This document shows, piece by piece, positions 1-64,000 of a stretch of DNA of 64,000 bases (positions within the stretch are counted from its first letter, which is position 1; the number at the start of each line of letters is the position of its first letter). Source of the DNA: Cyanobium sp. ATX 6A2 (lineage in GTDB: Bacteria > Cyanobacteriota > Cyanobacteriia > PCC-6307 > Cyanobiaceae); the NCBI RefSeq assembly GCF_024346355.1, contig NZ_JAGQCU010000001.1, forward strand, positions 124,001 through 188,000, in the 5' to 3' direction. The notes under the pieces are model-generated. The model had not been told where the DNA came from and did not search any database. It saw nothing but the letters and a program-made list of their open reading frames with translations. The position numbers and the translations under genes were made by a program.

Positions 1-825
1 GGTGGGCTGCTGCTGTCGATGCCCCTGGCCGAGTGGTTGAGCGACAACCCGCTGCAGGAGAGCCAGCGGATCATCAATCCCTTCGCCTCCTGGAGCCGGG
101 TGGGGGACCAGAACATCCTGCTGCTCGGTACCGATGAGGCAGGCGGCCTCACCGACGTGATCGCCAGCGTGCGCATCGACGGGGGCACCACCAAGGTGAC
201 CCAGGTGCCGCGTGACACCTACATCGAACTGGATGGCTACGGGCCCCAGAAGGTGAATGCCCTCTACCCGATCGGGGGGGCGAAGATGGCGAAGCGGGAG
301 CTGTCACAGCGGCTGGGGCGGCCCATCAGCCACTACATGGTGGTGAATCTCAGGGCCATCCGACGCATGGCCGATGCCGTAGGCGGCATCGAGGTGGATG
401 TGCCCAAGCGCATGTACTACGTGGACAACAGCCAGGGCCTCACGATTGACCTGCAGCCCGGCCTGCAGAACCTGCGGGGCCGGGATCTGGAGGGATTCCT
501 GCGCTTCCGCCACGACGAGATGGGCGACATCGGCCGCATCGAGCGCCAGCAGCTCGCCCTCCACGCCCTGTTCCGCAAGCTCACCCGGCCCGACCAATTG
601 GTGCGGCTGCCGATGGTGCTGGCGGCCGTGGGCAAGGACATTCAGACCGACCTGGGGCCGATGGAGCTGGGGGGACTGATCACCGCCATGGGCACCACGG
701 ATCTGCAGGTGGAGCGGCTCGACGGATACCCCTTCTATCTCGATGGCATCAGCTACTGGGAGGCCACCTGGCCGAAAGCCTCAGGCCGGGCAGACGACCG
801 TGACGCCGGCCGCTACACCTACTGA
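1..825 (+). CDS. LytR-CpsA-Psr (LCP) family phosphotransferase, 5' end outside window
   Basis: LCP proteins transfer lipid-linked glycopolymers to the cell wall on the outer face of the membrane. The frame is open to base 1, so the gene begins upstream; the first visible residues are hydrophobic (GGLLLSMPLAEW), the end of a membrane anchor. Motifs visible: LLLGTDEAGG, DVIASVRID, VTQVPRDTYIEL, the Arg/Asp-rich FLRFRHDEMGDIGRIERQQ and a C-terminal YWEA. The stop is TGA at 823. A second, more divergent LCP protein is encoded at 60688-61734. The next gene is on the opposite strand and convergent. Confidence 0.88.
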   Translation, partial: GGLLLSMPLAEWLSDNPLQESQRIINPFASWSRVGDQNILLLGTDEAGGLTDVIASVRIDGGTTKVTQVPRDTYIELDGYGPQKVNALYPIGGAKMAKRELSQRLGRPISHYMVVNLRAIRRMADAVGGIEVDVPKRMYYVDNSQGLTIDLQPGLQNLRGRDLEGFLRFRHDEMGDIGRIERQQLALHALFRKLTRPDQLVRLPMVLAAVGKDIQTDLGPMELGGLITAMGTTDLQVERLDGYPFYLDGISYWEATWPKASGRADDRDAGRYTY

Positions 826-847
826 GCCATGCCGACAGCCTGAGCCG

Positions 848-2008
848 TTACGACAGCTGTTCTGACGGCAGCACCCGATCCGGCAGCACCCCCAGGTGGT
901 GGAGGCGCCGGCTGGCGTCGCTGGCGCTTGGCTGGGCGTCGCGGGTCGGCCCCCCAGAAGCAGCGATCCAGTCGGCGAGCAGGGGCGCCAGCACCGGCAC
1001 CTGGGCGAAGGCGCCACTGAAGCCGCTGAACAGCCACAGCCCTGGCGGGGCCACCGGGCCCACCAGGGGCAGACCCCCCGGGCAGAAGCTCACCGGCACC
1101 TGACGGAAGCGCCCTGGCCAGCTGGCCAGGTCGGCATCGATGGCGCTCAGCGCCTGCCGCAGGCGCCGCTCCTGGAGGTCGACGTCCGGCGGCTCGCCGG
1201 GCTCCAGGCCCGGGCGCAGCAGGCTGATCTGGCCCGCCAGCCAGCCGTCGTCCCAGCTCAGCAGGCCGGGATCCACCGTCCAGGCCTCCTGCCCCAGCTC
1301 AGCGGCGCGGGCCTCCAGGGTCAGGCGGCTGAAGCGTGCCGGCAGCCGCAGGCCTCCACCGGCGGGCCCGGGTCCGGGGCGGGGGTCGAGCTCCAGCACC
1401 CCGGCCCAGCTCACCCGCAACCGTTGCGGCAACGCCGGCCACAGGGGCCTGCAGCCGGCGCCGGCGGCCAGCACCAGCTGGGGCACCCGGCGCGACGCCC
1501 CCTGCTGCAGCCGCAGCAGCCAGCCCCCCTGACCTTCGGAATCTGGCTCCAGCGCCGTCACCCGCCCGGTGCTGAGCCGCACCCCCGCGGCCCGCAGCAC
1601 CGCGGGCCAGCGGGACACCAGCAGCCGGGCCTGAACCCGGCTGCAGGGCAGGGGCAGGAGGCCGCCCAGGGGGGCGCCCTCGCCAACGGGCCGGAACCAG
1701 GCGCGCTGCCAACCCAGGGGGCCATGGCGGCGCTGCAGCTGGCGCCAGCGGCCGGGGCCCCCGCGGATCAGCCAGCCCATGGGCGTGAACGGCGCGGCCC
1801 AGGGCGCCATGGCGCCATAGCTCAGGGCGGTGGCACAGGCCGTGGCACTGGCGAAGGCGCCGCCATCGGGGGATCCGGGATCGGGCGACCCGGCATCGAT
1901 GAGCTCGGTGGCCAGGCCCCGGCCAGCCAGTTCGAGGGCCAGCAGAGCGCCGGCGAGGCCGCCGCCCACAACCACCACATCGGCATCGCCACCCTGATCG
2001 GGGCTCAC
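848..2008 (-). CDS. FAD-dependent amino-acid-oxidase-like (DAO family) oxidoreductase
   Basis: 386 residues. The N-terminal dinucleotide-binding loop is [19 protein letters not shown] followed by an acidic strand end (ELIDAGSP). The C-terminal FAD-contact segment contains [20 protein letters not shown]. This is the layout of D-amino-acid oxidase / glycine-oxidase-like flavoproteins; the substrate cannot be told from sequence. The start is GTG at 2008, chosen because GTGA overlaps the TGA stop of the upstream PsbP-like gene, which suggests translational coupling. Confidence 0.82.
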
Positions 2009-2571
2009 ACCAGCAGGGTGAACGAGGTCACCACCTGATGGAAGAGGTCGTTCACCTTGTTCCAGCGGGTCTCGTTGGTGCTGGCGGCGAAGGTGTAGAG
2101 ACGGCCCCGGTCCACCACCACCGTGGCCAGCTCGTGGCGGTCGCGATCCTGGAGATGCACCGCGTACTCCAGGTCGTAGAAGGTGCGGCCGCCCTCCTGG
2201 CGCTCTTCTGCCTGCACCAGTTCGGCTGCCCGACCACTGCCCTCAGGAGCGATCACGTTGCGGCGCAGGCTCTCCCCCACCGCCACGGCACTGCCCAGAT
2301 TGCTGAGGTCGTTGTCGGGGTTCACCTCCGACACCACCAGGCTGAGGGTTTCATCGCTGTTGATCAGGTCGTGGAACACCACCTGGGGGCCGCCACTCAC
2401 CTGCACCCGGGTCCAGCCGGTGGGATAGAGGAAGGCGTAGCGGCCATCGGGGCTCTGAAAGCTGTTCAGGCCGGCCGCCGCTGCGCTGCAGCCCACCAGG
2501 GACACCGCCAGCAGCACGGCCAGCAGGCCGCGCATCAGGGGCCGGGGGAGCAGCGATCGGGTCGTCGTCAT
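2005..2571 (-). CDS. PsbP-like (CyanoP-type) thylakoid lipoprotein
   Basis: 188 residues from ATG at 2571. It has a lipoprotein signal: basic N-terminus, hydrophobic core and lipobox-like LVGCS, then [19 protein letters not shown], which is the PsbP-domain opening. [12 protein letters not shown] and the YDLEYAV / RHELA strands also fit PsbP. CyanoP is a lumenal assembly-associated protein of photosystem II. The much longer open frame upstream (to 3360) is only antisense of recR. The gene is divergent from recR and overlaps the FAD oxidoreductase downstream by 4 bp. Confidence 0.85.
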
Positions 2572-2661
2572 GGCGGGGGCGTCCGGGCGGGGCGGGAGCG
2601 GGGGCGATGCGGCCATTCTGCTGGCCGCTCCACCTACATTCCCAGGAGCAGCAGCACGGCC

Positions 2662-3345
2662 CTGAGCGGCTACACGCGTCCACTGGCCCGGCTGATCGAC
2701 CAGTTCGAGCGGCTGCCGGGCATCGGGCCGCGCACGGCCCAGCGCCTGGCCCTGCATCTGCTGCGCCAGCCCGAGGAGCAGATCCGCAGCTTCGCTGACG
2801 CCCTGTTGGCGGCCCGCAGCCAGGTGGGCCAGTGCCGCCGCTGCTTCCACCTCTCTGCCGAACCGTTCTGCGAGTTCTGCCGCAACCCCCAGCGCCGCAC
2901 GGGCCAGATCTGCGTGGTGGCCGATTCCCGCGACCTGCTGGCCATGGAGCGCACGCGCGAATACCGGGGCAGTTACCACGTGCTGGGCGGGCTGATCTCG
3001 CCGATGGACGGCATCGGGCCGGAGCTGCTGCAGATCCAGCCGCTGGTGCGGCGGGTGGCCGGCCAGGGCGGTGCTGGCCGTCACCAGGAACCGCCGCCAA
3101 CCGAGCTGACGGGGCCCGAGCCAGCGCTGATCGAGCCGCCGCCGGACCCGGACGTGCACGAGGTGATCCTGGCCCTCACCCCCAGCGTGGAGGGCGACAC
3201 CACCAGCCTCTACCTGGCTCGCCTGCTGCGGCCGTTCACCCAGGTGAGCCGGATCGCCTACGGCCTGCCGATGGGCAGCGAGCTGGAGTACGCCGATGAG
3301 GTGACCCTGGCCCGGGCCTTCGAGGGCCGCCGGCCCGTGGAGTAA
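2662..3345 (+). CDS. recR: Recombination mediator protein RecR
   Basis: RecR acts with RecF/RecO to load RecA at single-stranded gaps. Visible in order: the HhH-type helix ([19 protein letters not shown]), a C4 zinc finger (CRRC ... CEFC) and the Toprim segment ([24 protein letters not shown]). The C-terminus has [22 protein letters not shown]. Between the Toprim half and that C-terminal part sits an extra roughly 25-residue Pro/Glu-rich linker. No in-frame ATG, GTG or TTG exists between the antisense region and [13 protein letters not shown]; an AGGAG at 2644 precedes possible ACG (2656) or CTG (2662) starts. The start is therefore uncertain. Confidence 0.9.
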
Positions 3346-3353
3346 GCGCCCCC

Positions 3354-4268
3354 ATGACACCCCCCAGCCGCTACAGCCCCATTCCCCCCGTCGAACGGCT
3401 GCCGGAATGGATCCGCTCGCCGATCGGCAACGCCAGTGCGCTGGAGGCCGTGCAGGGGGTGGTGAAGCAGCAGCGCCTGCACACCATCTGCGAGGAGGGA
3501 CGCTGCCCCAACCGGGGCGAGTGCTATGCCGCCGGCACCGCCACCTTCCTGCTGGGGGGGCCGATCTGCACCCGCAGCTGCGCCTTCTGCCAGGTGGACA
3601 AGGGCCAGGCCCCGGTGCCGGTGGACGCGGCCGAGGCCGAGCGGGTGGCCGAGGCGGTGGCGGTGCTGGGCCTGCGCTACGTGGTGCTCACCGCCGTGGC
3701 CCGCGACGACCTGGCCGACCACGGCGCCGGCCTGTTCACGGCGACCATGGCGGCGATCCGCCGCCGCAGCCCGGCGGTGGCGATCGAGGTGCTCACCCCC
3801 GACTTCTGGGGCGGCCACCGCGATCCGGCGGCGGGGGAGAGGGCCCAGCGCCAGCGGCTGGCGGCGGTACTGGCATCCCGGCCGGTGTGCTTCAACCACA
3901 ACCTGGAGACGGTGGAGCGGCTGCAGGGTGAGGTGCGCCGGGGAGCCACCTACCGGCGTTCGCTGGCCCTGCTGGCCGCGGCCCGGGAGCTGGCCCCCCA
4001 GACCCCCACCAAGAGCGGCCTGATGCTGGGGCTGGGGGAGAGCCACGACGAAGTGCTCGCCACCCTGGCCGATCTGCGCGCCGTGGGCTGTGAGCGGCTC
4101 ACCCTGGGCCAGTACCTGCGCCCATCCCTCAGCCATCTGCCGGTGGCGCGCTACTGGAGTCCGGAGGAGTTCGATGAGCTGGGCGCCAGGGCCCGGGAGA
4201 TGGGCTTCGCCCAGGTGCGCAGCGGCCCGCTCGTACGCTCCAGCTACCACGCCGGCGACGAGGGCTAG
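3354..4268 (+). CDS. lipA: Lipoyl synthase
   Basis: 304 residues. A radical-SAM enzyme that inserts two sulfurs into octanoyl groups to make lipoyl cofactors. It has the LipA auxiliary cluster motif [12 protein letters not shown] and the radical-SAM motif CTRSCAFC, then [23 protein letters not shown], and [11 protein letters not shown], all typical. ATG at 3354 lies 8 bp after the recR stop, so the two are probably cotranscribed. Length fits the family. Confidence 0.96.
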
Positions 4269-4276
4269 GCCCCACC

Positions 4277-5515
4277 ATGCAGATCGAGATCGGCGCCTTC
4301 GCCAGTTTCAACGTGGCGATCATGGTGCTGGCGGCGGGCAAGCTGCTGCACCGCCGTTTCCGGCCCCTGCGGGAGTTCAACATCCCCGAGCCGGTGGCCA
4401 GCGGCCTGCTGGTGAGCCTGCTGCTGGGCGCTGCCTATTACCTGGGCGGCCTGGAGGTGGGCTTCGATCTGGCGGTGCGGGATTTCCTGCTGCTCTATTT
4501 CTTCGCCGGCATCGGCCTCAACGCCGACGTGCGCACCCTGCGCACCGGCGGCAAGCCACTGCTGATCCTGCTGGCCGCCACGCTGGTGTACATCGTGGTG
4601 CAGAACCTCACCGGCGTGGCCATGGCCAGCCTGCTGGGGCTGGATCCCCTGGTGGGGCTGCTCGCCGGCTCGGTGTCGCTGGTGGGCGGCCACGGCACGG
4701 CGATCGCCTGGGGGCCGCGTTTCGCCGATCTCCACGGCGTGCAGAGCGCTGTGGAGATCGGTGCGGCCAGCGCCACCTTCGGGCTGATCCTCTCGGCCCT
4801 GATGGGTGGACCGATCGCCAGGATCCTGATCCGTCGCGCTCCGCCGCCGGCGCCGTCGCGCGCTTCTCTGGGCAACTCCCAGAGCGATTCAGATCGCGAT
4901 TCCCTGCGCGACCCGATGGCGGAAACGGCCCAGCCCGGGCCGCCGATCACCAGCTTCCGGCTGATGGCCACCCTGTTCTGGCTGAACGTGTCGCTGGCCC
5001 TCGGCCAGCTGATCTACGCCAGCCTGTCGTATCAGGGACGCAAGCTGCCGCTGTTCGTGTGTGCCCTGTTCGCCGGCATCATCCTCACCAACACCATCCC
5101 CCGGCTGGTGCGCATCCCCTGGCCCGCCCACAGCACCGCCCTGTCGGTGGTGTCGGATGCGGCCCTGGGGGTGTTCCTGGCGATGTCGCTGATGAGCCTG
5201 CAGCTGTGGACCCTGCAGGGGCTGGGCGGGCCGCTGCTGGTGATCCTGGCGGTGCAGTTCGTGATGGCCTTCGGCTACGCCCTGCTGGTGGTGTTCCGGG
5301 TGATGGGCCGTGATTACCAGGCCGCTGTGCTCTGCGCCGGCTTCGGCGGCTTCTCCATGGGGGCCACCCCCACGGCGATGGCCAACATGGCCGCCGTCAC
5401 CCAGACCTACGGCGCAGCCCAGCGCGCCTTCCTGATCCTGCCCCTGGTGTCGGGCTTCTTCGTGGACATCAGCAACTCGCTGGTGATCCAGCGCTTCATC
5501 AACTGGCTGGGCTGA
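4277..5515 (+). CDS. gltS: Sodium/glutamate symporter family protein
   Basis: 412 residues, strongly hydrophobic, about ten membrane segments in two halves. The GltS signatures are present: VGGHGTAIAWG in the first half and GFGGFSMGATPTAMANM in the second. A hydrophilic, Ser/Asp-rich loop (about residues 193-220) joins the halves. GltS proteins take up glutamate with sodium in the plasma membrane. The ATG is 8 bp after lipA. Confidence 0.92.
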   Translation: MQIEIGAFASFNVAIMVLAAGKLLHRRFRPLREFNIPEPVASGLLVSLLLGAAYYLGGLEVGFDLAVRDFLLLYFFAGIGLNADVRTLRTGGKPLLILLAATLVYIVVQNLTGVAMASLLGLDPLVGLLAGSVSLVGGHGTAIAWGPRFADLHGVQSAVEIGAASATFGLILSALMGGPIARILIRRAPPPAPSRASLGNSQSDSDRDSLRDPMAETAQPGPPITSFRLMATLFWLNVSLALGQLIYASLSYQGRKLPLFVCALFAGIILTNTIPRLVRIPWPAHSTALSVVSDAALGVFLAMSLMSLQLWTLQGLGGPLLVILAVQFVMAFGYALLVVFRVMGRDYQAAVLCAGFGGFSMGATPTAMANMAAVTQTYGAAQRAFLILPLVSGFFVDISNSLVIQRFINWLG

Positions 5516-5548
5516 AACCGCCGCTGGCCTGGGTGGGAGTCCGGCCCA

Positions 5549-6754
5549 TCAGGGTGCCTGCACCAGGCCATCACCCCGATCGAGCACATCCACTCCCGGA
5601 GCCAGGCCATTCAGAGTGGAGGTGGCGCGCAGGCGGGCGTTGACAGCAGCGGCCGTGACCGGCACTCTCCGGTCCTGGATCGCCTGCCACCAGAGGGCGG
5701 CGACGCCGGCCACGTGGGGCGTGGCCATGCTGGTGCCGCTGAGGGCCACCAGACCACCGCCGGTGGCGGCCGACACCACCTCCACCCCAGGAGCGGCCAG
5801 CACCGGGTTGGTGTTGGAGAAGGAGGCCACCGTGAGACCGGCCGAGCTCTCGCCCAGGGCACCCACCGAGATCACACCCTGGGCCGCTGCCGGCACCGCC
5901 GTGGCGAGTTCGTACTGGGGACGACGGGACTCGTTGCCGCTGGCAGCCACCACCACCATGCCGCCATTGAAGGCAGCCCTGGCTTCGATCATGGCGAGCA
6001 GCTGATCGAACATGCGCAGGTTCATCCGGTAGGCCTCGAGGGCAGCACTGGTGGCCGCTTCCGTGGGCCAGCCGAACTGGACCAGACGGGCGGCCATGCC
6101 GGGGAAGTCGAACCCCAGCGACATCGAGAGCACCTGCGCGTTGTTGCGGGCGGCCCACTCCATGCCGTTGAACAGCATCTCGGAACTGCCGCCGCCGTCA
6201 TCGGCCAGCACCTTGCCGATCAGGGCTGTGCTCACCCCCCGGGCCACACCGATGCGCTGGCCGTCTACGTCACGGCCGAAGATCGTGCCGGCGCAGTGGG
6301 TGCCATGCCCATTGGGATCGCCGTTGCCCGAGCTGGAGAAGTCCTCCTCGGTGAGGGTCACTCCCGTGAAGGCAGGATGGGTCCGGTCGATGCCGGTGTC
6401 GAGCACCGCCACGGTGATGCCGCTGCCGTCGAATGCGGTGCGGTTGGCACCGACGGCGCGCACCCCCCAGGTGTCGCCGGCCACCGCGGTGGTGGCGACG
6501 CGGCTGGCGGGTTCCACCAGCCGGATGGGGATGGAACGGGCCACGCTGAGCACATCGGGATCACGGGTCGCCTCGCGCAGATCCTTGGCATCCAGGCTCT
6601 CCAGGGCAATCGAGGGCTCGGGAGGCAGATCGGCAAACGGCGTGACGCCGAAACTCTCCAGGCCGGGAAGGCCCCTCGAAGGGACGGAGAAACCACTGGT
6701 GCGGCGGCCCTGGTTGAGATCCCTAAGAAGAATGAAGTCCTGTGAAGTACCCAT
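5549..6754 (-). CDS. Subtilisin-like serine peptidase (S8 family)
   Basis: 401 residues from ATG at 6754 (a TTG 15 bp upstream is a weaker start). The catalytic triad is clear: Asp119 in VLDTGID, His150 in GHGTHCAG and Ser342 in SGTSMATPHVAG; the oxyanion-region ASGNE is also present. About 85 residues precede the catalytic domain and may be a propeptide or a recognition domain; no signal peptide is evident, so export is unclear. It is divergent from the peptidase-nuclease gene, sharing a 197-bp intergenic region, and may belong with that cluster. Confidence 0.92.
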   Translation of the reverse strand: MGTSQDFILLRDLNQGRRTSGFSVPSRGLPGLESFGVTPFADLPPEPSIALESLDAKDLREATRDPDVLSVARSIPIRLVEPASRVATTAVAGDTWGVRAVGANRTAFDGSGITVAVLDTGIDRTHPAFTGVTLTEEDFSSSGNGDPNGHGTHCAGTIFGRDVDGQRIGVARGVSTALIGKVLADDGGGSSEMLFNGMEWAARNNAQVLSMSLGFDFPGMAARLVQFGWPTEAATSAALEAYRMNLRMFDQLLAMIEARAAFNGGMVVVAASGNESRRPQYELATAVPAAAQGVISVGALGESSAGLTVASFSNTNPVLAAPGVEVVSAATGGGLVALSGTSMATPHVAGVAALWWQAIQDRRVPVTAAAVNARLRATSTLNGLAPGVDVLDRGDGLVQAP

Positions 6755-6951
6755 GCGTAAGCACCACAAATCCTGCTGGATAGTCCGGTGCTAGCCATGG
6801 TGACAGGACACCGTCAAGCCGAACCCGGGGGCCAACAGCAGGAGGTGATCTGGAGCACACCGATTTGTGAACCAAAGACATATCTCTGTTCAGATTCCCA
6901 GCAGAGTCCAGGCCGGTGATCATCCAAGCCAGTGATCACTTGGGAAACACC

Positions 6952-9024
6952 ATGAGCATCGATCCCGCATTCCAGGCACTGCTCGACGACACGCGCTCGC
7001 GCTACGACAACTCGACCAGCCGGCGAGAACGGCACATCGCCCTGATCAACCAGGGGCAACTGGCCAAGGCCAACCCCACGTCGCTGGTGGAGGCGCGGTT
7101 GGCACGCATCCGGGGCGGGCGAGGTGCTTCGGGCTCCTCGGTGGAACGAGGGCTGGAGCGCGTGCTGGGTCGTAATGACCTGATGAGCGTGCGCTTCCTG
7201 GAGGACGGCTGGCAGAAATCCCGGGCCGTGGCCCGTATACAGATCGGCCGGTCGGGAGGCATCGGCGGCGGCTACGGCACCGGTTTTCTGGTGGGGCCCA
7301 GCCTGCTGCTCACCAACCATCACGTGCTGCCCAGCGCTGAGGTGGCGGCGATCAGCAAGGCGGAATTTAACTATCAACTCCATCTCGATGGTCGGCTTCA
7401 ATCCAGCCTGGTGCTTGAACTGGACCCCACCAGCTTCTACCTCAGCGACCGCGACCTTGACTATGCCCTGGTGGCAGTGGAAAACAACCCGGCTCTGACG
7501 AGTTTCGGCTGGATCCCCTTGATCGAAGAGCAGGGCAAGTTACTGGTGGGGGAGTGGGTGAACATCATCCAGCATCCCAATGGCGAGCCGAAACAACTGG
7601 CGATCCGGGAAAACCAGGTGGTGGATGAGCTCGAACGCCACCTTCACTACCTCACCGACACGGCACCGGGCTCCTCCGGATCGCCGGTGTTCAACGACCA
7701 ATGGGAAGTGGTGGCCCTGCACCGTTCGGGCGTACCGGCCACAGACGCCCGAGGCGACATTGTCGCCATCGACGGTCAGCCCTGGCTGCCCTTCATGGGT
7801 GAGCACCGCATCAAGTGGATCGCCAACGAAGGGGTGCGTGTGAGCCAGCTGGTGGCCCACATCCGCGGCCGCGCCGCACCGGGATCTCCCTGGGAATCCG
7901 GCGTGGACACCATGTTCAGCGCCACGCCGCCGCCCCAGCCGCAACCACCGAGACTGCAGGCACCATCCACTGCCCCTGCGGGAGGGGCCGCCAGGGGCTT
8001 TGACCCACAGGGCACGGTTTCAGGGGAAGCGCTGCCAGGTGGCACGGTGACCTGGACCCTGCCTCTGCAGGTGAGCGTGAGACTGGCCTGGCCAGCAGGC
8101 GAAGGCCCGCAGGCCGCCACACCAGCGAACGCCGCCCTGCCGCAGCCTGCGGCGCCGGCCACTGAACCGGCCGCCTCCGCCGAGCTGCGGGCCTGCCTGC
8201 AGGAACTGGCCGAGGCGCGGCAGCGGCCGTATTACGACGCCGAGGCCGATGCGGCCGCGATCGAGGCGTACTACCAGCCCATCAACGGGGGCGCGGAGCC
8301 CGCCGCCCTGGCTGCGGCGCTGGGTGCGTTGCTGACCACCACCCACCAGCGGCCCGTGTCCTACGCGCCGGCACGCCACCTCTATCCCTGGATCGATCTG
8401 CATCCCGACCTACGCCTGCGCAGCATCTACTCCGGGCAGGACTTCGACCCAGAGACGATCATCCGCGAGGACTTCCGCATCGAAGCCGCCCGCAGCCTGC
8501 GGCTGCAGGAGTTCATGGCCCGGGAACAGCATCCGTCTGAAGAACAGAGGGCGCTGGAGGAGGCCCTGCTGGAAGCGGCCCTCCCCTACAACTGCGAACA
8601 CGTGGTGCCGCAGTCGTGGTTTGAGCGGCGCCAGCCGATGCGCGGCGACCTGCACCACCTGTTCACCTGCGAGATGCGCTGCAACAGCTTCCGCGGCAAT
8701 TGCCCCTACATCAGCTTCGCCGATCCGCTGGAAGCGGTGATGGATCAGTGCGGTCGGCGCGAAGGGCGCGACTTTGAACCGATGCGTGGTCGGGGCGCGG
8801 TGGCACGGGCCGTGCTCTATTTCCTGCTCCGCTATCCCGGCCAGGTAGGTGACAAGCCAGGGGAGATGCCCCTGGAGCGGGTGCCCACCCTGCTCGCCTG
8901 GCACCGGGAGGATCCGCCGGACCTCTACGAACAGCACCGCAATGCCGCCATCCAGGCCCGACAGGGCAATCGCAACCCCCTGATCGACCGGCCGGACTGG
9001 GCCGATCGCATCGCCTTCTCCTGA
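6952..9024 (+). CDS. Trypsin/V8-like serine peptidase fused to endonuclease-I-type nuclease
   Basis: 690 residues from ATG at 6952 (GTG at 6916 is an alternative). Residues 1-60 are charged and helical. Residues 90-310 are a chymotrypsin-fold peptidase with GTGFLVG, His124 (TNHHVLP), Asp170 (DLDYALV) and Ser242 (APGSSGSPVF). A Pro/Ala linker and a short beta motif (GTVTWTLPLQVSVRL, about 365-380) follow. Residues 480-640 match the EndA/Nuc-M family: CEHVVPQSWF with candidate catalytic His550, GDLHHLFTCEMRCNSFRGN. No signal peptide is seen. The SGNH hydrolase gene follows after 10 bp. A cytoplasmic effector role is inferred from architecture only. Confidence 0.9.
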   Translation: MSIDPAFQALLDDTRSRYDNSTSRRERHIALINQGQLAKANPTSLVEARLARIRGGRGASGSSVERGLERVLGRNDLMSVRFLEDGWQKSRAVARIQIGRSGGIGGGYGTGFLVGPSLLLTNHHVLPSAEVAAISKAEFNYQLHLDGRLQSSLVLELDPTSFYLSDRDLDYALVAVENNPALTSFGWIPLIEEQGKLLVGEWVNIIQHPNGEPKQLAIRENQVVDELERHLHYLTDTAPGSSGSPVFNDQWEVVALHRSGVPATDARGDIVAIDGQPWLPFMGEHRIKWIANEGVRVSQLVAHIRGRAAPGSPWESGVDTMFSATPPPQPQPPRLQAPSTAPAGGAARGFDPQGTVSGEALPGGTVTWTLPLQVSVRLAWPAGEGPQAATPANAALPQPAAPATEPAASAELRACLQELAEARQRPYYDAEADAAAIEAYYQPINGGAEPAALAAALGALLTTTHQRPVSYAPARHLYPWIDLHPDLRLRSIYSGQDFDPETIIREDFRIEAARSLRLQEFMAREQHPSEEQRALEEALLEAALPYNCEHVVPQSWFERRQPMRGDLHHLFTCEMRCNSFRGNCPYISFADPLEAVMDQCGRREGRDFEPMRGRGAVARAVLYFLLRYPGQVGDKPGEMPLERVPTLLAWHREDPPDLYEQHRNAAIQARQGNRNPLIDRPDWADRIAFS

Positions 9025-9034
9025 GCGCACCGCC

Positions 9035-10060
9035 ATGACCACACCGATCACCCTCCGCGAACTGGAGGAGCGATTTCTGAATCTGGAGATCCCGGAGGAG
9101 ACCCTCGCCGACTATCTCGAGATTCGGCCGGATCAGTCGCGGCCCTTCGCGCCGGCCCTCACCCCACGGTCGGACAGCGTCGACCTGACCCCACCTCTGG
9201 GCGGTCCGGCGATCCGGGCGGAGGTCCTGGGCGATGTGGTGAACCGGTGGGCCAAAGAACGTCGGCGTCGTCAGTTCGAGCGGGATCTGAACCGCCGCCC
9301 GGCGCTGCCCACGATCTATGCGGAAGGGGATTCCTGGTTCCAGTTCCCGGTGTTCATCCAGGAGCTGATCCACCATCTGGGCGCGGACTTCAACATCCAC
9401 TGCACCAGCACCGCCGGCGATACCCTTGAAAACATGGTGTTCAGGCGCCCGGAGTACCTGACGGAGCTCAAGCGGCTGATCCTGTTGCGGGGCCTGGATG
9501 TGCGCGGGTTCTTCTTCTCCGGCGCCGGCAACGACGTGATCGGGGAGGGGAAAGACGGAATTCCAGCACTGCAGGCCATCGTGAAGCCATTGGATGCCTC
9601 ACAGACGCCGGCCTGGCACCTGGATACTCCGGACTGCAAGGAGCGGCTGGACTTCATCGAATCCGCCTACCGGCGGTTGTTCGACAGTGTGGACGAGGTA
9701 TTCCCGGCGCTGGCCTATCCCCAGCTGCGGATCTATCTCCACGGCTACGACTACGTGCAGGTGCGCAGCCTGCCCGATGGAGATCCCCACAGGCCATTCT
9801 GGGCCCGTGACTGGACGGGCGGCCCGCTCCGGGCCAAGGGCTTCACCGACAACGCCTTCGGCAGCGCTGTGCTGCGGGAGCTGCTGGATCGCCTCAACAG
9901 CCTCACCGAGCGCGTGTGCGCCGACTATGGGCGTGGGGTGTATGTGAATCTGCGCGGATCGATCCTGCCCAACCAGTGGGCCGATGAGCTGCACGCCACC
10001 AGCGAGGGTTACAAGGCGGCTGCCAACCGGTTCCTGCAAGTGGTGAGAGGAGCGCAGTGA
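9035..10060 (+). CDS. SGNH/GDSL-family hydrolase
   Basis: 341 residues. Block I is YAEGDSWFQ with nucleophile Ser100; block III is SGAGNDV with Asn166; block V is DELH with Asp317 and His320. The first 90 residues are a separate acidic, leucine-rich segment (TLRELEERFLNLEIPEET) joined by a Pro-rich linker, possibly an adaptor domain. Substrate (lipid, acyl or acetyl ester) is unknown. It lies 10 bp after the peptidase-nuclease gene, so the pair is likely an operon. Confidence 0.87.
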   Translation: MTTPITLRELEERFLNLEIPEETLADYLEIRPDQSRPFAPALTPRSDSVDLTPPLGGPAIRAEVLGDVVNRWAKERRRRQFERDLNRRPALPTIYAEGDSWFQFPVFIQELIHHLGADFNIHCTSTAGDTLENMVFRRPEYLTELKRLILLRGLDVRGFFFSGAGNDVIGEGKDGIPALQAIVKPLDASQTPAWHLDTPDCKERLDFIESAYRRLFDSVDEVFPALAYPQLRIYLHGYDYVQVRSLPDGDPHRPFWARDWTGGPLRAKGFTDNAFGSAVLRELLDRLNSLTERVCADYGRGVYVNLRGSILPNQWADELHATSEGYKAAANRFLQVVRGAQ

Positions 10061-10289
10061 AGCGGAATGAGGCGCACCCAGCCAACCCGCCGATGCCTGG
10101 AGTGAAGAGATGATCCGCCGGATGCGCGAGGAAACGCTCAAGCTGAGCTGAAGGTTCTGCCAGGCTCACGGCTCGCCCCCCTCACCCTGGAAGCCTCTCG
10201 AAGGGGGCCGGCGTTAACCAGACCTTCAATCGGGCCCGGTGGGCGTGCGGCCGCCACAGGTCCAGCATGGGAACAGCAGCCCCACGGCG

Positions 10290-12383
10290 ATGGTTCCGGC
10301 CAGCACTCGAGCCAGGCTGACGACGGGACACGCCTCCCCGCTGGGCGCCAGCCTCACCGCCACGGGGGTGAACTTCAGCGTCTATTCCAAATACGCCACC
10401 GGCGTGGAGCTGCTGCTGTTCGACCACGGCGAGGCCGCCGAACCCAGCCGGGTGCTGCCGCTGGATCCGCGCCGGCACCGCACCTACCACTACTGGCATG
10501 CCCACGTGGAAGGGCTGGGGCCAGGGCAGATCTACGGCTACCGGGTGCACGGGCCCTGGCAGCCGGAGCGGGGCCTGCGTTTCGATGGCACCAACCTGCT
10601 GCTGGATCCCTACGCCCCGGCGGTGCTGATGCCGGAGGGTTACTGCCGCAGCCCCGGCCGCTGCAGCGCTGCCGGCCTGGCGGGCGCAATGAAGAGCGTG
10701 GTGGCCAACCTGGCCGCCTTCGACTGGGAGGGGGACCGGCCCCTGCAACGGCCCCGACACGAGTCGGTGATCTACGAACTGCACGTGCGCGGCTTCACGC
10801 GCCACCCCAGTTCGGGGGTGGCGCCGGAGCGGGCCGGCACCTACCTGGGGCTGATCGAGAAGATCCCCTACCTCCAGGAGCTGGGCGTCACGGCGGTGGA
10901 GCTGCTGCCGGTGCAGCAGTACGACCCCCAGGACGCCCCCGCCGGCCGCCGCAACTACTGGGGCTACGCCCCTGTGTCGCTGCTGGCGGTGCACAGCGGC
11001 TATGGCTGCAGCGGCGATCCGCTGGAGGCCCTCGATGAATTCCGCACGATGGTGAAGGCCCTGCACCGGGCCGGCATCGAGGTGATCGTGGATGTGGTGT
11101 TCAACCACACCGCCGAAGGCGACGAGCGGGGTGCCAGCTTCTGCTTCCGGGGGCTGGCCAACGAGGCCTACTACCACCTCCAACCCGGCGGCGCCTACGC
11201 CAACTACAGCGGCTGCGGCAACAGCCTCAATGCCAACCACCCGGTGCTGCGGCGGCTGATCCGCCACAGCCTGCGCCACTGGGTGCAGAACCTGCACGTG
11301 GATGGCTTCCGCTTCGATCTGGCCTCGGTGCTGGCCCGCGACGAACACGGGGAGGTCTCCCGCCTGCCGGCGGTGCTCTGGGACCTGGAGACCGATCCGG
11401 TGCTGGCCGGCACCAAGCTGATCGCCGAGGCCTGGGACGCCGCCGGCCTCTACCAGGTGGGCTCCTTCATCGGCGACAGCTGGCAGGAGTGGAACGGCCG
11501 CTTCCGCGACGACATCCGCCGCTTCGTGAAGAGCGACGCCGGCCTGGTGCCGCGGGCGGCGCTGCGCCTGCTGGGCAGCCCCGACATCTACGGCCACGAG
11601 GAGCGCGAAGCCGAGCAGAGCGTGAACTTCATCACCTGCCACGACGGCTTCACCCTCGCCGATCTGGTGAGCTGCAACCACAAGCACAACCAGGCCAACG
11701 GCGAAGCCAACCGCGACGGCAGCGACGCCAACGCCAGCTGGAACTGTGGCGTCGAGGGCCCGAGCGACGATCCGGCGGTGCAGGCCCTGCGCAGGCGCCA
11801 GGTGCGCAACCTGCTGAGCATGCTGCTGCTGGCCGTGGGCACGCCCATGCTCTCGATGGGCGATGAGGTGCTGCGCAGCCAGCAGGGCAACAACAATGCC
11901 TACAGCTGGGATGACCCCCTCAGCTGGTTCGACTGGAGCCTGCTGGAGCGCCATGGCGATGTGCACCGCTTCGTGCGGCTGCTGATCGGCGCCCGCACCC
12001 GGGGGCGGCGGGAAGCCTCCGCCGAGGGGCTGAGCCTGAGCCTGTGCGACCAGCTCAGCGAGTACCGCATCAGCTGGCACGGGGTGGAGCTGAACCAGCC
12101 CGACTGGAGCCCGGAGTCGCGCAGCTTCGCCCTCAACCTCACCAGCCTCTCGGGCCAGCTGCGGATGCATGTGATGGCCAATGCCTACTGGGAGCCGCTG
12201 CGCTTCGCGCTGCCGCCGGCCGATGGCGCCGCCGGCCACTGGCGCCTGTGGATCAACACCGCCGCCCCCAGCCCCCACGACATCCACACCTGGGAGGATG
12301 CGCCCCCGTTCGCTGAGCCGGCGATCAGCGTGGAGGCCCGCTCCACGGTCGTGCTGATCAGCGCGACGCACAAAGGGCCATGA
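10290..12383 (+). CDS. glgX: Glycogen debranching enzyme (isoamylase type)
   Basis: About 697 residues from ATG at 10290 (a GTG at 10239 would add 17). It hydrolyses alpha-1,6 branches of glycogen. An N-terminal CBM48-like domain (SPLGASLTATGVNFSVYSK) precedes the GH13 barrel: region I VIVDVVFNHT, region II DGFRFDLAS with the nucleophile Asp, region III LIAEAWD with the acid Glu, and region IV ITCHDGFTL. Length and motif order fit GlgX/TreX. Its 3' end overlaps the convergent GATase gene by 26 bp. Confidence 0.94.
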   Translation: MVPASTRARLTTGHASPLGASLTATGVNFSVYSKYATGVELLLFDHGEAAEPSRVLPLDPRRHRTYHYWHAHVEGLGPGQIYGYRVHGPWQPERGLRFDGTNLLLDPYAPAVLMPEGYCRSPGRCSAAGLAGAMKSVVANLAAFDWEGDRPLQRPRHESVIYELHVRGFTRHPSSGVAPERAGTYLGLIEKIPYLQELGVTAVELLPVQQYDPQDAPAGRRNYWGYAPVSLLAVHSGYGCSGDPLEALDEFRTMVKALHRAGIEVIVDVVFNHTAEGDERGASFCFRGLANEAYYHLQPGGAYANYSGCGNSLNANHPVLRRLIRHSLRHWVQNLHVDGFRFDLASVLARDEHGEVSRLPAVLWDLETDPVLAGTKLIAEAWDAAGLYQVGSFIGDSWQEWNGRFRDDIRRFVKSDAGLVPRAALRLLGSPDIYGHEEREAEQSVNFITCHDGFTLADLVSCNHKHNQANGEANRDGSDANASWNCGVEGPSDDPAVQALRRRQVRNLLSMLLLAVGTPMLSMGDEVLRSQQGNNNAYSWDDPLSWFDWSLLERHGDVHRFVRLLIGARTRGRREASAEGLSLSLCDQLSEYRISWHGVELNQPDWSPESRSFALNLTSLSGQLRMHVMANAYWEPLRFALPPADGAAGHWRLWINTAAPSPHDIHTWEDAPPFAEPAISVEARSTVVLISATHKGP

Positions 12384-13071
12384 GCACCTGATCCAGCAGC
12401 GCCTGGGCGGCCGGATAGCGCTGCGCCGGCGCCGCCAGGATCTCCTGGGCCGACTGCACCCAGGGGGCCTCGATCAGTTCGTGGCCGCAGTGCTCCACCA
12501 GGGCGCGGGCCGCCTCCGGGGTGGTTTCCAGATGGAACTGGAGAGCAAGCACCTTGGATCCCAGGCAAAAGGCCTGGTGGGCGCAGGCGCCGCTGCGGGC
12601 CAGGGGCACGGTGCCGGGTGGCAGGTCGAAGGTTTCGCCATGCCAGTGGAACACCGGCAACGAGGCCGGAAAGGCGAAGCCCGCCACGCCATCGCCGCCG
12701 GGGGCGGGGATCGCCTGCACCGGAAACCAGCCGATCTCCGATTCGGGGTTGGGGCCCACCCGGGCCCCGAGGGCGCTGGCGATCAGCTGGGCCCCGAGGC
12801 AGATGCCCAGCACCGGGATGCCGCGCCCGATGGCCTCGGCAATGCAGCGCTTCTCCGCCGTCAGCCAGGGATGGATCGCCTCGTCGTTGACGCTCATCGG
12901 CCCGCCCATGGCGATCAGCAGGTCCAGCGCGTCGAGATCGGGCAGCGCTTCGGAGCCCGCGGCCCAGTGCTGGAAGCGGGTGACGCTGAGCTGATGGCCG
13001 CGCTCCAGCAGCCAGGGCTCGATGCTGCCCAGGCCCTCGAAGGCCACGTGCTGAAACCAGTGAACGCGCAT
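12358..13071 (-). CDS. Class I glutamine amidotransferase-like protein
   Basis: 237 residues from ATG at 13071 (MRVHWFQHVAFEG). Class I GATase fold with nucleophile Cys in LGICLGAQLIASALG and the His/Glu pair in LQFHLETTPE; AMGGPMSVNDE is the oxyanion-strand region. Such stand-alone proteins resemble GuaA-like or gamma-glutamyl hydrolase-like enzymes, but the substrate is not indicated. Convergent with glgX and divergent from the fibrillin gene. Confidence 0.86.
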   Translation of the reverse strand: MRVHWFQHVAFEGLGSIEPWLLERGHQLSVTRFQHWAAGSEALPDLDALDLLIAMGGPMSVNDEAIHPWLTAEKRCIAEAIGRGIPVLGICLGAQLIASALGARVGPNPESEIGWFPVQAIPAPGGDGVAGFAFPASLPVFHWHGETFDLPPGTVPLARSGACAHQAFCLGSKVLALQFHLETTPEAARALVEHCGHELIEAPWVQSAQEILAAPAQRYPAAQALLDQVLMALCASR

Positions 13072-13106
13072 CGCCGCCGGCACTCACCCGTCAGCATGGC
13101 CCTGGA

Positions 13107-13736
13107 GTGCGCCACCTCGCCGTGCCAACGCCCACCAGCACCAGAGAGGAGCTGCTCGCCCTGCTGCGGGAGGGGGGCCGGGGGGCCGCCAACCGCCAGG
13201 CGGAGCGGCTGCGGGAGCTGTTCGTGGCCCTCGAGCGGGCGATGCCGGCCGATCTCAGCGCCCCCGGAGCGCTGGAGCAGCTGGAGGGGGTGTGGGAACT
13301 GCGCTGGAGCAGCAGCAGCCAGCCCTACCTGGCGGTGGGCCCGTGGATCGAGAACCTGCAGCTGCTGGCCCCATCGCTGGGGCGGGGCATGAACCTGCTG
13401 CGCCTGCCCGGGCCCCTCGGGCCCGTGGCCGGCATCGCCGTGGAGGCCGCCATCAAGGTGGAGAGCAGCCAGCGGGTGCAGGTGCGCTTCCAGCGCGGCG
13501 GCTGGCTGGGCCCGCGGCTGGGCGACATCCGGCTGCAGCTGCTGCGCACGGTGCAGCAGCCGTTTCCGGCCTGGCTGGACATCACCGTGCTCGACGACGA
13601 ACTGCGCCTCTGCCGCGGCAACGCCGGCACCCTGTTCGCCCTGCTGCGCCGCCCGGATCTCTCGATCACAGCTCTCCTGCCCGAAACCCCGGCGCAGCCC
13701 GAAACCCCCGCAGACGGGCCGGCACCTGAGGCGTGA
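13107..13736 (+). CDS. PAP/fibrillin family protein
   Basis: 209 residues from GTG at 13107; GTG at 13122 in the same frame is equally possible. The fibrillin core is visible: LEGVWELRWSSSSQPYL, then a lipocalin-like run of short strands, ending with ITVLDDELRLCRGNAGTLFALLRR, the typical C-terminal motif of plastid-lipid-associated proteins. These bind hydrophobic ligands at thylakoids or plastoglobule-like bodies. The last 71 bp overlap the convergent DUF2459 gene. Confidence 0.82.
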   Translation: MRHLAVPTPTSTREELLALLREGGRGAANRQAERLRELFVALERAMPADLSAPGALEQLEGVWELRWSSSSQPYLAVGPWIENLQLLAPSLGRGMNLLRLPGPLGPVAGIAVEAAIKVESSQRVQVRFQRGGWLGPRLGDIRLQLLRTVQQPFPAWLDITVLDDELRLCRGNAGTLFALLRRPDLSITALLPETPAQPETPADGPAPEA

Positions 13737-14328
13737 GCACCACGCCGGCGGGATGGCGGGCGAGGCCGGCATCCCGCAGCCGCCGCACGGTCCAGAGGTT
13801 GCAGTTGCGGCTCCAGTGGTAGCGGCCCAGGGCCGGATAGAAGCGTGCGCCGGCGATGGGCGAGCCGGGCAGGGGCGCGGGCCGCTCGCCGGCGGCATCG
13901 CGGAGCAGGGAGCGCTCCAGGCTGGTGGCCAGGGCCTGCAGGGTGGGGCCATCCACCTGACGTTCCAGCACCCGCACGCTGCCGCTCAACCGCGGCGGAT
14001 CGGCGTGGCCGGCGATCAACAGGGCGGCCTCGCTGGGCAGAACCAGGGCGGCGAGCACCGCAGCGGCGCTGCGGTCGGCGCCGGAGAAATAGCGCCGGTC
14101 ACCCCAGGCCACCTCCAGGAAGGGGGCCGTCTCGGCGCCGGGGGGGCCGAGCCGCCAGCCGGGCGGCTGCTCCACCACGATCGCGGTGTGCAGGCCCCAG
14201 TCGACCACCAGCACCGTGTAGGAGCCCGGCGGTGGTGGCGGCAGGGGTGCCAGGGGAGGGCGGACCTCCGGCACCAGGGCGGCGAGCAGCAGCGGCCAGC
14301 CCACCAGGGCCAGCAGCAATGGCGGCAT
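13666..14328 (-). CDS. DUF2459-family membrane-anchored protein
   Basis: 220 residues. One N-terminal hydrophobic segment (MPPLLLALVGWPLLLAALV) and a Pro-rich stretch lead into VVDWGLHTAIVV, EVAWGDRRYFSG and YHWSRNCNLWTVRRLRDAG, which are the recurring motifs of the DUF2459 family (function unknown; conserved His/Cys suggest a papain-like fold). The start ATG shares one base with the TGA stop of the amylase gene (TGATG), so the two are translationally coupled. Confidence 0.78.
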   Translation of the reverse strand: MPPLLLALVGWPLLLAALVPEVRPPLAPLPPPPPGSYTVLVVDWGLHTAIVVEQPPGWRLGPPGAETAPFLEVAWGDRRYFSGADRSAAAVLAALVLPSEAALLIAGHADPPRLSGSVRVLERQVDGPTLQALATSLERSLLRDAAGERPAPLPGSPIAGARFYPALGRYHWSRNCNLWTVRRLRDAGLARHPAGVVLTPQVPARLRGFRAAPGFRAGEL

Positions 14329-16010
14329 CAGGGCGCCGTTTCCACCCACACCGAGAGCGACCCCGGCGGGCAGCGGAACTCCGCCCAGCCGTGCTCGTTG
14401 GTGCGGATCAGCTCGCGCCGGTGCTCGGTGATGTCGCTGTAGGTGGCGTTGGGGCGGCCGGTGTCCATCCACTTCCAGCCCTCGCCGCCGTTGCTCATCA
14501 GCACCGCCAGGCCGCGGGGATGGGCGGCAGTGCCGTGGCGGGTCCAGCCGATGCAGTTGGGATGGTCGAGCCAGTCGCGCTGCTCGCCGTAGGCGTGGTC
14601 GCGGCGGGCGGCCAGCAGGCGGTTGAGGATCCAGCGGTGGCTCACCAGCACCACCTCGTGCTGCTGGCCATCGTGGCCGCGGTCGCGGTAATGGGCGCCC
14701 TCGTAGTCGGGCAGAAACAGGCAGGGATAGCCCTCGCGGCGCAGCAGGATGAAGGCGTAAGCGAGGGGCTTGAACCAGGGCTCCACCACCGATTCCAGGG
14801 CCTGCAGGGGCTGGGTGTCGTGGTTCTCCACCAGGGTCACCGCCAGCTGCGGCAGGTGGCGCATCAGGGTGCCATCGAGCAGGCGGCGCAGGTCGTAGCC
14901 GGCGCCCAGCTTGCTGGCCACGTGGAAGTTGTGGTGCAGGGGGGCATCGAACAGATGGATGCGGCCGCCGGTGTGGTCGGCGTACCAGCTGAGGGTGGCC
15001 AGGCTGGTGGTCCAGTACTCCCCCACCACGAACAGGTCGCGGCCGGCGTGGGCCTCCACGTGCGCGATCCAGTCGGGGAAGAAGCCGCCGTCGATGTGCT
15101 TGATGGCATCGAGGCGGAAGCCGTCCACAGCCGCCGTGTCGAGCATCCAGGAGCCCCAGTGCTTGAGGGCGCCGCGCACCTCGGGGTGGTCGATGTCGAG
15201 ATCGCAGCCCATCAGGTAGTCGTAGTTGCCGCGCTCGAGGTCGACGTTGTCGTCGAAGGCCTTGCCCTCGATCCGCCACACCGCCTGGAAGCCGGGCTCG
15301 AGGCTGTTGTAATCCACGGCATCGAAGTGCCACCAGTGCCACTGCATGGCCGAGTGGGCGCCGGCGCGGGCGGGGTAGCTGTAGTGGGTCCAGCCGCGGA
15401 TCCGCCGCTGCTCGCCGATGGCCTGGAAGCGGTTGTGGGGGTCGTAGGGGGTGGCGTTGAAGTCCTCTTCGGCGTCGGCCCCCATCAGGTGGTTGAACAC
15501 CGCATCGGCATACACCTGCAGGCCGGCGGCGTGGCAGGCGGCCACGGCGGCCAGATACTCGGCGCGGGTGCCGTATTTGGTGGCGATGGTGCCCCGCTGG
15601 TCGAACTCCCCCAGGTCGAAGGGGTCGTAGATGCCGTAGCCCACGTCGTGACTGCCGGCCAGGCCCTTGCCGGCCGGCGGCAGCCACAGGGCGGTGATGC
15701 CGGCCTGGGCCAGGGCCGGGGCCTGCTGCTCCAGGCGCCGCCAGTGGCCCCCATCGGCCGGGGTGTACCAGTGGAAGGCCTGCAGCAGCACGCCGTTGAT
15801 GTCCGGCTCTGCGCTGCTGGGTGTGGTGGTCATGCGGGGCTCGGGGCGGTGCTGGTGGGGGGTGCGGGAAGGGCGGAGCTCCGGGCCCCACCGGGCTGCG
15901 GCGGTGGCTACAGCCCCACCGGCGATGGCCGCCAGGAACCGGCGTCTCGTCAGCGTGCGAAGGGACAACCGCGGACCCGGAGCCATGCGGCGCTCCTGAA
16001 CGGGGAGCAT
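14328..16010 (-). CDS. Alpha-amylase (GH13) with twin-arginine export signal
   Basis: 560 residues. The N-terminus has a Tat motif (LTRRRFLAAIAGG) followed by a hydrophobic stretch, so export of the folded enzyme to the periplasm is likely. GH13 motifs: DAVFNHLMG (region I), DGFRLDAIKHI with the nucleophile Asp (II), FVVGEYW with the acid Glu (III) and VENHDTQP (IV). It resembles liquefying bacterial alpha-amylases that begin GVLLQAFHWYTP. ATG at 16010; ATG at 15986 is an alternative. Divergent from the glycosyltransferase gene. Confidence 0.92.
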   Translation of the reverse strand: MLPVQERRMAPGPRLSLRTLTRRRFLAAIAGGAVATAAARWGPELRPSRTPHQHRPEPRMTTTPSSAEPDINGVLLQAFHWYTPADGGHWRRLEQQAPALAQAGITALWLPPAGKGLAGSHDVGYGIYDPFDLGEFDQRGTIATKYGTRAEYLAAVAACHAAGLQVYADAVFNHLMGADAEEDFNATPYDPHNRFQAIGEQRRIRGWTHYSYPARAGAHSAMQWHWWHFDAVDYNSLEPGFQAVWRIEGKAFDDNVDLERGNYDYLMGCDLDIDHPEVRGALKHWGSWMLDTAAVDGFRLDAIKHIDGGFFPDWIAHVEAHAGRDLFVVGEYWTTSLATLSWYADHTGGRIHLFDAPLHHNFHVASKLGAGYDLRRLLDGTLMRHLPQLAVTLVENHDTQPLQALESVVEPWFKPLAYAFILLRREGYPCLFLPDYEGAHYRDRGHDGQQHEVVLVSHRWILNRLLAARRDHAYGEQRDWLDHPNCIGWTRHGTAAHPRGLAVLMSNGGEGWKWMDTGRPNATYSDITEHRRELIRTNEHGWAEFRCPPGSLSVWVETAP

Positions 16011-16093
16011 GGGCGAAGGCTAGGAACCACGGGCAGCAGCGGCCAGAACTGCGCGCATGACCTGGAGATAATCAGCCTCGCCGCCACGGTTCC

Positions 16094-17350
16094 ATGACCC
16101 AGCGCTACGGAATCGTGACGCCTCCGGCGATCGGTCATCTCAATCCGATGGTGGCGTTGGCGTTGGAGCTCACGAGGCGGGGCCACGGAGTGGTGCTGTT
16201 CACCGTGGCGGATGGAGCCCGCAAGCTGAACGGGCTGCCACTTGAGGTGGTGACGATCGGCGCCACAACCTTTCCCCCCGGGGCCGTGGACGAGACCTAT
16301 GGGACGCTTGGGCGGCTGAGCGGGCGGAAAGGACTGCGCTTTTCGGTGGATTACTTCCGCAACGAGCAGGCGATGCTGCACGCGGAGCTGCCGGACGCTG
16401 TGCGTGGGGCCGGAATTGATGTGCTGCTGGTGGATCAGATCTCCCCAGCGGGGAGCACGGTGGCTGAATTTCTGGGTCTGCCGTTTGTCACGATCGCCAA
16501 TGCCTTGCCGGTGAACCGAGAGCCAGGGGTACCGCCCTACTTCACGGGGTGGTTGCCAGGCAACAGCCCGTGGGCACGCTGGCGCAATCAGCTCGGCAAT
16601 GCCCTTCTCAACAGGCTCACGGCACCGCTGTTGCGCGATCTCCAGGAGCAGCGCCAGCGCTTTGGGCTGAAACCGCTGCGGCAGAAGATTGAGGCGCTCT
16701 CTCCCCTGCTGCAGCTGGCCCAGCTGCCGGCCGCCTTTGATTTTCCGCGTACGCAGTTGGCGCCGCACTTTCACTACGTGGGCCGGCTGGCGGATCCTTC
16801 AGGACAGGAGCCGTTGTTGCGTGATGTCGCTGGCTTCCCCTGGGAGCGACTGGATGGCAGGCCGTTGCTGTATGCCTCGTTGGGGACGCTCCAGAATGGC
16901 CGCCCGGAGCTGTTTGCGCTGATCGCCGAAGCCTGCGCGCCGTTGCCTGCCCAGCTGGTGATGTCCATGGGCAATCCCACGAGCGTGCCCCTGGAGCTTC
17001 CCGGTGATCCCCTGGTGGTGGCCTATGCGCCACATCAACAGCTGATTGAACGCTCAGCGCTGGTGATCAGCCACGCGGGCCTCAACACCACCCTCACGGC
17101 CCTGGGCTGTGGGGTGCCCGTGTTGGCGATCCCCATCACCAATGAACAACCGGGCATTGCCGCCCGGCTGGCCTACAGCAGAGCGGGGCGTGTGATTCCC
17201 GTGCAGAAACTTGGTGTGAAGGAACTGCGGGCTCTGGTGTCCGAGATGCTCAGGGATTCAAGCTACAAGACAAATGCTCAGCGGCTTCAGAGCGCGTGCA
17301 ACGCAGCTGGAGGGGTGGCGGCAGCTGCGGATTTGATCGAGGGGATTTAA
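16094..17350 (+). CDS. UGT/MGT-type glycosyltransferase (GT1, CrtX-like)
   Basis: 418 residues, GT-B fold. The N-terminal acceptor half has GHLNPMVALALELTRRGH; the C-terminal donor-nucleotide half has LYASLGT, APHQQLIERSALVISHAGLN and GVPVLAIPITNEQP, the prokaryotic UDP-glycosyltransferase signature. Related enzymes glucosylate carotenoids (zeaxanthin) or sterol-like lipids; the acceptor here is not determined. The stop codon (17348-17350) lies inside the boundary box of the adjacent integron-like cassette, so this gene marks the left edge of the island. Confidence 0.88.
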   Translation: MTQRYGIVTPPAIGHLNPMVALALELTRRGHGVVLFTVADGARKLNGLPLEVVTIGATTFPPGAVDETYGTLGRLSGRKGLRFSVDYFRNEQAMLHAELPDAVRGAGIDVLLVDQISPAGSTVAEFLGLPFVTIANALPVNREPGVPPYFTGWLPGNSPWARWRNQLGNALLNRLTAPLLRDLQEQRQRFGLKPLRQKIEALSPLLQLAQLPAAFDFPRTQLAPHFHYVGRLADPSGQEPLLRDVAGFPWERLDGRPLLYASLGTLQNGRPELFALIAEACAPLPAQLVMSMGNPTSVPLELPGDPLVVAYAPHQQLIERSALVISHAGLNTTLTALGCGVPVLAIPITNEQPGIAARLAYSRAGRVIPVQKLGVKELRALVSEMLRDSSYKTNAQRLQSACNAAGGVAAAADLIEGI

Positions 17351-17430
17351 CGCTCAAGATCAGCGGCGGGTAGAGCTTGACGCAACCAGTTCGGATTTAG
17401 AGCCCCGACCGCTGAATCTTGATGTTCGGC
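17345..17430 (-). mobile_element. attC: attC-like integron recombination site B (end of cassette B)
   Basis: 86 bp, read on the minus strand. It begins with GCCGAAC (17430-17424, one mismatch to RYYYAAC) and ends with GTTAAAT (17351-17345, perfect GTTRRRY). The inner arms AACATCAAGAT-CAGCGG and CCGCCGCTGATCTTG pair imperfectly, leaving extrahelical bases as in real attC sites. Length and arms match site A at 20263-20348. GCCGAAC is the complement of the first bases of its own cassette (TTCGGC at 20268). Confidence 0.85.
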
Positions 17431-17806
17431 GGAAGGCGCATGCTATCAATTCCCTTTGGCGCGTTTGTGGGTCACGCAAAGCATCTGCAGTTCTTGGCCG
17501 CACTACCACCACATTGCTGCATGCGGCAGCATGACCGGAGACCATCTCGAGGCAATCGTAAATCCTGGCATAATTCGGATTGTCGCCTACCAGGTACAAC
17601 GAGCAGTTGAACTCTTTGTTGCCTTTAACCGCTTGAGGCAGCAAGGTGAAGGCGATCTTCTTGATATTCCCCTTCGTAGAAAGTGCGGACGGCGAGCAGC
17701 TGACGTACCAAGTCTTGGCATCATAATGCACTACGAATCTCTCTTGCTGTGCGCATGACCAAATTTGAATTCCCGCTTCTGCTTGCAGCGAGAAGTGATG
17801 CAACAT
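17360..17806 (-). CDS. Small hypothetical protein at the end of cassette B
   Basis: 148 residues from ATG at 17806, overlapping the 3' end of the 440-residue gene by 86 bp. No family recognised. The central part (KTWYVSCSPSALSTKG, FNCSLYLVGDNPNYARIYDCLEM) looks protein-like, with four or five cysteines. The last roughly 25 residues are a translation of the attC site, where cassette genes often end. The reading is plausible but could be a chance frame; the opposite-strand frames here are worse. Confidence 0.42.
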   Translation of the reverse strand: MLHHFSLQAEAGIQIWSCAQQERFVVHYDAKTWYVSCSPSALSTKGNIKKIAFTLLPQAVKGNKEFNCSLYLVGDNPNYARIYDCLEMVSGHAAACSNVVVVRPRTADALRDPQTRQRELIACAFRRTSRFSGRGSKSELVASSSTRR

Positions 17807-19043
17807 TCTTATCTTTCGGCACAAACTCCGAGTGGACAAGCTCTGCGACTAGACCGCACCATCGAGAGACTGGCTTACTTTCGTCTGTTAACTTGTCGAG
17901 AACTGTTCTATCGCGCCAGAGGCATTCGTTGAAATAGTATTCCCATTGTGTTGGCCTAAGCGAAGACAGAAGCTGATTGGCGGCCGACTGAGCTGACCAC
18001 GCCTCTCCCCAGACATTTCCAAGGCGAACTGCTAATGCTGCTTCCATGCACTTTGCAAATGCAGGCATAGGTATAGTTGTACCGAGATTGGCAAGCGACT
18101 GCATGGGATCGCGCTCATTAAAGAAGTTGTTCATGGAGAAATGGGCTGACAGTACCTTCGCTGCGGCCTCAGTGTACGTGCTTGATCGGAGCGTTTCAGG
18201 CACGAAGTCGAATCCATGGACATCTAGTAACGCCTTCTTCAAACCACCTGATGCCAACCGATTGCCTGACGCATTCACCTCTGCATACGCTTGCCCAATT
18301 TGCCATCTTTCTGGTTCGCGCAACCGTCCCCAGAGGGAGGGCACGAGGACCATGCAATTACCGACCGCATGCTCCAACGTTGCCCCCTGTTGCGTCTTAA
18401 TCATTGATAGGAGCACACTAAGTGTTGTTCGAACAAAAAAGTATGGCGAAGTCTGGATTGCTGTCACATCGCCGGAGCCTGAGGAAAGCGTCTGTTCGCC
18501 TAGTCGCTTGCGAAAGTCGGCGAATTGCATCGCAGCCTCGAAACGGGGCTTTCCTAAAATGCTGGTAACGCATGTCCGAAGCAAGCTAACCGCTTCCTCC
18601 TTCTGCATCGCTTCTTCTTCTGCTTCTTTTTCGTCGAGACTAGCGAAGTGGGTTACGATCTGAAGCGAGTGTTTCAGTCGTAGTGCTTGCGTTGCCGTGA
18701 TCATGCCGAGATCTTCGGCGAGGGTAATCACTTCATGGTCGGCAATAGCTGTTGTTGGATCTGAGTCATCATTGAGATCAGGGCGACCGAGCATCTCGCC
18801 CACGAATTCCATACCTAGAGTCGCTACCTGCTTTTTCATCGTGGCGGCAGCTTTGGTCCAAACAAACGTCGAGACCATTTCGTAACCTTGAGCATCGAAT
18901 CCAGCGATAATTGATTGAATATCTCGCTTGGTAAGAGTGGCGCGCCCGAATTCAACAATCGCAGAAGGAGTGTCGGCTGTAGTGGGAATCACCACTAAAT
19001 CGCTTGGATTCCACGGAACAATCTGGTTATCTTGGTTGCTCAT
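17721..19043 (-). CDS. Uncharacterised all-helical 440-residue protein in cassette B
   Basis: 440 residues; family not recognised. No signal peptide or membrane segment. After about 70 mixed residues (IVEFGRATLTKRDIQSIIAG) it appears almost wholly helical, with a charged coiled-coil-like stretch near residue 140 (SLDEKEAEEEAMQKEEA) and amphipathic helices to the end. No Walker, metal or nuclease motif is visible. The ATG overlaps the stop of the DAC-like gene by 4 bp (ATGA), so the two are coupled and probably act together, perhaps as sensor and adaptor. Confidence 0.8.
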   Translation of the reverse strand: MSNQDNQIVPWNPSDLVVIPTTADTPSAIVEFGRATLTKRDIQSIIAGFDAQGYEMVSTFVWTKAAATMKKQVATLGMEFVGEMLGRPDLNDDSDPTTAIADHEVITLAEDLGMITATQALRLKHSLQIVTHFASLDEKEAEEEAMQKEEAVSLLRTCVTSILGKPRFEAAMQFADFRKRLGEQTLSSGSGDVTAIQTSPYFFVRTTLSVLLSMIKTQQGATLEHAVGNCMVLVPSLWGRLREPERWQIGQAYAEVNASGNRLASGGLKKALLDVHGFDFVPETLRSSTYTEAAAKVLSAHFSMNNFFNERDPMQSLANLGTTIPMPAFAKCMEAALAVRLGNVWGEAWSAQSAANQLLSSLRPTQWEYYFNECLWRDRTVLDKLTDESKPVSRWCGLVAELVHSEFVPKDKNVASLLAASRSGNSNLVMRTAREIRSAL

Positions 19044-20083
19044 GACTTCACCTTTTCACATTCTGTATGTCCATCTTGCGAACGAAAAAACGTCGCCTTT
19101 ACTTGTTCTCCTATGCGCGATTTCATGAGCGCGTATGTGCGTCTACGCCCCCCGCCCTCTTCGGGAAGTGACTTTTTCTCGTCATCTGTTGGCTTCAGAA
19201 ATATGCGGTATCCGAGGACGCTACCATTATCACCGAAGATAACAACGCCGTCACTTCCAATCATCCCACCAAGAAGGGCCTCGCAGGCAGCGAGCCTGGC
19301 AAGTGAACTCGCATCCTGTGCATCTAATGCCGACACATAAGCACTGTACATGTCAACGGAATTCTTTAGCCATACGCCACTACTAAGCTGCTCCGGTGCT
19401 TGATCCCCTTGGGGAACAGCATGCACCATCAAGAGTGTCCCATGACAGTGCTGCAACAGGTCGGTCAGTAGGCGAGACAAGTACTGCTGGAATCTATCCA
19501 CCTTCGGACCGCTGAGCGCTGACGCTGCTGCCTCGGCAAAAGTGGACACCTGATGCGCAAAAGGGGATTCTGCTGCGGGTGCGGAAGTGAACAAGGTCGT
19601 CAGTGTTTCATTCTTGGAATTACGTAGCTCAACGACAAGATGCCCGCGATTTCGGACTAGCAACATTGGCACTTCACCCTGCTCAACCATCATCTCTTCA
19701 GCAGTAGTCGCGAATGAGTGCATTGCAGAACGGAATACACCATACTCAGCGACGTTGTCTGCTGTTTTCCCGACGTAGACGGACCAACCCTTTACTGCAA
19801 GGCTGGCGCAGTCCTTTAGAACCAGTTCGGCTGCAGTATTCAGCGAAACCCCCTCTTTAATAATTACACGCTCAGTGCCGGGCGAGATTGATGCAAGGTT
19901 GGCGAGATCCGTGAGGACAAACACATCTGGGAACATCGGTATGTCCTCTTCGCGATAACTTGCGAGCAAGCACGTGATGTCGCGCACGAGCTCGGCAGTA
20001 TGGACACATGCAATACCACTATCGTTTAGGAAGTCTATTAACTCGCCCTGCAGGGGGGCTCTTATTGAAAATGTCTTCCCCAT
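19040..20083 (-). CDS. Protein with divergent DisA/CdaA-like (DAC-fold) C-terminal domain
   Basis: 347 residues, cytoplasmic. The C-terminus (about 260-340) follows the diadenylate-cyclase domain order: IGSDGVVIFGDNGSVLGYRIFL, then GGGRRRTYALMKSRI, then FFRSQDG. The genuine CdaA at 41756-42586 has [27 protein letters not shown] and VVSEETG in the same places. DGA is changed to DGV and the GTRH/RHR box is degenerate, so it is more likely a nucleotide sensor than an active cyclase. Computational studies describe such DAC-like sensor domains in bacterial conflict systems. ATG at 20083 lies 7 bp after a GTTAGGC box. Confidence 0.75.
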   Translation of the reverse strand: MGKTFSIRAPLQGELIDFLNDSGIACVHTAELVRDITCLLASYREEDIPMFPDVFVLTDLANLASISPGTERVIIKEGVSLNTAAELVLKDCASLAVKGWSVYVGKTADNVAEYGVFRSAMHSFATTAEEMMVEQGEVPMLLVRNRGHLVVELRNSKNETLTTLFTSAPAAESPFAHQVSTFAEAAASALSGPKVDRFQQYLSRLLTDLLQHCHGTLLMVHAVPQGDQAPEQLSSGVWLKNSVDMYSAYVSALDAQDASSLARLAACEALLGGMIGSDGVVIFGDNGSVLGYRIFLKPTDDEKKSLPEEGGGRRRTYALMKSRIGEQVKATFFRSQDGHTECEKVKS

Positions 20084-20262
20084 AACTGTTGCCTAACAGA
20101 AATAGCAAATACACAATTTGATGTCGCCTACGCTTGAATTCATTGGGATGCCTTCATCCTTAGGTGGCACGCTCATCAATTCGCCAGACTGCATGAGTCG
20201 CATGCGTTTGGTGTTTCTTAATGCCGGCTTTTTCAATAATATAGCAGCCCTCCACCAGTGCC

Positions 20263-20348
20263 GCCGAAGGCCAAGATCAGCGGCGGACAAGGAAGCATAG
20301 AGTGGTCCAGCGCTCACATCTGCCGTCCGCTGCATCTTGATGTTATGC
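20263..20348 (-). mobile_element. attC: attC-like integron recombination site A (end of cassette A)
   Basis: 86 bp on the minus strand. It starts with GCATAAC (20348-20342), which contains the TAA stop of the TIR gene, and ends with CTTCGGC (20269-20263), one mismatch to GTTRRRY at the crossover base. Arms ATCAAGATGCAGCGGACGG and GTCCGCCGCTGATCTTG pair imperfectly. GCATAAC is the exact complement of GTTATGC at 21366-21360, just before the TIR start, as expected if both belong to one cassette. Confidence 0.86.
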
Positions 20349-21365
20349 ATCACTTCTGCGATTATGAACATATTGAACCAGCGAGGTTCGACCTTGGATG
20401 TGCAAGACGGTGACCTGCATGACTACACCGTTTGAGTCTTCCAACTTGAACGGAACGCCCACTACGAAAGAAGCTGGCTGCAGCTCGCCGTCCCGAATGG
20501 CAATATTATCCGCATACAAATACAATCGTTTGCTTGTGTCGAGGATTGGGTTCAGCCGGCCGGCTAACCCAGGGATGTATCCGGTGCTATGGCAGATAAT
20601 TGACCCAGTGTTTTCGCTCGCTGGAAGCGTTGCACGCAAGTTGTCTACAGGGTCCCAGTCCGGAAAGATGGCGCCGGGACGATTGGGGTGAGCAATCAGA
20701 ACCCGCAGCTTTCGCCGAGTCTGAAATGTGAACCTAGCCTCACCGAGCCCGGAACTGACCGAGTCCTTGAAGGTGTTGTTGTCAGCCAGTGCAGTGACAG
20801 TGGCTCCTTCAAGTGGATTGCAATCTTCATCAAGCACATGAACTACAGCTTCCGTTGGATCAACACGGGGAGGTGACTCAAGGGAATAAACGGCAGTTCG
20901 TAGCTGTTCCGATGGGATACTACGGCCGGCGTGAACTAGCTTCTTCTGGATTAGCTTAACAAATTCCTGTGGAGGTTTGTTCGCAAGGGAAATATAAGCC
21001 ACTGTTGGCAGGACGCCCGGAATCGCAGTGTCGTCGAAACGCGCAGGTAAAACGTATTCTTCGTGTTCCTGAAATGCTCGTGCTTGCATGGCCTGGCGCT
21101 CGTGTGTGGGCCAGAGCTTCCCCGCATAGCTCTTGGAGATGAACATGATCGTGTACAGGGCCTTATTTTGGTATACGTCTGAGAGATAGTCATACAGGTT
21201 CTTCCCCCAGAGACTTGACTCCTCAAAGAGATCGTAGAAGACCTTGACACCCGAGCTTCGGAGCAGGTTCGCGACCTGGTCGACGTACGGGCGATCCTCT
21301 CCTGCGAAGGAAAGGGCGATTTCAAACTGTGGGTCGCGAGTCATGCTGGAGTTTGGAATGCATAA
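20269..21365 (-). mobile_element. Integron-like gene cassette A (TIR-domain gene)
   Basis: 1097 bp from TTATGC at 21365 to the crossover base at 20269. It holds a single gene whose start is 16 nt inside the 5' boundary and whose stop is inside the attC, the compact one-gene cassette layout. It lies upstream of cassette B in the same orientation. Nothing resembling an attI site or an integrase gene is visible upstream, to 21662, where chromosomal composition resumes. Confidence 0.8.
20343..21344 (-). CDS. TIR-domain protein with beta-rich C-terminal extension
   Basis: 333 residues. Residues 6-135 are a bacterial TIR domain: FEIALSFAGEDRPYVDQVANLL, GVKVFYDLFEESSLWGKNL, MFISKSYAGKLWPTHERQA and VLPARFDDTAIPG. 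Glu41/Glu42 before LWGK are candidates for the NADase glutamate. Residues 164-220 look like a transthyretin/carboxypeptidase-regulatory beta-sandwich (VVHVLDEDCNPLEGATVTAL). Residues 255-330 are another beta module (GRLNPILDTSKRLYLYADN). TIR effectors typically cleave NAD+ or make nucleotide signals in anti-phage defence; that role is inferred here. Confidence 0.9.
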   Translation of the reverse strand: MTRDPQFEIALSFAGEDRPYVDQVANLLRSSGVKVFYDLFEESSLWGKNLYDYLSDVYQNKALYTIMFISKSYAGKLWPTHERQAMQARAFQEHEEYVLPARFDDTAIPGVLPTVAYISLANKPPQEFVKLIQKKLVHAGRSIPSEQLRTAVYSLESPPRVDPTEAVVHVLDEDCNPLEGATVTALADNNTFKDSVSSGLGEARFTFQTRRKLRVLIAHPNRPGAIFPDWDPVDNLRATLPASENTGSIICHSTGYIPGLAGRLNPILDTSKRLYLYADNIAIRDGELQPASFVVGVPFKLEDSNGVVMQVTVLHIQGRTSLVQYVHNRRSDA

Positions 21366-21366
21366 C
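21360..21366 (-). mobile_element. 5' boundary box of cassette A (GTTATGC)
   Basis: Reads GTTATGC on the minus strand, the complement of the GCATAAC box that opens attC A. It is 15 nt upstream of the TIR start codon. The sequence immediately upstream (CTAATGACTA) shows no stem typical of attC, so this may be an attI remnant or a secondary insertion site. Confidence 0.7.
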
Positions 21367-21662
21367 TAGTCATTAGAGGGTTCCGTTAACGGCCGCCACC
21401 GGCTCTTCCCTTTCCGATAACCAAAGGGAGCGATGCCCATCCGCTTCTCCAAAACCAAGCTACCCCACGCGATTTCAAGATCAACTTCCAAAACTTAGCC
21501 GTGGTTCTCGGGTCTGCAAACCATCTGGTCCTTTGACGTCACCTCGTCCGCCGATCTGCCGAATATAACGACGATCGATACGCTCGATCTAGAAGATCCC
21601 TGTAGTCGTAATCGCCAGATGGTGCCCATCCTCACCTGATCCGTCATTGGCCGGCTGAACCC
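21367..21662. other. Gene-free segment between the island and the PQQ-dehydrogenase gene
   Basis: 296 bp of intermediate base composition. No frame longer than about 45 codons looks protein-like on either strand, and no integrase fragment or attC stem was recognised. GTTAAC at 21393-21398 and the near-repeat GGTTATCGG / CCGTTAACGG are the only structured parts. It may be the remnant of the recombination platform or of an older insertion. Confidence 0.5.
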
Positions 21663-22865
21663 TCACCCCGGCTCCAGGCGGATCAGCCGGCCATCCCGCG
21701 CGTCGTCGGTGAGCACGTAGAGGAAGCCGTCGGGGCCCTCGCGCACGTCGCGCACCCGCTGGCCGATCGGGATCCGCTCCTCAGCCGTCACCCGGCCCTC
21801 GCCATCGATCCGCAGCCGGCGCACATCCCCAGACACCAGCCCGCCGGCGAACAGATCCCCACGCCACTGGGGCACGCGGCCGCTGGCCACAGCCAGGCCG
21901 GAGGGGGCGATGGCCGGGGTCCACACGCGGCGGGGATCCACCATCTCCGGCGCCGAACGGCGCGGGGTGATCTCCGGGCCGAAGTACTCGCGGCTGTGGG
22001 TCACCAGCGGCCAGCCGTGGTTGCCGCCGGCGCTCACCAGGTTGAGTTCATCGCCGCCGCGGGCGCCGTGCTCGCTCGCCCACACCCGATCCTGCAGGGG
22101 GTCGTAGGCCAGGCCCTGGATGTTGCGGTGGCCCAGGCTCCAGAGCTCCGGCAGAGCTCCGCCATCGCCCTGGAAGGGGTTGTCCGGCGCGGGGGTGCCA
22201 TCGGCGCTGAGGCGCAGGATCTTGCCCAGGGCACTGCCGCGGTTCTGGGCCTGCTCGCGGATCAGGTCGCCCTCGAGCCGCAGCGGCGGGTTGCCGCCGT
22301 CGCCGATGGCCAGCAGCAGGGTGTCATCGGGCAGCCAGAGCAGCCGCGAGCCGAAGTGCTGGGTGCCGCTCTTGCGCTGCGGCACCGCGTAGAGCACCTC
22401 CAGTTGGCTGAGGGCGCGGCCGTCGAAGCGGGCCCGGGCCAGGCGGGTGTGGTTGGCCTCCGGGGTGCCGGCCGCATAGGTGAGGTAAACGAGCCGGTTC
22501 TCGGCGAAGCGGGGGTGAAGCGCCACATCCAGCAGGCCCCCCTGACCGCTGACCAGCACCTCCGGCACCCCCGCCACCGGCACCGGATCGAGCACACCGC
22601 CGCGCACGATCCGCAGGCGGCCGGGCCGTTCGCTGATCAGCAGGTCGCCGTTCGGCAGCCAGGCCAGGCCCCAGGGATGCTCCAGGCCACGCACCAGCAC
22701 GGTCTGGCGGAAGCCGCTGGCCTCCGGCGCCTGGGCCGGGTCCACGGCCTCGATCGGGGCGGCGGCAGGGGCGTCGGCCTTCGGGGCATCGGCAGGGGCG
22801 TCGGCGCGGGCGCAGCCGCCAGCGAGCAGCATGGCCGTGAACAGAGCCAGCGCCGTGGGTGTCAT
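21663..22865 (-). CDS. PQQ-dependent aldose sugar dehydrogenase (YliI/sGDH-like) lipoprotein
   Basis: 400 residues. Lipoprotein signal with lipobox LAGGC near residue 18, then an Ala/Pro/Asp linker. The six-bladed propeller of soluble glucose dehydrogenases follows: GLEHPWGLAWLPNGDLLISER, GQGGLLDVALHP, LAIGDGGN, SLGHRNIQGLAYD, ASEHGARGGDELN and GGNHGWP. These enzymes oxidise aldoses with PQQ in the periplasm. Cyanobacteria generally lack PQQ synthesis, so cofactor scavenging or a non-PQQ role is possible. Confidence 0.9.
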   Translation of the reverse strand: MTPTALALFTAMLLAGGCARADAPADAPKADAPAAAPIEAVDPAQAPEASGFRQTVLVRGLEHPWGLAWLPNGDLLISERPGRLRIVRGGVLDPVPVAGVPEVLVSGQGGLLDVALHPRFAENRLVYLTYAAGTPEANHTRLARARFDGRALSQLEVLYAVPQRKSGTQHFGSRLLWLPDDTLLLAIGDGGNPPLRLEGDLIREQAQNRGSALGKILRLSADGTPAPDNPFQGDGGALPELWSLGHRNIQGLAYDPLQDRVWASEHGARGGDELNLVSAGGNHGWPLVTHSREYFGPEITPRRSAPEMVDPRRVWTPAIAPSGLAVASGRVPQWRGDLFAGGLVSGDVRRLRIDGEGRVTAEERIPIGQRVRDVREGPDGFLYVLTDDARDGRLIRLEPG

Positions 22866-22905
22866 GGCCTCCTCCCGCTCACCGATCCTGCCTCGCGCCC
22901 CCGGG

Positions 22906-24162
22906 TCAACGCTGGCGCAGCTCCAGGCCCAGGGCTACCAGGCCCATGGTGAAGGGCAGCAGACTGGCCAGCGTGAGCACCAGGGCATAACTGCCGAAGC
23001 GCTCAAAGCCCACGGAAAACAGCAGCGGCCCCACCGCAGTGGCGGCCACCATCAGCGTGGCGGCAAAACCGCTGATGCTGCCGAGATGGGCGCGGCCGAA
23101 ATAGTAGGAATAAACCCCAGCCTGCAGAATACCGTTCGTTCCCTGCATCAGGCCCAGCAACACGCCATAGAGCACCAGCAACTGCGGACTGTTGACGCGC
23201 ACCGCCAGCAACAGCGCCAGACACAACATCCACACCATCACACTGAGCAGAAACCGGGGAGAGATGCGGTCGAGCAGCAGGCCGCTGACCAGATTGGCGC
23301 CAGCGGCCACCAGTCCGTAGGGAAGGAACACCAGCGCTGCCAGCGTGCGGTCCACCCCGGCCGTGGCCATGATCGAGTAGTGATGAAACAGCAGTCCTGT
23401 TCCCAGGGCCGCCACAACCCCATTCCCCAGCGCAAACAGCCAGAAGGTGGAGGTGCGGCGGGCTTGCGCGAGGGTGACGTTGGCTTCTGTGGGGCGCTGC
23501 TGGGTCCTGGCCCCCAGCCGGCCATCGGGCTGCAGGCCATAGAGCTCAGGCTGGCGGCGGAACACCAGCGCGCCAGCGGGGAGAATCGTGACCGCAACCA
23601 GGCCGCCCAGCAGGGCGTAAGCCCAGCGCCAGCCGTACTGCCGGATCAGCCACTCAATCAACAGCGGAAAGGTGCCGATGCCGAGGGCAAAGCCAATCCC
23701 CGAAAGGCTCAGGGCCAGCCCCCGACGTTGCACAAACCAGAGATTGATGGCGTTGATGCTCACCAGCCCCAGGGCTCCCTGACCCAAGCCACGGATGGCA
23801 ATGAAGCCGAGGCCCAGCGTCACAACCCCCTGCACCAGTGCCATACCGCCGCAGGCCAGTGAGAACAGAACTGCTATGGCCACCACGGCCCGACGGGTGC
23901 CGAAGCGATCAATCCCACGCCCGATCCAGGGCAAGGCCAGCGAACCCGTGAGCGTTCCCAGCATGTAGAGCAGAGACACCAATGATCGCGTCAGTCCCAG
24001 ATCGTCGATGATGGGATCGAGGAACACAGACACCCCAACGGTCTGCCCTGGGGTGGTCATCAACATCCCAAGTGTGCCGGCAACCAGCACAACCCAGCCA
24101 TAGAAGATCGGGGAGGCGTTGATTAAGCGGCTGTGCCTGATGGGCCTCTGCGCCTCATTCAC
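22906..24162 (-). CDS. Major facilitator superfamily transporter
   Basis: 418 residues from GTG at 24162, chosen because GTGA overlaps the stop of the upstream EamA gene. Twelve hydrophobic segments. It opens with FYGWVVLVAGTLGMLMTTPGQTVGVS and has the loop 2-3 motif GRGIDRFGTRRAV and RRGLALSLSGIGFALG, like oxalate/formate-antiporter-type or MCT-like MFS members. Substrate unknown. Frames extending further upstream are antisense or overlap EamA. Confidence 0.88.
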   Translation of the reverse strand: MNEAQRPIRHSRLINASPIFYGWVVLVAGTLGMLMTTPGQTVGVSVFLDPIIDDLGLTRSLVSLLYMLGTLTGSLALPWIGRGIDRFGTRRAVVAIAVLFSLACGGMALVQGVVTLGLGFIAIRGLGQGALGLVSINAINLWFVQRRGLALSLSGIGFALGIGTFPLLIEWLIRQYGWRWAYALLGGLVAVTILPAGALVFRRQPELYGLQPDGRLGARTQQRPTEANVTLAQARRTSTFWLFALGNGVVAALGTGLLFHHYSIMATAGVDRTLAALVFLPYGLVAAGANLVSGLLLDRISPRFLLSVMVWMLCLALLLAVRVNSPQLLVLYGVLLGLMQGTNGILQAGVYSYYFGRAHLGSISGFAATLMVAATAVGPLLFSVGFERFGSYALVLTLASLLPFTMGLVALGLELRQR

Positions 24163-25169
24163 AGATGATCTCCACGGCCACCAGGGAACGGCAGCGGCCG
24201 CCGCCGCGCCAACCCCACCCCCGCCAGCAGCAGCAGCACCCCGGCCACGGTGGCGGCATCGAGCGGCTCGCCCAGCAACAGGGCGGCGGCGAGCACCGCC
24301 ACGGCGATCGTGAGGCTGCCCCACAGCGACACCGTGGCCACGCCGGCGTGGCGGTAGGCGTGGCGCAGGGCCAGCTCGCTGCCCAGCGACAGGCTCAGGG
24401 CATAGATCAGGATCACGCCCACCACCCACCACAGCCGCAGCAGCAGGAAGTGGCCGGGGCCGTAGAGGATCACCGCCAGCACCGCGAACACCAGGGCCGA
24501 CACCAGGGAGCCCACGCCCACACTCAGCACCGGCGGGATGCCGGCGGCCGCGATCCGGCGGCCGGTGAGGGCCGCGGCGCTGAAGGCCAGCACCGCCAGC
24601 AGCGCCCACACCAGCCCCGAGGGATCGTCCATCGGCCCGGGCGATGTCGTCGCTGCCAGCTGGGGCAGCAGCAGGCCGGCGCTGATCAGCACCAGGCTGG
24701 GCAGGAAGGCCCGGGGCAGGGGCTCAGCGAGCAGGGCCCGGGCCAGCAGGGCTGACAGCGGCAGCACCAAGGCGAACAGCAGCGTCTGACTGATCACCGA
24801 AAGCGACTGCAGGGCGGTGAAGTAGGCCACCGGAGCGAGGAAACGCCCCAGCAGCGTGTCCGTCGCCAGCAGCCAACGCTGGGGCGTGGTGAGCGCGGCC
24901 AGGGCGGGGCCCACCTGCCGCCGCCCGCCCAGCAGGGCAGCCACACCCACCACCAGCTGGGCGAAGAAGAACACGTTGCAGAAGCTGATCGGGTTCTCGC
25001 CGTTCACCTGGTGCTGCAGGCCGAGCTCCTGCAGCCGCTTCAGCACCGGCGCATCGAGACCGCGCAGGAGCACGTAGAGCCCCAGCGGCAGCGCCACCGC
25101 CGGCAGCCGCAGGCCATCCGCCAATCCGCGCGGCTGGTTCACGGGTAGTGGCCTGCAGTCGGCATCCAT
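24159..25169 (-). CDS. EamA/DMT-superfamily transporter
   Basis: 336 residues with about ten hydrophobic segments in two EamA-like halves (FFAQLVVGVAALLGG, LLGRFLAPVAYFTALQSLSV; LIYALSLSLGSELALRHAY, GVATVSLWGSLTIAVAVLAA). Such carriers export or import small metabolites. ATG at 25169 is only 5 bp from the divergent DM13 start, so GTG at 25142 in the same frame may be the real start. Coupled to the MFS gene downstream by a 4-bp overlap. Confidence 0.82.
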   Translation of the reverse strand: MDADCRPLPVNQPRGLADGLRLPAVALPLGLYVLLRGLDAPVLKRLQELGLQHQVNGENPISFCNVFFFAQLVVGVAALLGGRRQVGPALAALTTPQRWLLATDTLLGRFLAPVAYFTALQSLSVISQTLLFALVLPLSALLARALLAEPLPRAFLPSLVLISAGLLLPQLAATTSPGPMDDPSGLVWALLAVLAFSAAALTGRRIAAAGIPPVLSVGVGSLVSALVFAVLAVILYGPGHFLLLRLWWVVGVILIYALSLSLGSELALRHAYRHAGVATVSLWGSLTIAVAVLAAALLLGEPLDAATVAGVLLLLAGVGLARRRPLPFPGGRGDHL

Positions 25170-25174
25170 CCACC

Positions 25175-25633
25175 ATGCGACCCAGCACCACCATCCTGGC
25201 CTGGTCCCTGGCCCTCGCGGCCCTCGGCGGCGGCACCGCCCTGCTGCAGGCGGGCACTCCCCCGCCCTCCCAGGCGGCGGAGACCACGACCCACACCTTC
25301 CGCCAGGCCGAGAAGACGGTGCGCGGCAGCGTCACGGTGCGCCGTGACGGCGACCGCACGCTGCTGGTGTTCAGCGACGATTTCCGCACCAGCGAATCGG
25401 CACCGGATCTCAAGGTGGCCGTGAGCCCCTCCAGCACCCCCCTGGTGGGCAGCAAGCCACCGGCCTATCCGCTCCAGGAGGGCAGCTACACGGTGATTGC
25501 GCCGCTGAGATCGGCGTCTGGCGCCCAGACCTACGTGCTGCCGGACTCCATCGATCTGAACCGCCAGGGATCGGTGCTGATCTGGTGCGAGCAGTTCAAC
25601 GCCACCATGGCCTGGGCGCCGCTGCACGGCTGA
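25175..25633 (+). CDS. DM13-domain secreted protein
   Basis: 152 residues from ATG at 25175 (MRPSTT). Signal peptide with hydrophobic core AWSLALAALGGGTALL. The remainder is a DM13 domain: VRGSVTVRRDGDRTLLVFSDDF, SESAPDLKVAVS, GSYTVIAPL and VLIWCEQFNATMAWAPL with the single conserved Cys. DM13 is thought to act in electron transfer or surface binding. The 3' end overlaps the convergent permease gene by 38 bp. Confidence 0.87.
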   Translation: MRPSTTILAWSLALAALGGGTALLQAGTPPPSQAAETTTHTFRQAEKTVRGSVTVRRDGDRTLLVFSDDFRTSESAPDLKVAVSPSSTPLVGSKPPAYPLQEGSYTVIAPLRSASGAQTYVLPDSIDLNRQGSVLIWCEQFNATMAWAPLHG

Positions 25634-26921
25634 ACCCATACAGCCCCGCACCGATCAGCAGCACCAGCCCACCGCCCAGCACCGAAGCCGGCGGCAGGCT
25701 GAAGGCCAGCAGCACACAGCCCAGCAGCCCCGCCACGGCAAGGCCGCCGGGCCAGCGGCGCTCGGCCGGCGCCAGCCGCAGGGCGGCGGCGTTGGTGACG
25801 GCGTAATAGAGCAGCACGGTGAAGGCGCTGAAGCCGATCGCCGAACGCAGATCACCCAGCGCCACCAGCACCGCCACGATCAGGCCCACCGCCAGTTCGG
25901 CCCGGTGCGGCACCTGGGTGCGCGGATGGACGCTGGCGAACCAGGGGGGCAGATCGCGGTTGGCCGCCATCGCGAAGGTGGTGCGGCTCACGCCCACGAT
26001 CAGCGACAGCAGCACCCCCAGCGAGGCCACCGCTGCGCCGATCTGCACGATCGGGCTCCAGGCGGCGAAGCGGCCGGCCTGCATCGCCGTCACCAGCGGC
26101 GCCGGGGCCTGGCCGAGAACCTCGGCGTCCACCGCCAGCAGCGCCGAGAGCGCCACGGCGAGATAGAGGATCAGGGTGAGGCCGAGGGCCAGGGGGATGG
26201 CGCGCGGAATCGTGCGGCTCGGGTCCACCACCTCCTCCCCCAGGGTCGCCAGCCGGGCATAGCCCGAGAAGGCGAAGAACCACAGCCCCGCCGCCTGGAG
26301 GATGGCCTGGGGGCGCCAGTCCAGCGCGGCCGTCAGGCGGGTGAACGAGGCCTCACCACCCAGCAGCACCGCCGCAATCACGGCGGCCAGGGCCAGCAGC
26401 ACCACCGCCACGATCCAGCGGGTGAGCCGGGCCGTTTTCTTCACCCCCAGCAGGTTCACCACGGTGAGCGCCAGCACCGCCGCCACCGCCAGGGGCCGCA
26501 TCAACGTGGGCGCCACATAGCTGGCGAAGGTGAGGGCCATGGCGGTGCAGCTGGCCAGCTTGCCCACCACGAACCCCCAGCCGGCCAGATAGCCCCAGAA
26601 GGGCCCCAGCCGCCGGCGCCCATACACGTAGGCGCCGCCGGATTCGGGATACAGGGCCGCCAGCTGGGCCGAGGAGGTGGCGTTGCAGAAGGCCACCAGG
26701 GCAGCCAGCAGCAGGGCCACCAGGGCGCCGCTGCCGGCGATCGCCACCGCCGGCCCGATCACCGCGAAGATGCCGGCGCCCACCATGGCCCCCAGACCCA
26801 TCACCACCGCATCGCTGGCGCTGAGCTTGCGGGCCAGGCGACTGGGGGCGACGCCTGGGCTGGCTGGGGTGGCCGCGCTCTGATCGCGCACAGGCTGCAG
26901 ATCCCGTGGTGAGGCGGCCAT
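25596..26921 (-). CDS. APC-superfamily amino-acid permease
   Basis: 441 residues with about twelve membrane segments. The signature MGLGAMVGAGIFAVIGPAV is the first-helix GxG motif of APC carriers, and LYPESGGAYVYGRRRLG is the second. FFAFSGYARLATLGEEVVDPSRTIPRAIP is the helix-6 region. It belongs to the cationic-amino-acid-transporter-like branch; substrate not determined. Confidence 0.92.
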   Translation of the reverse strand: MAASPRDLQPVRDQSAATPASPGVAPSRLARKLSASDAVVMGLGAMVGAGIFAVIGPAVAIAGSGALVALLLAALVAFCNATSSAQLAALYPESGGAYVYGRRRLGPFWGYLAGWGFVVGKLASCTAMALTFASYVAPTLMRPLAVAAVLALTVVNLLGVKKTARLTRWIVAVVLLALAAVIAAVLLGGEASFTRLTAALDWRPQAILQAAGLWFFAFSGYARLATLGEEVVDPSRTIPRAIPLALGLTLILYLAVALSALLAVDAEVLGQAPAPLVTAMQAGRFAAWSPIVQIGAAVASLGVLLSLIVGVSRTTFAMAANRDLPPWFASVHPRTQVPHRAELAVGLIVAVLVALGDLRSAIGFSAFTVLLYYAVTNAAALRLAPAERRWPGGLAVAGLLGCVLLAFSLPPASVLGGGLVLLIGAGLYGFSRAAAPRPWWR

Positions 26922-27004
26922 CCTGCCGGGGACGAACCCGCAAAACCGATGGCATCAGGGCACCCGGCACGGGCGTGTGTCCTGGATCACCGCTGCCCGG
27001 GGCC

Positions 27005-27042
27005 GGCTGTGACGAGGGTGAGCTGGCGATCAGCTCACAGCC
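27005..27042 (+). promoter_or_regulatory. Two mutually exclusive stem-loops in the leader of the RimK-like gene
   Basis: An inner hairpin pairs GTGAGCTG (27018-27025) with CAGCTCAC (27031-27038). An outer alternative pairs GGCTGTGA (27005-27012) with TCACAGCC (27035-27042). The two share TCAC at 27035-27038, so only one can form at a time. The element ends 14 nt before the ATG. It could be an attenuator-type switch or an operator. Confidence 0.4.
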
Positions 27043-27056
27043 AGCCACCACCGGTC

Positions 27057-28058
27057 ATGAACCTCTGGATCCTGCAGAAACCCACGGCTGGTGATGGCTC
27101 CTACGAGGAGCAGCGGTTTCAGGAAGAGGGCCGCATCCTCGGCATCGACCTGCAGGTGGTGGCACCCGATGAGATCGACCTGATCGTGACCCGCGGCGGC
27201 CGGCGATCGATCCGCTGGCGCGGCCAGGAGGTAGACCTGCCCGACGCCGTGCTGGCCCGCACCGGCAGCGGCACCAGCTACTTCAGCCTGGCGATCCTGC
27301 GCCAGTTCGAGCACCTCGGCGTGCCCGTGATCAACAACGCCCGGGCGATCGAGGCGGTGAAAGACAAGCTCTACTGCCAGCAGCTGCTGGCCCAGATCAA
27401 CCTGCCGATTCCGCGCACGATGCTGGTGCGCTTCCCCGTGGACAGCGAGCTGGTGGAGCGCCAGATCGGTTTCCCCTGCGTGGTGAAGGTGCTGGCCGGG
27501 TCCTACGGCGAAGGCATCTACCTGAGCCGCAACCGCGAAAGTTTCCGCGACCTGATGGAACTGGTGGCGAGCCTGGATGCGGGCAAGTCGCTGATCCTGC
27601 AGGAGTACGTGGGCGAGCGGCCCGGCCAGGACCTGCGCGTGTGGGTGATCGGCGGCCGGGTGGTGGGGGCAATGCTGCGCCGCAGCATGGACGGCAGCTT
27701 CAAAGCCAACATCACCCGCGGCGGGCGGGGCGAGAACTTCCCGGTGGATGAGGCGATCGACGTGCTGGCGCGCGACTGCGCCCAGACCCTGGGCCTGGAG
27801 ATCGCCGGCATCGACCTGCTGTTCGACGGCGACGGCTACCGGGTGTGCGAAGCCAACAGTGCCCCGGGCTTCAGCGGCTTCGAGGCGGCCACCGGCACCA
27901 ACGTGGCCCGCCAGATCCTCCAGCACTGCCATTGGCGCATCCGCCGCCAGCTGGCAGCCCCGCTGCTGCCGGCGCTGGCCGAGGCCCTCGTGCCGGAGCA
28001 GCCGATGACCTACAGCCAGCAAGCCGTCGGATCGGGCCCCCCGATCGTGCACCCATAG
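27057..28058 (+). CDS. RimK-type ATP-grasp ligase
   Basis: 333 residues from ATG at 27057. ATP-grasp fold of the RimK family: NARAIEAVKDKLYCQQLL, the lysine/glycine loop FPCVVKVLAGSYGEGIYLS, QEYVGERPGQDLRVWVIGG, FKANITRGGRGE and the metal-binding AGIDLLFDGDGYRVCEANSAPG. RimK enzymes add glutamate to protein or small-molecule carboxylates. The N-terminal residues (MNLWILQK) resemble RimK, not cyanophycin or glutathione synthetases. It sits 37 bp before the Anbu-like protease gene. Confidence 0.88.
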   Translation: MNLWILQKPTAGDGSYEEQRFQEEGRILGIDLQVVAPDEIDLIVTRGGRRSIRWRGQEVDLPDAVLARTGSGTSYFSLAILRQFEHLGVPVINNARAIEAVKDKLYCQQLLAQINLPIPRTMLVRFPVDSELVERQIGFPCVVKVLAGSYGEGIYLSRNRESFRDLMELVASLDAGKSLILQEYVGERPGQDLRVWVIGGRVVGAMLRRSMDGSFKANITRGGRGENFPVDEAIDVLARDCAQTLGLEIAGIDLLFDGDGYRVCEANSAPGFSGFEAATGTNVARQILQHCHWRIRRQLAAPLLPALAEALVPEQPMTYSQQAVGSGPPIVHP

Positions 28059-28095
28059 GCTGCCTCAGCTCTCACCACCCACACGAGCCCCAGTC

Positions 28096-28848
28096 ATGAC
28101 CTACTGCGTTGGCTACTGGCTGGAGGAGGGCCTGGTGCTGGCCTCCGACTCCCGCACCAATGCCGGGGTGGATTACATCTCCACCTACAGCAAGATGCAT
28201 GTGTTCCAGCCGGCAGCCGACCGGCTGTTCGTGCTGATGGCGGCGGGCAATCTGGCCACCACCCAGGCTGTGGTGAGCTGGATCCGAAGGGATCTGGATC
28301 AGGGCTTCGAGGCCGCGGAAGGGCGGCAGGGTGATCTACGCCACTGCGACTATCTGTTCGAGGCCGCTGCCTACGTGGGGCGGGTGAATGTGGCCGTTCA
28401 ACAGGACAACCGGGAGGCCCTGCGCAGCATCGGCGCCAGCTCAGAGGCCAGCTTCATCCTGGCCGGACAGATCGGCAGTGAGCAGCACGGCCTGTATCTG
28501 ATCTATCCCCAGGGCAACGCGATCATGGCCACCCGCCAGACCCCGTTCCTGCAGATCGGTGAGAGCAAATACGGCAAACCTCCCCTCGACAACGTGGGCC
28601 ACACCAATCTCAGCCTTGAGGATGCGGCCAAGCTCTGCATCGTGTCGCAGGTGCTCACCCAGCGATCCAATCTCACCGTGGGGCCGCCGTTTGAACTGGT
28701 GGTGATTCCCGCCGGCAGTCTCTCGATCTCCCGACAACTGAAACTGGAATCGGATGACCCCATGCTCACCACCGTGATCGACACCTGGAGCGAAGCGCAA
28801 CGCGAAGCGCTCTATCGCCTGCCGCCCCTGCCCTGGGAATCCCATTGA
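28096..28848 (+). CDS. Anbu-type proteasome homologue (Ntn-hydrolase)
   Basis: 250 residues. Begins MTYCVGYWLEEGLVLASDSRTN, the Anbu (ancestral beta-subunit) signature; Met removal would expose Thr2 as nucleophile, with SDSRTN and a lysine in STYSKM as expected for Ntn hydrolases. LFVLMAAGNLATTQAV and GSEQHGLYLIYPQGN also fit. Anbu proteins form open helical or ring assemblies of unknown substrate and are often encoded beside ATP-grasp and transglutaminase-like proteins; here the neighbours are an ATP-grasp ligase and a glutaminase. Confidence 0.88.
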   Translation: MTYCVGYWLEEGLVLASDSRTNAGVDYISTYSKMHVFQPAADRLFVLMAAGNLATTQAVVSWIRRDLDQGFEAAEGRQGDLRHCDYLFEAAAYVGRVNVAVQQDNREALRSIGASSEASFILAGQIGSEQHGLYLIYPQGNAIMATRQTPFLQIGESKYGKPPLDNVGHTNLSLEDAAKLCIVSQVLTQRSNLTVGPPFELVVIPAGSLSISRQLKLESDDPMLTTVIDTWSEAQREALYRLPPLPWESH

Positions 28849-29834
28849 TCTCCGTGCCATCCCCCTGGATCTCCACCGGACACCTGCCCACTCCTGAGGT
28901 GGTGGGCCATCTGGTGGAGGAGGCCCACGCCCACTTCGCTTCGGTGGAGGAGGGCAACGTGGCCACCTACATCCCCGCCCTGGCGGCCGCCTCGCCCCGG
29001 AGCTTCGGCATCTGCGTGGCCGCCACCAGCGGCGCCAGCTTCAACGCCGGCGACTGGGCGGTGCCGTTCAGCATCCAGAGCCTCTCCAAGCCGTTCCTGT
29101 TCGCCCTGGTGTGCGAGGCCATCGGCGAGCAGCTGGCGCGCGACGCCCTGGGGGTGAACAGCACAGGCCTGCCCTTCAACTCCGTGCTGGCGGTGGAGCG
29201 CACGGTGGAGGGCCTCTCCAACCCGATGGTGAACGCCGGCGCCATCGCCACCACCAGCCTGGTGCCCGGCGACGACGCCGCGGCGCAATGGCGCTTCATC
29301 GAGGACGGCCTCTCCCGCTTCGCCGGCCGCCGCCTCACGCTCGATGCCGAGGTATATCAGTCGGAGCGGGCCACCAATTGCAGCAACAAGGGCATCGCCA
29401 GCCTGCTCAGTGCCCATCAGCAGCTCTGGAGCGATCCGGCAACGGCCATCGACCTCTACACCCGCCAGTGCTCCCTGCTGGTAACCGCCCAGGACCTGGC
29501 CCTGATGGCCTGCACCCTGGCCAACGGCGGCCGCCAGCCCCTCAGCGGCGAGCAGGTGATCGCGCCGCTGATCTGCCGCCGCGTGCTGGCGGTGATGGTC
29601 ACCGCCGGGCTCTACGAAACCTCGGGCGACTGGCTCTATCAGATCGGCCTCCCCGGCAAGAGCGGCGTATCAGGAGGGATGATCACGGTGGCGCCGGGCA
29701 AGGGGGCGCTGGCCACCTGGTCGCCACCGCTCGACGAGGCCGGCAACAGCGTGCGCGGCCAGCTCACCGCCCACTTCCTCTCGGAACGGCTGGGCCTCAA
29801 CCTGTTCGACTCGCTGCCCTCCAGCGCCTCATGA
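28845..29834 (+). CDS. glsA: Glutaminase
   Basis: 329 residues; start TTG at 28845 overlapping the previous stop (TTGA), or GTG at 28854. Beta-lactamase-like fold glutaminase that converts glutamine to glutamate and ammonia. Motifs: AVPFSIQSLSKPF with the Ser-x-x-Lys pair, GLSNPMVNAGAIAT, ATNCSNKGIASLL and LPGKSGVSGGMITV. Length and motif order match GlsA. Cotranscription with the Anbu gene is likely. Confidence 0.94.
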   Translation: MISVPSPWISTGHLPTPEVVGHLVEEAHAHFASVEEGNVATYIPALAAASPRSFGICVAATSGASFNAGDWAVPFSIQSLSKPFLFALVCEAIGEQLARDALGVNSTGLPFNSVLAVERTVEGLSNPMVNAGAIATTSLVPGDDAAAQWRFIEDGLSRFAGRRLTLDAEVYQSERATNCSNKGIASLLSAHQQLWSDPATAIDLYTRQCSLLVTAQDLALMACTLANGGRQPLSGEQVIAPLICRRVLAVMVTAGLYETSGDWLYQIGLPGKSGVSGGMITVAPGKGALATWSPPLDEAGNSVRGQLTAHFLSERLGLNLFDSLPSSAS

Positions 29835-29884
29835 AGGCCGCCGCCAGCTGAGCCCGCCCGGATTGCGGCTGGTGAGGGGCGGCC

Positions 29885-30649
29885 TCACCAGAGCAACCGC
29901 ACCCCCGCAACCGCCAGGGTGATCCCCAGCAACCGCACCACCACCGCTGCCGGCAGCCAGCGACTGCCGAGCTGGGCGCCGATGGCGCCACCGCCCACCA
30001 CCGCCAGAGCCAGCCAGGGCAGCCCCGCCGGCAGCTGGGGAGAAACGCTCAGCAGCCCCAGCAGGGCCATCAGCGAATTCACGAAGATGAACACCGCCGA
30101 GAGGGCCGCCGCCGTGCGCACCTCCGCCCAGCGCCGGTAGAGCAACAGGGGCGTGAGCAACACGCCGCCCCCCATGCCCGTGAGTCCGGAGAGCAGCCCG
30201 ATCACGCCCCCCGCGGCCATGGCGGCGGGGGCTGCTGGCGCAACAACGCATCCGAGGGCCGGCGCCCGGCCGCGCAGGAAGGGCAGACCGGCGATCAGCA
30301 GCAGCACGCCCAGCAGCCGTTGGAACACGTCCACCGGCAGGCTCCACCACCCCCCCAGGAAGGCAGCGGGCATCGACAGCAGCAGGAAGGGCCGCAGCAG
30401 CGGCCAGGAGAAATGGCCTGCGCGGGCGAAACGCATCGCCACCACGCTGGACACCAGCAGGTTGAGCACCAGCGCGGTGGGCCGGAGCGTGGCGGGTGCC
30501 AGGCCGAACAGGCCCATCACCGCCAGAAAACCGGAGGCCCCGGCCTGGCCCACGCTGCCGTAGAGGCCCGCGATCAGCGCCAGAGCGGCGCACAACGGCA
30601 ACAGGGTGGCGAGTTCGATGGGCGGCCCCTGCCAGCCAGAGGAGATCAT
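29885..30649 (-). CDS. TauE/SafE-family membrane protein (UPF0721)
   Basis: 254 residues with about eight hydrophobic segments. Two repeats carry the family motifs GSVGQAGASGFLAVMGLFG and GLLSGLTGMGGGVLLTPLL. The family moves sulfite, sulfoacetate or other small anions across the plasma membrane. It is divergent from the toxin-antitoxin operon. Confidence 0.88.
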   Translation of the reverse strand: MISSGWQGPPIELATLLPLCAALALIAGLYGSVGQAGASGFLAVMGLFGLAPATLRPTALVLNLLVSSVVAMRFARAGHFSWPLLRPFLLLSMPAAFLGGWWSLPVDVFQRLLGVLLLIAGLPFLRGRAPALGCVVAPAAPAAMAAGGVIGLLSGLTGMGGGVLLTPLLLYRRWAEVRTAAALSAVFIFVNSLMALLGLLSVSPQLPAGLPWLALAVVGGGAIGAQLGSRWLPAAVVVRLLGITLAVAGVRLLW

Positions 30650-30698
30650 CCCATCGGATCATCCCTCAGGAACGTCCCTTATCCTCGTCCTACTGAGT

Positions 30699-30714
30699 CA
30701 TCCCTGGAGGGATG
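30699..30714 (+). promoter_or_regulatory. Palindrome overlapping the antitoxin ribosome-binding site
   Basis: CATCCCT-GG-AGGGATG is a perfect 7-bp inverted repeat with a 2-bp centre. It includes the Shine-Dalgarno GGAGG (30706-30710), 8 nt before the ATG. A further CATCCCT half-site lies at 30660. This is a good candidate operator for the antitoxin, since such antitoxins usually repress their own operon. Confidence 0.5.
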
Positions 30715-30718
30715 GGCC

Positions 30719-31081
30719 ATGCATGCCGTGAGCGTGAGCGGGCTGAAGCACAATCCCGCCGAGGCCCTGCGCCAGGCCAGAAGCGGCCCGGTGGTGGTGC
30801 TCAACCGCAACAACCCCGACGCGGTGCTGATCGGCCTGGAGCAGGGCGGCATGCTGCAGGCACCCGGCGTGCGTGCGGCGCTGGCGACGGCCCTGTTCCG
30901 CGATGGTGAGCTGTCGCTGGCGCGGGCCGCCCACGTGGCCGAGATGGACGTGGCCAGCTTCATCTCCCACCTCGGTCGCCTCGGCATCCCGGCGATCCGG
31001 CTCACAGCGGCCGAAACCAACACCGATCTCGACACCCTGGAGCAGTGGCTGCAGTCGTCATCGCCGATGCAAGCCCGCTGA
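30719..31081 (+). CDS. Antitoxin: Phd-like N-terminus plus UPF0175-type helix-turn-helix
   Basis: 120 residues. The first 45 (VSGLKHNPAEALRQARSGPVVVL, DAVLIGLE) resemble the DNA-binding Phd/YefM fold; the C-terminal half (ALFRDGELSLARAAHVAEMDVASF, FISHLGRLGIPAI) is the UPF0175 helix-turn-helix. UPF0175 proteins pair with DUF3368 PIN-fold toxins, exactly the neighbour here. A strong GGAGG precedes the ATG. The stop overlaps the toxin start by 37 bp. Confidence 0.82.
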   Translation: MHAVSVSGLKHNPAEALRQARSGPVVVLNRNNPDAVLIGLEQGGMLQAPGVRAALATALFRDGELSLARAAHVAEMDVASFISHLGRLGIPAIRLTAAETNTDLDTLEQWLQSSSPMQAR

Positions 31082-31533
31082 TCGCCCTTGCCCGGGTGAA
31101 CGGGCTGGGATGGCTGGAGCAGCTGTTTGCTGAGGTTCTGGTCACGGAGGTCGTGCTGGCCGAAGTGCTCACAGGCCGTCACCCCGAGACAGAACAACCC
31201 ATCCAGCAGGCCATCGCTGCCGGCTGGTTGCGGGCGGCCACCGAGGTGAGCAGCGAACCCGCCCTGCCCGATCATGATGAGGGAGAGGCGTCCAGCATTC
31301 GCCTGGCCCTGGCCAGTGGCCCGCAGGTGCTGCTGCTGATCGATGAGCGCGCCGGCCGGGCGGTGGCCCGGGAGCTGGGGCTTGCCCTGGCCGGCACCGC
31401 CGCCGTGATCGGACTGGCCCGTGAGACCAAGCTGATTCCCTCGGCCAGGGCCGTGTTTGCAGCGCTTCATGCCAGTGACTTCCGGATCGCCCCCGAGGTG
31501 ATCCAGGCCGTGCTGGATCGCTGCGGTGAATGA
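31045..31533 (+). CDS. DUF3368-family PIN-like toxin
   Basis: 162 residues from GTG at 31045. Begins AAVVIADASPLIALARVNGL, the PIN/DUF3368 opening with the first metal-binding Asp. EVVLAEVL, HDEGEASSIRLAL and LLIDERAGRAVARELGL supply the remaining acidic residues, and GTAAVIGLAR closes the core. PIN toxins are magnesium-dependent RNases. It overlaps the antitoxin gene, so the two are cotranslated. Confidence 0.87.
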   Translation: MAAVVIADASPLIALARVNGLGWLEQLFAEVLVTEVVLAEVLTGRHPETEQPIQQAIAAGWLRAATEVSSEPALPDHDEGEASSIRLALASGPQVLLLIDERAGRAVARELGLALAGTAAVIGLARETKLIPSARAVFAALHASDFRIAPEVIQAVLDRCGE

Positions 31534-31597
31534 GCTGGAGCAGCGGGTCGTGGGATGGTGCGGCCCTGACTGATGATCCTGCTGCTCGGTCCTGCGG

Positions 31598-32692
31598 TCA
31601 GCCGGGCTGACGGCGCAGTTTCAGCCAGGCGAGCACCTGCCAGGCCAGCAGGATCAGCACGGCTGGAAGCAGCCCCACGACCACAATGAGTTGGAACTCA
31701 TCGGTGTACCCCGAGCCGAGGTTCAACAGCAGCTTCTCCACCAGGTAGGCGGCATAGAGAACCACCAGCACGCCCCCTTCCAGGCGCGTGATCACACCGT
31801 TGGTCCAGAAGATCGGCAGGCAGGCCAGGGTGGTGAGCACCATCACGGGCAGATCACGCTGGATCAGCACCGGATCCACTCCCAGGCCGCGGGTGCCCGA
31901 CACGGCGGCACAGAGGCCCAGGATCACCAGTTGGTTGAGCAGATTGCTGCCGATCACATTGCCGATGGCCAGATCGGCCTTGCCCCGGTAGGCCGCCACC
32001 AGGGAGGTGATCAGCTCCGGCATCGACGTGCCGGCGGCCACGATCGTGAGGCCGATCACGGTGGTGCTCACCCCCAGGGCCAGGGCCACGGCCGTGGCGC
32101 CCTGCACCAGAATCTGGGAGCCGGCCACCAGCAAGGCCAGGCCCACCGCCAGCTTCACCCCGGCCACCAGCGGTGTGCTGCGCTCCGACTCGTCGATGTC
32201 GTTGGCCTCATCGGGATTCTCGCCCGCGGTGCGGAGCTCCCATAGAACATTCATCACCATGGCCACCAGCAGGGAGACACCCGCCTGCCAGGTGACCCGG
32301 CCGCCGGAGGCCATCCCCCACACCGCCATCGACACCCCCAGCAGCAGGGGCACATCGCGCCGCACCAGGCGGCTCTTGACCCGCAGGGGCACGATCAGAG
32401 CACTGAGGCCCAGCACCACCATCACATTGAAGATGTTGCTACCCACAACGTTGCTGACTGCCAGGTTGTCGGCACCCGCCACCCCCAGATTCCCCTGAAT
32501 CGTGGAGATCAGACTCACGAACAGCTCAGGGGCGCTGGTGCCCAGGGAGACCACGGTGAGGCCGATCACGATCTGAGGAATCCCCAGCATCAGCGAGAGG
32601 GCCACCGAACCGGCCACAAACAGCTCCCCCCCAGCGAAGAGCAGGGCAATGCCCGGCAGGATCTGCAGGCCGCTCACCAGGAACCCGGACAT
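31598..32692 (-). CDS. Sodium/calcium exchanger-family (CaCA, YrbG-like) antiporter
   Basis: 364 residues, about ten membrane segments in two inverted halves. The alpha repeats are LTVVSLGTSAPELFVS ... VVGSNIFNVMVVLG and LTIVAAGTSMPELITS ... VIGSNLLNQLVILG. An acidic cytoplasmic loop (ENPDEANDIDESE) separates them. The protein exchanges calcium for sodium or protons at the plasma membrane. Confidence 0.93.
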   Translation of the reverse strand: MSGFLVSGLQILPGIALLFAGGELFVAGSVALSLMLGIPQIVIGLTVVSLGTSAPELFVSLISTIQGNLGVAGADNLAVSNVVGSNIFNVMVVLGLSALIVPLRVKSRLVRRDVPLLLGVSMAVWGMASGGRVTWQAGVSLLVAMVMNVLWELRTAGENPDEANDIDESERSTPLVAGVKLAVGLALLVAGSQILVQGATAVALALGVSTTVIGLTIVAAGTSMPELITSLVAAYRGKADLAIGNVIGSNLLNQLVILGLCAAVSGTRGLGVDPVLIQRDLPVMVLTTLACLPIFWTNGVITRLEGGVLVVLYAAYLVEKLLLNLGSGYTDEFQLIVVVGLLPAVLILLAWQVLAWLKLRRQPG

Positions 32693-32744
32693 ACCGGAAT
32701 AGAAAAGGGTCGCCGGATTATGGAGCCACGGGCAGACCCGCGCG

Positions 32745-33182
32745 ATGATGAATGGCCGCCACCCAACCGAACAGACCCCATTGATTCGCCTGCTCCGCCC
32801 CCTGATGCTTGTGGCCGTGTTGAGCGGAGCTGTTCAGGCTTCGCCCTTCAGCTTCGACCCGGTGTCGTTCGCCGGTTTCGCCAATGAAACCTTCAAACAG
32901 CAGGGCAAGGGGGTATTCGTCAGGAACCTGGACACCTGCCGTCGGGAAGGCAAAGACCGTGCCGGCTACCGCTGTCTCAGCGGCGAGCTGCTGCAGGACG
33001 TGCCGGCCCGGAACGGGCGTGAGTTCTGCAAGCTGGACGCCATCTGGTACGTCCCCTTCAGCAAGACGGTGCAATTCCGCACCGCGAGTTGTGAGTTCAA
33101 GAGCGATCAGCAGCGGATGATCGAGGGCGGCCAGCGTCTGCTGCGTCAGGGACTCGAACAACTGGAGAACTACGGCAAGTGA
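32745..33182 (+). CDS. Secreted hypothetical protein with four cysteines
   Basis: 145 residues; no family recognised. N-terminal hydrophobic segment (LLRPLMLVAVLSGAVQA) looks like a cleavable signal peptide. The mature part has Cys residues in DTCRREGKDRAGYRC, EFCKLD and ASCEFKSD, likely two disulfides, so a periplasmic location fits. ATG at 32745 (a second ATG follows at 32748). Its last 13 bp overlap the convergent DUF389 remnant. Confidence 0.65.
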   Translation: MMNGRHPTEQTPLIRLLRPLMLVAVLSGAVQASPFSFDPVSFAGFANETFKQQGKGVFVRNLDTCRREGKDRAGYRCLSGELLQDVPARNGREFCKLDAIWYVPFSKTVQFRTASCEFKSDQQRMIEGGQRLLRQGLEQLENYGK

Positions 33183-34239
33183 ACCGCTGCCGCTCCCAGA
33201 TTCTCCCGCCCCGGATAGAGGGTGCGTGACTCCACCACCTTCAGGCGCAGCGTGCGGCCGAAGAGAATCTCACGAACGCGCTGTTCCAGCGTCTCCAGAT
33301 CGGGAAGATCGCCCTCGCCCAGCAGCACCAGATTCACCGATCCATCCGCCGTTTCGGCATCAACCGACAGCAACCGGTAGGCGGAACCTTCAAGCCACTC
33401 CTCAGCGAGGGCATCGGTGCGAACAGCGATCTTGTTGGTGATGATCAGACGAGCGGAGGTGAGCGAGAGGGGAACGGCGATGATCAGCAGAGCCACCAGG
33501 GCAATCACCACAGCCTGGCGCCACGCCCGCGGATCAAACGGCGACAGGGCGGCCTGCCGGAACCCCATCAGGGCGAACACCAGGGCGCCGGTGAGCAGGA
33601 TGGCCACGTAGTTGGTGCCGAAGAGCAGCAGACTTCCTGAGACCAGCCGGGGTTCGGCGAGAGCGAACAGGATCCCGGCATTGGCCAGGGGCGGCACCAG
33701 CGACACGGCGATCGCTACCCCGGCAGCGTGTCGGACACATCCTTGCGGGCCAGCGCGAAGGCTCCGGCCAGCCCCGTCATCAAGGCCGCCATCAGGTCAA
33801 GCAGATGGGGGGAGGTGCGGATCATCACCTGCTGGATCGCCTCCGGCTTGGTGACCTGAGCAATCGGCAGGGTGAGCAGGAATCCCACAGCCACGGCCGT
33901 GGCGATGCCCACAAGGCTCACGATCAACGTGCTGAGGATCGCCCTGCGGTCGCCGACGCTGACGCTGAACGCCAGCCCCATGATCGGCAGCATCAGCGGC
34001 GCCACGATCATCGCCACGATCACCACGGCCACAGAATCCCCCAGCAGCCCATAGGTGGCGATGCAGGACGCCAGCACCAACAACACAATGAACTTGAAGA
34101 CCTTCGGCCATAACCCGGGCCCCTCGAAAACCAACGTGTCCCGCACCCGTTCCACCGCATCCATGAGGACGGGCCCACCGTGCAGCAGTTCCGCCAAAGA
34201 CCTGGTACCGAAGGCTCTGGTCGTGATGGATCTGGCCAA
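33170..34239 (-). pseudogene. DUF389 (TIGR00341-type) membrane protein, frameshifted
   Basis: Two adjacent frames together make one DUF389 protein of about 356 residues. The first part (34239-33715) carries MIVAPLMLPIMGLAFSVSV, RTSPHLLDLMAALMTG and ends ARKDVSDTLPG followed by TAG. The second frame continues as VAIAVSLVPPLANAGILFAL, exactly the next family motif. A G-run of four (plus-strand 33718-33721) would need five bases to restore the frame. It is a recent inactivation, a phase-variable run or a sequencing error. Confidence 0.85.
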
Positions 34240-34392
34240 CGTTGGGGAGTGCCGCCGACCGGCGGATCATGGAGGTAAAGCCTAGGGCTCAAGCCTCCTG
34301 AGCATGTAACAATAGTTCGCATCATCGAAGCCCTAAAAACCTGGCCTCGAGCACATTTCGCCAAGCCAGATAGAGTTCTCAATAGCAAGAAC

Positions 34393-34859
34393 ATGCCCAA
34401 ACCTTCCATGCGATCCCTCACGGCCCTGCTCGCCGCTGCCAGCCTCGGGCTCACGGCCGGCGCCGGCTCGGTGCAGGCCAGCTGCACGCTCCTGATGCCC
34501 GTCGGCGGCGGCGGCCAGGCGGTGGTGGAGAAACGCATCAGCCCCCCTGGTGGCGTGTTCACCCGCAGCAACTGGAACACCGACTTCGCGGTGAACCGGT
34601 CGTTCGCCAGCTACCGCATCCATTTCCAGTCGGCCTCCAGCGACCAGGGTGTGTTTCCCGTGGCGGCGTTCCTGCGCTTCAGCGACAACACCGAGTTGCG
34701 GCTGTTCACTGAAAACGTCACCCTCGAGCCGGAGCAGCGCCGCACGTTCGGTCCGTTCCCGGCCGGCGCACCAACCTGGTGAACGTGCGCGTGGGGGCCA
34801 CCAGCATGCCCGGCTCCATCGGCTTCAGCTACCGCGTGTCGGTGGAGGGCTGCGACTGA
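34393..34859 (+). pseudogene. Secreted hypothetical protein, first copy of a tandem pair, frameshifted near its end
   Basis: Signal peptide (LTALLAAASLGLTAGAGSVQA) then SCTLLMPVGG, TRSNWNTDFAVNRSFASYRI, PVAAFLRFSDNTELRLF and NVTLEPEQRRTFGPFPAG. The frame then ends at TGA 34780, but with one extra base around 34755-34765 it would continue RRTNLVNVRVGATSMPGSIGF to TGA at 34857, as the downstream copy does. The intact product would have four strands and a closing Cys. Function unknown. Confidence 0.75.
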
Positions 34860-34906
34860 GCCTGGCCCCCGATCTAGGTTCCAGCTCCCATCCTTCGACC
34901 CAGACC

Positions 34907-35449
34907 ATGAGCCACAGTCGACACCTGTCGCCCTTACGGACGGCCAGGATTCCTGTCGCAGCGAATAAATCATTCCGGGCCATTGCCCTTGCGCTGCCCT
35001 GCGCCCTGTCGCTGGCGAGCGCGAGCGTTGCCCGGGCCGAGACCTGCTCCTTCCTGCGACCCATCGGCGGCGACAGTCAAAACCCAGTGGTGACCAAACG
35101 GGTGGAACGTCCCCGCGTCGCCCCCCTGGGAATCCTGCTGGGCCGGACCAACTGGAACACCGATTTCGCGGTGGAGCGCGACTTCGCCAGTTACCGCATC
35201 AACCTCCAGTCGGCCTCCAGCGAACAGGCCGTGTTTCCCGCGGCGGCGTTCCTTCGCTTCACCGACAACACCAACCTGCGGCTGTTTGACGACAACGTCA
35301 CCCTCGAGCCGGAGGAGCGCCGCAGTTTCGGTCCCTTTCCGGCCGTTCCCGGCCGACGCACCAACCAGGTGAACGTGCGCGTGGGCGCCATCACCATGCC
35401 CGGCTCCATCGGCTTCAGCTACCGCGTGTCGGTGGAGGGCTGCGACTGA
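34907..35449 (+). CDS. Secreted hypothetical protein, intact tandem paralogue
   Basis: 180 residues from ATG at 34907. Long basic N-terminus, then signal-like AIALALPCALSLASASVARA. The mature part is beta-rich: CSFLRPIGGDSQNP, GRTNWNTDFAVERDFASYRI, AAFLRFTDNTNLRLFDDN, LEPEERRSFGPFPAVPG and NVRVGAITMPGSIGFSYRVS ending EGCD. Two cysteines at the ends of the mature chain could form a disulfide. It is clearly duplicated from, or the source of, the copy at 34393. No family recognised. Confidence 0.75.
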   Translation: MSHSRHLSPLRTARIPVAANKSFRAIALALPCALSLASASVARAETCSFLRPIGGDSQNPVVTKRVERPRVAPLGILLGRTNWNTDFAVERDFASYRINLQSASSEQAVFPAAAFLRFTDNTNLRLFDDNVTLEPEERRSFGPFPAVPGRRTNQVNVRVGAITMPGSIGFSYRVSVEGCD

Positions 35450-35955
35450 GCCAGCTGCCGGCCGCTGCGGCGCAGGCCCTCGGCGCAGTCGCCCTCCATC
35501 AGCAAGCCTGCACCGCCCCAGAGCAGCCGTGGCCCCAGATCCACCGCACTGCCGCCGAGTTCCCGCAGCGGTGTGAACCCCAGCTGGCGGAAGTAGCGCA
35601 CCAGGCGACAGTGCTGACGGGCATCGTCGCGGATCGCCAGCAGCCGGGCGCTCCGGCAGGGGGTGACCTCCAGGGCCCAGGCGAAGGTGGCCGCCCAGAT
35701 CAGCGGCCCCACCGCCGCGCTGCGCTCCCCCTGCACGCGCATCGTGTCGAGCCGCAGGCCGGCGGTGGTGGGCAGCGCCCAGCCCTTCAGTTCGCCCAGC
35801 AGCGCCAGAGGCTCGGGCCGTGCCACCCCCACCCGCAGGGTCCACAGCAGCCCCGCCGGGCGACGCACCTGCAGCCGCAGCAGCAGCCCCCGGCGGCGGG
35901 CCTCCGCCTCCAGCTCGGCCAGGGTGGGCAGGGTGGAGAGCAGGACAGCACTCAC
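35419..35955 (-). CDS. GNAT-like conserved hypothetical protein
   Basis: 178 residues from GTG at 35955, which overlaps the preceding stop as GTGA. The segment ARLLAIRDDARQHCRLVRYFRQLGFTPLREL resembles the acetyl-CoA loop and last helix/strand of GNAT acetyltransferases, preceded by a beta strand. A conventional R/Q-x-x-G-x-G/A is not clear, so catalytic activity is uncertain. The 3' end overlaps the convergent gene by 31 bp. Confidence 0.62.
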   Translation of the reverse strand: MSAVLLSTLPTLAELEAEARRRGLLLRLQVRRPAGLLWTLRVGVARPEPLALLGELKGWALPTTAGLRLDTMRVQGERSAAVGPLIWAATFAWALEVTPCRSARLLAIRDDARQHCRLVRYFRQLGFTPLRELGGSAVDLGPRLLWGGAGLLMEGDCAEGLRRSGRQLAQSQPSTDTR

Positions 35956-37010
35956 GCCAGCCGCTCGGGGGCAAGGTCGGCCGGCTTTCCGCAGCTGGGG
36001 CAGTAGGGGAAGCAGGCGTAGTGGTGGAAGCCACACTGGCTGCAGTCGTGCTGCAGCTGCAGGCCGCAGTGCATGCAGTAGTCGGGCAGCACGCCATCGC
36101 GCCGGGGCAGGCTGCGCTCGCAGCTCGGGCACTGGCTTCGCCCCAGGGCCTGCAGGGCCTTTTCGTAGCGGATGGAGCGCTGGCGCTGCTCCTGTGGCGC
36201 CACCTGCTCCTGTTGCTTGCGCGCCAGGTAGGTGTTCAGCCAGCGGATCAGGGCCCGGCCCACCAGGAAGGTGAGCAGCGCCCCCACCCCGTAGCGGATG
36301 TAGGCCCCGAAGCTGGGCAGGTAGGGCACCAGCTCCACGAAAAAGGCAAACAGACCGAACAGCAGGAAGCCCCACACGAACGGCCACTGATCGCTGCCGC
36401 GAAAGCGGCGGAACTGCCAGAGCGCCAGGCCCAGCAGCGGCCCCACGAACAGCAACCGGATGCCGAAGGCACGCAGCTCCGCCCGTTGCACCGCCTGCCG
36501 CCAGCGCCCCTCCGCCTGGGCCCGTAGCTCCCCCAGCTGCTGCTGAGGCGGAGCCAACGAGGCCCGCAGCGCCCGCAGCTGGGCCTCGATCCGCTCCTGC
36601 TCGGCGCTGAGTTGCTGCTGCTGCTGCAACAGGCCATCGAGCTGGCGCGCCCGGGCGATCACCTCCGGGTTCTGCTCCGATTGCTCGGTGACGGAACGGG
36701 CGGAACGCCAGTTGTCGAAGCTGGCCTTCTCCCGGCCGTAGGCCTGGCTGGCCTGCTGCTGGCGCTCCCGCAGGCGATCGGCCTGCTCCTGCAAGGCCTG
36801 CTGCCGGCTCTGCAGCGGCTGCAGCTCGGTCTCCAGCGCAGCGACGCGCGGCTGATCGAGATACTGCTCCAGCCGGGGCTGGCTGGAGAGCAGCGGCAGG
36901 TCGGCGATCAGGGCCCCTCCCACCTGGATCAGGAAGTAGGCGAACAACAGGGCGATCAGCCACTGGCCCGCGCGCACCAGCCGTTCCGGACCTCGGGAGG
37001 GGTTCACCAT
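35952..37010 (-). CDS. Membrane protein with coiled coil and C-terminal double zinc ribbon
   Basis: 352 residues. One N-terminal membrane helix (LIALLFAYFLIQVGGALIA), then residues 45-175 form a Gln/Glu-rich coiled coil. Two or three more membrane helices follow (LLFVGPLLGLALW, WGFLLFGLFAFFVELV, YGVGALLTFLVG). The C-terminal 60 residues hold zinc-ribbon pairs CPSC, CMHC, CSQC and CPSC. Function unknown; it is conserved in this type of cyanobacterium and sits between a J-domain gene and a GNAT-like gene. Confidence 0.78.
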   Translation of the reverse strand: MVNPSRGPERLVRAGQWLIALLFAYFLIQVGGALIADLPLLSSQPRLEQYLDQPRVAALETELQPLQSRQQALQEQADRLRERQQQASQAYGREKASFDNWRSARSVTEQSEQNPEVIARARQLDGLLQQQQQLSAEQERIEAQLRALRASLAPPQQQLGELRAQAEGRWRQAVQRAELRAFGIRLLFVGPLLGLALWQFRRFRGSDQWPFVWGFLLFGLFAFFVELVPYLPSFGAYIRYGVGALLTFLVGRALIRWLNTYLARKQQEQVAPQEQRQRSIRYEKALQALGRSQCPSCERSLPRRDGVLPDYCMHCGLQLQHDCSQCGFHHYACFPYCPSCGKPADLAPERLA

Positions 37011-37071
37011 CGTGAATGCAGCCGCACCCCATGCTCGGGCCGCCAGGGCCAGGGCGCCAGTACCACCTTGC

Positions 37072-37788
37072 TCAGCCGATCAGCAACCGGTAGGCGGCAG
37101 CGAGGCGGTGGAAGGCCGCCACATCCCCGCCCAGGTCGGGGTGGTGGGCCTTGGCCAGCCGTCGGTAGGCCCGCTTGATCGCCGCGGCGCTGGCTCCCGG
37201 CTCCAGGCCCAACAGGCCCAGAGCAGCGATCCGGGGGTCCGCCGTGGCTGAAGCGCCAGAGCTGGCCGGACGCGCCTGGCTGTGGTTGGCGGTGCGGGTG
37301 CCCCGCCGGCGCTGCTGGCTGTGGCTGGCTGGCTCCACCCGGCGCAGCAGTTCGTCCACCACCCGCAGGGGGGCGTCGTTGAGCCACTCCGGGGCCCGCT
37401 GGCCATAGAGGGCAAAGGCCGCCCGCACCGCCCAACGGCTCCGGCTGTGGGGCCCTCGCAGCGCCGCCGCCAGCTCTGCCCCCAGGCCGGGGGGGAGCGG
37501 CGGCAGCGCCTCAACCAGCCCCCGCAGTCCTCCTGGCGGCCCGATGCGCAGGCACGACCAGCGGGAGTGGCGGGCCATGGCGGCGCCCCAGCGCTCCACC
37601 AGCTCCGCGCTGAGGCCGTGACTGAATCCACCCCCGCCGCGGCTGCCCTGCTGCAGTTGCGCCAGCCGCTGGCGCAGGGCCCGCACCTCCCGACGCAGGG
37701 CGTCGTTCTCCGCCAGCAGCGTCTCAACATTGCTGGTGACCGGTGGGCTGCCAGCTGGGGGGCGCCAGCGGCGCGGATCAAAGCCCAT
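37072..37788 (-). CDS. J-domain protein with N-terminal coiled coil
   Basis: 238 residues. Residues 20-47 are a short leucine-rich coiled coil (ENDALRREVRALRQRLAQLQ). The C-terminal 60 residues are a J domain: LGLEPGASAAAIKRAYRRLA followed by KAHHPDLGGD with the HPD that stimulates DnaK ATPase. The middle has no recognised domain. J proteins of this layout usually target DnaK to a specific client, which is not known here. Confidence 0.82.
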   Translation of the reverse strand: MGFDPRRWRPPAGSPPVTSNVETLLAENDALRREVRALRQRLAQLQQGSRGGGGFSHGLSAELVERWGAAMARHSRWSCLRIGPPGGLRGLVEALPPLPPGLGAELAAALRGPHSRSRWAVRAAFALYGQRAPEWLNDAPLRVVDELLRRVEPASHSQQRRRGTRTANHSQARPASSGASATADPRIAALGLLGLEPGASAAAIKRAYRRLAKAHHPDLGGDVAAFHRLAAAYRLLIG

Positions 37789-37893
37789 CGCCTCAGCGCA
37801 CCACCGCCATGCAACAGCGCATCATCGCTGGGTATCCCAGCGCCGGGCACAACTCGGCTTCTGGCTGTGGGAACGGGCAGACCTGGCGGCGTC

Positions 37894-38946
37894 TCAAGAC
37901 AGGCTTGTCCTGGCCTGGGATGGCGGAACCACTGGCTGCGCCAGCAGCACCGCCGCCAGCGGCAGGGGCCCGTAGAGATGGGGGAAGAGGTCCCCGCTGC
38001 CGGGGGCCGGCTCCAGCCGCACCGTCACGCCGGCCTCCGCCAGGCGGACGGGATCGAGCACCAGCAGCAGCACCTCGGCGGGGTTGAGATCGGCGTAGAA
38101 GCGCCCATAGGTGGCCACCAGCTGGTGGGCGGTGCTCAGGTGGATGAAGCCCACCTCCTGAAGCGATTGGCCGCGGGTGGAGCGGCAGTAGGTCCCCGCG
38201 GCCTTCGCCGCCTGCCACTCCTGGCGCAGGGCCAGGTGATACAGCCAGCTGGGCGAGTGCCAGGGGCAGCGCTCCGCCCAGGGCGACTCCAGCACCGCCG
38301 CCAGTTCCGGACCCGCCAGAAAGCGGGCCAGCCAGGCCTGCAGCGGTGCCAGCTGGGGCACGGCATCGAAGCCCTCGGGGTCCGCCAGCCGGAACTGGCG
38401 GACAAACGGCAGCAGGGCCCAGTCCGCCAGCGAGGGCCGCCCCCCCAGCAGCCAGCCGCCCGGCTCCAGGCGCCGGCTCCAGCACCCCAGAACCGCCAGG
38501 GCCTCGGCCCGATGCCGGATCCGCTGCCGGGCCAGCTCCGCGGCGTCGGCGCCGTCATTGCCGCGCTGGCCGCCGAAGCGGCTGGCGTATTTGAAGCGGT
38601 CGAGGTGCTGCTTGAAGGGGCCGTCGTTCTCGGCGATCAGCGCCTCCATGGCACCGGCTTCGGCCACGCTCCAGCCGCTCAACCAGCCCTGGGGATCGTG
38701 CCGCTCCAGGGCCCAGCGCATCACGTCCAGGCTCTCGTCGATCACCCGATCGCCGTGCACCAGCACCGGCACGGTGCCCTTGGCCGAGGCCGTGAGCAGC
38801 TCCGGCGGCTTGGCCTGCAGGCTCACCTCCCGCAGCTCCAGCTCCCGGCCCGGCTGGAGGCCCGCCACCGCCAGAGCAAGCCGGGCCCGGATCGCGTAGG
38901 GGCAGCGGCGGAAGCTGTAGAGGATCGGACCCGTCCCGACGTCCAA
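37894..38946 (-). CDS. Glutathione S-transferase fused to a DUF952 domain
   Basis: 350 residues. Residues 1-225 are a GST: ILYSFRRCPYAIRARLAL with a CPYA active-site motif, KGTVPVLVHGDRVIDESLDVM (the cis-Pro and Glu-Ser glutathione contacts), and an all-helical second domain. Residues 230-340 are a DUF952 domain: WLYHLALRQEWQAAKAAG, EVGFIHLSTAHQL and FPHLYGPLPLAAVL. The fusion suggests glutathione-linked chemistry of an unknown substrate. The start is 9 bp after trhO. Confidence 0.82.
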   Translation of the reverse strand: MDVGTGPILYSFRRCPYAIRARLALAVAGLQPGRELELREVSLQAKPPELLTASAKGTVPVLVHGDRVIDESLDVMRWALERHDPQGWLSGWSVAEAGAMEALIAENDGPFKQHLDRFKYASRFGGQRGNDGADAAELARQRIRHRAEALAVLGCWSRRLEPGGWLLGGRPSLADWALLPFVRQFRLADPEGFDAVPQLAPLQAWLARFLAGPELAAVLESPWAERCPWHSPSWLYHLALRQEWQAAKAAGTYCRSTRGQSLQEVGFIHLSTAHQLVATYGRFYADLNPAEVLLLVLDPVRLAEAGVTVRLEPAPGSGDLFPHLYGPLPLAAVLLAQPVVPPSQARTSLS

Positions 38947-38955
38947 GGCCGCCGC

Positions 38956-39930
38956 TCAGCGCTGGGGCATGGCGGCGCCGATGTGCTGCCGGCCACGGGC
39001 ACGAGCCCGTTCCACCTGGCGCTGGCGCTCGGCGAAGCGCCGCCGGTCGGCGTCACTGAAGCGCCCGATGCAGTGGCGGCAGCTCACCCCTTCGGCGTAG
39101 CTCTCCAGCTGCAGGTCGGCAGGCGCGAGCGGCAGGCCGCAGGCATGGCAGAGACGGTGCTCCCCAGGCTCGAGCCGGTGGTTCACCGCCACCCGCTGAT
39201 CGAACACAAAGCAGTCCCCCCGCCAGCGGCTCTGTGGCTCGGGGGTCTCCTCCAGGTAGCGCAGGATGCCGCCCTCCAGGTGGTGCACGCCGGCGAAACC
39301 CTGCTGGAGCAGGTAGGCGGTGGCCTTTTCACAGCGGATGCCTCCGGTGCAGAACAGGGCGATCGCCTGCGGCCGGCGCTCCGCCACCAGCGGCCGCAGC
39401 TCCCGCCCCACCCAGGCGGGAAAGTCACGGAAGCTGGCGGTGCCGGGATCGATCGCCCCGTCGAAGCTACCGATCGCCACCTCGTAGCCATTGCGGGTAT
39501 CGATCACCAGGGTGCGGGGATCACTGATCAGGGCATCCCACTGCCCGGGGGGCACGTGGGTGCCCACCGCCGAGGCCAGGTAGGGCCGCACCTGGGGCTG
39601 GCCGAGCGACACGATCTCGCGCTTGAGCCGCACCTTCAGGCGATGGAAGGCCTGCGCGCCCGCCCTGCTGCGCTTCGCCTGCAGGCGCTCCAGCCCCGCC
39701 ACCTGCCGCAGCCGCCCCAGCACCGCCTCCACCCCCGCCTCGGGGCCGGCGATGGTGCCGTTCACGCCCTCCCCCGCCAGCAGGATCGTGCCCCGCACCT
39801 GCTGCGCCGCAGCCAGGGCCAGCAGCTCAGACCGCAGGGCGGGCAACCGCTCCAGCGGCGCGAAGCGGTAGAACGCCGCCACCACCACCATGGGCCGCGC
39901 TTCAGCGGCGGCATCCCCCATCGAACTCAC
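38956..39930 (-). CDS. trhO: tRNA uridine(34) hydroxylase (rhodanese-related)
   Basis: 324 residues. Ferredoxin-like N-terminal domain ([15 protein letters not shown]), then a rhodanese domain with [18 protein letters not shown] and active-site [14 protein letters not shown]. The C-terminal Cys pair motifs ([14 protein letters not shown]) are usual. TrhO hydroxylates the wobble uridine of several tRNAs. ATGA overlap with the end of bioB indicates coupling. Confidence 0.93.
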
Positions 39931-40922
39931 GCGCCCACCGGCGGCCGCGACACCTCCCAGGCCTGCACGCCGGCAGCCGCCAGCAGCTCCCGGTCGGCCT
40001 CCACCGCCGGGTTGCCGGTGGTGAGCAGGGTGTCGCCATAGAAGATCGAATCGGCCCCGGCCAGCAGGCAGAGGATCTGGGCCTCCCGGCCCAGCTGCTC
40101 GCGCCCGGCACTGAGCCGCACGCGCGCATGGGGCATCAGGATCCGGGCGGTGGCCACCATGCGCACCAGCTCGAGCGGATCCACGGGAGGCAGGTCTTCA
40201 AGCGGCGTGCCCTCCACCGCCACCAGGGCATTGATCGGCACGCTCTCCGGGTGGGGATCGAGGTTGGCCAGCACCTCCAGCAGGCCGGCCCGGTCCTCAA
40301 GCCCCTCGCCCATGCCGATGATGCCCCCGCAACAGAGGGTCACCCCTGCCCGGCGCACCCGCTCGAGCGTCTCCAGCCGTTCTTGGTAGGTGCGGGTGCT
40401 GATGATGCGGGCGTAGTGCTCGGGGCTGGTGTCGAGGTTGTGGTTGTAGGCGGTGAGGCCGGCCTCCGCCAGCCGCTCGGCCTGCTGGTCGCTGAGCATG
40501 CCGGCGGTCACACAGGCCTCCAGCCCGAGCTCACGCACACCCCGCACCATCGCCAGCATCGCCTCGAACGGGGCACCGTCGCGGATCTCGCGCCAGGCCC
40601 AGCCCATGCAGAAGCGGTGGGCGCCGGCCTGTTGGGCCGCCCGGGCCCGCGCCAGCACCGGCTCCACCTCCAGCTCCGGCCTACCGGCCACATCGCTGCT
40701 GTGGTGCATCGACTGGGGACAGTAGGCGCAGTCCTCCTCGCAGCCACCGGTCTTCACGCTCAGCAGCGAGGCCAGCTGCACCCGGTAGCCGGGATTGGCG
40801 GCGCGGTGCACCGCCTGGGCCCGCCAGAGCAGCTCCAGTAGCGGCAGCTCTAGCAGGGCCTGGATCTCGGCTCGGCTCCAGTCGTGACGGGTGGGCGTGC
40901 GGGCGGGCGGGGTGGCGAACAC
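39927..40922 (-). CDS. bioB: Biotin synthase
   Basis: 331 residues. Radical-SAM motif [11 protein letters not shown] coordinates the 4Fe-4S cluster. Other landmarks are the 2Fe-2S ligands (Cys in [28 protein letters not shown]), YNHNLDTS and the Arg ligand in [10 protein letters not shown]. It converts dethiobiotin to biotin. Part of a run from lysA to the GST gene, 48 bp after uppS. Confidence 0.96.
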
Positions 40923-40970
40923 AGGCGGGCGAAAGTTCAGTGGGCCGGCGAAGCCGGTGGAGGAGCGGAG

Positions 40971-41759
40971 TCAGTGGGCGGGATCGATGCCCCCGAAACG
41001 GCGCTGACGGTTCTGGTAGTCGAGCAGGGCCGCCAGCAGGGCGGCCTCATCGAAATCGGGCCAGAGCACCTCGGTGATGTGCAGCTCGGCGTAGGCCAGC
41101 TGCCAGAGCAGGAAGTTGCTGATCCGCTGCTCACCACTGGTGCGGATCAACAGGTCGGGATCGCACTCGCCGGCGGTGTGCAGCTCGGCGGCGAAGCTGG
41201 CCTCATCAATGGCGGCCGGATCCAGTTCACCCCGTGCAGCCCGTTCGGCCAGCCGCCGGGCTGCCCCCACCAGCTCGGCGCGGCCTCCGTAGTTGGTGCA
41301 CACATTGAAATGGATGCCATCGTTGGCGGCGGTGCGACCGGTGGCCTCGGCGATCAACCGCTGCAGGCCCTCCGGCAAGGGGGTGAGGTCGCCCAGGAAC
41401 CGAATCCGCACCCGCTCGCGCTCCAGCGCCTGCAGCTCCCGCTGCAGCACCCGCTCGAACAGGGCCATCAGGAAGCTCACTTCCTCGCCCGGCCGGTTCC
41501 AGTTCTCGGTGGAGAAGGCATAGGCGGTGAGGGCGCCGATGCCCCAGTCGCTGCACAGCCGCAGGGTGCGCTTGAGCGCCTCCACCCCGGCCCGGTGCCC
41601 CATCACCCGGGGCAGGCCGCGGCGGCGGGCCCAACGGCCGTTGCCATCCATGATCACGGCCACATGGGCGGGAAGCCGGGCGGGATCGAGGGCCGCCGGC
41701 GATGCCTGCCGGGCCGCGCCGAGGATGGAGTGGCTGTCGGTCGCCAGGGCGCGACTCAT
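40971..41759 (-). CDS. uppS: Isoprenyl transferase (undecaprenyl diphosphate synthase type)
   Basis: 262 residues. Motifs: [19 protein letters not shown] with the catalytic Asp, [23 protein letters not shown], and [20 protein letters not shown]. It makes the long-chain cis-polyprenyl carrier for cell wall synthesis. ATG at 41759 overlaps the cdaA stop by 4 bp. Confidence 0.95.
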
Positions 41760-42586
41760 CCGCGTGGTTCCGGCGTGTCCTTGGCCACGCTACGTCCACC
41801 CGGCCTGGCCAGGGCCTGGCTGAGCAGGTCGTGCAGCCGGCTGCTGGTGATCGGCCGCTCCAGCCGGCCATGGCAGGCGAGCGACAGGGTGCCCGTTTCC
41901 TCCGACACCACGATCGCCAGACAGCGGTTGAAGCGCTCGGTGAGACCCAGGGCCGCCAGGTGGCGGGTGCCGTAGCGATTGATGCCCTGGCGCGAGAGCG
42001 GCAGGATTACCCCTGCCGCCAGGATGCGGTTGCCCTTCACCAGCACAGCGCCGTCGTGGAGCGGCGTGTCGGCGGCAAACAGGTTGAGCAGCAGATCCAC
42101 CGACAGCTGGGCATCGAGGCTGATGCCGGGATTGAGAAAGTCTTCCGGGCGCAGATCACTGCCGTGGTCCACCACGATCAGGGCCCCGCGCCGGGCCTGG
42201 GAGAGACGCCCTGCGGCCTCGCTGAGCACCGCCACCGAACCGGACTTGAGGGCATCGGCGCCGCCATCGCCGAACACCATTCCCAGCCGACCGGTGCCGA
42301 GCAGTTCCATGAACCGCCGCAGCTCGCCCTGCCAGAGGATCGCCAGGGCCAGGCTGCAGGCCAGCACCAGGGCGTCCAGCAGTCGGGCCGTGAGCGGCAG
42401 ATTGGCGAAGCGCTGCACCGCCCAGGCGAGTCCCACGAGCAGCAGGTAGCCCCGCAGCAACCAGAGGGTGCGGGAGTCGCGCACCCGGCCCAGCACCACA
42501 ACCCCGAGGCCGAGGGCCAGAAACAGGTCGAGGAACAGGCGTAGATCGAGAACGCGGAGCCAACTCCCGAGCCAGAGCCCGCTCAC
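41756..42586 (-). CDS. cdaA: Membrane diadenylate cyclase (c-di-AMP synthase)
   Basis: 276 residues from GTG at 42586. Three N-terminal membrane helices ([48 protein letters not shown]), then the DAC domain with [31 protein letters not shown] and AIVVSEETG. The DGA and GTRH motifs are intact, so it should make c-di-AMP. It is between lysA (21 bp upstream) and uppS (overlapping). It is the reference for judging the degenerate DAC-like protein at 19040-20083. Confidence 0.94.
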
Positions 42587-42607
42587 ACCGTCACCGAAAC
42601 CTGGAGG

Positions 42608-44029
42608 TCAGGATACCGGTGTCAGGCGGGCGGGCAGAACGTCGTAGCGCAGTAGGTCTTCCGGCTGTTCCCGGCGCTGCACCAGGTCGGCCACGCCGTC
42701 TGCCACCAGCACCGCCGCCGGCCTGGGGATGCGGTTGTAGTTCGAGGCCATGGACGCGTTGTAAGCCCCGGTGGCGAATACGGCGATCACATCGCCGCTG
42801 GTGGCAGGGGGCAGGGCCACGTCCTTGAGCACCACATCACCCGACTCGCAGTGCTTGCCGGCCACCGTCACCGTTTCGCTGGCCTCGGCGCCGGGGCGGT
42901 CGGCCAACACGGCGGTGTAGAGCGACTGGTAGGTGATCGGGCGAGGGTTGTCGCTCATGCCGCCATCCACCGACAGGTAGATGCGGATGCCTGGGATCTC
43001 CTTCCTACTGCCCACCTCGTAGAGGGTGAGGCCCGCGGTGGCCACCAGGGAGCGGCCGGGCTCGCACAGCAGCCGGGGCAGCTCCAGGTTGCGCTGGCGG
43101 CAGGCCCGCACCAGCGCGGAGGCCACCGCCGCCACCCATGCCTCGATGCTGGGGGGATCGTCGCCAGTCACATAGCGGATCCCCAGGCCACCGCCCACAT
43201 TGAGGTCGGTCACCGGATGGCCACAGGAGCGGGCCAGTGCCAGGGCATCGGCCATCACCCCGGCCAGGTCCTGGTGGGGCTGCAGTTCGAAGATCTGCGA
43301 GCCGATGTGGGCGTGCAGACCGGTGAGCCGGCCCCAGGGGCAGGCGGCCAGATGCTTCAGCACCACCTCGAGCTGATCGGGATCGAACCCGAACTTGCTG
43401 TCCAGGTGGCCGGTGCGGATGTACTCATGGGTGTGGCACTCGATGCCCGGGGTGAAGCGCAGCATCAGCCGCACCGGCTCGGCCAGGACAGGCGCCAGCT
43501 CGGTGAGCAGTTCGATGTCGCGCCAGTTGTCCACCACCACCGTCACCCGGCTGCGGGCCGCGAGGAGCAGTTCCTCGCGGCTCTTGTTGTTGCCGTGCAG
43601 CACGATCCGCTCCGGCGGCATGCCGCCGCCCAGGGCCGTGAGCAGTTCCCCCGACGACACCGCATCGAGCCCCAGACCCTCGGCCGCCACCAGGGCGGTG
43701 AGGGCCAGCGAGCTGTTGGCCTTGGAGGCGTAGACGGCCAGCGAGGGGCCGGGATAGTGGGCGTGCAGCGCCTGGCGGTAGGCCCGGCAGCTGGCGCGCA
43801 GGGTGGCCTCATCGAGCACATACAACGGTGTGCCGTAGGTGCGGGCCAGCTCGCTCAGGCGGCAGCCGCCCACCAGCAGCCTGCCCTCGGCATCCACGCT
43901 GGTGGTGATCGGCGCCAGGTTGCGGTTGGGACTGGCCCGGTCGCAGGGGGTCTCAAAGGGCTGGCTGCCGAGTCCGGAGCCGGCATCACCCGCACGGTCC
44001 AGACCGGTGGCTTCACTGGAGATCACCAT
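42608..44029 (-). CDS. lysA: Diaminopimelate decarboxylase
   Basis: 473 residues from ATG at 44029. PLP alanine-racemase fold: YASKANSS with the PLP lysine, VSSGELLTAL, HGNNKSREEL, GLHAHIGSQIF, LNVGGGLGIRY, CEPGRSLVA, and CESGDV with the partner-subunit active-site Cys. It forms lysine from meso-diaminopimelate, linking it to cell wall precursors with uppS. First gene of the minus-strand run. Confidence 0.96.
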   Translation of the reverse strand: MVISSEATGLDRAGDAGSGLGSQPFETPCDRASPNRNLAPITTSVDAEGRLLVGGCRLSELARTYGTPLYVLDEATLRASCRAYRQALHAHYPGPSLAVYASKANSSLALTALVAAEGLGLDAVSSGELLTALGGGMPPERIVLHGNNKSREELLLAARSRVTVVVDNWRDIELLTELAPVLAEPVRLMLRFTPGIECHTHEYIRTGHLDSKFGFDPDQLEVVLKHLAACPWGRLTGLHAHIGSQIFELQPHQDLAGVMADALALARSCGHPVTDLNVGGGLGIRYVTGDDPPSIEAWVAAVASALVRACRQRNLELPRLLCEPGRSLVATAGLTLYEVGSRKEIPGIRIYLSVDGGMSDNPRPITYQSLYTAVLADRPGAEASETVTVAGKHCESGDVVLKDVALPPATSGDVIAVFATGAYNASMASNYNRIPRPAAVLVADGVADLVQRREQPEDLLRYDVLPARLTPVS

Positions 44030-44087
44030 GGTCGGACCACAGAGGTTGCGAAAGGTCGAATGTACGGAATGCCAGGCGGGGCCGGCC

Positions 44088-44552
44088 GTGCCTGATGAAC
44101 CGAGCACCCCTCAACCACCAGCCCTGCTGGCCCCCGCCGACCTGGAGGCCTGCCTGGCCCTCGATGGCCTCAGCCTGGGCGGGCTCTGGAGCCGGGGGCA
44201 GTGGAGCACCGAACTGGCCGATCCGCGGCGGCCCGGCCTGGGCCTGTGGCGCGATCGCCGCCTGCAGGCCATGGCCTGCGGCTGGCTGATCCTCGAGGAA
44301 CTGCACATCACCCTGGTGGCGGTGGACCCTGACCAGCGCCGCCTGGGCCTGGGCCTGCTGGTGCTGCGTGCCCTGCTGGACACCGCGAGCACGCGGGGCG
44401 CCGAGCGCGCCACCCTGGAGGTGGCCAGCGGCAACGCAGCGGCCCTGGCCCTCTACCACCGGCTGGGGTTCCGCCAGGCCGGCCGCCGCCCCGGCTACTA
44501 CCGCAGCGGCGAGGACGCGCTGATCCTGTGGCTGCACCTGGAGAAAAGCTAG
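44088..44552 (+). CDS. rimI: Ribosomal-protein-alanine N-acetyltransferase-like GNAT
   Basis: 154 residues from GTG at 44088. GNAT fold: CGWLILEELHITLVAVDPDQR then RRLGLGLLVLRALLD (acetyl-CoA loop), LEVASGNAAALALYHRLGF and a tyrosine-rich end (GYYRSGEDALIL) typical of RimI. RimI acetylates the N-terminus of ribosomal protein bS18. Divergent from lysA. Confidence 0.88.
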   Translation: MPDEPSTPQPPALLAPADLEACLALDGLSLGGLWSRGQWSTELADPRRPGLGLWRDRRLQAMACGWLILEELHITLVAVDPDQRRLGLGLLVLRALLDTASTRGAERATLEVASGNAAALALYHRLGFRQAGRRPGYYRSGEDALILWLHLEKS

Positions 44553-44573
44553 GAATCCCTGCTCGGAACGGGT

Positions 44574-44677
44574 ACGGTTAACCGTCTTTTGCTATGTCGA
44601 GCAGCGGCCAATCCAAGCCGTTCAATTGCACTTTGAACCTCCGCCCCCACTGCTGCCACAGGGGGTCTGGCCCCCTG
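44574..44677 (+). promoter_or_regulatory. clpC upstream region: palindrome, possible extended -10, leader hairpin
   Basis: A 12-bp perfect palindrome ACGGTTAACCGT lies at 44574-44585. TGCTATGTC at 44590-44598 could be an extended -10. A hairpin CAGGGGG-TCTGG-CCCCCTG at 44659-44677 would lie in the transcript leader. The 191-bp gap before clpC holds no gene. The assignments are by pattern only. Confidence 0.3.
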
Positions 44678-44743
44678 CTCCGGGCAACCACACAGGCCCT
44701 GTCAACCCTGATAGGTTAGTTCAACTTGCAACAGGCCCGCCCC

Positions 44744-47287
44744 ATGTTCGAGCGGTTTACCGAGAAGGCCATCAAGGTGATCATGCTGGCCCAGGAAGAG
44801 GCCCGCAGGCTGGGTCACAACTTCGTGGGCACCGAGCAGATCCTGCTGGGCCTGATCGGAGAAGGCACCGGCGTCGCCGCCAAGGTGCTCAAGTCGATGG
44901 GGGTGAACCTCAAGGACGCCCGCGTCGAAGTGGAGAAGATCATTGGCCGCGGCTCCGGCTTCGTGGCCGTGGAGATCCCCTTCACCCCCCGCGCCAAGCG
45001 GGTGCTGGAGCTGTCGCTGGAAGAAGCCCGACAGCTCGGCCACAACTACATCGGCACCGAGCACCTGCTGCTCGGCCTGATCCGTGAAGGTGAGGGCGTC
45101 GCCGCCCGCGTGCTCGAGAACCTCGGCGTCGACCTGGCCAAGGTGCGCACCCAGGTGATCCGCATGCTCGGCGAAACAGCGGAAGTGGCCGCGGGCAGCG
45201 GGGGCGGCAAGGGCTCCACCAAGACCCCCACCCTCGACGAGTTCGGCAGCAACCTCACCCAGCTGGCCTCCGACGGCAAGCTCGACCCGGTGGTGGGTCG
45301 CCAGAACGAGATCGAGCGGGTGATCCAGATCCTCGGGCGCCGCACCAAGAACAACCCCGTGCTGATCGGTGAGCCCGGCGTCGGCAAGACCGCCATCGCC
45401 GAGGGCCTCGCCCAGCGCATCCAAACGGGCGACATCCCCGACATCCTGGAGGACAAGCGCGTTCTCACCCTTGACATCGGCCTGCTGGTGGCCGGAACCA
45501 AGTATCGGGGTGAGTTCGAGGAACGCCTCAAGAAAATCATGGAGGAGATTCGCGGCGCCGGCAACGTGATCCTCGTGATCGACGAGGTGCACACCCTGAT
45601 CGGTGCTGGCGCGGCCGAGGGGGCCATCGATGCCGCCAACATTCTCAAACCGGCCCTGGCCCGTGGCGAGCTGCAGTGCATCGGTGCCACCACCCTCGAT
45701 GAATACCGCAAGCACATCGAACGGGATGCCGCCCTGGAACGCCGCTTCCAGCCGGTGATGGTGGGCGAGCCCTCGGTGATCGACACCATCGAGATCCTGC
45801 GCGGCCTCAAGGACCGTTACGAGGAACACCACCGCCTCACCATTGAGGACGATGCCCTGATCGCCGCCGCCACCCTGGGCGATCGCTACATCTCCGACCG
45901 CTTCCTGCCGGATAAGGCCATCGACCTGGTCGATGAGGCCGGCAGCCGGGTGCGACTGATGAACTCCAAGCTGCCGCCGGCTGCCAAGGAGATCGACAAG
46001 CAGCTGCGAGCCGTGCAGAAAGAGAAGGAGGACGCCGTGCGCGAGCAGGACTTCACCAAGGCCGGCGAGCTGCGCGACAAGGAGGTGGAACTGCGCGATC
46101 AGATCCGCAACATTCTCCAGGCCCGCAAGAGCGAGTCCACCCCCGCAGATGAGAAGGGTGAGGTGTCCACCGTCAGCGAGGCCCATGCCCTCGAGGATCT
46201 CGACCGCGGTCCCACCGTCACCGAAGAGGACATCGCCCACATCGTGGCCTCCTGGACCGGCGTACCGGTGCAGAAGCTCACCGAGAGCGAGTCGGCCAAG
46301 CTGCTGAACATGGAGGAAACCCTCCACCAGCGGCTGATCGGCCAGGACGAAGCCGTCAAGGCCGTATCCCGCGCCATCCGCCGTGCCCGCGTGGGCCTCA
46401 AGAACCCGAACCGGCCGATCGCCAGTTTCATCTTCTCCGGCCCCACCGGGGTGGGCAAAACCGAGCTCACCAAGGCCCTGGCCACCTACTTCTTCGGCAG
46501 TGAGGAGGCGATGATCCGCCTTGACATGTCGGAGTTCATGGAGCGCCACACGGTCAGCAAACTGATCGGTTCGCCTCCGGGCTACGTGGGCTTCAACGAG
46601 GGCGGCCAGCTCACCGAAGCGGTGCGGCGCCGGCCCTACACCGTGGTGCTGTTCGACGAGATCGAAAAGGCCCACCCCGATGTGTTCAACCTGCTGCTGC
46701 AGCTCCTCGAGGACGGTCGCCTCACCGACTCCAAGGGCCGCACGGTGGACTTCAAGAACACCCTGATCATCATGACCTCGAACATCGGTTCGAAGGTGAT
46801 CGAGAAGGGTGGCGGTGGCCTCGGCTTCGAGTTCTCCGGCGATGCGGTGGAAGACACCCAGTACAACCGCATCCGTTCGCTGGTGAACGAGGAACTCAAG
46901 CAGTATTTCCGGCCCGAGTTCCTCAACCGCCTCGATGAAATCATCGTCTTCCGTCAGCTCACGCGCGAGGAGGTGAAGGAGATCGCCGAGATCATGCTCA
47001 AGGAGGTGTTCGCCCGCATGGAGGACAAGGGCATCCATCTGGCGGTGACCGATGCCTTCAAGGAGCGCTTGGTGGAGGAGGGTTACAACCCCTCCTACGG
47101 CGCCCGACCGCTGCGTCGCGCCGTGATGCGTCTGCTGGAGGATTCCCTGGCTGAAGAGTTCCTCAGCTCCCGCATCAGCGAAGGCGATCACGCCCTCGTG
47201 GATGTGAACGATGCCAAGCAGGTGGTGATCCGCAAGCAGGACACCGCTGAGCCGGCTGTGCCGGAACTGGCCGGCGCCGGAGCCTGA
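44744..47287 (+). CDS. clpC: ATP-dependent Clp protease ATPase subunit ClpC
   Basis: 847 residues from ATG at 44744 ([12 protein letters not shown]). Two Clp-N repeats ([18 protein letters not shown]), D1 AAA+ domain with GEPGVGKT and [11 protein letters not shown], a UVR motif in the middle domain ([19 protein letters not shown]), and D2 with [24 protein letters not shown] and GARPLRRAV. Hsp100 unfoldase that feeds ClpP/R. Essential housekeeping gene in cyanobacteria. Confidence 0.98.
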
Positions 47288-47332
47288 TCCCAGGCTCCCT
47301 CACTGCCCTGAGCCACTGCATACGATCGTGCG

Positions 47333-48505
47333 ATGAGCTCCACCGCATCCACCTCCGCCAGTTCCGCCCACACCCCCGTCAGCACGCACAGCATCGCCCC
47401 CGCCCAGGTGCTGCGCGGGGGCGGGGCTTGGTCTGAGGCCCTGCCCCTGCTGGCCAACCTCGGGCGTGAGGTGTTGCTGCTGGGACGCAGCCGCTCCACG
47501 CTCCCCCTGCGGCAGGAGCTGGCCACCGACCTCGAGGCCATTGGCCTGCGGGTGAGGCCGGCCTGGCTGCAGCACGACTGCTGCGCCGAGGATCTGCAGC
47601 GGCTCGAGACCGAGGCCCGGCGCGGTGGCGCCGATCTGCTGCTGGCCGCCGGCGGCGGCAAGGTGCTCGACGCCGGCAAGCTGCTGGCCCAGCGCCTGGG
47701 GCTGCCCTGCGTCACCGTGCCCACCAGTGCCGCCACCTGCGCCGGCTGGACCGCCCTCTCCAATCTCTATTCCCCCCAGGGGGCCTTCCAGGGCGATGTG
47801 GCTCTGGACCGCTGCCCGGATCTGCTGGTGTTCGACCACGGCCTGGTGCGCCGGGCACCGCCGCGCACCCTGGCGAGCGGCATCGCCGACGCCATGGCCA
47901 AGTGGTACGAAGCTTCGGTGAGCAGCGGCGGCAGCCACGACGGCCTGATCCAGCAGACGGTGCAGATGGCCCGGGTGCTGCGCGACCAGCTGCTGCTGGA
48001 GGCGGAAGCGGCCCTCACCGACGCCGCCCAGCCCCAGCAGACCCCCAGCGAGGCCTGGGTGCGGGTGGCGGAGGCCTGCGGCCTCACCGCCGGCCTGATC
48101 GGCGGCCTCGGCGGCGCCCGCTGCCGCACCGTGGCGGCCCACGCCGTGCACAACGGCCTCACCCAGCTGGCTGCCTGCCACGACAGCCTGCACGGCGAGA
48201 AGGTGGGCTTCGGGGTGCTGGTGCAGCTGCGTCTCGAGGAACTGGTGGGTGGCCAGCAGCTGGCAGGCCAGGCACGGCGGCAGCTGCTGCCGCTGTTCCA
48301 GAGGCTGGCCATCCCCTGCACCCTGGCTGAACTGGGGCTGGCTCAGGCCAGCCTCAGCGATCTGGAAGCGGTGTGCGCCTGGGCCTGCGCCCCCGGCTCC
48401 GACCTCCACCATCTGCCCTTCCCGGTCGGCCAGGCCGATCTGCTGGCAGCGATGGTGAGCACCACCAGCAACGCCCTGCCCAGCCTGGAGCGGCAGTCGG
48501 TGTGA
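47333..48505 (+). CDS. Iron-containing alcohol/glycerol dehydrogenase-like protein
   Basis: 390 residues. Dehydroquinate-synthase-like fold: LLLAAGGGKVLDAGKLLA (nucleotide loop), VTVPTSAATCAGWTALSN, LASGIADAMAKWYEA with the metal-binding Asp, and AAHAVHNGL / HDSLHGEKVGFGVLVQ with metal-binding His residues. Closest in layout to glycerol dehydrogenase (GldA-like). Coupled to the following hydrolase by a GTGA overlap. Confidence 0.86.
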   Translation: MSSTASTSASSAHTPVSTHSIAPAQVLRGGGAWSEALPLLANLGREVLLLGRSRSTLPLRQELATDLEAIGLRVRPAWLQHDCCAEDLQRLETEARRGGADLLLAAGGGKVLDAGKLLAQRLGLPCVTVPTSAATCAGWTALSNLYSPQGAFQGDVALDRCPDLLVFDHGLVRRAPPRTLASGIADAMAKWYEASVSSGGSHDGLIQQTVQMARVLRDQLLLEAEAALTDAAQPQQTPSEAWVRVAEACGLTAGLIGGLGGARCRTVAAHAVHNGLTQLAACHDSLHGEKVGFGVLVQLRLEELVGGQQLAGQARRQLLPLFQRLAIPCTLAELGLAQASLSDLEAVCAWACAPGSDLHHLPFPVGQADLLAAMVSTTSNALPSLERQSV

Positions 48506-49419
48506 TCCCCAGCGATCAGCAGGAGCTCTGCCGGGCGCTGGTGAGCGAGGCCGCCGCCAGCCTGCTTGACCCCCAGGGCCGCCAGCTCGCCGCCCATGTG
48601 CAGTGGTGGCCCCTCGATGGGCTCCCGGGCAACTGGCCCGTGGCCGTGCTGGGGGAGGGGCCGCCGCTGCTGCTGCTGCACGGCTTCGACAGCTCGCTCC
48701 TGGAATTCCGCCGCCTGGCACCGCTGCTGGCGGAGCGCCACCAGGTGTTCATCCCCGACCTGTACGGCTTCGGCTTCAGCCCGCGGCCGGCCACCGGACC
48801 CTACGGGCCGGGGCCGGTGCTCGATCACCTGGAGCGGCTGATGGCCGCCATCGAGGTGCGCAACAGCACCTGGAGCGGCAGCAGCACCTTCGGCATCGGC
48901 CTGATCGGCGCCTCCATGGGCGGCTCCGTGGCGGTGGAGCTGGCCCGGCGCCTGCCGGCTCGGATCCAGCGGCTGCTGTTGCTCGCCCCGGCGGGACTCA
49001 CGGGCCGGCCCATGCCGCTGCCGCCGCTGCTGGATGGCCTGGGGGTGCGCTTTCTGGCCCTGCCCGGTGTGCGGCGAGGCCTCTGCCGCAGTGCCTTCGC
49101 CGATCCCGACAGCGCCGTGGGCCCGGCGGAGCTGGAAATCGCCTCCCTGCACCTGCAGACGCCGGGCTGGGCCCGGTCCCTGGCCGCCTTCGCCCGCAGC
49201 GGCGGCTTCGCCGGCTGTGGCGAACCCCTGCCACCCCAGCCCCTGGAGGTGCTGTGGGGGGCCCAGGACCGCATCCTGCGCCCGCCCCAGAAACGGGCCG
49301 CCCTGGCCCTGCTGGGCGAGCGGGTGCGGGAACTGGAGGCCTGCGGCCACCTGCCCCACATCGATCAGCCCCATACCGTTGCGGCCACCTGGCTGGCCCA
49401 GCCGGCAGCCGCCCGATGA
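48502..49419 (+). CDS. Alpha/beta-hydrolase
   Basis: 305 residues from GTG at 48502. LLLLHGFDSSLLEFR carries the oxyanion HG motif, IPDLYGFGFS the next strand, LIGASMGGSVAVELA the nucleophile elbow (GASMG), GAQDRI the acid and GHLPHIDQP the catalytic His. Substrate unknown. Overlaps its neighbours at both ends (GTGA and ATGA), so it is the middle of a three-gene operon. Confidence 0.88.
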   Translation: MIPSDQQELCRALVSEAAASLLDPQGRQLAAHVQWWPLDGLPGNWPVAVLGEGPPLLLLHGFDSSLLEFRRLAPLLAERHQVFIPDLYGFGFSPRPATGPYGPGPVLDHLERLMAAIEVRNSTWSGSSTFGIGLIGASMGGSVAVELARRLPARIQRLLLLAPAGLTGRPMPLPPLLDGLGVRFLALPGVRRGLCRSAFADPDSAVGPAELEIASLHLQTPGWARSLAAFARSGGFAGCGEPLPPQPLEVLWGAQDRILRPPQKRAALALLGERVRELEACGHLPHIDQPHTVAATWLAQPAAAR

Positions 49420-50051
49420 GCGCCGCCAGCCCCGATGGCGGGCCCGTGCTGCGGCTGCTCTCCGCCGCCCTGCAGCTGTGGCTGCGCCAGCAGTGCGAGC
49501 GCCTGGACAGCCTGGAGCTGCAGCTCCAGGGCAGCGCCGGGGAGCTGCTGCGCGGCCGCCTGGCGGGGGTACGGGTGCGGGCGCGGGGAGTCTGCTATCA
49601 GCATCTGCAGCTGGAACTGGTGGACCTCACCAGCGGACCGCTGCGGGTCCAGATGGGCAGCCTCTGGCGGGGCCAGCCCGTGCAGCTGAAGGACCCCTTT
49701 GTGATCCGCGGACTGGTGAGCTTCACCGCCGCCGGACTCAACCACTCCCTGGCCCAGCCACGCTGGCGTCCCCTGGCCGACCAGATCGCCGAGGAGCTGC
49801 TGGGCATCACGCCGCTGGTGGGGTTACGCATGGGAGACAAGCGCCTGGTGCTCGCGGCCAAGGGGCTGGCTGAGCCCCGTCCCGTGGAGGTGCACACCAC
49901 GCTGGAGGTGTGCCCAGAGGGCCTGGCACTGGTGAGCCTGGACGGCAGTCACCGCAGCCTGCTGCCGATGGACGCCTCCCTGCGGGTGGAGCGGGCGAGC
50001 GTGGAGGCCGGCCTGCTGGTGCTCGACGGCGAGGCCACCGTGACTCCCTAA
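49416..50051 (+). CDS. DUF2993-family protein
   Basis: 211 residues from ATG at 49416. Beta-rich DUF2993 pattern: LLRGRLAGVRVRARGVCYQHLQ, ELVDLTSGPLRVQMGSLW and FVIRGLVSFTAAGLNHSL. The family is widespread in cyanobacteria and actinobacteria and may bind lipids, but its role is not established. No signal peptide. Its end overlaps the convergent cdsA gene by 4 bp. Confidence 0.75.
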   Translation: MSAASPDGGPVLRLLSAALQLWLRQQCERLDSLELQLQGSAGELLRGRLAGVRVRARGVCYQHLQLELVDLTSGPLRVQMGSLWRGQPVQLKDPFVIRGLVSFTAAGLNHSLAQPRWRPLADQIAEELLGITPLVGLRMGDKRLVLAAKGLAEPRPVEVHTTLEVCPEGLALVSLDGSHRSLLPMDASLRVERASVEAGLLVLDGEATVTP

Positions 50052-50902
50052 CGCTGCAGCAGCGGCAGCACCAGGGTGACGAGCGAGTACACCACCGCCG
50101 GCACGAACAGATAGCTGTCGATGCGATCGAGGATGCCGCCATGGCCCGGAATGGCATCGCCGGAATCCTTCAGCCCCGCATCGCGCTTCATCATCGACTC
50201 GGTGAGATCCCCCACCAGGGCGAACAGGGCCACCACCGCCCCCAGCAGGGCCCCGATCAGCCAGCCCCACTGCCAGCCGATCCAGAGCCCGCCGATCACC
50301 CCCACCGCCATGGCGCAGGCCACGCCCCCCAGGGCTCCCTCCACGGTCTTGCCCGGAGAGATCGGCGACAGCGGGCGGCGCCCCAGCCGGCGACCGATCA
50401 CGTAGGAGCCGATGTCGGTGGCCACGATCAGGAAGCAGGCCAGCAGCGTCAGCGCCAGACCGCTGTCGCCGAGGGCCCGCAGCTTGATCCAGTGGCTGGG
50501 CAGAAAGCCGAGATAGAACAGACCGAAGATCGAGGCGGCGATGTCGGCGATGGTGCCCGTCTGCGGCTGCAGCAGCAGCCAGCCGCAGATCACCGCACCG
50601 GAGGCGGGCAGCACCGCCGCCGCCACGTCGCTGGGGATGGCCTGGGTGGTGAACAGCAGCAGCTGCACCGCCACCAGGGTGGTTTTGGTGGCTGGCCGGA
50701 TGCCCTTGAACTGGGCCATGCGGAAGAACTCCAGCAGGCCCAGGTGCACGATCACCCCCACGGCCACCGTGAACCACCAGCCCCCCAGCATCACCACCAC
50801 GAAGCCGAAGGCCCCCACCGCCCAGCCACTGGCCAGCCGGGCCAGGGAGGTGGCCTTCGGGGATCGCTGCGGCACGGACACGGGCGGCGGCGGGGAGCTC
50901 AA
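50048..50902 (-). CDS. cdsA: Phosphatidate cytidylyltransferase
   Basis: 284 residues from TTG at 50902 (TTGA overlap with the previous stop), or 277 from GTG at 50881. Seven to eight membrane helices. The CDP-diglyceride synthase signature is GDLTESMMKRDAGLKDSGD followed by IPGHGGILDRIDSYLF. ATDIGSYVIGRRLGRRPLSPISPGKT is the conserved upstream motif. It makes CDP-diacylglycerol for phospholipid synthesis. Confidence 0.93.
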   Translation of the reverse strand: MSSPPPPVSVPQRSPKATSLARLASGWAVGAFGFVVVMLGGWWFTVAVGVIVHLGLLEFFRMAQFKGIRPATKTTLVAVQLLLFTTQAIPSDVAAAVLPASGAVICGWLLLQPQTGTIADIAASIFGLFYLGFLPSHWIKLRALGDSGLALTLLACFLIVATDIGSYVIGRRLGRRPLSPISPGKTVEGALGGVACAMAVGVIGGLWIGWQWGWLIGALLGAVVALFALVGDLTESMMKRDAGLKDSGDAIPGHGGILDRIDSYLFVPAVVYSLVTLVLPLLQR

Positions 50903-51522
50903 GGGCGTTCGGCCGCGATCAGGAACAGGGGCTCCGCTGCCGCCAGTTTGGCCTGGGCCCCCCGGCGCTGCATGCGGTGCACCGTGGCCTGCACCACCTG
51001 CAGGTCCTTGGCGGCCAGCTGGCCCAGGGTGTCGGTGGCATCCACCAGTCCCTCGAGGCTGGCGGTGCTGATCACCAGTCGCCCCGCGGGCTGAAGGGCC
51101 TGCCACACCGCCGCGAGCACGGCTCCGAGGGGACGCCCCACCTCCAGCAACACCCGGTCGGGCCGCGGCGGCAGCAGGGCCAGGTCATCGGGCGCAGCGC
51201 CGGCATGAATGTGCAGGTTGGCGATCCCGAAGCGCTGGCGATTGCGCTCCAGCAGGGCGATGGCCTCGGGATCGCGCTCCAGGGTGTGCACGGCGCCAGC
51301 GGGCATCAGCCGGGCGATCTCCAGGGCCAGGGCGCCGGTGCCACCGCCCACATCCCACACCAGGGAGTCGGCCCGGGGCCGCAGATGGGCCAGCAGCATC
51401 ACCCGCAGCTCCATCGGGGTGGGGCTGAAACCGGGGGCATCGTCGAAGGCGCCATCCGGCAACCCGGGAGTCACGAAGTCCCAGCTGTAGGGCTGGATAC
51501 GGGGCGCTGGTGGTCCGGACAC
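50899..51522 (-). CDS. cbiT: CbiT-type precorrin-6Y C15-methyltransferase (decarboxylating)
   Basis: 207 residues. Starts with PDGAFDDAPGFSPTPMELRVMLL, the CbiT entry motif, then SAM-binding WDVGGGTGALALEIAR and VHTLERDPEAIALLERNRQRF. It corresponds to the C-terminal half of CobL, acting in cobalamin ring synthesis; in this lineage the CbiE half is normally elsewhere. Coupled to cdsA by a 4-bp overlap. Confidence 0.86.
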   Translation of the reverse strand: MSGPPAPRIQPYSWDFVTPGLPDGAFDDAPGFSPTPMELRVMLLAHLRPRADSLVWDVGGGTGALALEIARLMPAGAVHTLERDPEAIALLERNRQRFGIANLHIHAGAAPDDLALLPPRPDRVLLEVGRPLGAVLAAVWQALQPAGRLVISTASLEGLVDATDTLGQLAAKDLQVVQATVHRMQRRGAQAKLAAAEPLFLIAAERP

Positions 51523-51528
51523 GGGGTC

Positions 51529-52959
51529 CTAACTGGCCACAACCTTCACCGTATCAGCGATCTGGCCTGGCCAAAGGCGGGCCTGCCCGGCCAGCCAGGC
51601 CGCCCGGGCGGCGTCGATGCGCTCGCCGGGCACCACCAGGGGGATGCCGGGGGGATAGGGACAGAGGGGCTCGGCGGCCAGCTGCCCGGCGGCCTGATCC
51701 AGCGGCAGCGACCGCGACGGCGCCCGCCAGGCCCGCCCCAGCGCCAGCTCCGGCTCGGCCACCAGCGGCAGAGGCGGAGCGCTGAAGGGCGGCAGGGGAT
51801 CACCGCCGAGGGCCTGAACCAGGGCCGCCAGGGCCCGCGGCAGGCGGCGCGCCACACCAGGGGGCGGCAGCTCTCCCAGGCAGAAGGTGAGCGTTCCAGG
51901 TTCGGGCAGCTCGGCGATCACCCCCCGCGCCAGCAGCCAGGTGTCGGCCTCCAGGCCGTTGATGCCGGCGGCGGCGGTGTGCAGCACCAGGCGCAGGGGG
52001 TCGTGGTTGGCCAGCAGCGGCAAACCCAGCGCAGCGCAACGGCGGCGCAGCCTGGCCGCCACCGCCTCGGCGCGGCGGCGACGGCGGTGGCCGGCCTCGC
52101 TGCTGCCATGGCGCAGGGCGACCTCGGAGGAGGCGAGCAGCAGGGCGCTGGGGCTGGAGGTCTGCAACCACAGCAGGCTGCGGGCGATCGCCGCGCCATC
52201 GAGCCGCGGCCCCTGGCCCAGCAGGGCGGCGCTCTGGGCCAGCCCGGCGCCGGCCTTCTGGCAGGAGAGCACCACCAGGTCGGCGCCGGCCGCCAGGGCC
52301 TCGCCGCGGCCATGGGCCTGATCCACCAGCAGTGGCAAGCCGGCGCCATGGACCACCGCCACCAGTGGGCTGAGATCAACGGCCATGCCCTGGTAACTGG
52401 GGGACACCAGCACCACCGCCGCCAGGGGCCCGCCGGCCAGGGCCGCCGCCAGCACCCGCTCCAGCCAGGCGGCGTCCGGCGGCTGCCAGAGGCCACTGGC
52501 CCCGTCGAAGGGCAGGTTGAACAGCACCGGCCGCAGCTGCCCCAGCACACAGCCGTGCAGCAGCGAGCGGTGCAGGTTGCGGGGCAGCAGCACGCGACTG
52601 CCGGGAGGGGCCAGGGCCAGCAGGGCGGCCTGCAGCAGGCCACTGGCGCCGTTGACACCAAACCAGCAGTGCTCGGCCCCCAACAGGGCAGCGCAGGCGG
52701 CCTGGGCCTGGGCCACGGCGCCATCCGGCTCGAGGGGGCCGCCGAAGCCCGGCAGTTCCGGCAGGTCCCAGCTGCCGGGGGGCTGACGCAGGAGCGCCGC
52801 CAGCTCCGGAGCCAGGCCCCGGCCCCGGCCATGGGCGGGCAGGTGCAGGGCCAGAGAACGGCCCCAGGCGGGGACGAACAACCGTGGCGTCAGGGCAGAC
52901 ACCAGCTGCGAGCGGTTGGGCGCCGGGGTCAGGGCGCCCCTGATGGAACGGATCAACAC
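51529..52959 (-). CDS. Orn/Lys/Arg decarboxylase-family PLP enzyme
   Basis: 476 residues. Fold-type-I PLP enzyme: HWFG-like CWFGVNGASGLLQAALLA, LLPRNLHRSLLHG, LLVDQAHGRGEAL with the PLP Asp and LSCQKAGAGLAQSA with the Schiff-base lysine (family consensus S-x-H-K, here S-C-Q-K). The C-terminal domain ends PYPPGIPLVVPGERI. Family members decarboxylate lysine, ornithine or arginine for polyamine synthesis. The His-to-Gln change next to the lysine leaves the substrate uncertain. Confidence 0.87.
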   Translation of the reverse strand: MLIRSIRGALTPAPNRSQLVSALTPRLFVPAWGRSLALHLPAHGRGRGLAPELAALLRQPPGSWDLPELPGFGGPLEPDGAVAQAQAACAALLGAEHCWFGVNGASGLLQAALLALAPPGSRVLLPRNLHRSLLHGCVLGQLRPVLFNLPFDGASGLWQPPDAAWLERVLAAALAGGPLAAVVLVSPSYQGMAVDLSPLVAVVHGAGLPLLVDQAHGRGEALAAGADLVVLSCQKAGAGLAQSAALLGQGPRLDGAAIARSLLWLQTSSPSALLLASSEVALRHGSSEAGHRRRRRAEAVAARLRRRCAALGLPLLANHDPLRLVLHTAAAGINGLEADTWLLARGVIAELPEPGTLTFCLGELPPPGVARRLPRALAALVQALGGDPLPPFSAPPLPLVAEPELALGRAWRAPSRSLPLDQAAGQLAAEPLCPYPPGIPLVVPGERIDAARAAWLAGQARLWPGQIADTVKVVAS

Positions 52960-53023
52960 ACCGGTCCGCGGTTTCTAGAGTCTGGATCTCTCCCCCCGCC
53001 GACGCCCCTGGCCGGCATCGCCC

Positions 53024-54766
53024 TTGACCGCCGCCGCCACCAGAGCCGTCTCCGCCAGCCCAGCGATGGCGAGCCCAGCGATTGCCGGTGCCGCCATCGG
53101 CAGCGCCGGCTGCTCCCCCAGCGTCTACAACCCCCGGGCCGACCGCCGCTGGCTGCTGCGCCGTCCCTGGATCCTGATCAGCCGTCTGAGCAGCGTGCTC
53201 TGGCAGCTGGGGAGCCTCACGGTGGTGCTGCTCGTACAGGGCAAAAGCCGCGACGCCGGCGTGCAGCGGCGTCTGGGCCAGCGCATCCTGACCACCCTCA
53301 CCCACCTGGGCCCCTGCTTCATCAAGGTGGGGCAGGCCCTCTCCACCCGCCCGGATCTGGTGCGGCGCGACTGGCTGGAGGAGCTCACCCAGCTGCAGGA
53401 CAACCTGCCGCCCTTCCCCCAGGACGTGGCCCTGGCCACGATCGAGGCGGAGCTGGGGGCGCCGGCCGACCGGCTGTTCGAGGAGTTTCCCGACTACCCG
53501 ATGGCGGCGGCCAGCCTGGGCCAGGTGTATCGCGCCCGGCTGAGCGACGGTCGCTGGGTGGCGGTGAAGGTGCAGCGGCCCGGGCTGGAGCGGATCCTGC
53601 GCCGCGATCTGGTGCTGATCCGTGCCCTGGCCGTGGTGGTGGCCCCGGTGCTGCCCCTCAAGCTGGGCGTGGGATTGAGCGCCATCATCGACGAGTTCGG
53701 CCGCTCCCTGTTCGAGGAGATCGACTACCGCTGCGAGGCCGACAACGCCGAGCGCTTCGCCGCCCTGTTCGAACACCACCCGGAGGTCACCGTGCCCCGG
53801 GTGGAGCGCATGCTGAGCTCCCGGCGTGTGCTCACCACCAGCTGGATCCATGGCACCAAGCTGCAGGAGCGCCGGACCCTCGAGGCCCAGGGTCTCGACC
53901 CCTCCGCCCTGATCCGCACCTGCGTGATTGCCGGGCTGCGCCAGCTGCTCGAGTTCGGCTACTTCCACGCCGATCCCCATCCCGGCAACCTGTTCGCCCT
54001 GCCGGGCCGCAGCGGCGGCCTGGGCCACGTGGCCTACGTGGACTTCGGAATGATGGACTCGATCACCGATGCCGACCGACTCACCCTCACCGGGGCGGTG
54101 GTGCATCTGATCAACCGCGACTTCCGCGCCCTGGCTGAGGATTTCGTGGCCCTGGGCTTCCTCACCCCGGACACCGATCGCGAACCGATCATCCCCGCCC
54201 TCGAGGAGGTGCTGGGGGGGGCACTGGGGGAGAACGTGGGCAGCTTCAACTTCAAGTCGGTCACCGACCGCTTCTCAGAGCTGATGTTCGACTACCCGTT
54301 CCGGGTGCCGGCGCGCTTTGCCCTGATCATCCGGGCGGTGGTGAGCCAGGAGGGCCTGGCGCTGCGCCTCGACCCCGACTTCAAGATCATCCGCGTGGCC
54401 TATCCCTACGTGGCCCGGCGGCTGCTGGCGGGGGACACCGCCGAGATGCGCGAGAAGCTGCTCGACGTGCTGTTCGACGGCGACGGCCGCCTGCGGGTGC
54501 AGCGGCTCGACAACCTGCTTTCGGTGGTGGAGGAGGCGGGATCGACCCCCGACCTGCTGCCGGTGGTGGGCTCAGGCCTGAAGCTGCTGCTGGGTCCCGA
54601 GGGCAGCAGCCTGCGCCAGCGGCTGCTGCTCACCCTGGTGCAGGACAACCACCTGCACACGGAGGATCTGCGGGCCCTGGCCGGCCTGCTGCGGCGCACG
54701 TTCACGCCGGCCAAGCTTGCCGGCGGCATGCTGGCCCGGTTCAACCCCCTGTCTTCAGGAGCCTGA
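53024..54766 (+). CDS. ABC1/UbiB-family atypical kinase
   Basis: 580 residues from TTG at 53024. KVGQALSTRPDLV is the KxGQ motif, AAASLGQVYRARL the Ala-rich nucleotide loop, VAVKVQRPG the lysine, FHADPHPGNLF the catalytic loop and VDFGMMD the metal loop. ABC1 kinases act in quinone and tocopherol metabolism and thylakoid lipid regulation in phototrophs. Full family length. A short C-terminal extension lacks clear membrane helices. Confidence 0.94.
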   Translation: MTAAATRAVSASPAMASPAIAGAAIGSAGCSPSVYNPRADRRWLLRRPWILISRLSSVLWQLGSLTVVLLVQGKSRDAGVQRRLGQRILTTLTHLGPCFIKVGQALSTRPDLVRRDWLEELTQLQDNLPPFPQDVALATIEAELGAPADRLFEEFPDYPMAAASLGQVYRARLSDGRWVAVKVQRPGLERILRRDLVLIRALAVVVAPVLPLKLGVGLSAIIDEFGRSLFEEIDYRCEADNAERFAALFEHHPEVTVPRVERMLSSRRVLTTSWIHGTKLQERRTLEAQGLDPSALIRTCVIAGLRQLLEFGYFHADPHPGNLFALPGRSGGLGHVAYVDFGMMDSITDADRLTLTGAVVHLINRDFRALAEDFVALGFLTPDTDREPIIPALEEVLGGALGENVGSFNFKSVTDRFSELMFDYPFRVPARFALIIRAVVSQEGLALRLDPDFKIIRVAYPYVARRLLAGDTAEMREKLLDVLFDGDGRLRVQRLDNLLSVVEEAGSTPDLLPVVGSGLKLLLGPEGSSLRQRLLLTLVQDNHLHTEDLRALAGLLRRTFTPAKLAGGMLARFNPLSSGA

Positions 54767-54803
54767 GGCGCCACTAGGGTCGCCCCCTGCCCGCAATTGC
54801 CCT

Positions 54804-55277
54804 GTGAACCACTTCCTCCTCCTGCTCAGCTCCAGCGTTGGCACGGGCATGGCCACGGGCGACCTGGGCGGCGATCTCGATGCCCAGCTTTATTACCTCG
54901 CGGTGGCCACGTTCATGCAGCCGCCTTACCTGCTGGCGGGCATCGGCCTGGCCATGAGCGTGCTCTGCGGCCTCACCTTCGCCCGGCTGGTGCAGAACAA
55001 GCTGGAGGGCTGGAAACAGGACCGGCTGGCCCTGCTGCCCCTGGCCAGCGGCACCATCCTCCTGCCCTACTCCGGCGTGGTGATCGGCGTCACCCTGTTC
55101 ATCGGCGGCAGCCTGCAGGTGTTCGGCTTCTCGGCCGGGGTGGCGCTGCTGGTGTCATTCGTGCTCTCGGTGGCCACCGCCGGCGCCCTCTGGGTGCAGC
55201 TGGAGCGGCTGATGACCCAGGTGGAGAACGGCACCTTCAGCGCCGTGGACTTCGACAACTTCGACCAGTTCTTCTAG
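54804..55277 (+). CDS. Conserved hypothetical membrane protein
   Basis: 157 residues from GTG at 54804, 37 bp after the kinase gene. Three or four hydrophobic segments (YLLAGIGLAMSVLCGLTF, LASGTILLPYSGVVIGVTLF, GFSAGVALLVSFVLSVATAGA) and an acidic C-terminus (VDFDNFDQFF). No family recognised; the pattern is like membrane proteins conserved in picocyanobacteria. Confidence 0.72.
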   Translation: MNHFLLLLSSSVGTGMATGDLGGDLDAQLYYLAVATFMQPPYLLAGIGLAMSVLCGLTFARLVQNKLEGWKQDRLALLPLASGTILLPYSGVVIGVTLFIGGSLQVFGFSAGVALLVSFVLSVATAGALWVQLERLMTQVENGTFSAVDFDNFDQFF

Positions 55278-55313
55278 GCCGCTGCTCCCACCCAGCTCGC
55301 TCTACGCAGCGCT

Positions 55314-56393
55314 CTACGCAGCCAGGTAGCCCTCGAGGCGGCAGGACTGGGAGCGGATGCCCTCCAGGGCCTTGCGCTCGAGGTTGCGGGTCTTGTCCCG
55401 GCTCATGCCCAGGGTCTTGGCGATCGAGCTCAAGCTCATCGGTTCGCGCAACCCTTCCCCCTCGGTGGCGATGCCGTAGCGCATCTTCAGCACCCGGCCC
55501 TGCAGGTCCGGCAGCTGTTCCAGCAGCGCCCGCAGGTCGCCCTTCAGGCACTCCCCATCCACCCGCTCCTCCGGCAGCTCCTCATCCCCAGCCAGCAGCT
55601 CCAGCAGCTCCGTGTCCTCCCCGTCGCCCACCTTCGTCTCCAGGCTCACCGGCTGCCGCGCACGGCACAGCAGGTCCTTCACCTCCTCCTCAGGCAGCTC
55701 CACGAACTCCGCCAGTTCCGTCACCGTCGGCGTCCGCCCCAGCGTCTGGCTCAGCTCCCGCTGACCCTTCTTCAGCTTGTTCAGCGTTTCCGTGATGTGG
55801 ATCGGCAGCCGGATCGTGCGGCTCTTCTCCGCAATCGCCCGCGTGATCCCCTGCCGGATCCACCAGTACGCATACGTACTGAACTTGTAGCCGCGGGTGG
55901 GGTCGAACTTCTCCACACCCCGCACCAGCCCGATCGTTCCCTCCTGGATCAGATCCAGCAGTTCCATGTTCCGCTTGGTGTATTTCTTCGCCACGCTCAC
56001 CACCAGACGCAGGTTCGCCGCCACCATCCGCTCCTTCGCCCGACGACCCGCCTGCAGACGCTTCTTCAGCAGCTGCGGGCTCATCCCCGCCGCCGCCGCC
56101 AGCTCACTGGCGCTCGGGGCACTGCCACCGGCACGCATCGTCAGTTCCTGCTCGATCTCCTCCAGCCCCATCAGCTCCTGCACCTGACGGCCCAGGGTGA
56201 TCTCCTGCTCATGGGACAGCAGCGGCACCCGGCCGATGTCGCGCAGGTAGCTGCGCACCAGGTCGCCGCCGCCGAGCTGGTTGGCTTCCCCGAAGGCAAC
56301 CCGGGGGCCGGTGGTGGCAACGCGGGAGGCAGCAGCGGCAGGCGCCATCGCAGGGGCAGCGGCGGGTGCGGCGGCGGCGGGGCGAGGGGCCAT
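55314..56393 (-). CDS. Group-2 sigma-70-type RNA polymerase sigma factor
   Basis: 359 residues. Ala/Pro-rich N-terminus, then region 1.2 [21 protein letters not shown], region 2 [12 protein letters not shown] ... [15 protein letters not shown], region 3 [19 protein letters not shown] and region 4 [24 protein letters not shown]. It lacks the large region 1.1 of the primary SigA. Such sigmas respond to light or stress in cyanobacteria. A 12-bp inverted repeat sits 9 nt upstream of the ATG. Confidence 0.92.
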
Positions 56394-56402
56394 GGCGTTC
56401 GT

Positions 56403-56432
56403 GGTTTACGAAACGTTCTTGTTTCGTAAACC
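56403..56432 (-). promoter_or_regulatory. Perfect 12-bp inverted repeat before the sigma-factor start
   Basis: GGTTTACGAAAC (56403-56414) and GTTTCGTAAACC (56421-56432) are exact inverse copies with a 6-nt spacer. In the sigma-factor transcript this would fold as a hairpin ending 9 nt before the ATG at 56393, covering the ribosome-binding area. As DNA it could be a dimer operator. The AT-rich arms stand out from the GC-rich surroundings. Confidence 0.6.
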
Positions 56433-56488
56433 TATCACCCCTGGCCCGTCCTGGCCCCTGTCGCCCTGGCCCTGGCAAGGATGGGGGG

Positions 56489-57214
56489 ATGCCAGCCGAA
56501 CGGCTCCAGAAGCTGATCGCCGCCGCCGGGCTCTGCTCCCGCCGCAGCGCCGAAACCCTCCTCAGCCAGGGACGCGTGTGCGTCAACGGCCGTACCGCCG
56601 GCCTCGGGGATCGGGCCGATCCGGCCAGCGACGCGATCACGGTGGACGGCCGCCCCCTGCGCCCGGCGGCCCACCCCCTGCTGCTGCTGCTCAACAAGCC
56701 CGCCGGCGTGCTCTGCAGCTGCAGGGACCCCCAGGGCCGCGCCACCGTGCTCGACCTGCTGCCCCCGGAACTGCGCCGTGGTCAGGGGCTGCATCCGGTG
56801 GGCCGCCTCGACGGCGACAGCCGCGGCGCCCTGCTGCTCACCAACCAGGGCGATCTCACCCTGCGCCTCACCCACCCCCGCTTTGGCCACCGCAAGACCT
56901 ACCGGGTGTGGGTGGCGGGGGCGCCTGCGCCCTCCACCCTGGAACGCTGGGCGGCCGGGGTGCCCCTGGAGGAGGGCCCCAGCCAGCCGGTGCTGGTGGG
57001 GCGACGGCGGCAACAGGACGATCGCTGCCAGCTGGAGCTGGTGATGGGCGAGGGCCGCAACCGCCAGATCCGCCGCACCGCAGCTCTGCTCGGCCATCCG
57101 GTGCTGGATCTGCAACGTCTGGCGATCGGGCCGGTTGAGCTGGGGACTCTGGAGGAGGGCCAGTGGCGCCACCTCGATCGCCGAGAATGGCGCGCCCTGG
57201 CCTGCGATCCCTGA
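56489..57214 (+). CDS. RsuA/RluB-family pseudouridine synthase
   Basis: 241 residues from ATG at 56489. S4 domain (ERLQKLIAAAGLCSRRSAE, GRVCVNG), then LLLLLNKPAGVLCS, GRLDGDSRGALLLTNQGDL with the catalytic Asp, and EGRNRQIRRTAALLGHPVLDL. The family makes pseudouridine in 23S or 16S rRNA. A GGGGGG run just upstream may act as ribosome-binding site. Its end overlaps the next gene by 28 bp. Confidence 0.92.
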   Translation: MPAERLQKLIAAAGLCSRRSAETLLSQGRVCVNGRTAGLGDRADPASDAITVDGRPLRPAAHPLLLLLNKPAGVLCSCRDPQGRATVLDLLPPELRRGQGLHPVGRLDGDSRGALLLTNQGDLTLRLTHPRFGHRKTYRVWVAGAPAPSTLERWAAGVPLEEGPSQPVLVGRRRQQDDRCQLELVMGEGRNRQIRRTAALLGHPVLDLQRLAIGPVELGTLEEGQWRHLDRREWRALACDP

Positions 57215-57897
57215 GCCGCTTTCCCGCCACCCTGCGCGCCGGTCTCGGCCGGCTCTGGCCGCGGCGCTCCGTGGCTGCTGGCGGCAGCTCGCCGGCAGCC
57301 ACGCCGGTGGATCCGCTGCTGGCGGCGGGCCAGCGGCTGCGCCAGCAGCGCCTGCAGCGCCAGCTGAGCCTGCGCCAGCTGGCCGACGAAACCCGCATCA
57401 GCACCCCCGTGCTGGAGGCGCTGGAGCGCGGCTGGCGCGACCGGCTGCCCGAGCCCACCTACCTGCGCACGATGCTGCCGCTGATCGAGCGGCACCTGGA
57501 GCTGGAGCCGGGCAGTCTCGAGGCAGTTCTGCCCCAGGGCACAACCAACAGCCTGCGGGGCCGCTCCGGCGGCGGCCTGCTGCAGCGCTTCACCCCCGGC
57601 TCGATCGATGTGTTCACCACCTGGCAGGGCACCGTGCTCTACGGGCTGCTCACCCTGGGGCTGATCTACGCGCTCAACCTGCAGCAGCAGCGGCTGGCCG
57701 CGGCCGGCCTGCTGGCGGTGACGCCGATTCCGCCGCGGCCCACCAGCCCCGGCGATCCCCGCTCCGGCTCCGCCGAAGGCCCCGCCCAGGCCACCGCCGA
57801 GCAGGCACTGCTGGGGGCCTTTCCGGAGCTGCGGCCCCTGGAGCAGGCCGCCGCGGGTCAGGCGCTGCGGCTGTGGCGGGAGGCCAGCTCGCCGTAG
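57187..57897 (+). CDS. RodZ-like helix-turn-helix membrane protein
   Basis: 236 residues from ATG at 57187. Residues 43-110 are a RodZ-type HTH: GQRLRQQRLQRQLSLRQLADE, ISTPVLEALE and LPEPTYLRTMLPLIERHLEL. One membrane helix follows near residue 155 (VLYGLLTLGLIYALNL) and a Pro/Ala-rich tail. RodZ links MreB to the membrane in cell-shape control. The C-terminal beta domain of classical RodZ is missing. Its 3' end overlaps malQ by 40 bp. Confidence 0.78.
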   Translation: MARPGLRSLSRFPATLRAGLGRLWPRRSVAAGGSSPAATPVDPLLAAGQRLRQQRLQRQLSLRQLADETRISTPVLEALERGWRDRLPEPTYLRTMLPLIERHLELEPGSLEAVLPQGTTNSLRGRSGGGLLQRFTPGSIDVFTTWQGTVLYGLLTLGLIYALNLQQQRLAAAGLLAVTPIPPRPTSPGDPRSGSAEGPAQATAEQALLGAFPELRPLEQAAAGQALRLWREASSP

Positions 57898-59390
57898 CCC
57901 TTGAGCGGGCCGTCGAGCTGCTCAAGGGGCCGCGTGAGGCGCCAGGTCCAGTTGGCCCCGAGGGTGCCGGGGGTGTTGAAGCGAGCCTCATCGCCCAGCT
58001 CCAGCAGGTCCTGCAGGGGCACCACCACCAGCTCCGCCGGCGTGCTCAGCGCCAGCTCCAGGAGCTGCCAGCCCGGCGCGTTCACCCCGGCCCCCAGCAC
58101 GGTCTCCACCCGCTGACGCACCTCTCCATCGAGCCCCTGCCACCAGCCCACGGCCGTGGCGTTGTCGTGGGTGCCGGTGTACACCACCCAGTCGGAACCG
58201 TGGATGTTGGCCGGCAGGTAGGGGTTGTCGTGGTTGCCGTCGAAGGCGAACTGGAGGATCTTCATGCCCGGCAGGCGGTGGCGATCGCGCAGCGCCTCCA
58301 CCGCCGGGGTGATCACGCCCAGGTCTTCGGCCACCAGCGGCAAGCGGCCACCCAGCAGGCCGCCGCTCAGGGCGAGCCGCAGCCACAGGGCAGACAGCAG
58401 CAGGTGTCCGGGGGCGGAGCGCCAGCGGCCGTCCTGGGCCGTGGCGGCCTCCCCGGGCACGCTCCAGTAGGCCTCCAGGGCCCGGAAGTGGTCGAGGCGC
58501 AGCAGGTCGAACAGCTCCAGCTGGCGCCGCAGCCTCCCCAGCCACCAGCCGAACCCCGTGAGCAGGTGGCGCCGCCAGCGATACACCGGCGTGCCCCAGA
58601 GCTGACCGGTGGCCGAGAAGTAGTCGGGCGGCACGCCGCTCTGCTCCTCCAGCCCCCCCGCACGGGGCGCCAGGGAGAACAGGCCGGGATGGCTCCACAC
58701 ATCGGCGCTGTCGTGGGCCACGTAGAAGGGCAGGTCGCCGAACAGGCTCACCCCCTCCTGCTCGGCATGGCGGCGCAGGGCCTGCCACTCCTGCTGCAGC
58801 AGCCACTGCAGCACCGTTTCGGCCAGCAGCTCCTGGCGGTGCTCGCGATCAAAGCGGCGCAGGGCCCCGGGCCAGCGCCGGGCCAGGGGCTCGGGCCATT
58901 GCCACCAGGGCCGGCCGTCCTGCTGGCGGCGCAGCACCATGTAGCGGCAGTGGTCGCGCAGCCAGAACCGCTCCTGGCGGCACCAGCGCCGCAGGGCCCG
59001 CTGGCGCTGGGGCGACTGCCGGGGCCAGTGCTGCGCCAGGGCCCGGCCGAGGGCCTGGGAACGGCGGTCCTGCAGGGCCGGATCGAGGCGCTCCCCGACT
59101 TCGGCGTCAGGCCCCTCCCCGGCGGCGCCATCGCCGCCGGCCGGATCCAGAAACCCCTGCTCCAGCAGCCGCTCCCTGTCCAGCAGCCAGGGGTTGAGGG
59201 CCGAACCGCTGGGGGAGCTGTAGGGCGAACCGGTGCCGTCCGGCGGCGCCAGGGGCAGCAGCTGCCACACGCCGATGCCGTGACGGCCCAGCAGCGAGAG
59301 CCAGTCGTGGGCCTGGCGGCCCAACGTGCCGCAGCCGCCGGGCCCGGGAAGGGCCGTGGGATGCAGCAGCACACCGGTGCGGCCGCTCAC
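57858..59390 (-). CDS. malQ: 4-alpha-glucanotransferase (amylomaltase)
   Basis: 510 residues from GTG at 59390 (GTGA overlap with the bciB stop). Starts RTGVLLHPTALPGPGGCGTLG as GH77 enzymes do. Catalytic motifs: LLRLDHFRALEAYWSVP with the nucleophile Asp, LPLVAEDLGVITP with the acid Glu, and VVYTGTHDN. It transfers glucans during maltodextrin metabolism, complementing glgX and the amylase. Confidence 0.95.
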   Translation of the reverse strand: MSGRTGVLLHPTALPGPGGCGTLGRQAHDWLSLLGRHGIGVWQLLPLAPPDGTGSPYSSPSGSALNPWLLDRERLLEQGFLDPAGGDGAAGEGPDAEVGERLDPALQDRRSQALGRALAQHWPRQSPQRQRALRRWCRQERFWLRDHCRYMVLRRQQDGRPWWQWPEPLARRWPGALRRFDREHRQELLAETVLQWLLQQEWQALRRHAEQEGVSLFGDLPFYVAHDSADVWSHPGLFSLAPRAGGLEEQSGVPPDYFSATGQLWGTPVYRWRRHLLTGFGWWLGRLRRQLELFDLLRLDHFRALEAYWSVPGEAATAQDGRWRSAPGHLLLSALWLRLALSGGLLGGRLPLVAEDLGVITPAVEALRDRHRLPGMKILQFAFDGNHDNPYLPANIHGSDWVVYTGTHDNATAVGWWQGLDGEVRQRVETVLGAGVNAPGWQLLELALSTPAELVVVPLQDLLELGDEARFNTPGTLGANWTWRLTRPLEQLDGPLKGYGELASRHSRSA

Positions 59391-60616
59391 GCTTCGGGCA
59401 GCCGGTAGCGGCTCACGATTGTCCTGGCAAAGGCGGGGATGTGGGCCTCGACCTTCTCGGGATGGTGGCGCCGCACCCAGAGGGCGTTGCGGGTGAAGTG
59501 GGAATCGATCGAGAACCGGCCGTACTCCAGACCCTTCGGGCCGAGGCGCTCCACCACCAGGCCGATCAGCCGGGCCAGCCACAGGGGCAGCTTCAGGGCC
59601 TTGTCATAGGCCTCGATGCCCTGCTGCACCGCCGCGCGGCGATCGCCGCTGGAGGTCACCGGTGCCGTCTCCAGCTCAGGCTCCACCAGATCCAGCAGCT
59701 GCTGGCCCCTGGGATTGCGCACCGTGACCCACTGGCGGCCGAAGGTGGCGCCCATGTAGCCCACCACCAGATCGGCGCCGGCGTTGGTGTAGTCGAAGCA
59801 GCTCAGGCAGCTGGGGGCGAACACGTCCTTGAGCTTGGGCGTGTCCAGGCCGAAGAAGGGCACGGTTTCGGTGCGGCCGTCGCTGTGGCGGAAGTGGACA
59901 CGGAAGTCCTGCATGAACTCGTAGTGCACCACCGTGGCTGGCGAACTCACGGTGCTCTCCAGAAAGGTCTGCAGGCCCTTGCGGCTCACGTTGTCCACGC
60001 AGGGGAGTCCCAGCACATAGAGCTCCTCGAGGGGCAGGGTGGCCTGCACGGCTCGCAGGGCCTGGATCTGGCAGCCCACGCCGATCGCCAGCAGGCGCTT
60101 GATGCCGCTGCCGGGCAGCTGCTCGAGCACCTCGAGGTTGGGGGAGAGGGTGGGTTTGTTCACCCGGGCGCTGAGCACCTCCTCGGGGGTGCGGGCCAGG
60201 CGGGGCACCGGGGTGAAGCGGTCACTGTCGCTCTGGCCCACGCACAGCACCGCATCCACCAGGCCGCTCTCCAGGGCACGGACGCCGATGCGGCTCACGA
60301 TCCCGGTCCACTGGGCCCCTTCGATGGGCTGGCGCAGGCGCGCCATCAGCATGCGCTGGTGCACGCCGAAATAGAGCTCGTCGTCGTTGTCGAGATCCCG
60401 GCTGCGGCCGTGGGCCCCGCTCTCCATCGCCTCGAAGCGCTGCTCCAGGAAGGCGCAGCTGGTCTTCACATAGGCCACCCAGCGGCTGTCGCAGAGGCCG
60501 CACTGGCTGCAGAGGTCCTTGGCGGGATACACACTGCCCTTGGCCAGGGGCCTGGCCTTCTCGTGGGGAGCCGGCACGGGCAGGCGGGTCACTGCGGCAC
60601 AACCTATCGGCTGCAC
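59387..60616 (-). CDS. bciB: Ferredoxin-dependent divinyl chlorophyllide 8-vinyl reductase
   Basis: 409 residues. FrhB/F420-hydrogenase-beta-like: N-terminal CSQCGLCDSRW cluster motif, AVLCVGQSDSDRF, AIGVGCQIQALRAVQ, LGLPCVDNVSRKG and FAPSCLSCFDYTNAGADLVVGYMGA. These match the cyanobacterial F-DVR that makes monovinyl chlorophyll. ATG at 60616. Divergent from the LCP gene. Confidence 0.92.
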   Translation of the reverse strand: MQPIGCAAVTRLPVPAPHEKARPLAKGSVYPAKDLCSQCGLCDSRWVAYVKTSCAFLEQRFEAMESGAHGRSRDLDNDDELYFGVHQRMLMARLRQPIEGAQWTGIVSRIGVRALESGLVDAVLCVGQSDSDRFTPVPRLARTPEEVLSARVNKPTLSPNLEVLEQLPGSGIKRLLAIGVGCQIQALRAVQATLPLEELYVLGLPCVDNVSRKGLQTFLESTVSSPATVVHYEFMQDFRVHFRHSDGRTETVPFFGLDTPKLKDVFAPSCLSCFDYTNAGADLVVGYMGATFGRQWVTVRNPRGQQLLDLVEPELETAPVTSSGDRRAAVQQGIEAYDKALKLPLWLARLIGLVVERLGPKGLEYGRFSIDSHFTRNALWVRRHHPEKVEAHIPAFARTIVSRYRLPEA

Positions 60617-60637
60617 TGCGCGGCGGGGCCCCTGCAG

Positions 60638-60672
60638 AGGGCTGCGGCAGAGTGTGACGCCGCCGCAGCCCT
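60638..60672. promoter_or_regulatory. 11-bp perfect inverted repeat between bciB and the LCP gene
   Basis: AGGGCTGCGGC (60638-60648) and GCCGCAGCCCT (60662-60672) with a 13-nt spacer. It fills the 71-bp gap between divergent genes, so it may be a shared operator, or a leader hairpin for the LCP gene 16 nt downstream. It has no T-run, so a terminator is unlikely. Confidence 0.45.
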
Positions 60673-60687
60673 AGCTGTCCTCACTGA

Positions 60688-61734
60688 ATGCGTCCCCGCC
60701 TCCCCGCCATCTGGAACAGCAGGCGAGGCTCCGGCACGAGGACGCAGTTGCCCCGTATACGGCGGCAATGGCCGTGGGGCCTGCTGCTGCGGGGGGGCCT
60801 GCTCGCCGGCGTGGGGGTGGTGGCCGGAGCGTCCCTGCTCGGGGTGCTGTGGCCCGAGCCCGAACCCAGCGGCGCGGGCAGGGGCCCCGAGAGCATCTCC
60901 GACCTGGCCAATCTTCCCAACCGGGCGGTCACGGTGCTGGTGATCGGCCTCGATGCCGACCAGCTCAACGCCGCCAGCAACAAAGCGGCGCCGTCGGGGC
61001 CCGCCAACGCCGATGCCCTGCTGCTGGTCCGCGTCAACCCCGACGGCCCCGTGCAGGTGCTGCCGCTGCCCACCAGCCTGGCGGTGCAGCTGCCTGGCGA
61101 GACGGCGCCCCAGTCGCTGGCGAGCCTGTATCGCAGCGGCGGTGCGGCGCTCACGGCCGACGCGGTACGCGAACTGGTAGGGCTGCCGGCGGGCCGACCC
61201 GATCGCTTCGTGGTGCTCAGCCGCGGCGCCCTGCGCGCCCTGGTGGAGGGATTGGGCTCGGTGGAGGTCAACCCACGGCGCACCATGCGCTACAGCGACA
61301 AGACCCAGGAGCTGGAGATCGACCTGCAGGCCGGTGTGCAGCGCCTCAGCCCGCTGCAGATGGAACATCTCGCCCGCTGGCGCGACCCCGCCAAGCCCCT
61401 CGAGAGCCGCCTGGAAAGCCACCAGCAGGTGGTGGAAAGCCTGCACCAGGAGCTGCGCCTGCAGGGCATGGGCGCCAACCTGCCGGAACTGGTGCGGCTG
61501 CTGCGAGGACAGGTGAACACCAACCTCAGCCAGGGTGAAATCCTCAGCCTGCTGGCGGCGGCCCTCCGGCCCGACACCAGCGTGAGCATCACCACCCTGC
61601 CCCTGGCGGCTCCCCGCCAGGGCGAGGCGGCCAAGGCCACCGGACTGCGGGAACGGGCGGCGCAGCTGCCCCAACCGTTCTGGCCGGAGGGCAAGGCCGG
61701 AGACGGCAAGCAGGCCAGTTCCAAGGCCCCCTGA
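60688..61734 (+). CDS. LytR-CpsA-Psr (LCP) family protein
   Basis: 348 residues. N-terminal membrane anchor (GLLLRGGLLAGVGVVAGASLLGVL), then the LCP domain: TVLVIGLDADQ, NADALLLVRVNPDG, VLPLPTSLAVQL and LQMEHLARWRDPAKPLESRLESHQQVV. The conserved Arg/Asp positions are looser than in the protein at base 1 (PLPTS for PRDTY), so its catalytic competence is less certain. Confidence 0.82.
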   Translation: MRPRLPAIWNSRRGSGTRTQLPRIRRQWPWGLLLRGGLLAGVGVVAGASLLGVLWPEPEPSGAGRGPESISDLANLPNRAVTVLVIGLDADQLNAASNKAAPSGPANADALLLVRVNPDGPVQVLPLPTSLAVQLPGETAPQSLASLYRSGGAALTADAVRELVGLPAGRPDRFVVLSRGALRALVEGLGSVEVNPRRTMRYSDKTQELEIDLQAGVQRLSPLQMEHLARWRDPAKPLESRLESHQQVVESLHQELRLQGMGANLPELVRLLRGQVNTNLSQGEILSLLAAALRPDTSVSITTLPLAAPRQGEAAKATGLRERAAQLPQPFWPEGKAGDGKQASSKAP

Positions 61735-61741
61735 GGGCGGG

Positions 61742-62299
61742 TCAGCGAGCCTGCAATTGCTGCCAGCGCAGCGCCAGCGCCCGGCGCAGCAGTGCCGGAT
61801 CGGCAGGGTCGAGGTCGACGTCCAGCTCCAGTCCTCCCAGCCAGGGCAGGGCATCGCGGCGACGGGCCCCGGCCTGCCAGCGGCCACCCCACTGCAACAG
61901 ACCGGCACAGGGCACCTGCCAGCGATCCAGCAGCGCGGCGGCGGCGGCGGGCAGGCCGCTGTCGAGCTGCTTGGCGCTGAACAGCAGCAACGCCGGCTGA
62001 CGCCAGGCCCCCAGGGCCTCGGCCCAGTGGCCCCCGCCAGGCAGCCCATGGCCCGGATCCCTGGGCAGGGGCGCCAGCTGGGGAAGCGAGCCACCAGCTG
62101 CCGCGGCCAGCGCACTCAACCCGGCCAGGGAGTCCTGGGGATCGCCAGGGGCCAGGGGTGCCGCCAAGGCCAGGCCCAGGGCCTCCGCCAGCACCGGGGC
62201 GGCCTTGTGCAGGCGGGCCGCCACCTTCGCGGGGGTGCCGAAGGCGAGCAGCACCAGGACGGGGGGCCGCGGCGGCGCAGGGAGACTGGAAGGCGTCAT
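61742..62299 (-). CDS. Conserved hypothetical protein
   Basis: 185 residues from ATG at 62299. Begins with a strand VLVLLAFGTP followed by alternating helices and strands (LFSAKQLDSGL, WQVPCAGLLQWGG), possibly a chelatase-like or Rossmann-type fold. The LLAFGTP opening recalls CbiX/ferrochelatase-like proteins, but the catalytic His is not seen. Function unknown. Convergent with the LCP gene, divergent from prs. Confidence 0.62.
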   Translation of the reverse strand: MTPSSLPAPPRPPVLVLLAFGTPAKVAARLHKAAPVLAEALGLALAAPLAPGDPQDSLAGLSALAAAAGGSLPQLAPLPRDPGHGLPGGGHWAEALGAWRQPALLLFSAKQLDSGLPAAAAALLDRWQVPCAGLLQWGGRWQAGARRRDALPWLGGLELDVDLDPADPALLRRALALRWQQLQAR

Positions 62300-62367
62300 G
62301 GATGTTTGCAAAGGCCGCACCGAGCCGCTTCTACCATCAGGATTCCGCTGACGCGTTCGCGCCCGCC

Positions 62368-63375
62368 GTGACCAGTTTCCTCACAGCCTCCCGGCTGGCA
62401 CAGGCAAACCAGGCGGCGGCGTCAACTCAGGACACCCGCCGACTGCGCCTGTTCAGCGGCACCGCCAACCAGGAGCTGGCCCGGGAGATCGGTGGCTACC
62501 TGGGCGTGCCTGACGGTCCGCGGGTGATCAAGCGCTTCGCCGACGGCGAGACCTACATCCAGATCCAGGAGTCGATCCGGGGCTGCGACGTGTTTCTGGT
62601 GCAGCCCACCTGCGTGCCGGTGAACGACCACCTGATGGAGCTGCTGATCATGGTGGACGCCTGCAAGCGGGCCTCGGCCCGCCAGGTGACCGCCGTGATC
62701 CCCTACTACGGCTACGCCCGGGCCGACCGCAAGACCGCCGGCCGGGAATCGATCGCCGCCAAGCTGGTGGCCAACCTGCTCACCAAGAGTGGCGTAGACC
62801 GGGTACTGGCCATGGACCTGCACTCCTCCCAGATCCAGGGCTACTTCGACATCCCCTGCGACCACATCTACGGCTCGCCGGTGCTGGTGGACTACCTCAA
62901 GACCCGGGACCTCGGCGAGGTGGTGGTGGTGTCGCCGGATGTGGGCGGCGTGGCCCGGGCCCGGGCCTTCGCCAAGCAGATGAGCGACGCGCCACTGGCG
63001 ATCATCGACAAGCGCCGCGCCGCCCACAACGTGGCCGAGAGCCTCACGGTGATCGGCGATGTGGCCGGCAAGACAGCCGTGCTGATCGACGACATGATCG
63101 ATACCGGCGGCACCATCTGCCAGGGCGCCCGGCTGCTGCGCCGAAGCGGCGCAGCCCGTGTGCTCTGCTGCGCCACCCACGCCGTGTTCTCGCCACCGGC
63201 GGCCGAGCGCCTCTCAGAGCCCGGGCTGTTCGAGGAGGTGGTGGTGACCAACTCCATCCCTCTTTCCGCCGATCGGCGCTTTCCCCAGCTGCGGGTGCTG
63301 TCGGTGGCCAACATGCTCGGTGAGGCGATCTGGCGGATTCACGAGGAGAGCTCCGTGAGCTCGATGTTCCGCTGA
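62368..63375 (+). CDS. prs: Ribose-phosphate pyrophosphokinase
   Basis: 335 residues from GTG at 62368; an in-frame ATG at 62302 would add 22. RLRLFSGTANQELAREI, VIPYYGYARADRK, MDLHSSQIQGYFDIP and the PRPP loop VLIDDMIDTGGTI are all typical. It makes PRPP for nucleotide, histidine and NAD synthesis. Confidence 0.96.
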   Translation: MTSFLTASRLAQANQAAASTQDTRRLRLFSGTANQELAREIGGYLGVPDGPRVIKRFADGETYIQIQESIRGCDVFLVQPTCVPVNDHLMELLIMVDACKRASARQVTAVIPYYGYARADRKTAGRESIAAKLVANLLTKSGVDRVLAMDLHSSQIQGYFDIPCDHIYGSPVLVDYLKTRDLGEVVVVSPDVGGVARARAFAKQMSDAPLAIIDKRRAAHNVAESLTVIGDVAGKTAVLIDDMIDTGGTICQGARLLRRSGAARVLCCATHAVFSPPAAERLSEPGLFEEVVVTNSIPLSADRRFPQLRVLSVANMLGEAIWRIHEESSVSSMFR

Positions 63376-63383
63376 GACCCGCC

Positions 63384-64000
63384 GTGACGCCCACCAGGTT
63401 CCGCCGCCTGCTGGCGGCGACCCTCAGCGTGGCGGCCCTGGCCACGAGCTTCAGCCCGGCCCTGGCGGCGGCCCCGGCTGCGGCCCAGGGCCGCAGCGGC
63501 GCGCGCGAGCAGGCCCGCTCCAGGGCGGCCTCGCGCATCGGCGTGTGGCTCACCAACAGCCCCAGCCCGCTCTATTACCAGCCGGCACGGATCGACCAGG
63601 CGGTGAATGAGCTGGCGGCGGCGGGCTTCACCACCCTCTATCCCAATGTATGGAGCCGGGGCACCACCTTCCACCGCAGCCGCTGGGCGCCGATGGAGCC
63701 GGCCCTGGAGAAGGCCAACCCCAATTTCGATCCGATCTGCCACATGACCCGCGCGGCCCAGCGCCGCGGCATGGAGGTTGTCCCGTGGTTCGAATACGGC
63801 CTGATGGAACCGGCCACCGCCGAGGTGGTGAAGCGCAAACCGGAGTGGGTGCTGCAGCGCCGGGACGGCAGCACCGCCTATCCGATGCACGGCACCACCA
63901 TGGTGTGGCTGAACCCGGCCCACCCGGAGGTACGGGAGCGCTTCATCGGCTTGATCACCGAAATCGTGCAGCGCTGCGGCGTGGACGGCATCCAGCTGGA
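63384..64000 (+). CDS. Glycoside-hydrolase-like (GHL10/DUF187) secreted protein, 3' end outside window
   Basis: Open frame from GTG at 63384 to the window edge, 205 residues. Signal peptide (RRLLAATLSVAALATSFSPALAA). Then RIGVWLTNSPSPLYYQ, AAAGFTTLYPNVWSRGTTF, RRGMEVVPWFEYGLM and VWLNPAHPEVRERF, the GHL10/family-10-like pattern seen in many cyanobacteria. Likely a wall or exopolysaccharide glycosidase. 8 bp after prs. Confidence 0.86.
   Translation, partial: MTPTRFRRLLAATLSVAALATSFSPALAAAPAAAQGRSGAREQARSRAASRIGVWLTNSPSPLYYQPARIDQAVNELAAAGFTTLYPNVWSRGTTFHRSRWAPMEPALEKANPNFDPICHMTRAAQRRGMEVVPWFEYGLMEPATAEVVKRKPEWVLQRRDGSTAYPMHGTTMVWLNPAHPEVRERFIGLITEIVQRCGVDGIQL

Follow-up and report, generated by a model that had tools for sequence, protein, structure and literature searches.

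The window analysed here, a 64,000-nucleotide stretch of the genome of Cyanobium sp. ATX 6A2, contains a two-gene integron cassette, foreign to its host and with defined boundaries, in which the gene for a divergent protein of the DAC fold, its pocket conserved in an altered form, is paired with the gene for a fixed solenoid partner. Our favoured, though tentative, reading is that the pair constitutes an undescribed and mobile two-protein defence module, whose DAC-fold subunit would bind a nucleotide and possibly act as a catalyst. DAC enzymes have mainly been known for making c-di-AMP, and one of them has been tied to phage defence only recently. If the present family has an immune role, the DAC fold has a second job in immunity, also in bacteria that have no canonical DAC. 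The module is compact (a 2.9-kb cassette) and directly testable.

Integron cassette and foreign origin

Two attC-like sites, both on the minus strand, delimit the pair. The first (17345..17430; R'' GCCGAAC, R' GTTAAAT) closes the cassette, and the second (20263..20348; R'' GCATAAC, R' CTTCGGC, the latter one change from GTTCGGC) lies between this cassette and that of a neighbouring TIR-domain gene. The two sites have a 22-nt element in common (91% identity), and their arms are the same as those of a canonical attC (GCCTAAC...GTTAGGC; G000:C5:1022-1106) in host contig C5. Each cassette start is complementary to an attC arm: TTCGGC, ahead of the DAC-like gene, to GCCGAAC in the first site, and GTTATGC (21366-21360), ahead of the TIR gene, to GCATAAC in the second. 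Because cassette starts pair with attC arms twice in this way, the TIR gene (20343..21344, minus strand; TIR_2, E 1e-15) is one single-gene cassette, outside the module, and the DAC-like gene plus its partner are the next, a two-gene cassette of 2,918 bp. An integron integrase (TIGR02249, 459 bits against a cut-off of 265) is encoded on another contig of the host, and the pair in the window is thus an integron cassette, bounded by attC-like sites in a genome with an integrase. The intact integrase gene is at G000:C7:1502-2434; contigs C42, C3, C34 and C45 are listed for several broken copies, and attC sites are found on C5 and C3.

The G+C content of the DAC-like/partner cassette is 51%, compared with approximately 69% in its flanks, and in a tree of the partner proteins the window copy falls inside a Planctomycetota group (98/98). 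The unit is therefore foreign to its host and of Planctomycetota ancestry. The TIR cassette (20343-21366, minus strand) has a G+C content of 53%. A MAG assigned to Clostridia (L021) has a two-gene cassette arranged in the same way, though its attC is weaker, and two further copies of the pair (L002 and L003) are plasmid-borne. Phage defences carried on integron cassettes have been described (PMC12409362).

A nucleotide made by the TIR protein had been put forward in the initial annotation as a possible ligand of the DAC-like protein. In the window, the first gene upstream of the pair is the TIR gene, and neighbouring cassettes may share a transcript. However, it occupies a cassette of its own and no TIR relatives were found beside the other members of the DAC-like family, so that there is no Thoeris-like linkage of a TIR to a sensor-effector gene, and sensing of a TIR product by the DAC-like protein seems hardly credible.

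Family of the DAC-like protein

The DAC-like gene (19040..20083, minus strand) is an open frame for a protein of 347 aa, which none of the Pfam, NCBIfam and PADLOC models matches on its own. Used alone as a query, the protein found nothing in the first scan of genome contigs, and its first relatives are encoded on an Agrobacterium plasmid (27% identity) and a Vibrio plasmid (26%), aligned over nearly the full length. More relatives were retrieved via the downstream partner, the better conserved of the two proteins, and in this partner-based search bacterial genomes contributed 21 loci and viral contigs four good ones. Relatives of the pair occur in seven phyla other than that of the host; among 292 genomes of the host phylum, only one other genome has a relative. 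A collection of phage records contained no match to either protein, viral proteins searched by fold included no convincing homologue, and Rfam gave no match. In an HMM search of PADLOC-DB 2.0.0, neither the DAC-like protein nor the partner was matched up to an E-value of 1; the pair is absent from this 2023 release, and systems described later could include it under another name. In the copy from Singulisphaera (L015:6952-8001), an in-frame stop interrupts the DAC-like gene, and the partner gene there is open.

DAC fold

The DAC-fold region comprises residues ~195-345 (19049..19501, minus strand), as judged from profile and fold matches to DACs, with limits taken from the secondary structure of the model. 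Pfam DAC is the commonest Pfam match among the family members, yet it appears in only three of the 25 and below threshold (best E 0.021), and the window protein does not reach the gathering score of PF02457. When the family profile was compared with all PDB sequences, the sole match up to an E-value of 10 was the DAC protein 2fb5 (E 0.071), in an alignment that places the HG/RGALIV, DGA and GTRHRA motifs in register. Furthermore, a profile of the C-terminal half scored 22.4 against a profile of 30 DACs, a score reached by one of 150 column shuffles. In the AlphaFold2 model of the protein (pLDDT 86.3, pTM 0.69), the seven best PDB matches are all DisA or DacM chains, four of them at a probability of 1.00; the E-values are modest (2e-3 to 6e-2). 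Each of these lines is weak to moderate; taken together, profiles and predicted model in our view settle the fold, and we assign the protein to the DAC (DisA_N) superfamily as a divergent member.

The initial annotation had placed a DAC-like domain at residues 260-340 and had made its proposal hinge on a DAC fold being predicted there, which is what the model gives. It had also described the order of motifs as that of CdaA; the order is indeed the same, whereas the extent was drawn too short. A relation to named nucleotide-sensor relatives of DAC in Pfam was considered but could not be confirmed, as there was no Pfam match and no relevant use of the terms in the papers searched. In the model, the N-terminal half has an order of helices and strands similar to that of the C-terminal half. 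An internal duplication, with the N-terminal half as a second DAC copy, is nevertheless not claimed, because no signal emerged when the profiles were compared (69 of 150 shuffles scored at least as high).

Active-site motifs

The 25 aligned sequences have 14 invariant columns, 10 of which (H214, G215, D278, G279, G310, G311, R313, S335, D337 and G338) fall on DAC motif positions within the C-terminal half. Four motifs, all encoded on the minus strand, can be followed in the window protein: HG (residues 214-215; 19439..19444) at the RRGALIV position of DACs, DGV (residues 278-280; 19244..19252) at that of DGA, GGGRRR (residues 310-315; 19139..19156) at that of GTRHR, and SQDG (residues 335-338; 19070..19081) at that of SEETG. 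Over residues 310-318 the protein reads GGGRRRTYA where DACs read GTRHRAA. Across the family the last three motifs are DG[I20 V4 M1], GG[A20 G5]R[R12 K7 S5 H1][R23 K2] and S[Q23 H1 S1]DG, and the histidine of RHR is kept in one of the 25 members only. For comparison, among 30 canonical DACs, DGA and SEETG are each present in all 30 and GTRHR in 29, the exception being the CdaA of the host itself, with GTRHL. The changes already noted in the initial annotation, from DGA to DGV and from GTRHR to a Gly/Arg-rich stretch, are thus correct for the window protein.

In CdaS, mutation of either DGA or RHR to AAA abolished c-di-AMP synthesis (PMC4568413), and CdaM needs both motifs (PMC13022847). Since both are required in the DACs tested, ordinary c-di-AMP synthesis by the DAC-like protein is unlikely, judging from its motifs. 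The earlier view, that key residues had been lost and that the protein would bind a ligand instead of making one, survives in part: the active site is altered and synthesis is unlikely, but "loss" is a misnomer, since the new form of the pocket positions does not vary among the 25 members, divergent as these are; this fits a function that has been retained, be it binding or catalytic. Members with as little as 19% identity to the window protein share this invariant pocket, which is therefore under selection, and in our reading the site is not dead but an active or binding site of a different kind. In a competing explanation, the DAC fold is a structural scaffold only, a pseudoenzyme that has no ligand and holds the partner. 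The catalytic histidine is lost, and the DAC-like protein is less conserved overall than its partner, as such a scaffold might be; yet in a protein that otherwise diverges, conservation is highest at the motif residues, and we regard this explanation as improbable.

Solenoid partner

The partner gene (17721..19043, minus strand), an obligate companion that the initial annotation had overlooked, overlaps the DAC-like gene by 4 nt and encodes a protein of 440 aa, modelled as an all-helical solenoid (AlphaFold2 pLDDT 87) that resembles ARM-repeat solenoids only generically. It lies directly downstream of the DAC-like gene in all 24 relatives whose downstream side is on the contig (L004, cut by a contig edge, is outside this count), at a spacing of -23 to +8 nt (23 measured). 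Partner proteins are 28-74% identical to the window copy, more conserved than the DAC-like proteins, and their invariant polar residues include D279, E283, H301, N306 and E310. A candidate third gene after the partner (17360-17731, minus strand, GTG start) was rejected: no relative was found, and it runs into the attC.

At two loci (L006:7188-9272 and L029:7212-9299), a caspase forms the N-terminal part of a fusion with the partner (Peptidase_C14, E 1e-13 and 6e-11, respectively), and no DAC-like gene was detected at either of them. The fusion gene adjoins a SIR2-pAgo gene in L006 and a DUF6414 gene in L029. Enterobacterial plasmids and one viral contig encode distant stand-alone relatives of the partner (profile E ~3e-18). 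Those at L032:4857-6287 and L009:7188-8672, from conjugative enterobacterial plasmids and a phage-like contig, carry an RN...HPN motif reminiscent of HEPN RNases.

Host CdaA and the question of the ligand

The host CdaA gene (41756-42586, minus strand; Pfam DAC, E 3.7e-33) encodes the only canonical DAC in the host genome. Its motifs, previously taken to be intact, are almost so, except that GTRHL replaces GTRHR. This looks like a lineage trait, because two Cyanobiaceae-type relatives have GTRHL too. As the host has this one DAC, c-di-AMP may well be present in it. On these grounds, and given its DAC fold, the protein from the cassette could be a sensor of host-made c-di-AMP, as the initial annotation suggested. 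It turns out, however, that a PF02457 DAC is lacking from nine of the 20 genomes in which the module occurs, and five of these nine are isolates (Vibrio nereis, Vibrio sp. qd031, Craterilacuibacter, Pseudohalocynthiibacter and Flavihumibacter). The pocket signature in the copies from DAC-free genomes is the same as elsewhere. Host c-di-AMP is thus contradicted as the general ligand, and a sensor of it is very improbable. The earlier picture is corrected on two counts: in general the ligand is not the c-di-AMP of the host, and the TIR neighbour belongs to a separate cassette.

Defence-gene surroundings and proposed function

Copies of the pair were found near CBASS phospholipase and cyclase genes (L002 and L024), QatC (L028), SLATT_5 (L027), type IIG restriction-modification genes (L025 and L026), IetS (L018), PDC-M30A (L017), a type II methylase (L008) and a BsuBI/PstI system (L003). 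Selected by eye and without a background count, such neighbours constitute a lead, not proof. A conserved 204-aa protein of unknown family, which by eye looks membrane-spanning, is encoded after the Vibrio copies (L003:3225-3839, L018:9326-9940 and L024:9326-9940); after the Craterilacuibacter copy comes a SLATT_5 membrane protein (L027:9402-10037). Both proteins are possible optional membrane effectors.

Toxin-antitoxin and other addiction modules are common on plasmids and in integron cassettes. The pair might be such a module, stabilising the mobile elements that carry it, since its two genes are tightly coupled and occur on plasmids (L002 and L003) as well as in integron cassettes (the window and L021). 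Both proteins are large for this role (347 and 440 aa), however, and the caspase fusion and the repeated defence neighbours fit immunity better, although the two classes overlap; we give addiction little credence.

Instead, we infer an anti-phage defence role for the pair, in which the DAC-like protein, to judge by its homology to DACs and its conserved pocket, would bind a nucleotide. How the two proteins would divide the labour is our guess. The solenoid partner would be a scaffold or recognition protein that detects infection, and the DAC-fold protein would serve as a switch or effector enzyme, with a purine nucleotide or a derivative as its ligand. The latter assignment is suggested because the cassette holds no other effector, and because two loci fuse the solenoid to a caspase in the absence of a DAC-like gene. 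A bolder and rather unlikely version is that the rebuilt, strictly conserved DAC-fold site makes or consumes a new nucleotide under the control of a phage-sensing solenoid, in the slot that a caspase fills elsewhere.

The strongest rival to a defence module with a nucleotide-bound switch or effector is that the DAC-like protein is an active nucleotidyltransferase, making a messenger other than c-di-AMP that acts on the partner or on neighbouring effectors. It would agree with the invariant acidic and basic residues, which are of a catalytic type, with the membrane-effector or CBASS genes beside some copies, and with the defence system DS-2, which requires the catalytic residues of its DAC (PMC13092281). 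In contrast, nearly all members have other residues for the RHR histidine and the preceding threonine, the DACs tested need both DAC motifs, and most copies have no separate effector gene. We consider it unlikely, though it deserves to be kept in view.

Comparison with known systems

The module protein resembles the DAC/DisA_N superfamily (PF02457: DisA, CdaA, CdaS and DacM) in its predicted fold and in the order and register of four motifs. It differs in having DG[IV] for DGA, G[AG]R[RKS]R for GTRHR and SQDG for SEETG, in an extra N-terminal half of ~170 residues, in scoring below the Pfam cut-off, and in its fixed solenoid partner.

DS-2, which came from DefensePredictor, consists of a phospholipase, a CD-NTase and a DAC, and the DAC is needed for defence (PMC13092281). 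The likeness lies in a DAC-superfamily protein in a defence setting, and the Agrobacterium copy (L002) adjoins a CBASS phospholipase and cyclase. Compared by description, the two differ in that DS-2 needs predicted catalytic DAC residues and no solenoid partner gene is described for it. CBASS with a patatin-like phospholipase is a neighbour of the L002 and L024 copies, but the window module has no CD-NTase, most copies have no CBASS beside them, and the cassette, with its DAC-like and partner genes only, lacks the combination of CD-NTase and effector that defines a CBASS unit. Caspase-containing defence proteins (Peptidase_C14) share the partner domain by fusion in L006 and L029, whereas the window version has a DAC-like protein and no caspase.

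Like the integron anti-phage cassettes (PMC12409362), the unit is compact, foreign and flanked by attC-like sites, and the genome around it encodes an integrase. The cassettes summarised there come from Vibrio and mobile integrons, whereas the present candidate is from a cyanobacterium. DAC-superfamily proteins in defence are already known, and what is new here is a family with a distinct signature, a fixed and as yet unnamed partner, and mobility as a cassette.

Follow-up and report, generated by a model that had tools for sequence, protein, structure and literature searches.

A conserved, probable operator resembling the SufR box at the predicted promoter of one of two near-identical group-2 sigma factor genes in Cyanobium and its relatives

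Closest to the locus described here is the SufR system of Synechocystis, in which, as set out in the available sections of PMC13421787 and PMC4755962, the SufR dimer carries [4Fe-4S] and, bound to CAAC-N6-GTTG, represses sufBCDS along with its own gene sufR, and iron limitation and oxidative stress derepress suf. The same sections of PMC13421787 describe SufR as a switch of local reach, acting on sufBCDS, ftrC and itself, and report that RpaA/RpaB control sigF genes in strain PCC 7942.

The window analysed here is a 64-kb stretch of the genome of Cyanobium sp. ATX 6A2. An inverted repeat in it, located before a sigma factor gene referred to here as sigX, shares with the SufR box at PCC 6803 sufR/sufBCDS its two-fold symmetry, N6 spacing, AAC/GTT letters and 24-bp frame; as in the PCC 6803 system, sufR is present in the window genome, and the same motif is found at suf in the family. 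The half-site differs, being GAAAC in place of the (G/A)CAAC of the PCC 6803 box, with the outer base A rather than C at suf and sigX alike. The target differs as well, a sigma gene being absent from the SufR targets listed in the available sections of PMC13421787, and a search of open-access PMC papers (RegPrecise and subscription journals lie outside that scope) found no SufR–sigma link in print. Like RpaA/RpaB over sigF in PCC 7942, this would be a stress-sensing regulator set over an alternative sigma gene, forming a two-tier response; unlike that system, the sensor would be an iron–sulfur cluster protein, and the sigma factor duplicates a resident sigma, from which its body hardly differs.

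The repeat occupies the following position:

56403..56432, no strand assigned: palindromic operator (proposed SufR box), from repeat detection and conservation

Separated from the sigX ATG by nine nucleotides (56394–56402), the repeat is composed of two 12-nt arms (56403–56414 and 56421–56432), 100% complementary and flanking a 6-nt spacer, and these coordinates bear out the description in the earlier note. Within it is the conserved 24-bp core TTACGAAAC-N6-GTTTCGTAA (56406–56429). With arms of 12 nt and a loop of 3–12 nt as the criteria, no second perfect inverted repeat occurs in the window; among 12 first-order Markov shuffles of the window, perfect 12-bp repeats numbered none in 11 and one in the remaining shuffle. 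The length of the repeat by itself is only mildly unusual, and the repeat stands above chance because it is conserved in relatives, not because of its length.

The gene downstream of the repeat is composed of a body and a region 4.2 part with distinct relationships to a sister copy:

55314..56393, minus strand: sigX, group-2 type sigma factor of 359 aa, ATG at 56393, TIGR02997 above cut-off
55494..56264, minus strand: sigX body, aa 44–300, regions 1.2 to 3 and the start of 4, 99.2% DNA identity to the sister copy elsewhere in this genome
55317..55451, minus strand: sigX region 4.2 part, aa 315–359, a different conserved type, 63.8% DNA identity to the sister

That the repeat precedes a group-2 sigma gene, as first read from the letters, holds for this minus-strand ORF (56393..55314), which matches TIGR02997 above its cut-off. 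Against the group-1 RpoD model NF005643 it reaches 316 of 500 bits, and none of the named SigB/C/D models reaches its cut-off; by these model scores sigX classes as a group-2 sigma, cyanobacterial RpoD-like but not a group-1 RpoD. It shares regions 1.2, 2, 3 and 4 and the TIGR02997 match with the cyanobacterial group-2 sigmas of SigB/SigD/SigE type, but differs from these in belonging to a pair that is alike in body and different in region 4.2 and promoters. The two sigma genes, at window positions 55494–56264 and at G000 C12:193783-194823, are 99% identical in DNA over about 800 bp, and the sequence around this stretch has diverged.

DNA identity over the body (aa 44–300) is 90.7–100% in 18/18 sigma pairs compared, with 97.7% of third positions identical in the window genome, and is 64–80% after aa 315 in the 12 pairs readable to the end; paired genes differ upstream and in region 4.2. 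In several lineages the gene tree groups both copies by genome, and owing to this grouping it failed to separate sigX from its sister (14 label changes). This pattern suggests that the near-identical bodies are kept alike by gene conversion. At residue 325, 20 of 22 sigX proteins have A and all 26 sister or single copies have G; at residue 335, sigX has T or A and the sister or single copies have V or I. By eye count, the head of region 4.2 is of the IA(K/R) type in 20 of the 22 site-bearing named copies with a readable head and of the IGR type in two (L278 and L313), and among 57 named copies without the site four have an IA- or IS-type head (L276, L286, L292 and L312). The site-bearing copies with sister-type IGR heads, L037/L278 (Cyanobium CH-040) and L313, give the impression that conversion extended across the head as well. 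With E. coli region 4.2 as the guide, we take the two heads to resemble each other in the residues making the main −35 base contacts, and the residues that differ to lie nearer the activator-contact face. That the two heads differ in function is a proposition to which we give even weight for and against.

Many of the sigX sites in draft assemblies are no more than a few hundred bases from a contig end (for example, G180 C83, G217 C4 and G113 C30). These breaks are probably due to the near-identical sigma bodies in short-read assembly, and bodies so alike over about 800 bp may cause breaks or chimeras at sigX when genomes are assembled from short reads.

Divergent from sigX, on the other side of the repeat, is a second gene:

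56489..57214, plus strand: rlu, divergent rRNA pseudouridine synthase (RluB/RsuA type), TIGR00093 above cut-off

The earlier note had proposed a search for the repeat in relatives, and there it recurs: the pattern GTTTACGAAAC-N6-GTTTCGTAAAC was found, at up to three mismatches, in 71 of 300 family genomes, compared with 7 of the same 300 for a backward-read control pattern (7 being an eye count from the table); the N6 spacing was preset in this search. In readable flanks the motif stands directly upstream of the sigma gene, and every genome listed by an order-level motif search belongs to the same family. Loci with sigma beside rlu all score 15–18/18, and those with rlu but without an adjoining sigma gene score 8–12/18, the exceptions being G038 and G159, in which contigs stop near the site. 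Many of these loci were chosen by the motif; the split in score is the same among those fetched through rlu position or the sigma protein, in whose choice the motif played no part. Of 80 named loci collected through the sigma protein, 23 have the site, including Synechococcus WH7803 (site-bearing copy in CT971583.1 at about 1.42 Mb), WH 5701, SynAce01, CS-1329 and several Cyanobium. The half-sites GAAAC and GTTTC do not vary among 31 distinct suf sites; among 78 distinct sigX sites each of their positions is 96–100% conserved, and the spacer has no conserved sequence in either set; because sites were admitted by score (at least 14/18 for sigX and at least 12/18 for suf), this conservation of the core is partly by construction.

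Comparison of the genomes shows the same two-fold symmetric motif, the core TTACGAAAC-N6-GTTTCGTAA, to recur at two positions per genome, one ahead of a single member of the sigma pair (sigX) and the other in the region that separates sufR from the suf operon. With up to three mismatches allowed in the 18-base core, a sigma site and a second site were found in 11 of 11 genomes tested. The second site adjoins sufR, and its neighbours, recognised by eye, are presumably SufB and the ferredoxin-thioredoxin reductase catalytic chain (ftrC). The suf site of the window genome is weaker (15/18, three mismatches) than its sigma site (18/18). Near this weak site, at L102 2790-2880 in the sufR/suf intergenic region, are extra GGTTGCGAAACC-like pieces that might be additional half-sites. 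Genome G171 has a third site besides the sigma and second sites, and a third core match in G005 (C10:19715-19738, 3/18 mismatches, with the backward control in this genome at zero) is a possible further SufR target.

The SufR of the window genome matches TIGR02702 with 202.6 bits (cut-off 178.8), and SufR was detected in 114 of 151 family genomes. Among SufR loci the candidate cluster cysteines 237 and 250 are kept in 43/43 and 264 and 279 in 41/41; a PDB search with SufR gave a single weak match, a GntR-family chain. Of 30 SufR genes from other families, 17 are preceded within 450 nt by the published box CAAC-N6-GTTG, which there has outer TT/AA ends and the same 24-bp frame as the core described here. 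Over the same 450 nt (L243–L272), CAAC/GTTG-like halves at N9 spacing were seen in 15 of the 30.

Site, second sigma copy and SufR were compared across 48 near-complete genomes, of which 33 have SufR and 15 do not. Two high-scoring sigma copies are present in 25/33 SufR-positive and 0/15 SufR-negative genomes (a hand count; Fisher p 4e-7, with kinship not removed), all 15 SufR-less genomes being single-copy; counted by genus, two copies occur in 12/16 SufR-positive and 0/4 SufR-negative genera. The site precedes one sigma copy in 25/25 two-copy genomes and the single copy in 0/23, and the other copy lacks it in all 18 pairs examined, the window genome included. As judged from these gene and motif matches, the site occurs in just those of the near-complete genomes compared that have a second copy, and each of these genomes that is without SufR is also without the second copy. 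The fragmented genomes G127 and G096 are exceptions, each having an assembled sigma copy without the site, which could be an assembly error at the repeated body; G022 (62% complete) and G120 (74% complete) have the sigma site and no SufR match. Because eight of the 33 near-complete SufR-positive genomes are without sigX, the SufR–sigX link is dispensable. One genus, g5 (G004, G061, G089, G112, G131 and G147), has kept SufR and the suf site and is missing the second sigma copy; sigX, but not SufR, appears to have been lost there.

SufR is very probably the protein that binds the repeat. We infer this from comparison, and the half-site letters differ from those of the published box, so that a dimeric regulator other than SufR could control sigX and suf through the same DNA operator; this is unlikely, given that sufR adjoins the second site, that the N6 spacing and the AAC/GTT letters agree with the SufR box, and that genomes without SufR are also without the sigma site.

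Overlapping the SufR-box-like site is the predicted promoter of sigX:

56429..56437, minus strand: extended −10 TGATAGGTT (TGNTANNNT) of the sigma promoter, the same element in the same place in 75/78 distinct sites
56421..56424 (about 56422), minus strand: predicted transcription start, from its spacing to the −10

A promoter scanner for canonical −35/−10 elements found none, and the extended −10 emerged from the comparison of relatives. In 75 of the 78 distinct sigX sites the −10 abuts the core, TGNTANNNT in the sigma sense ending on core base one (52 sites, as in the window genome, where the last base of the element is the first base of the core) or two (23 sites); shuffling of the upstream 20 nt gives 1.3 such sites on average, the opposite sense gives 0/78, and the element played no part in site selection. 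Because the extended −10 ends on the first core bases, the sigX transcript is predicted to start inside the palindrome, in its upstream arm, 6–9 nt downstream of the −10, leaving a leader of about 29 nt in the window genome. The sigma ATG is usually 6–17 nt past the core, and some loci have no start there or a farther one (for example, G054). The repeat is almost certainly a conserved operator of the sigma promoter.

The intergenic region is common to sigX and rlu, and at sufR/suf SufR controls a divergent pair, so that SufR might act here mainly on rlu, or on both genes equally. This is quite improbable, since neither TGNTANNNT nor TANNNT abuts the site in the rlu sense in any of the 78 sites, and rlu is 36 to 286 nt away, compared with the mostly 6–17 nt between core and sigma ATG. 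Where rlu lies away from sigma (G051, G054, G084, G106 and G141) the site stays with sigma, and where rlu occurs without sigma no site is seen; rlu is probably a neighbour of the operator and not its target.

The earlier note had offered two readings of the repeat, an RNA hairpin that hides the ribosome-binding site until temperature or a ligand melts it, and a binding site for a dimeric repressor, and the evidence favours the second, a DNA operator. A stem-loop in the sigma mRNA leader acting as a thermometer, ligand switch or stability element would be in keeping with the strong predicted fold (−17.2 kcal/mol, z −5.3) and the position near the ATG. However, all nine core pairs are kept in only 47 of the 78 distinct sigX sites; at least one is broken in the other 31, usually by C.C or G.G at the fourth base, fixed across entire lineages, and the half-site letters are kept regardless. 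Compensatory conservation of pairing, sought across the 78 sites, was not found, an Rfam search of the window at gathering thresholds gave no match, and no purine-rich ribosome-binding site lies between repeat and ATG; moreover, the predicted start falls within the stem, and the same motif recurs at suf. An RNA regulator was rejected on these grounds and is very improbable. The two-fold symmetric conserved site in SufR-box format, shared with the sufR/suf region, supports the repressor reading. Against its own proposal the earlier note had set a transcript start inside the repeat together with a lack of conservation in relatives; the start is indeed predicted there and the lack of conservation is not found, and this weighs against the hairpin but leaves the operator reading untouched.

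A chance palindrome, a terminator or a dispersed repeat can be practically dismissed, as one of the 12 shuffled windows also has a perfect 12-bp repeat but the site is conserved family-wide, a scan of the 3.0-Mb genome that allowed up to three mismatches gives one locus for the full motif, and no intrinsic terminator is called in 56300–56600.

In the scheme that these comparisons point to, the SufR operator would be laid over the start point of the sigX promoter. A SufR dimer carrying its [4Fe-4S] clusters would sit on about −7 to +17 and block RNA polymerase. Upon loss or reduction of the clusters, in iron shortage, oxidative stress or over-reduction of photosystem I, SufR would let go, and sigX would be produced together with the SUF assembly machinery. 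As sigX combines its sister's body with a different region 4.2, iron–sulfur status would then change the promoters or activators that the polymerase can use. The full scheme, repression of sigX by [4Fe-4S]-SufR and release on cluster loss, is likely. A wider reading, to which we lend no more belief than disbelief, is that the two sigma bodies are repeatedly re-copied by gene conversion with promoter and head kept apart, SufR timing the second head, so that iron–sulfur cluster status would act directly on what the polymerase reads, and lineages without SufR having lost that head too.

The pair of sigma factors offers a natural test of the role of region 4.2, being useful in this respect because the rest of both proteins is nearly the same. 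The comparison suggests that many picocyanobacteria may make one duplicated sigma copy when iron–sulfur clusters run short. If SufR does control a sigma factor, it would be the top of a cascade rather than a local switch, and in picocyanobacteria iron and photosystem I stress would then have a defined path by which to reach global transcription.
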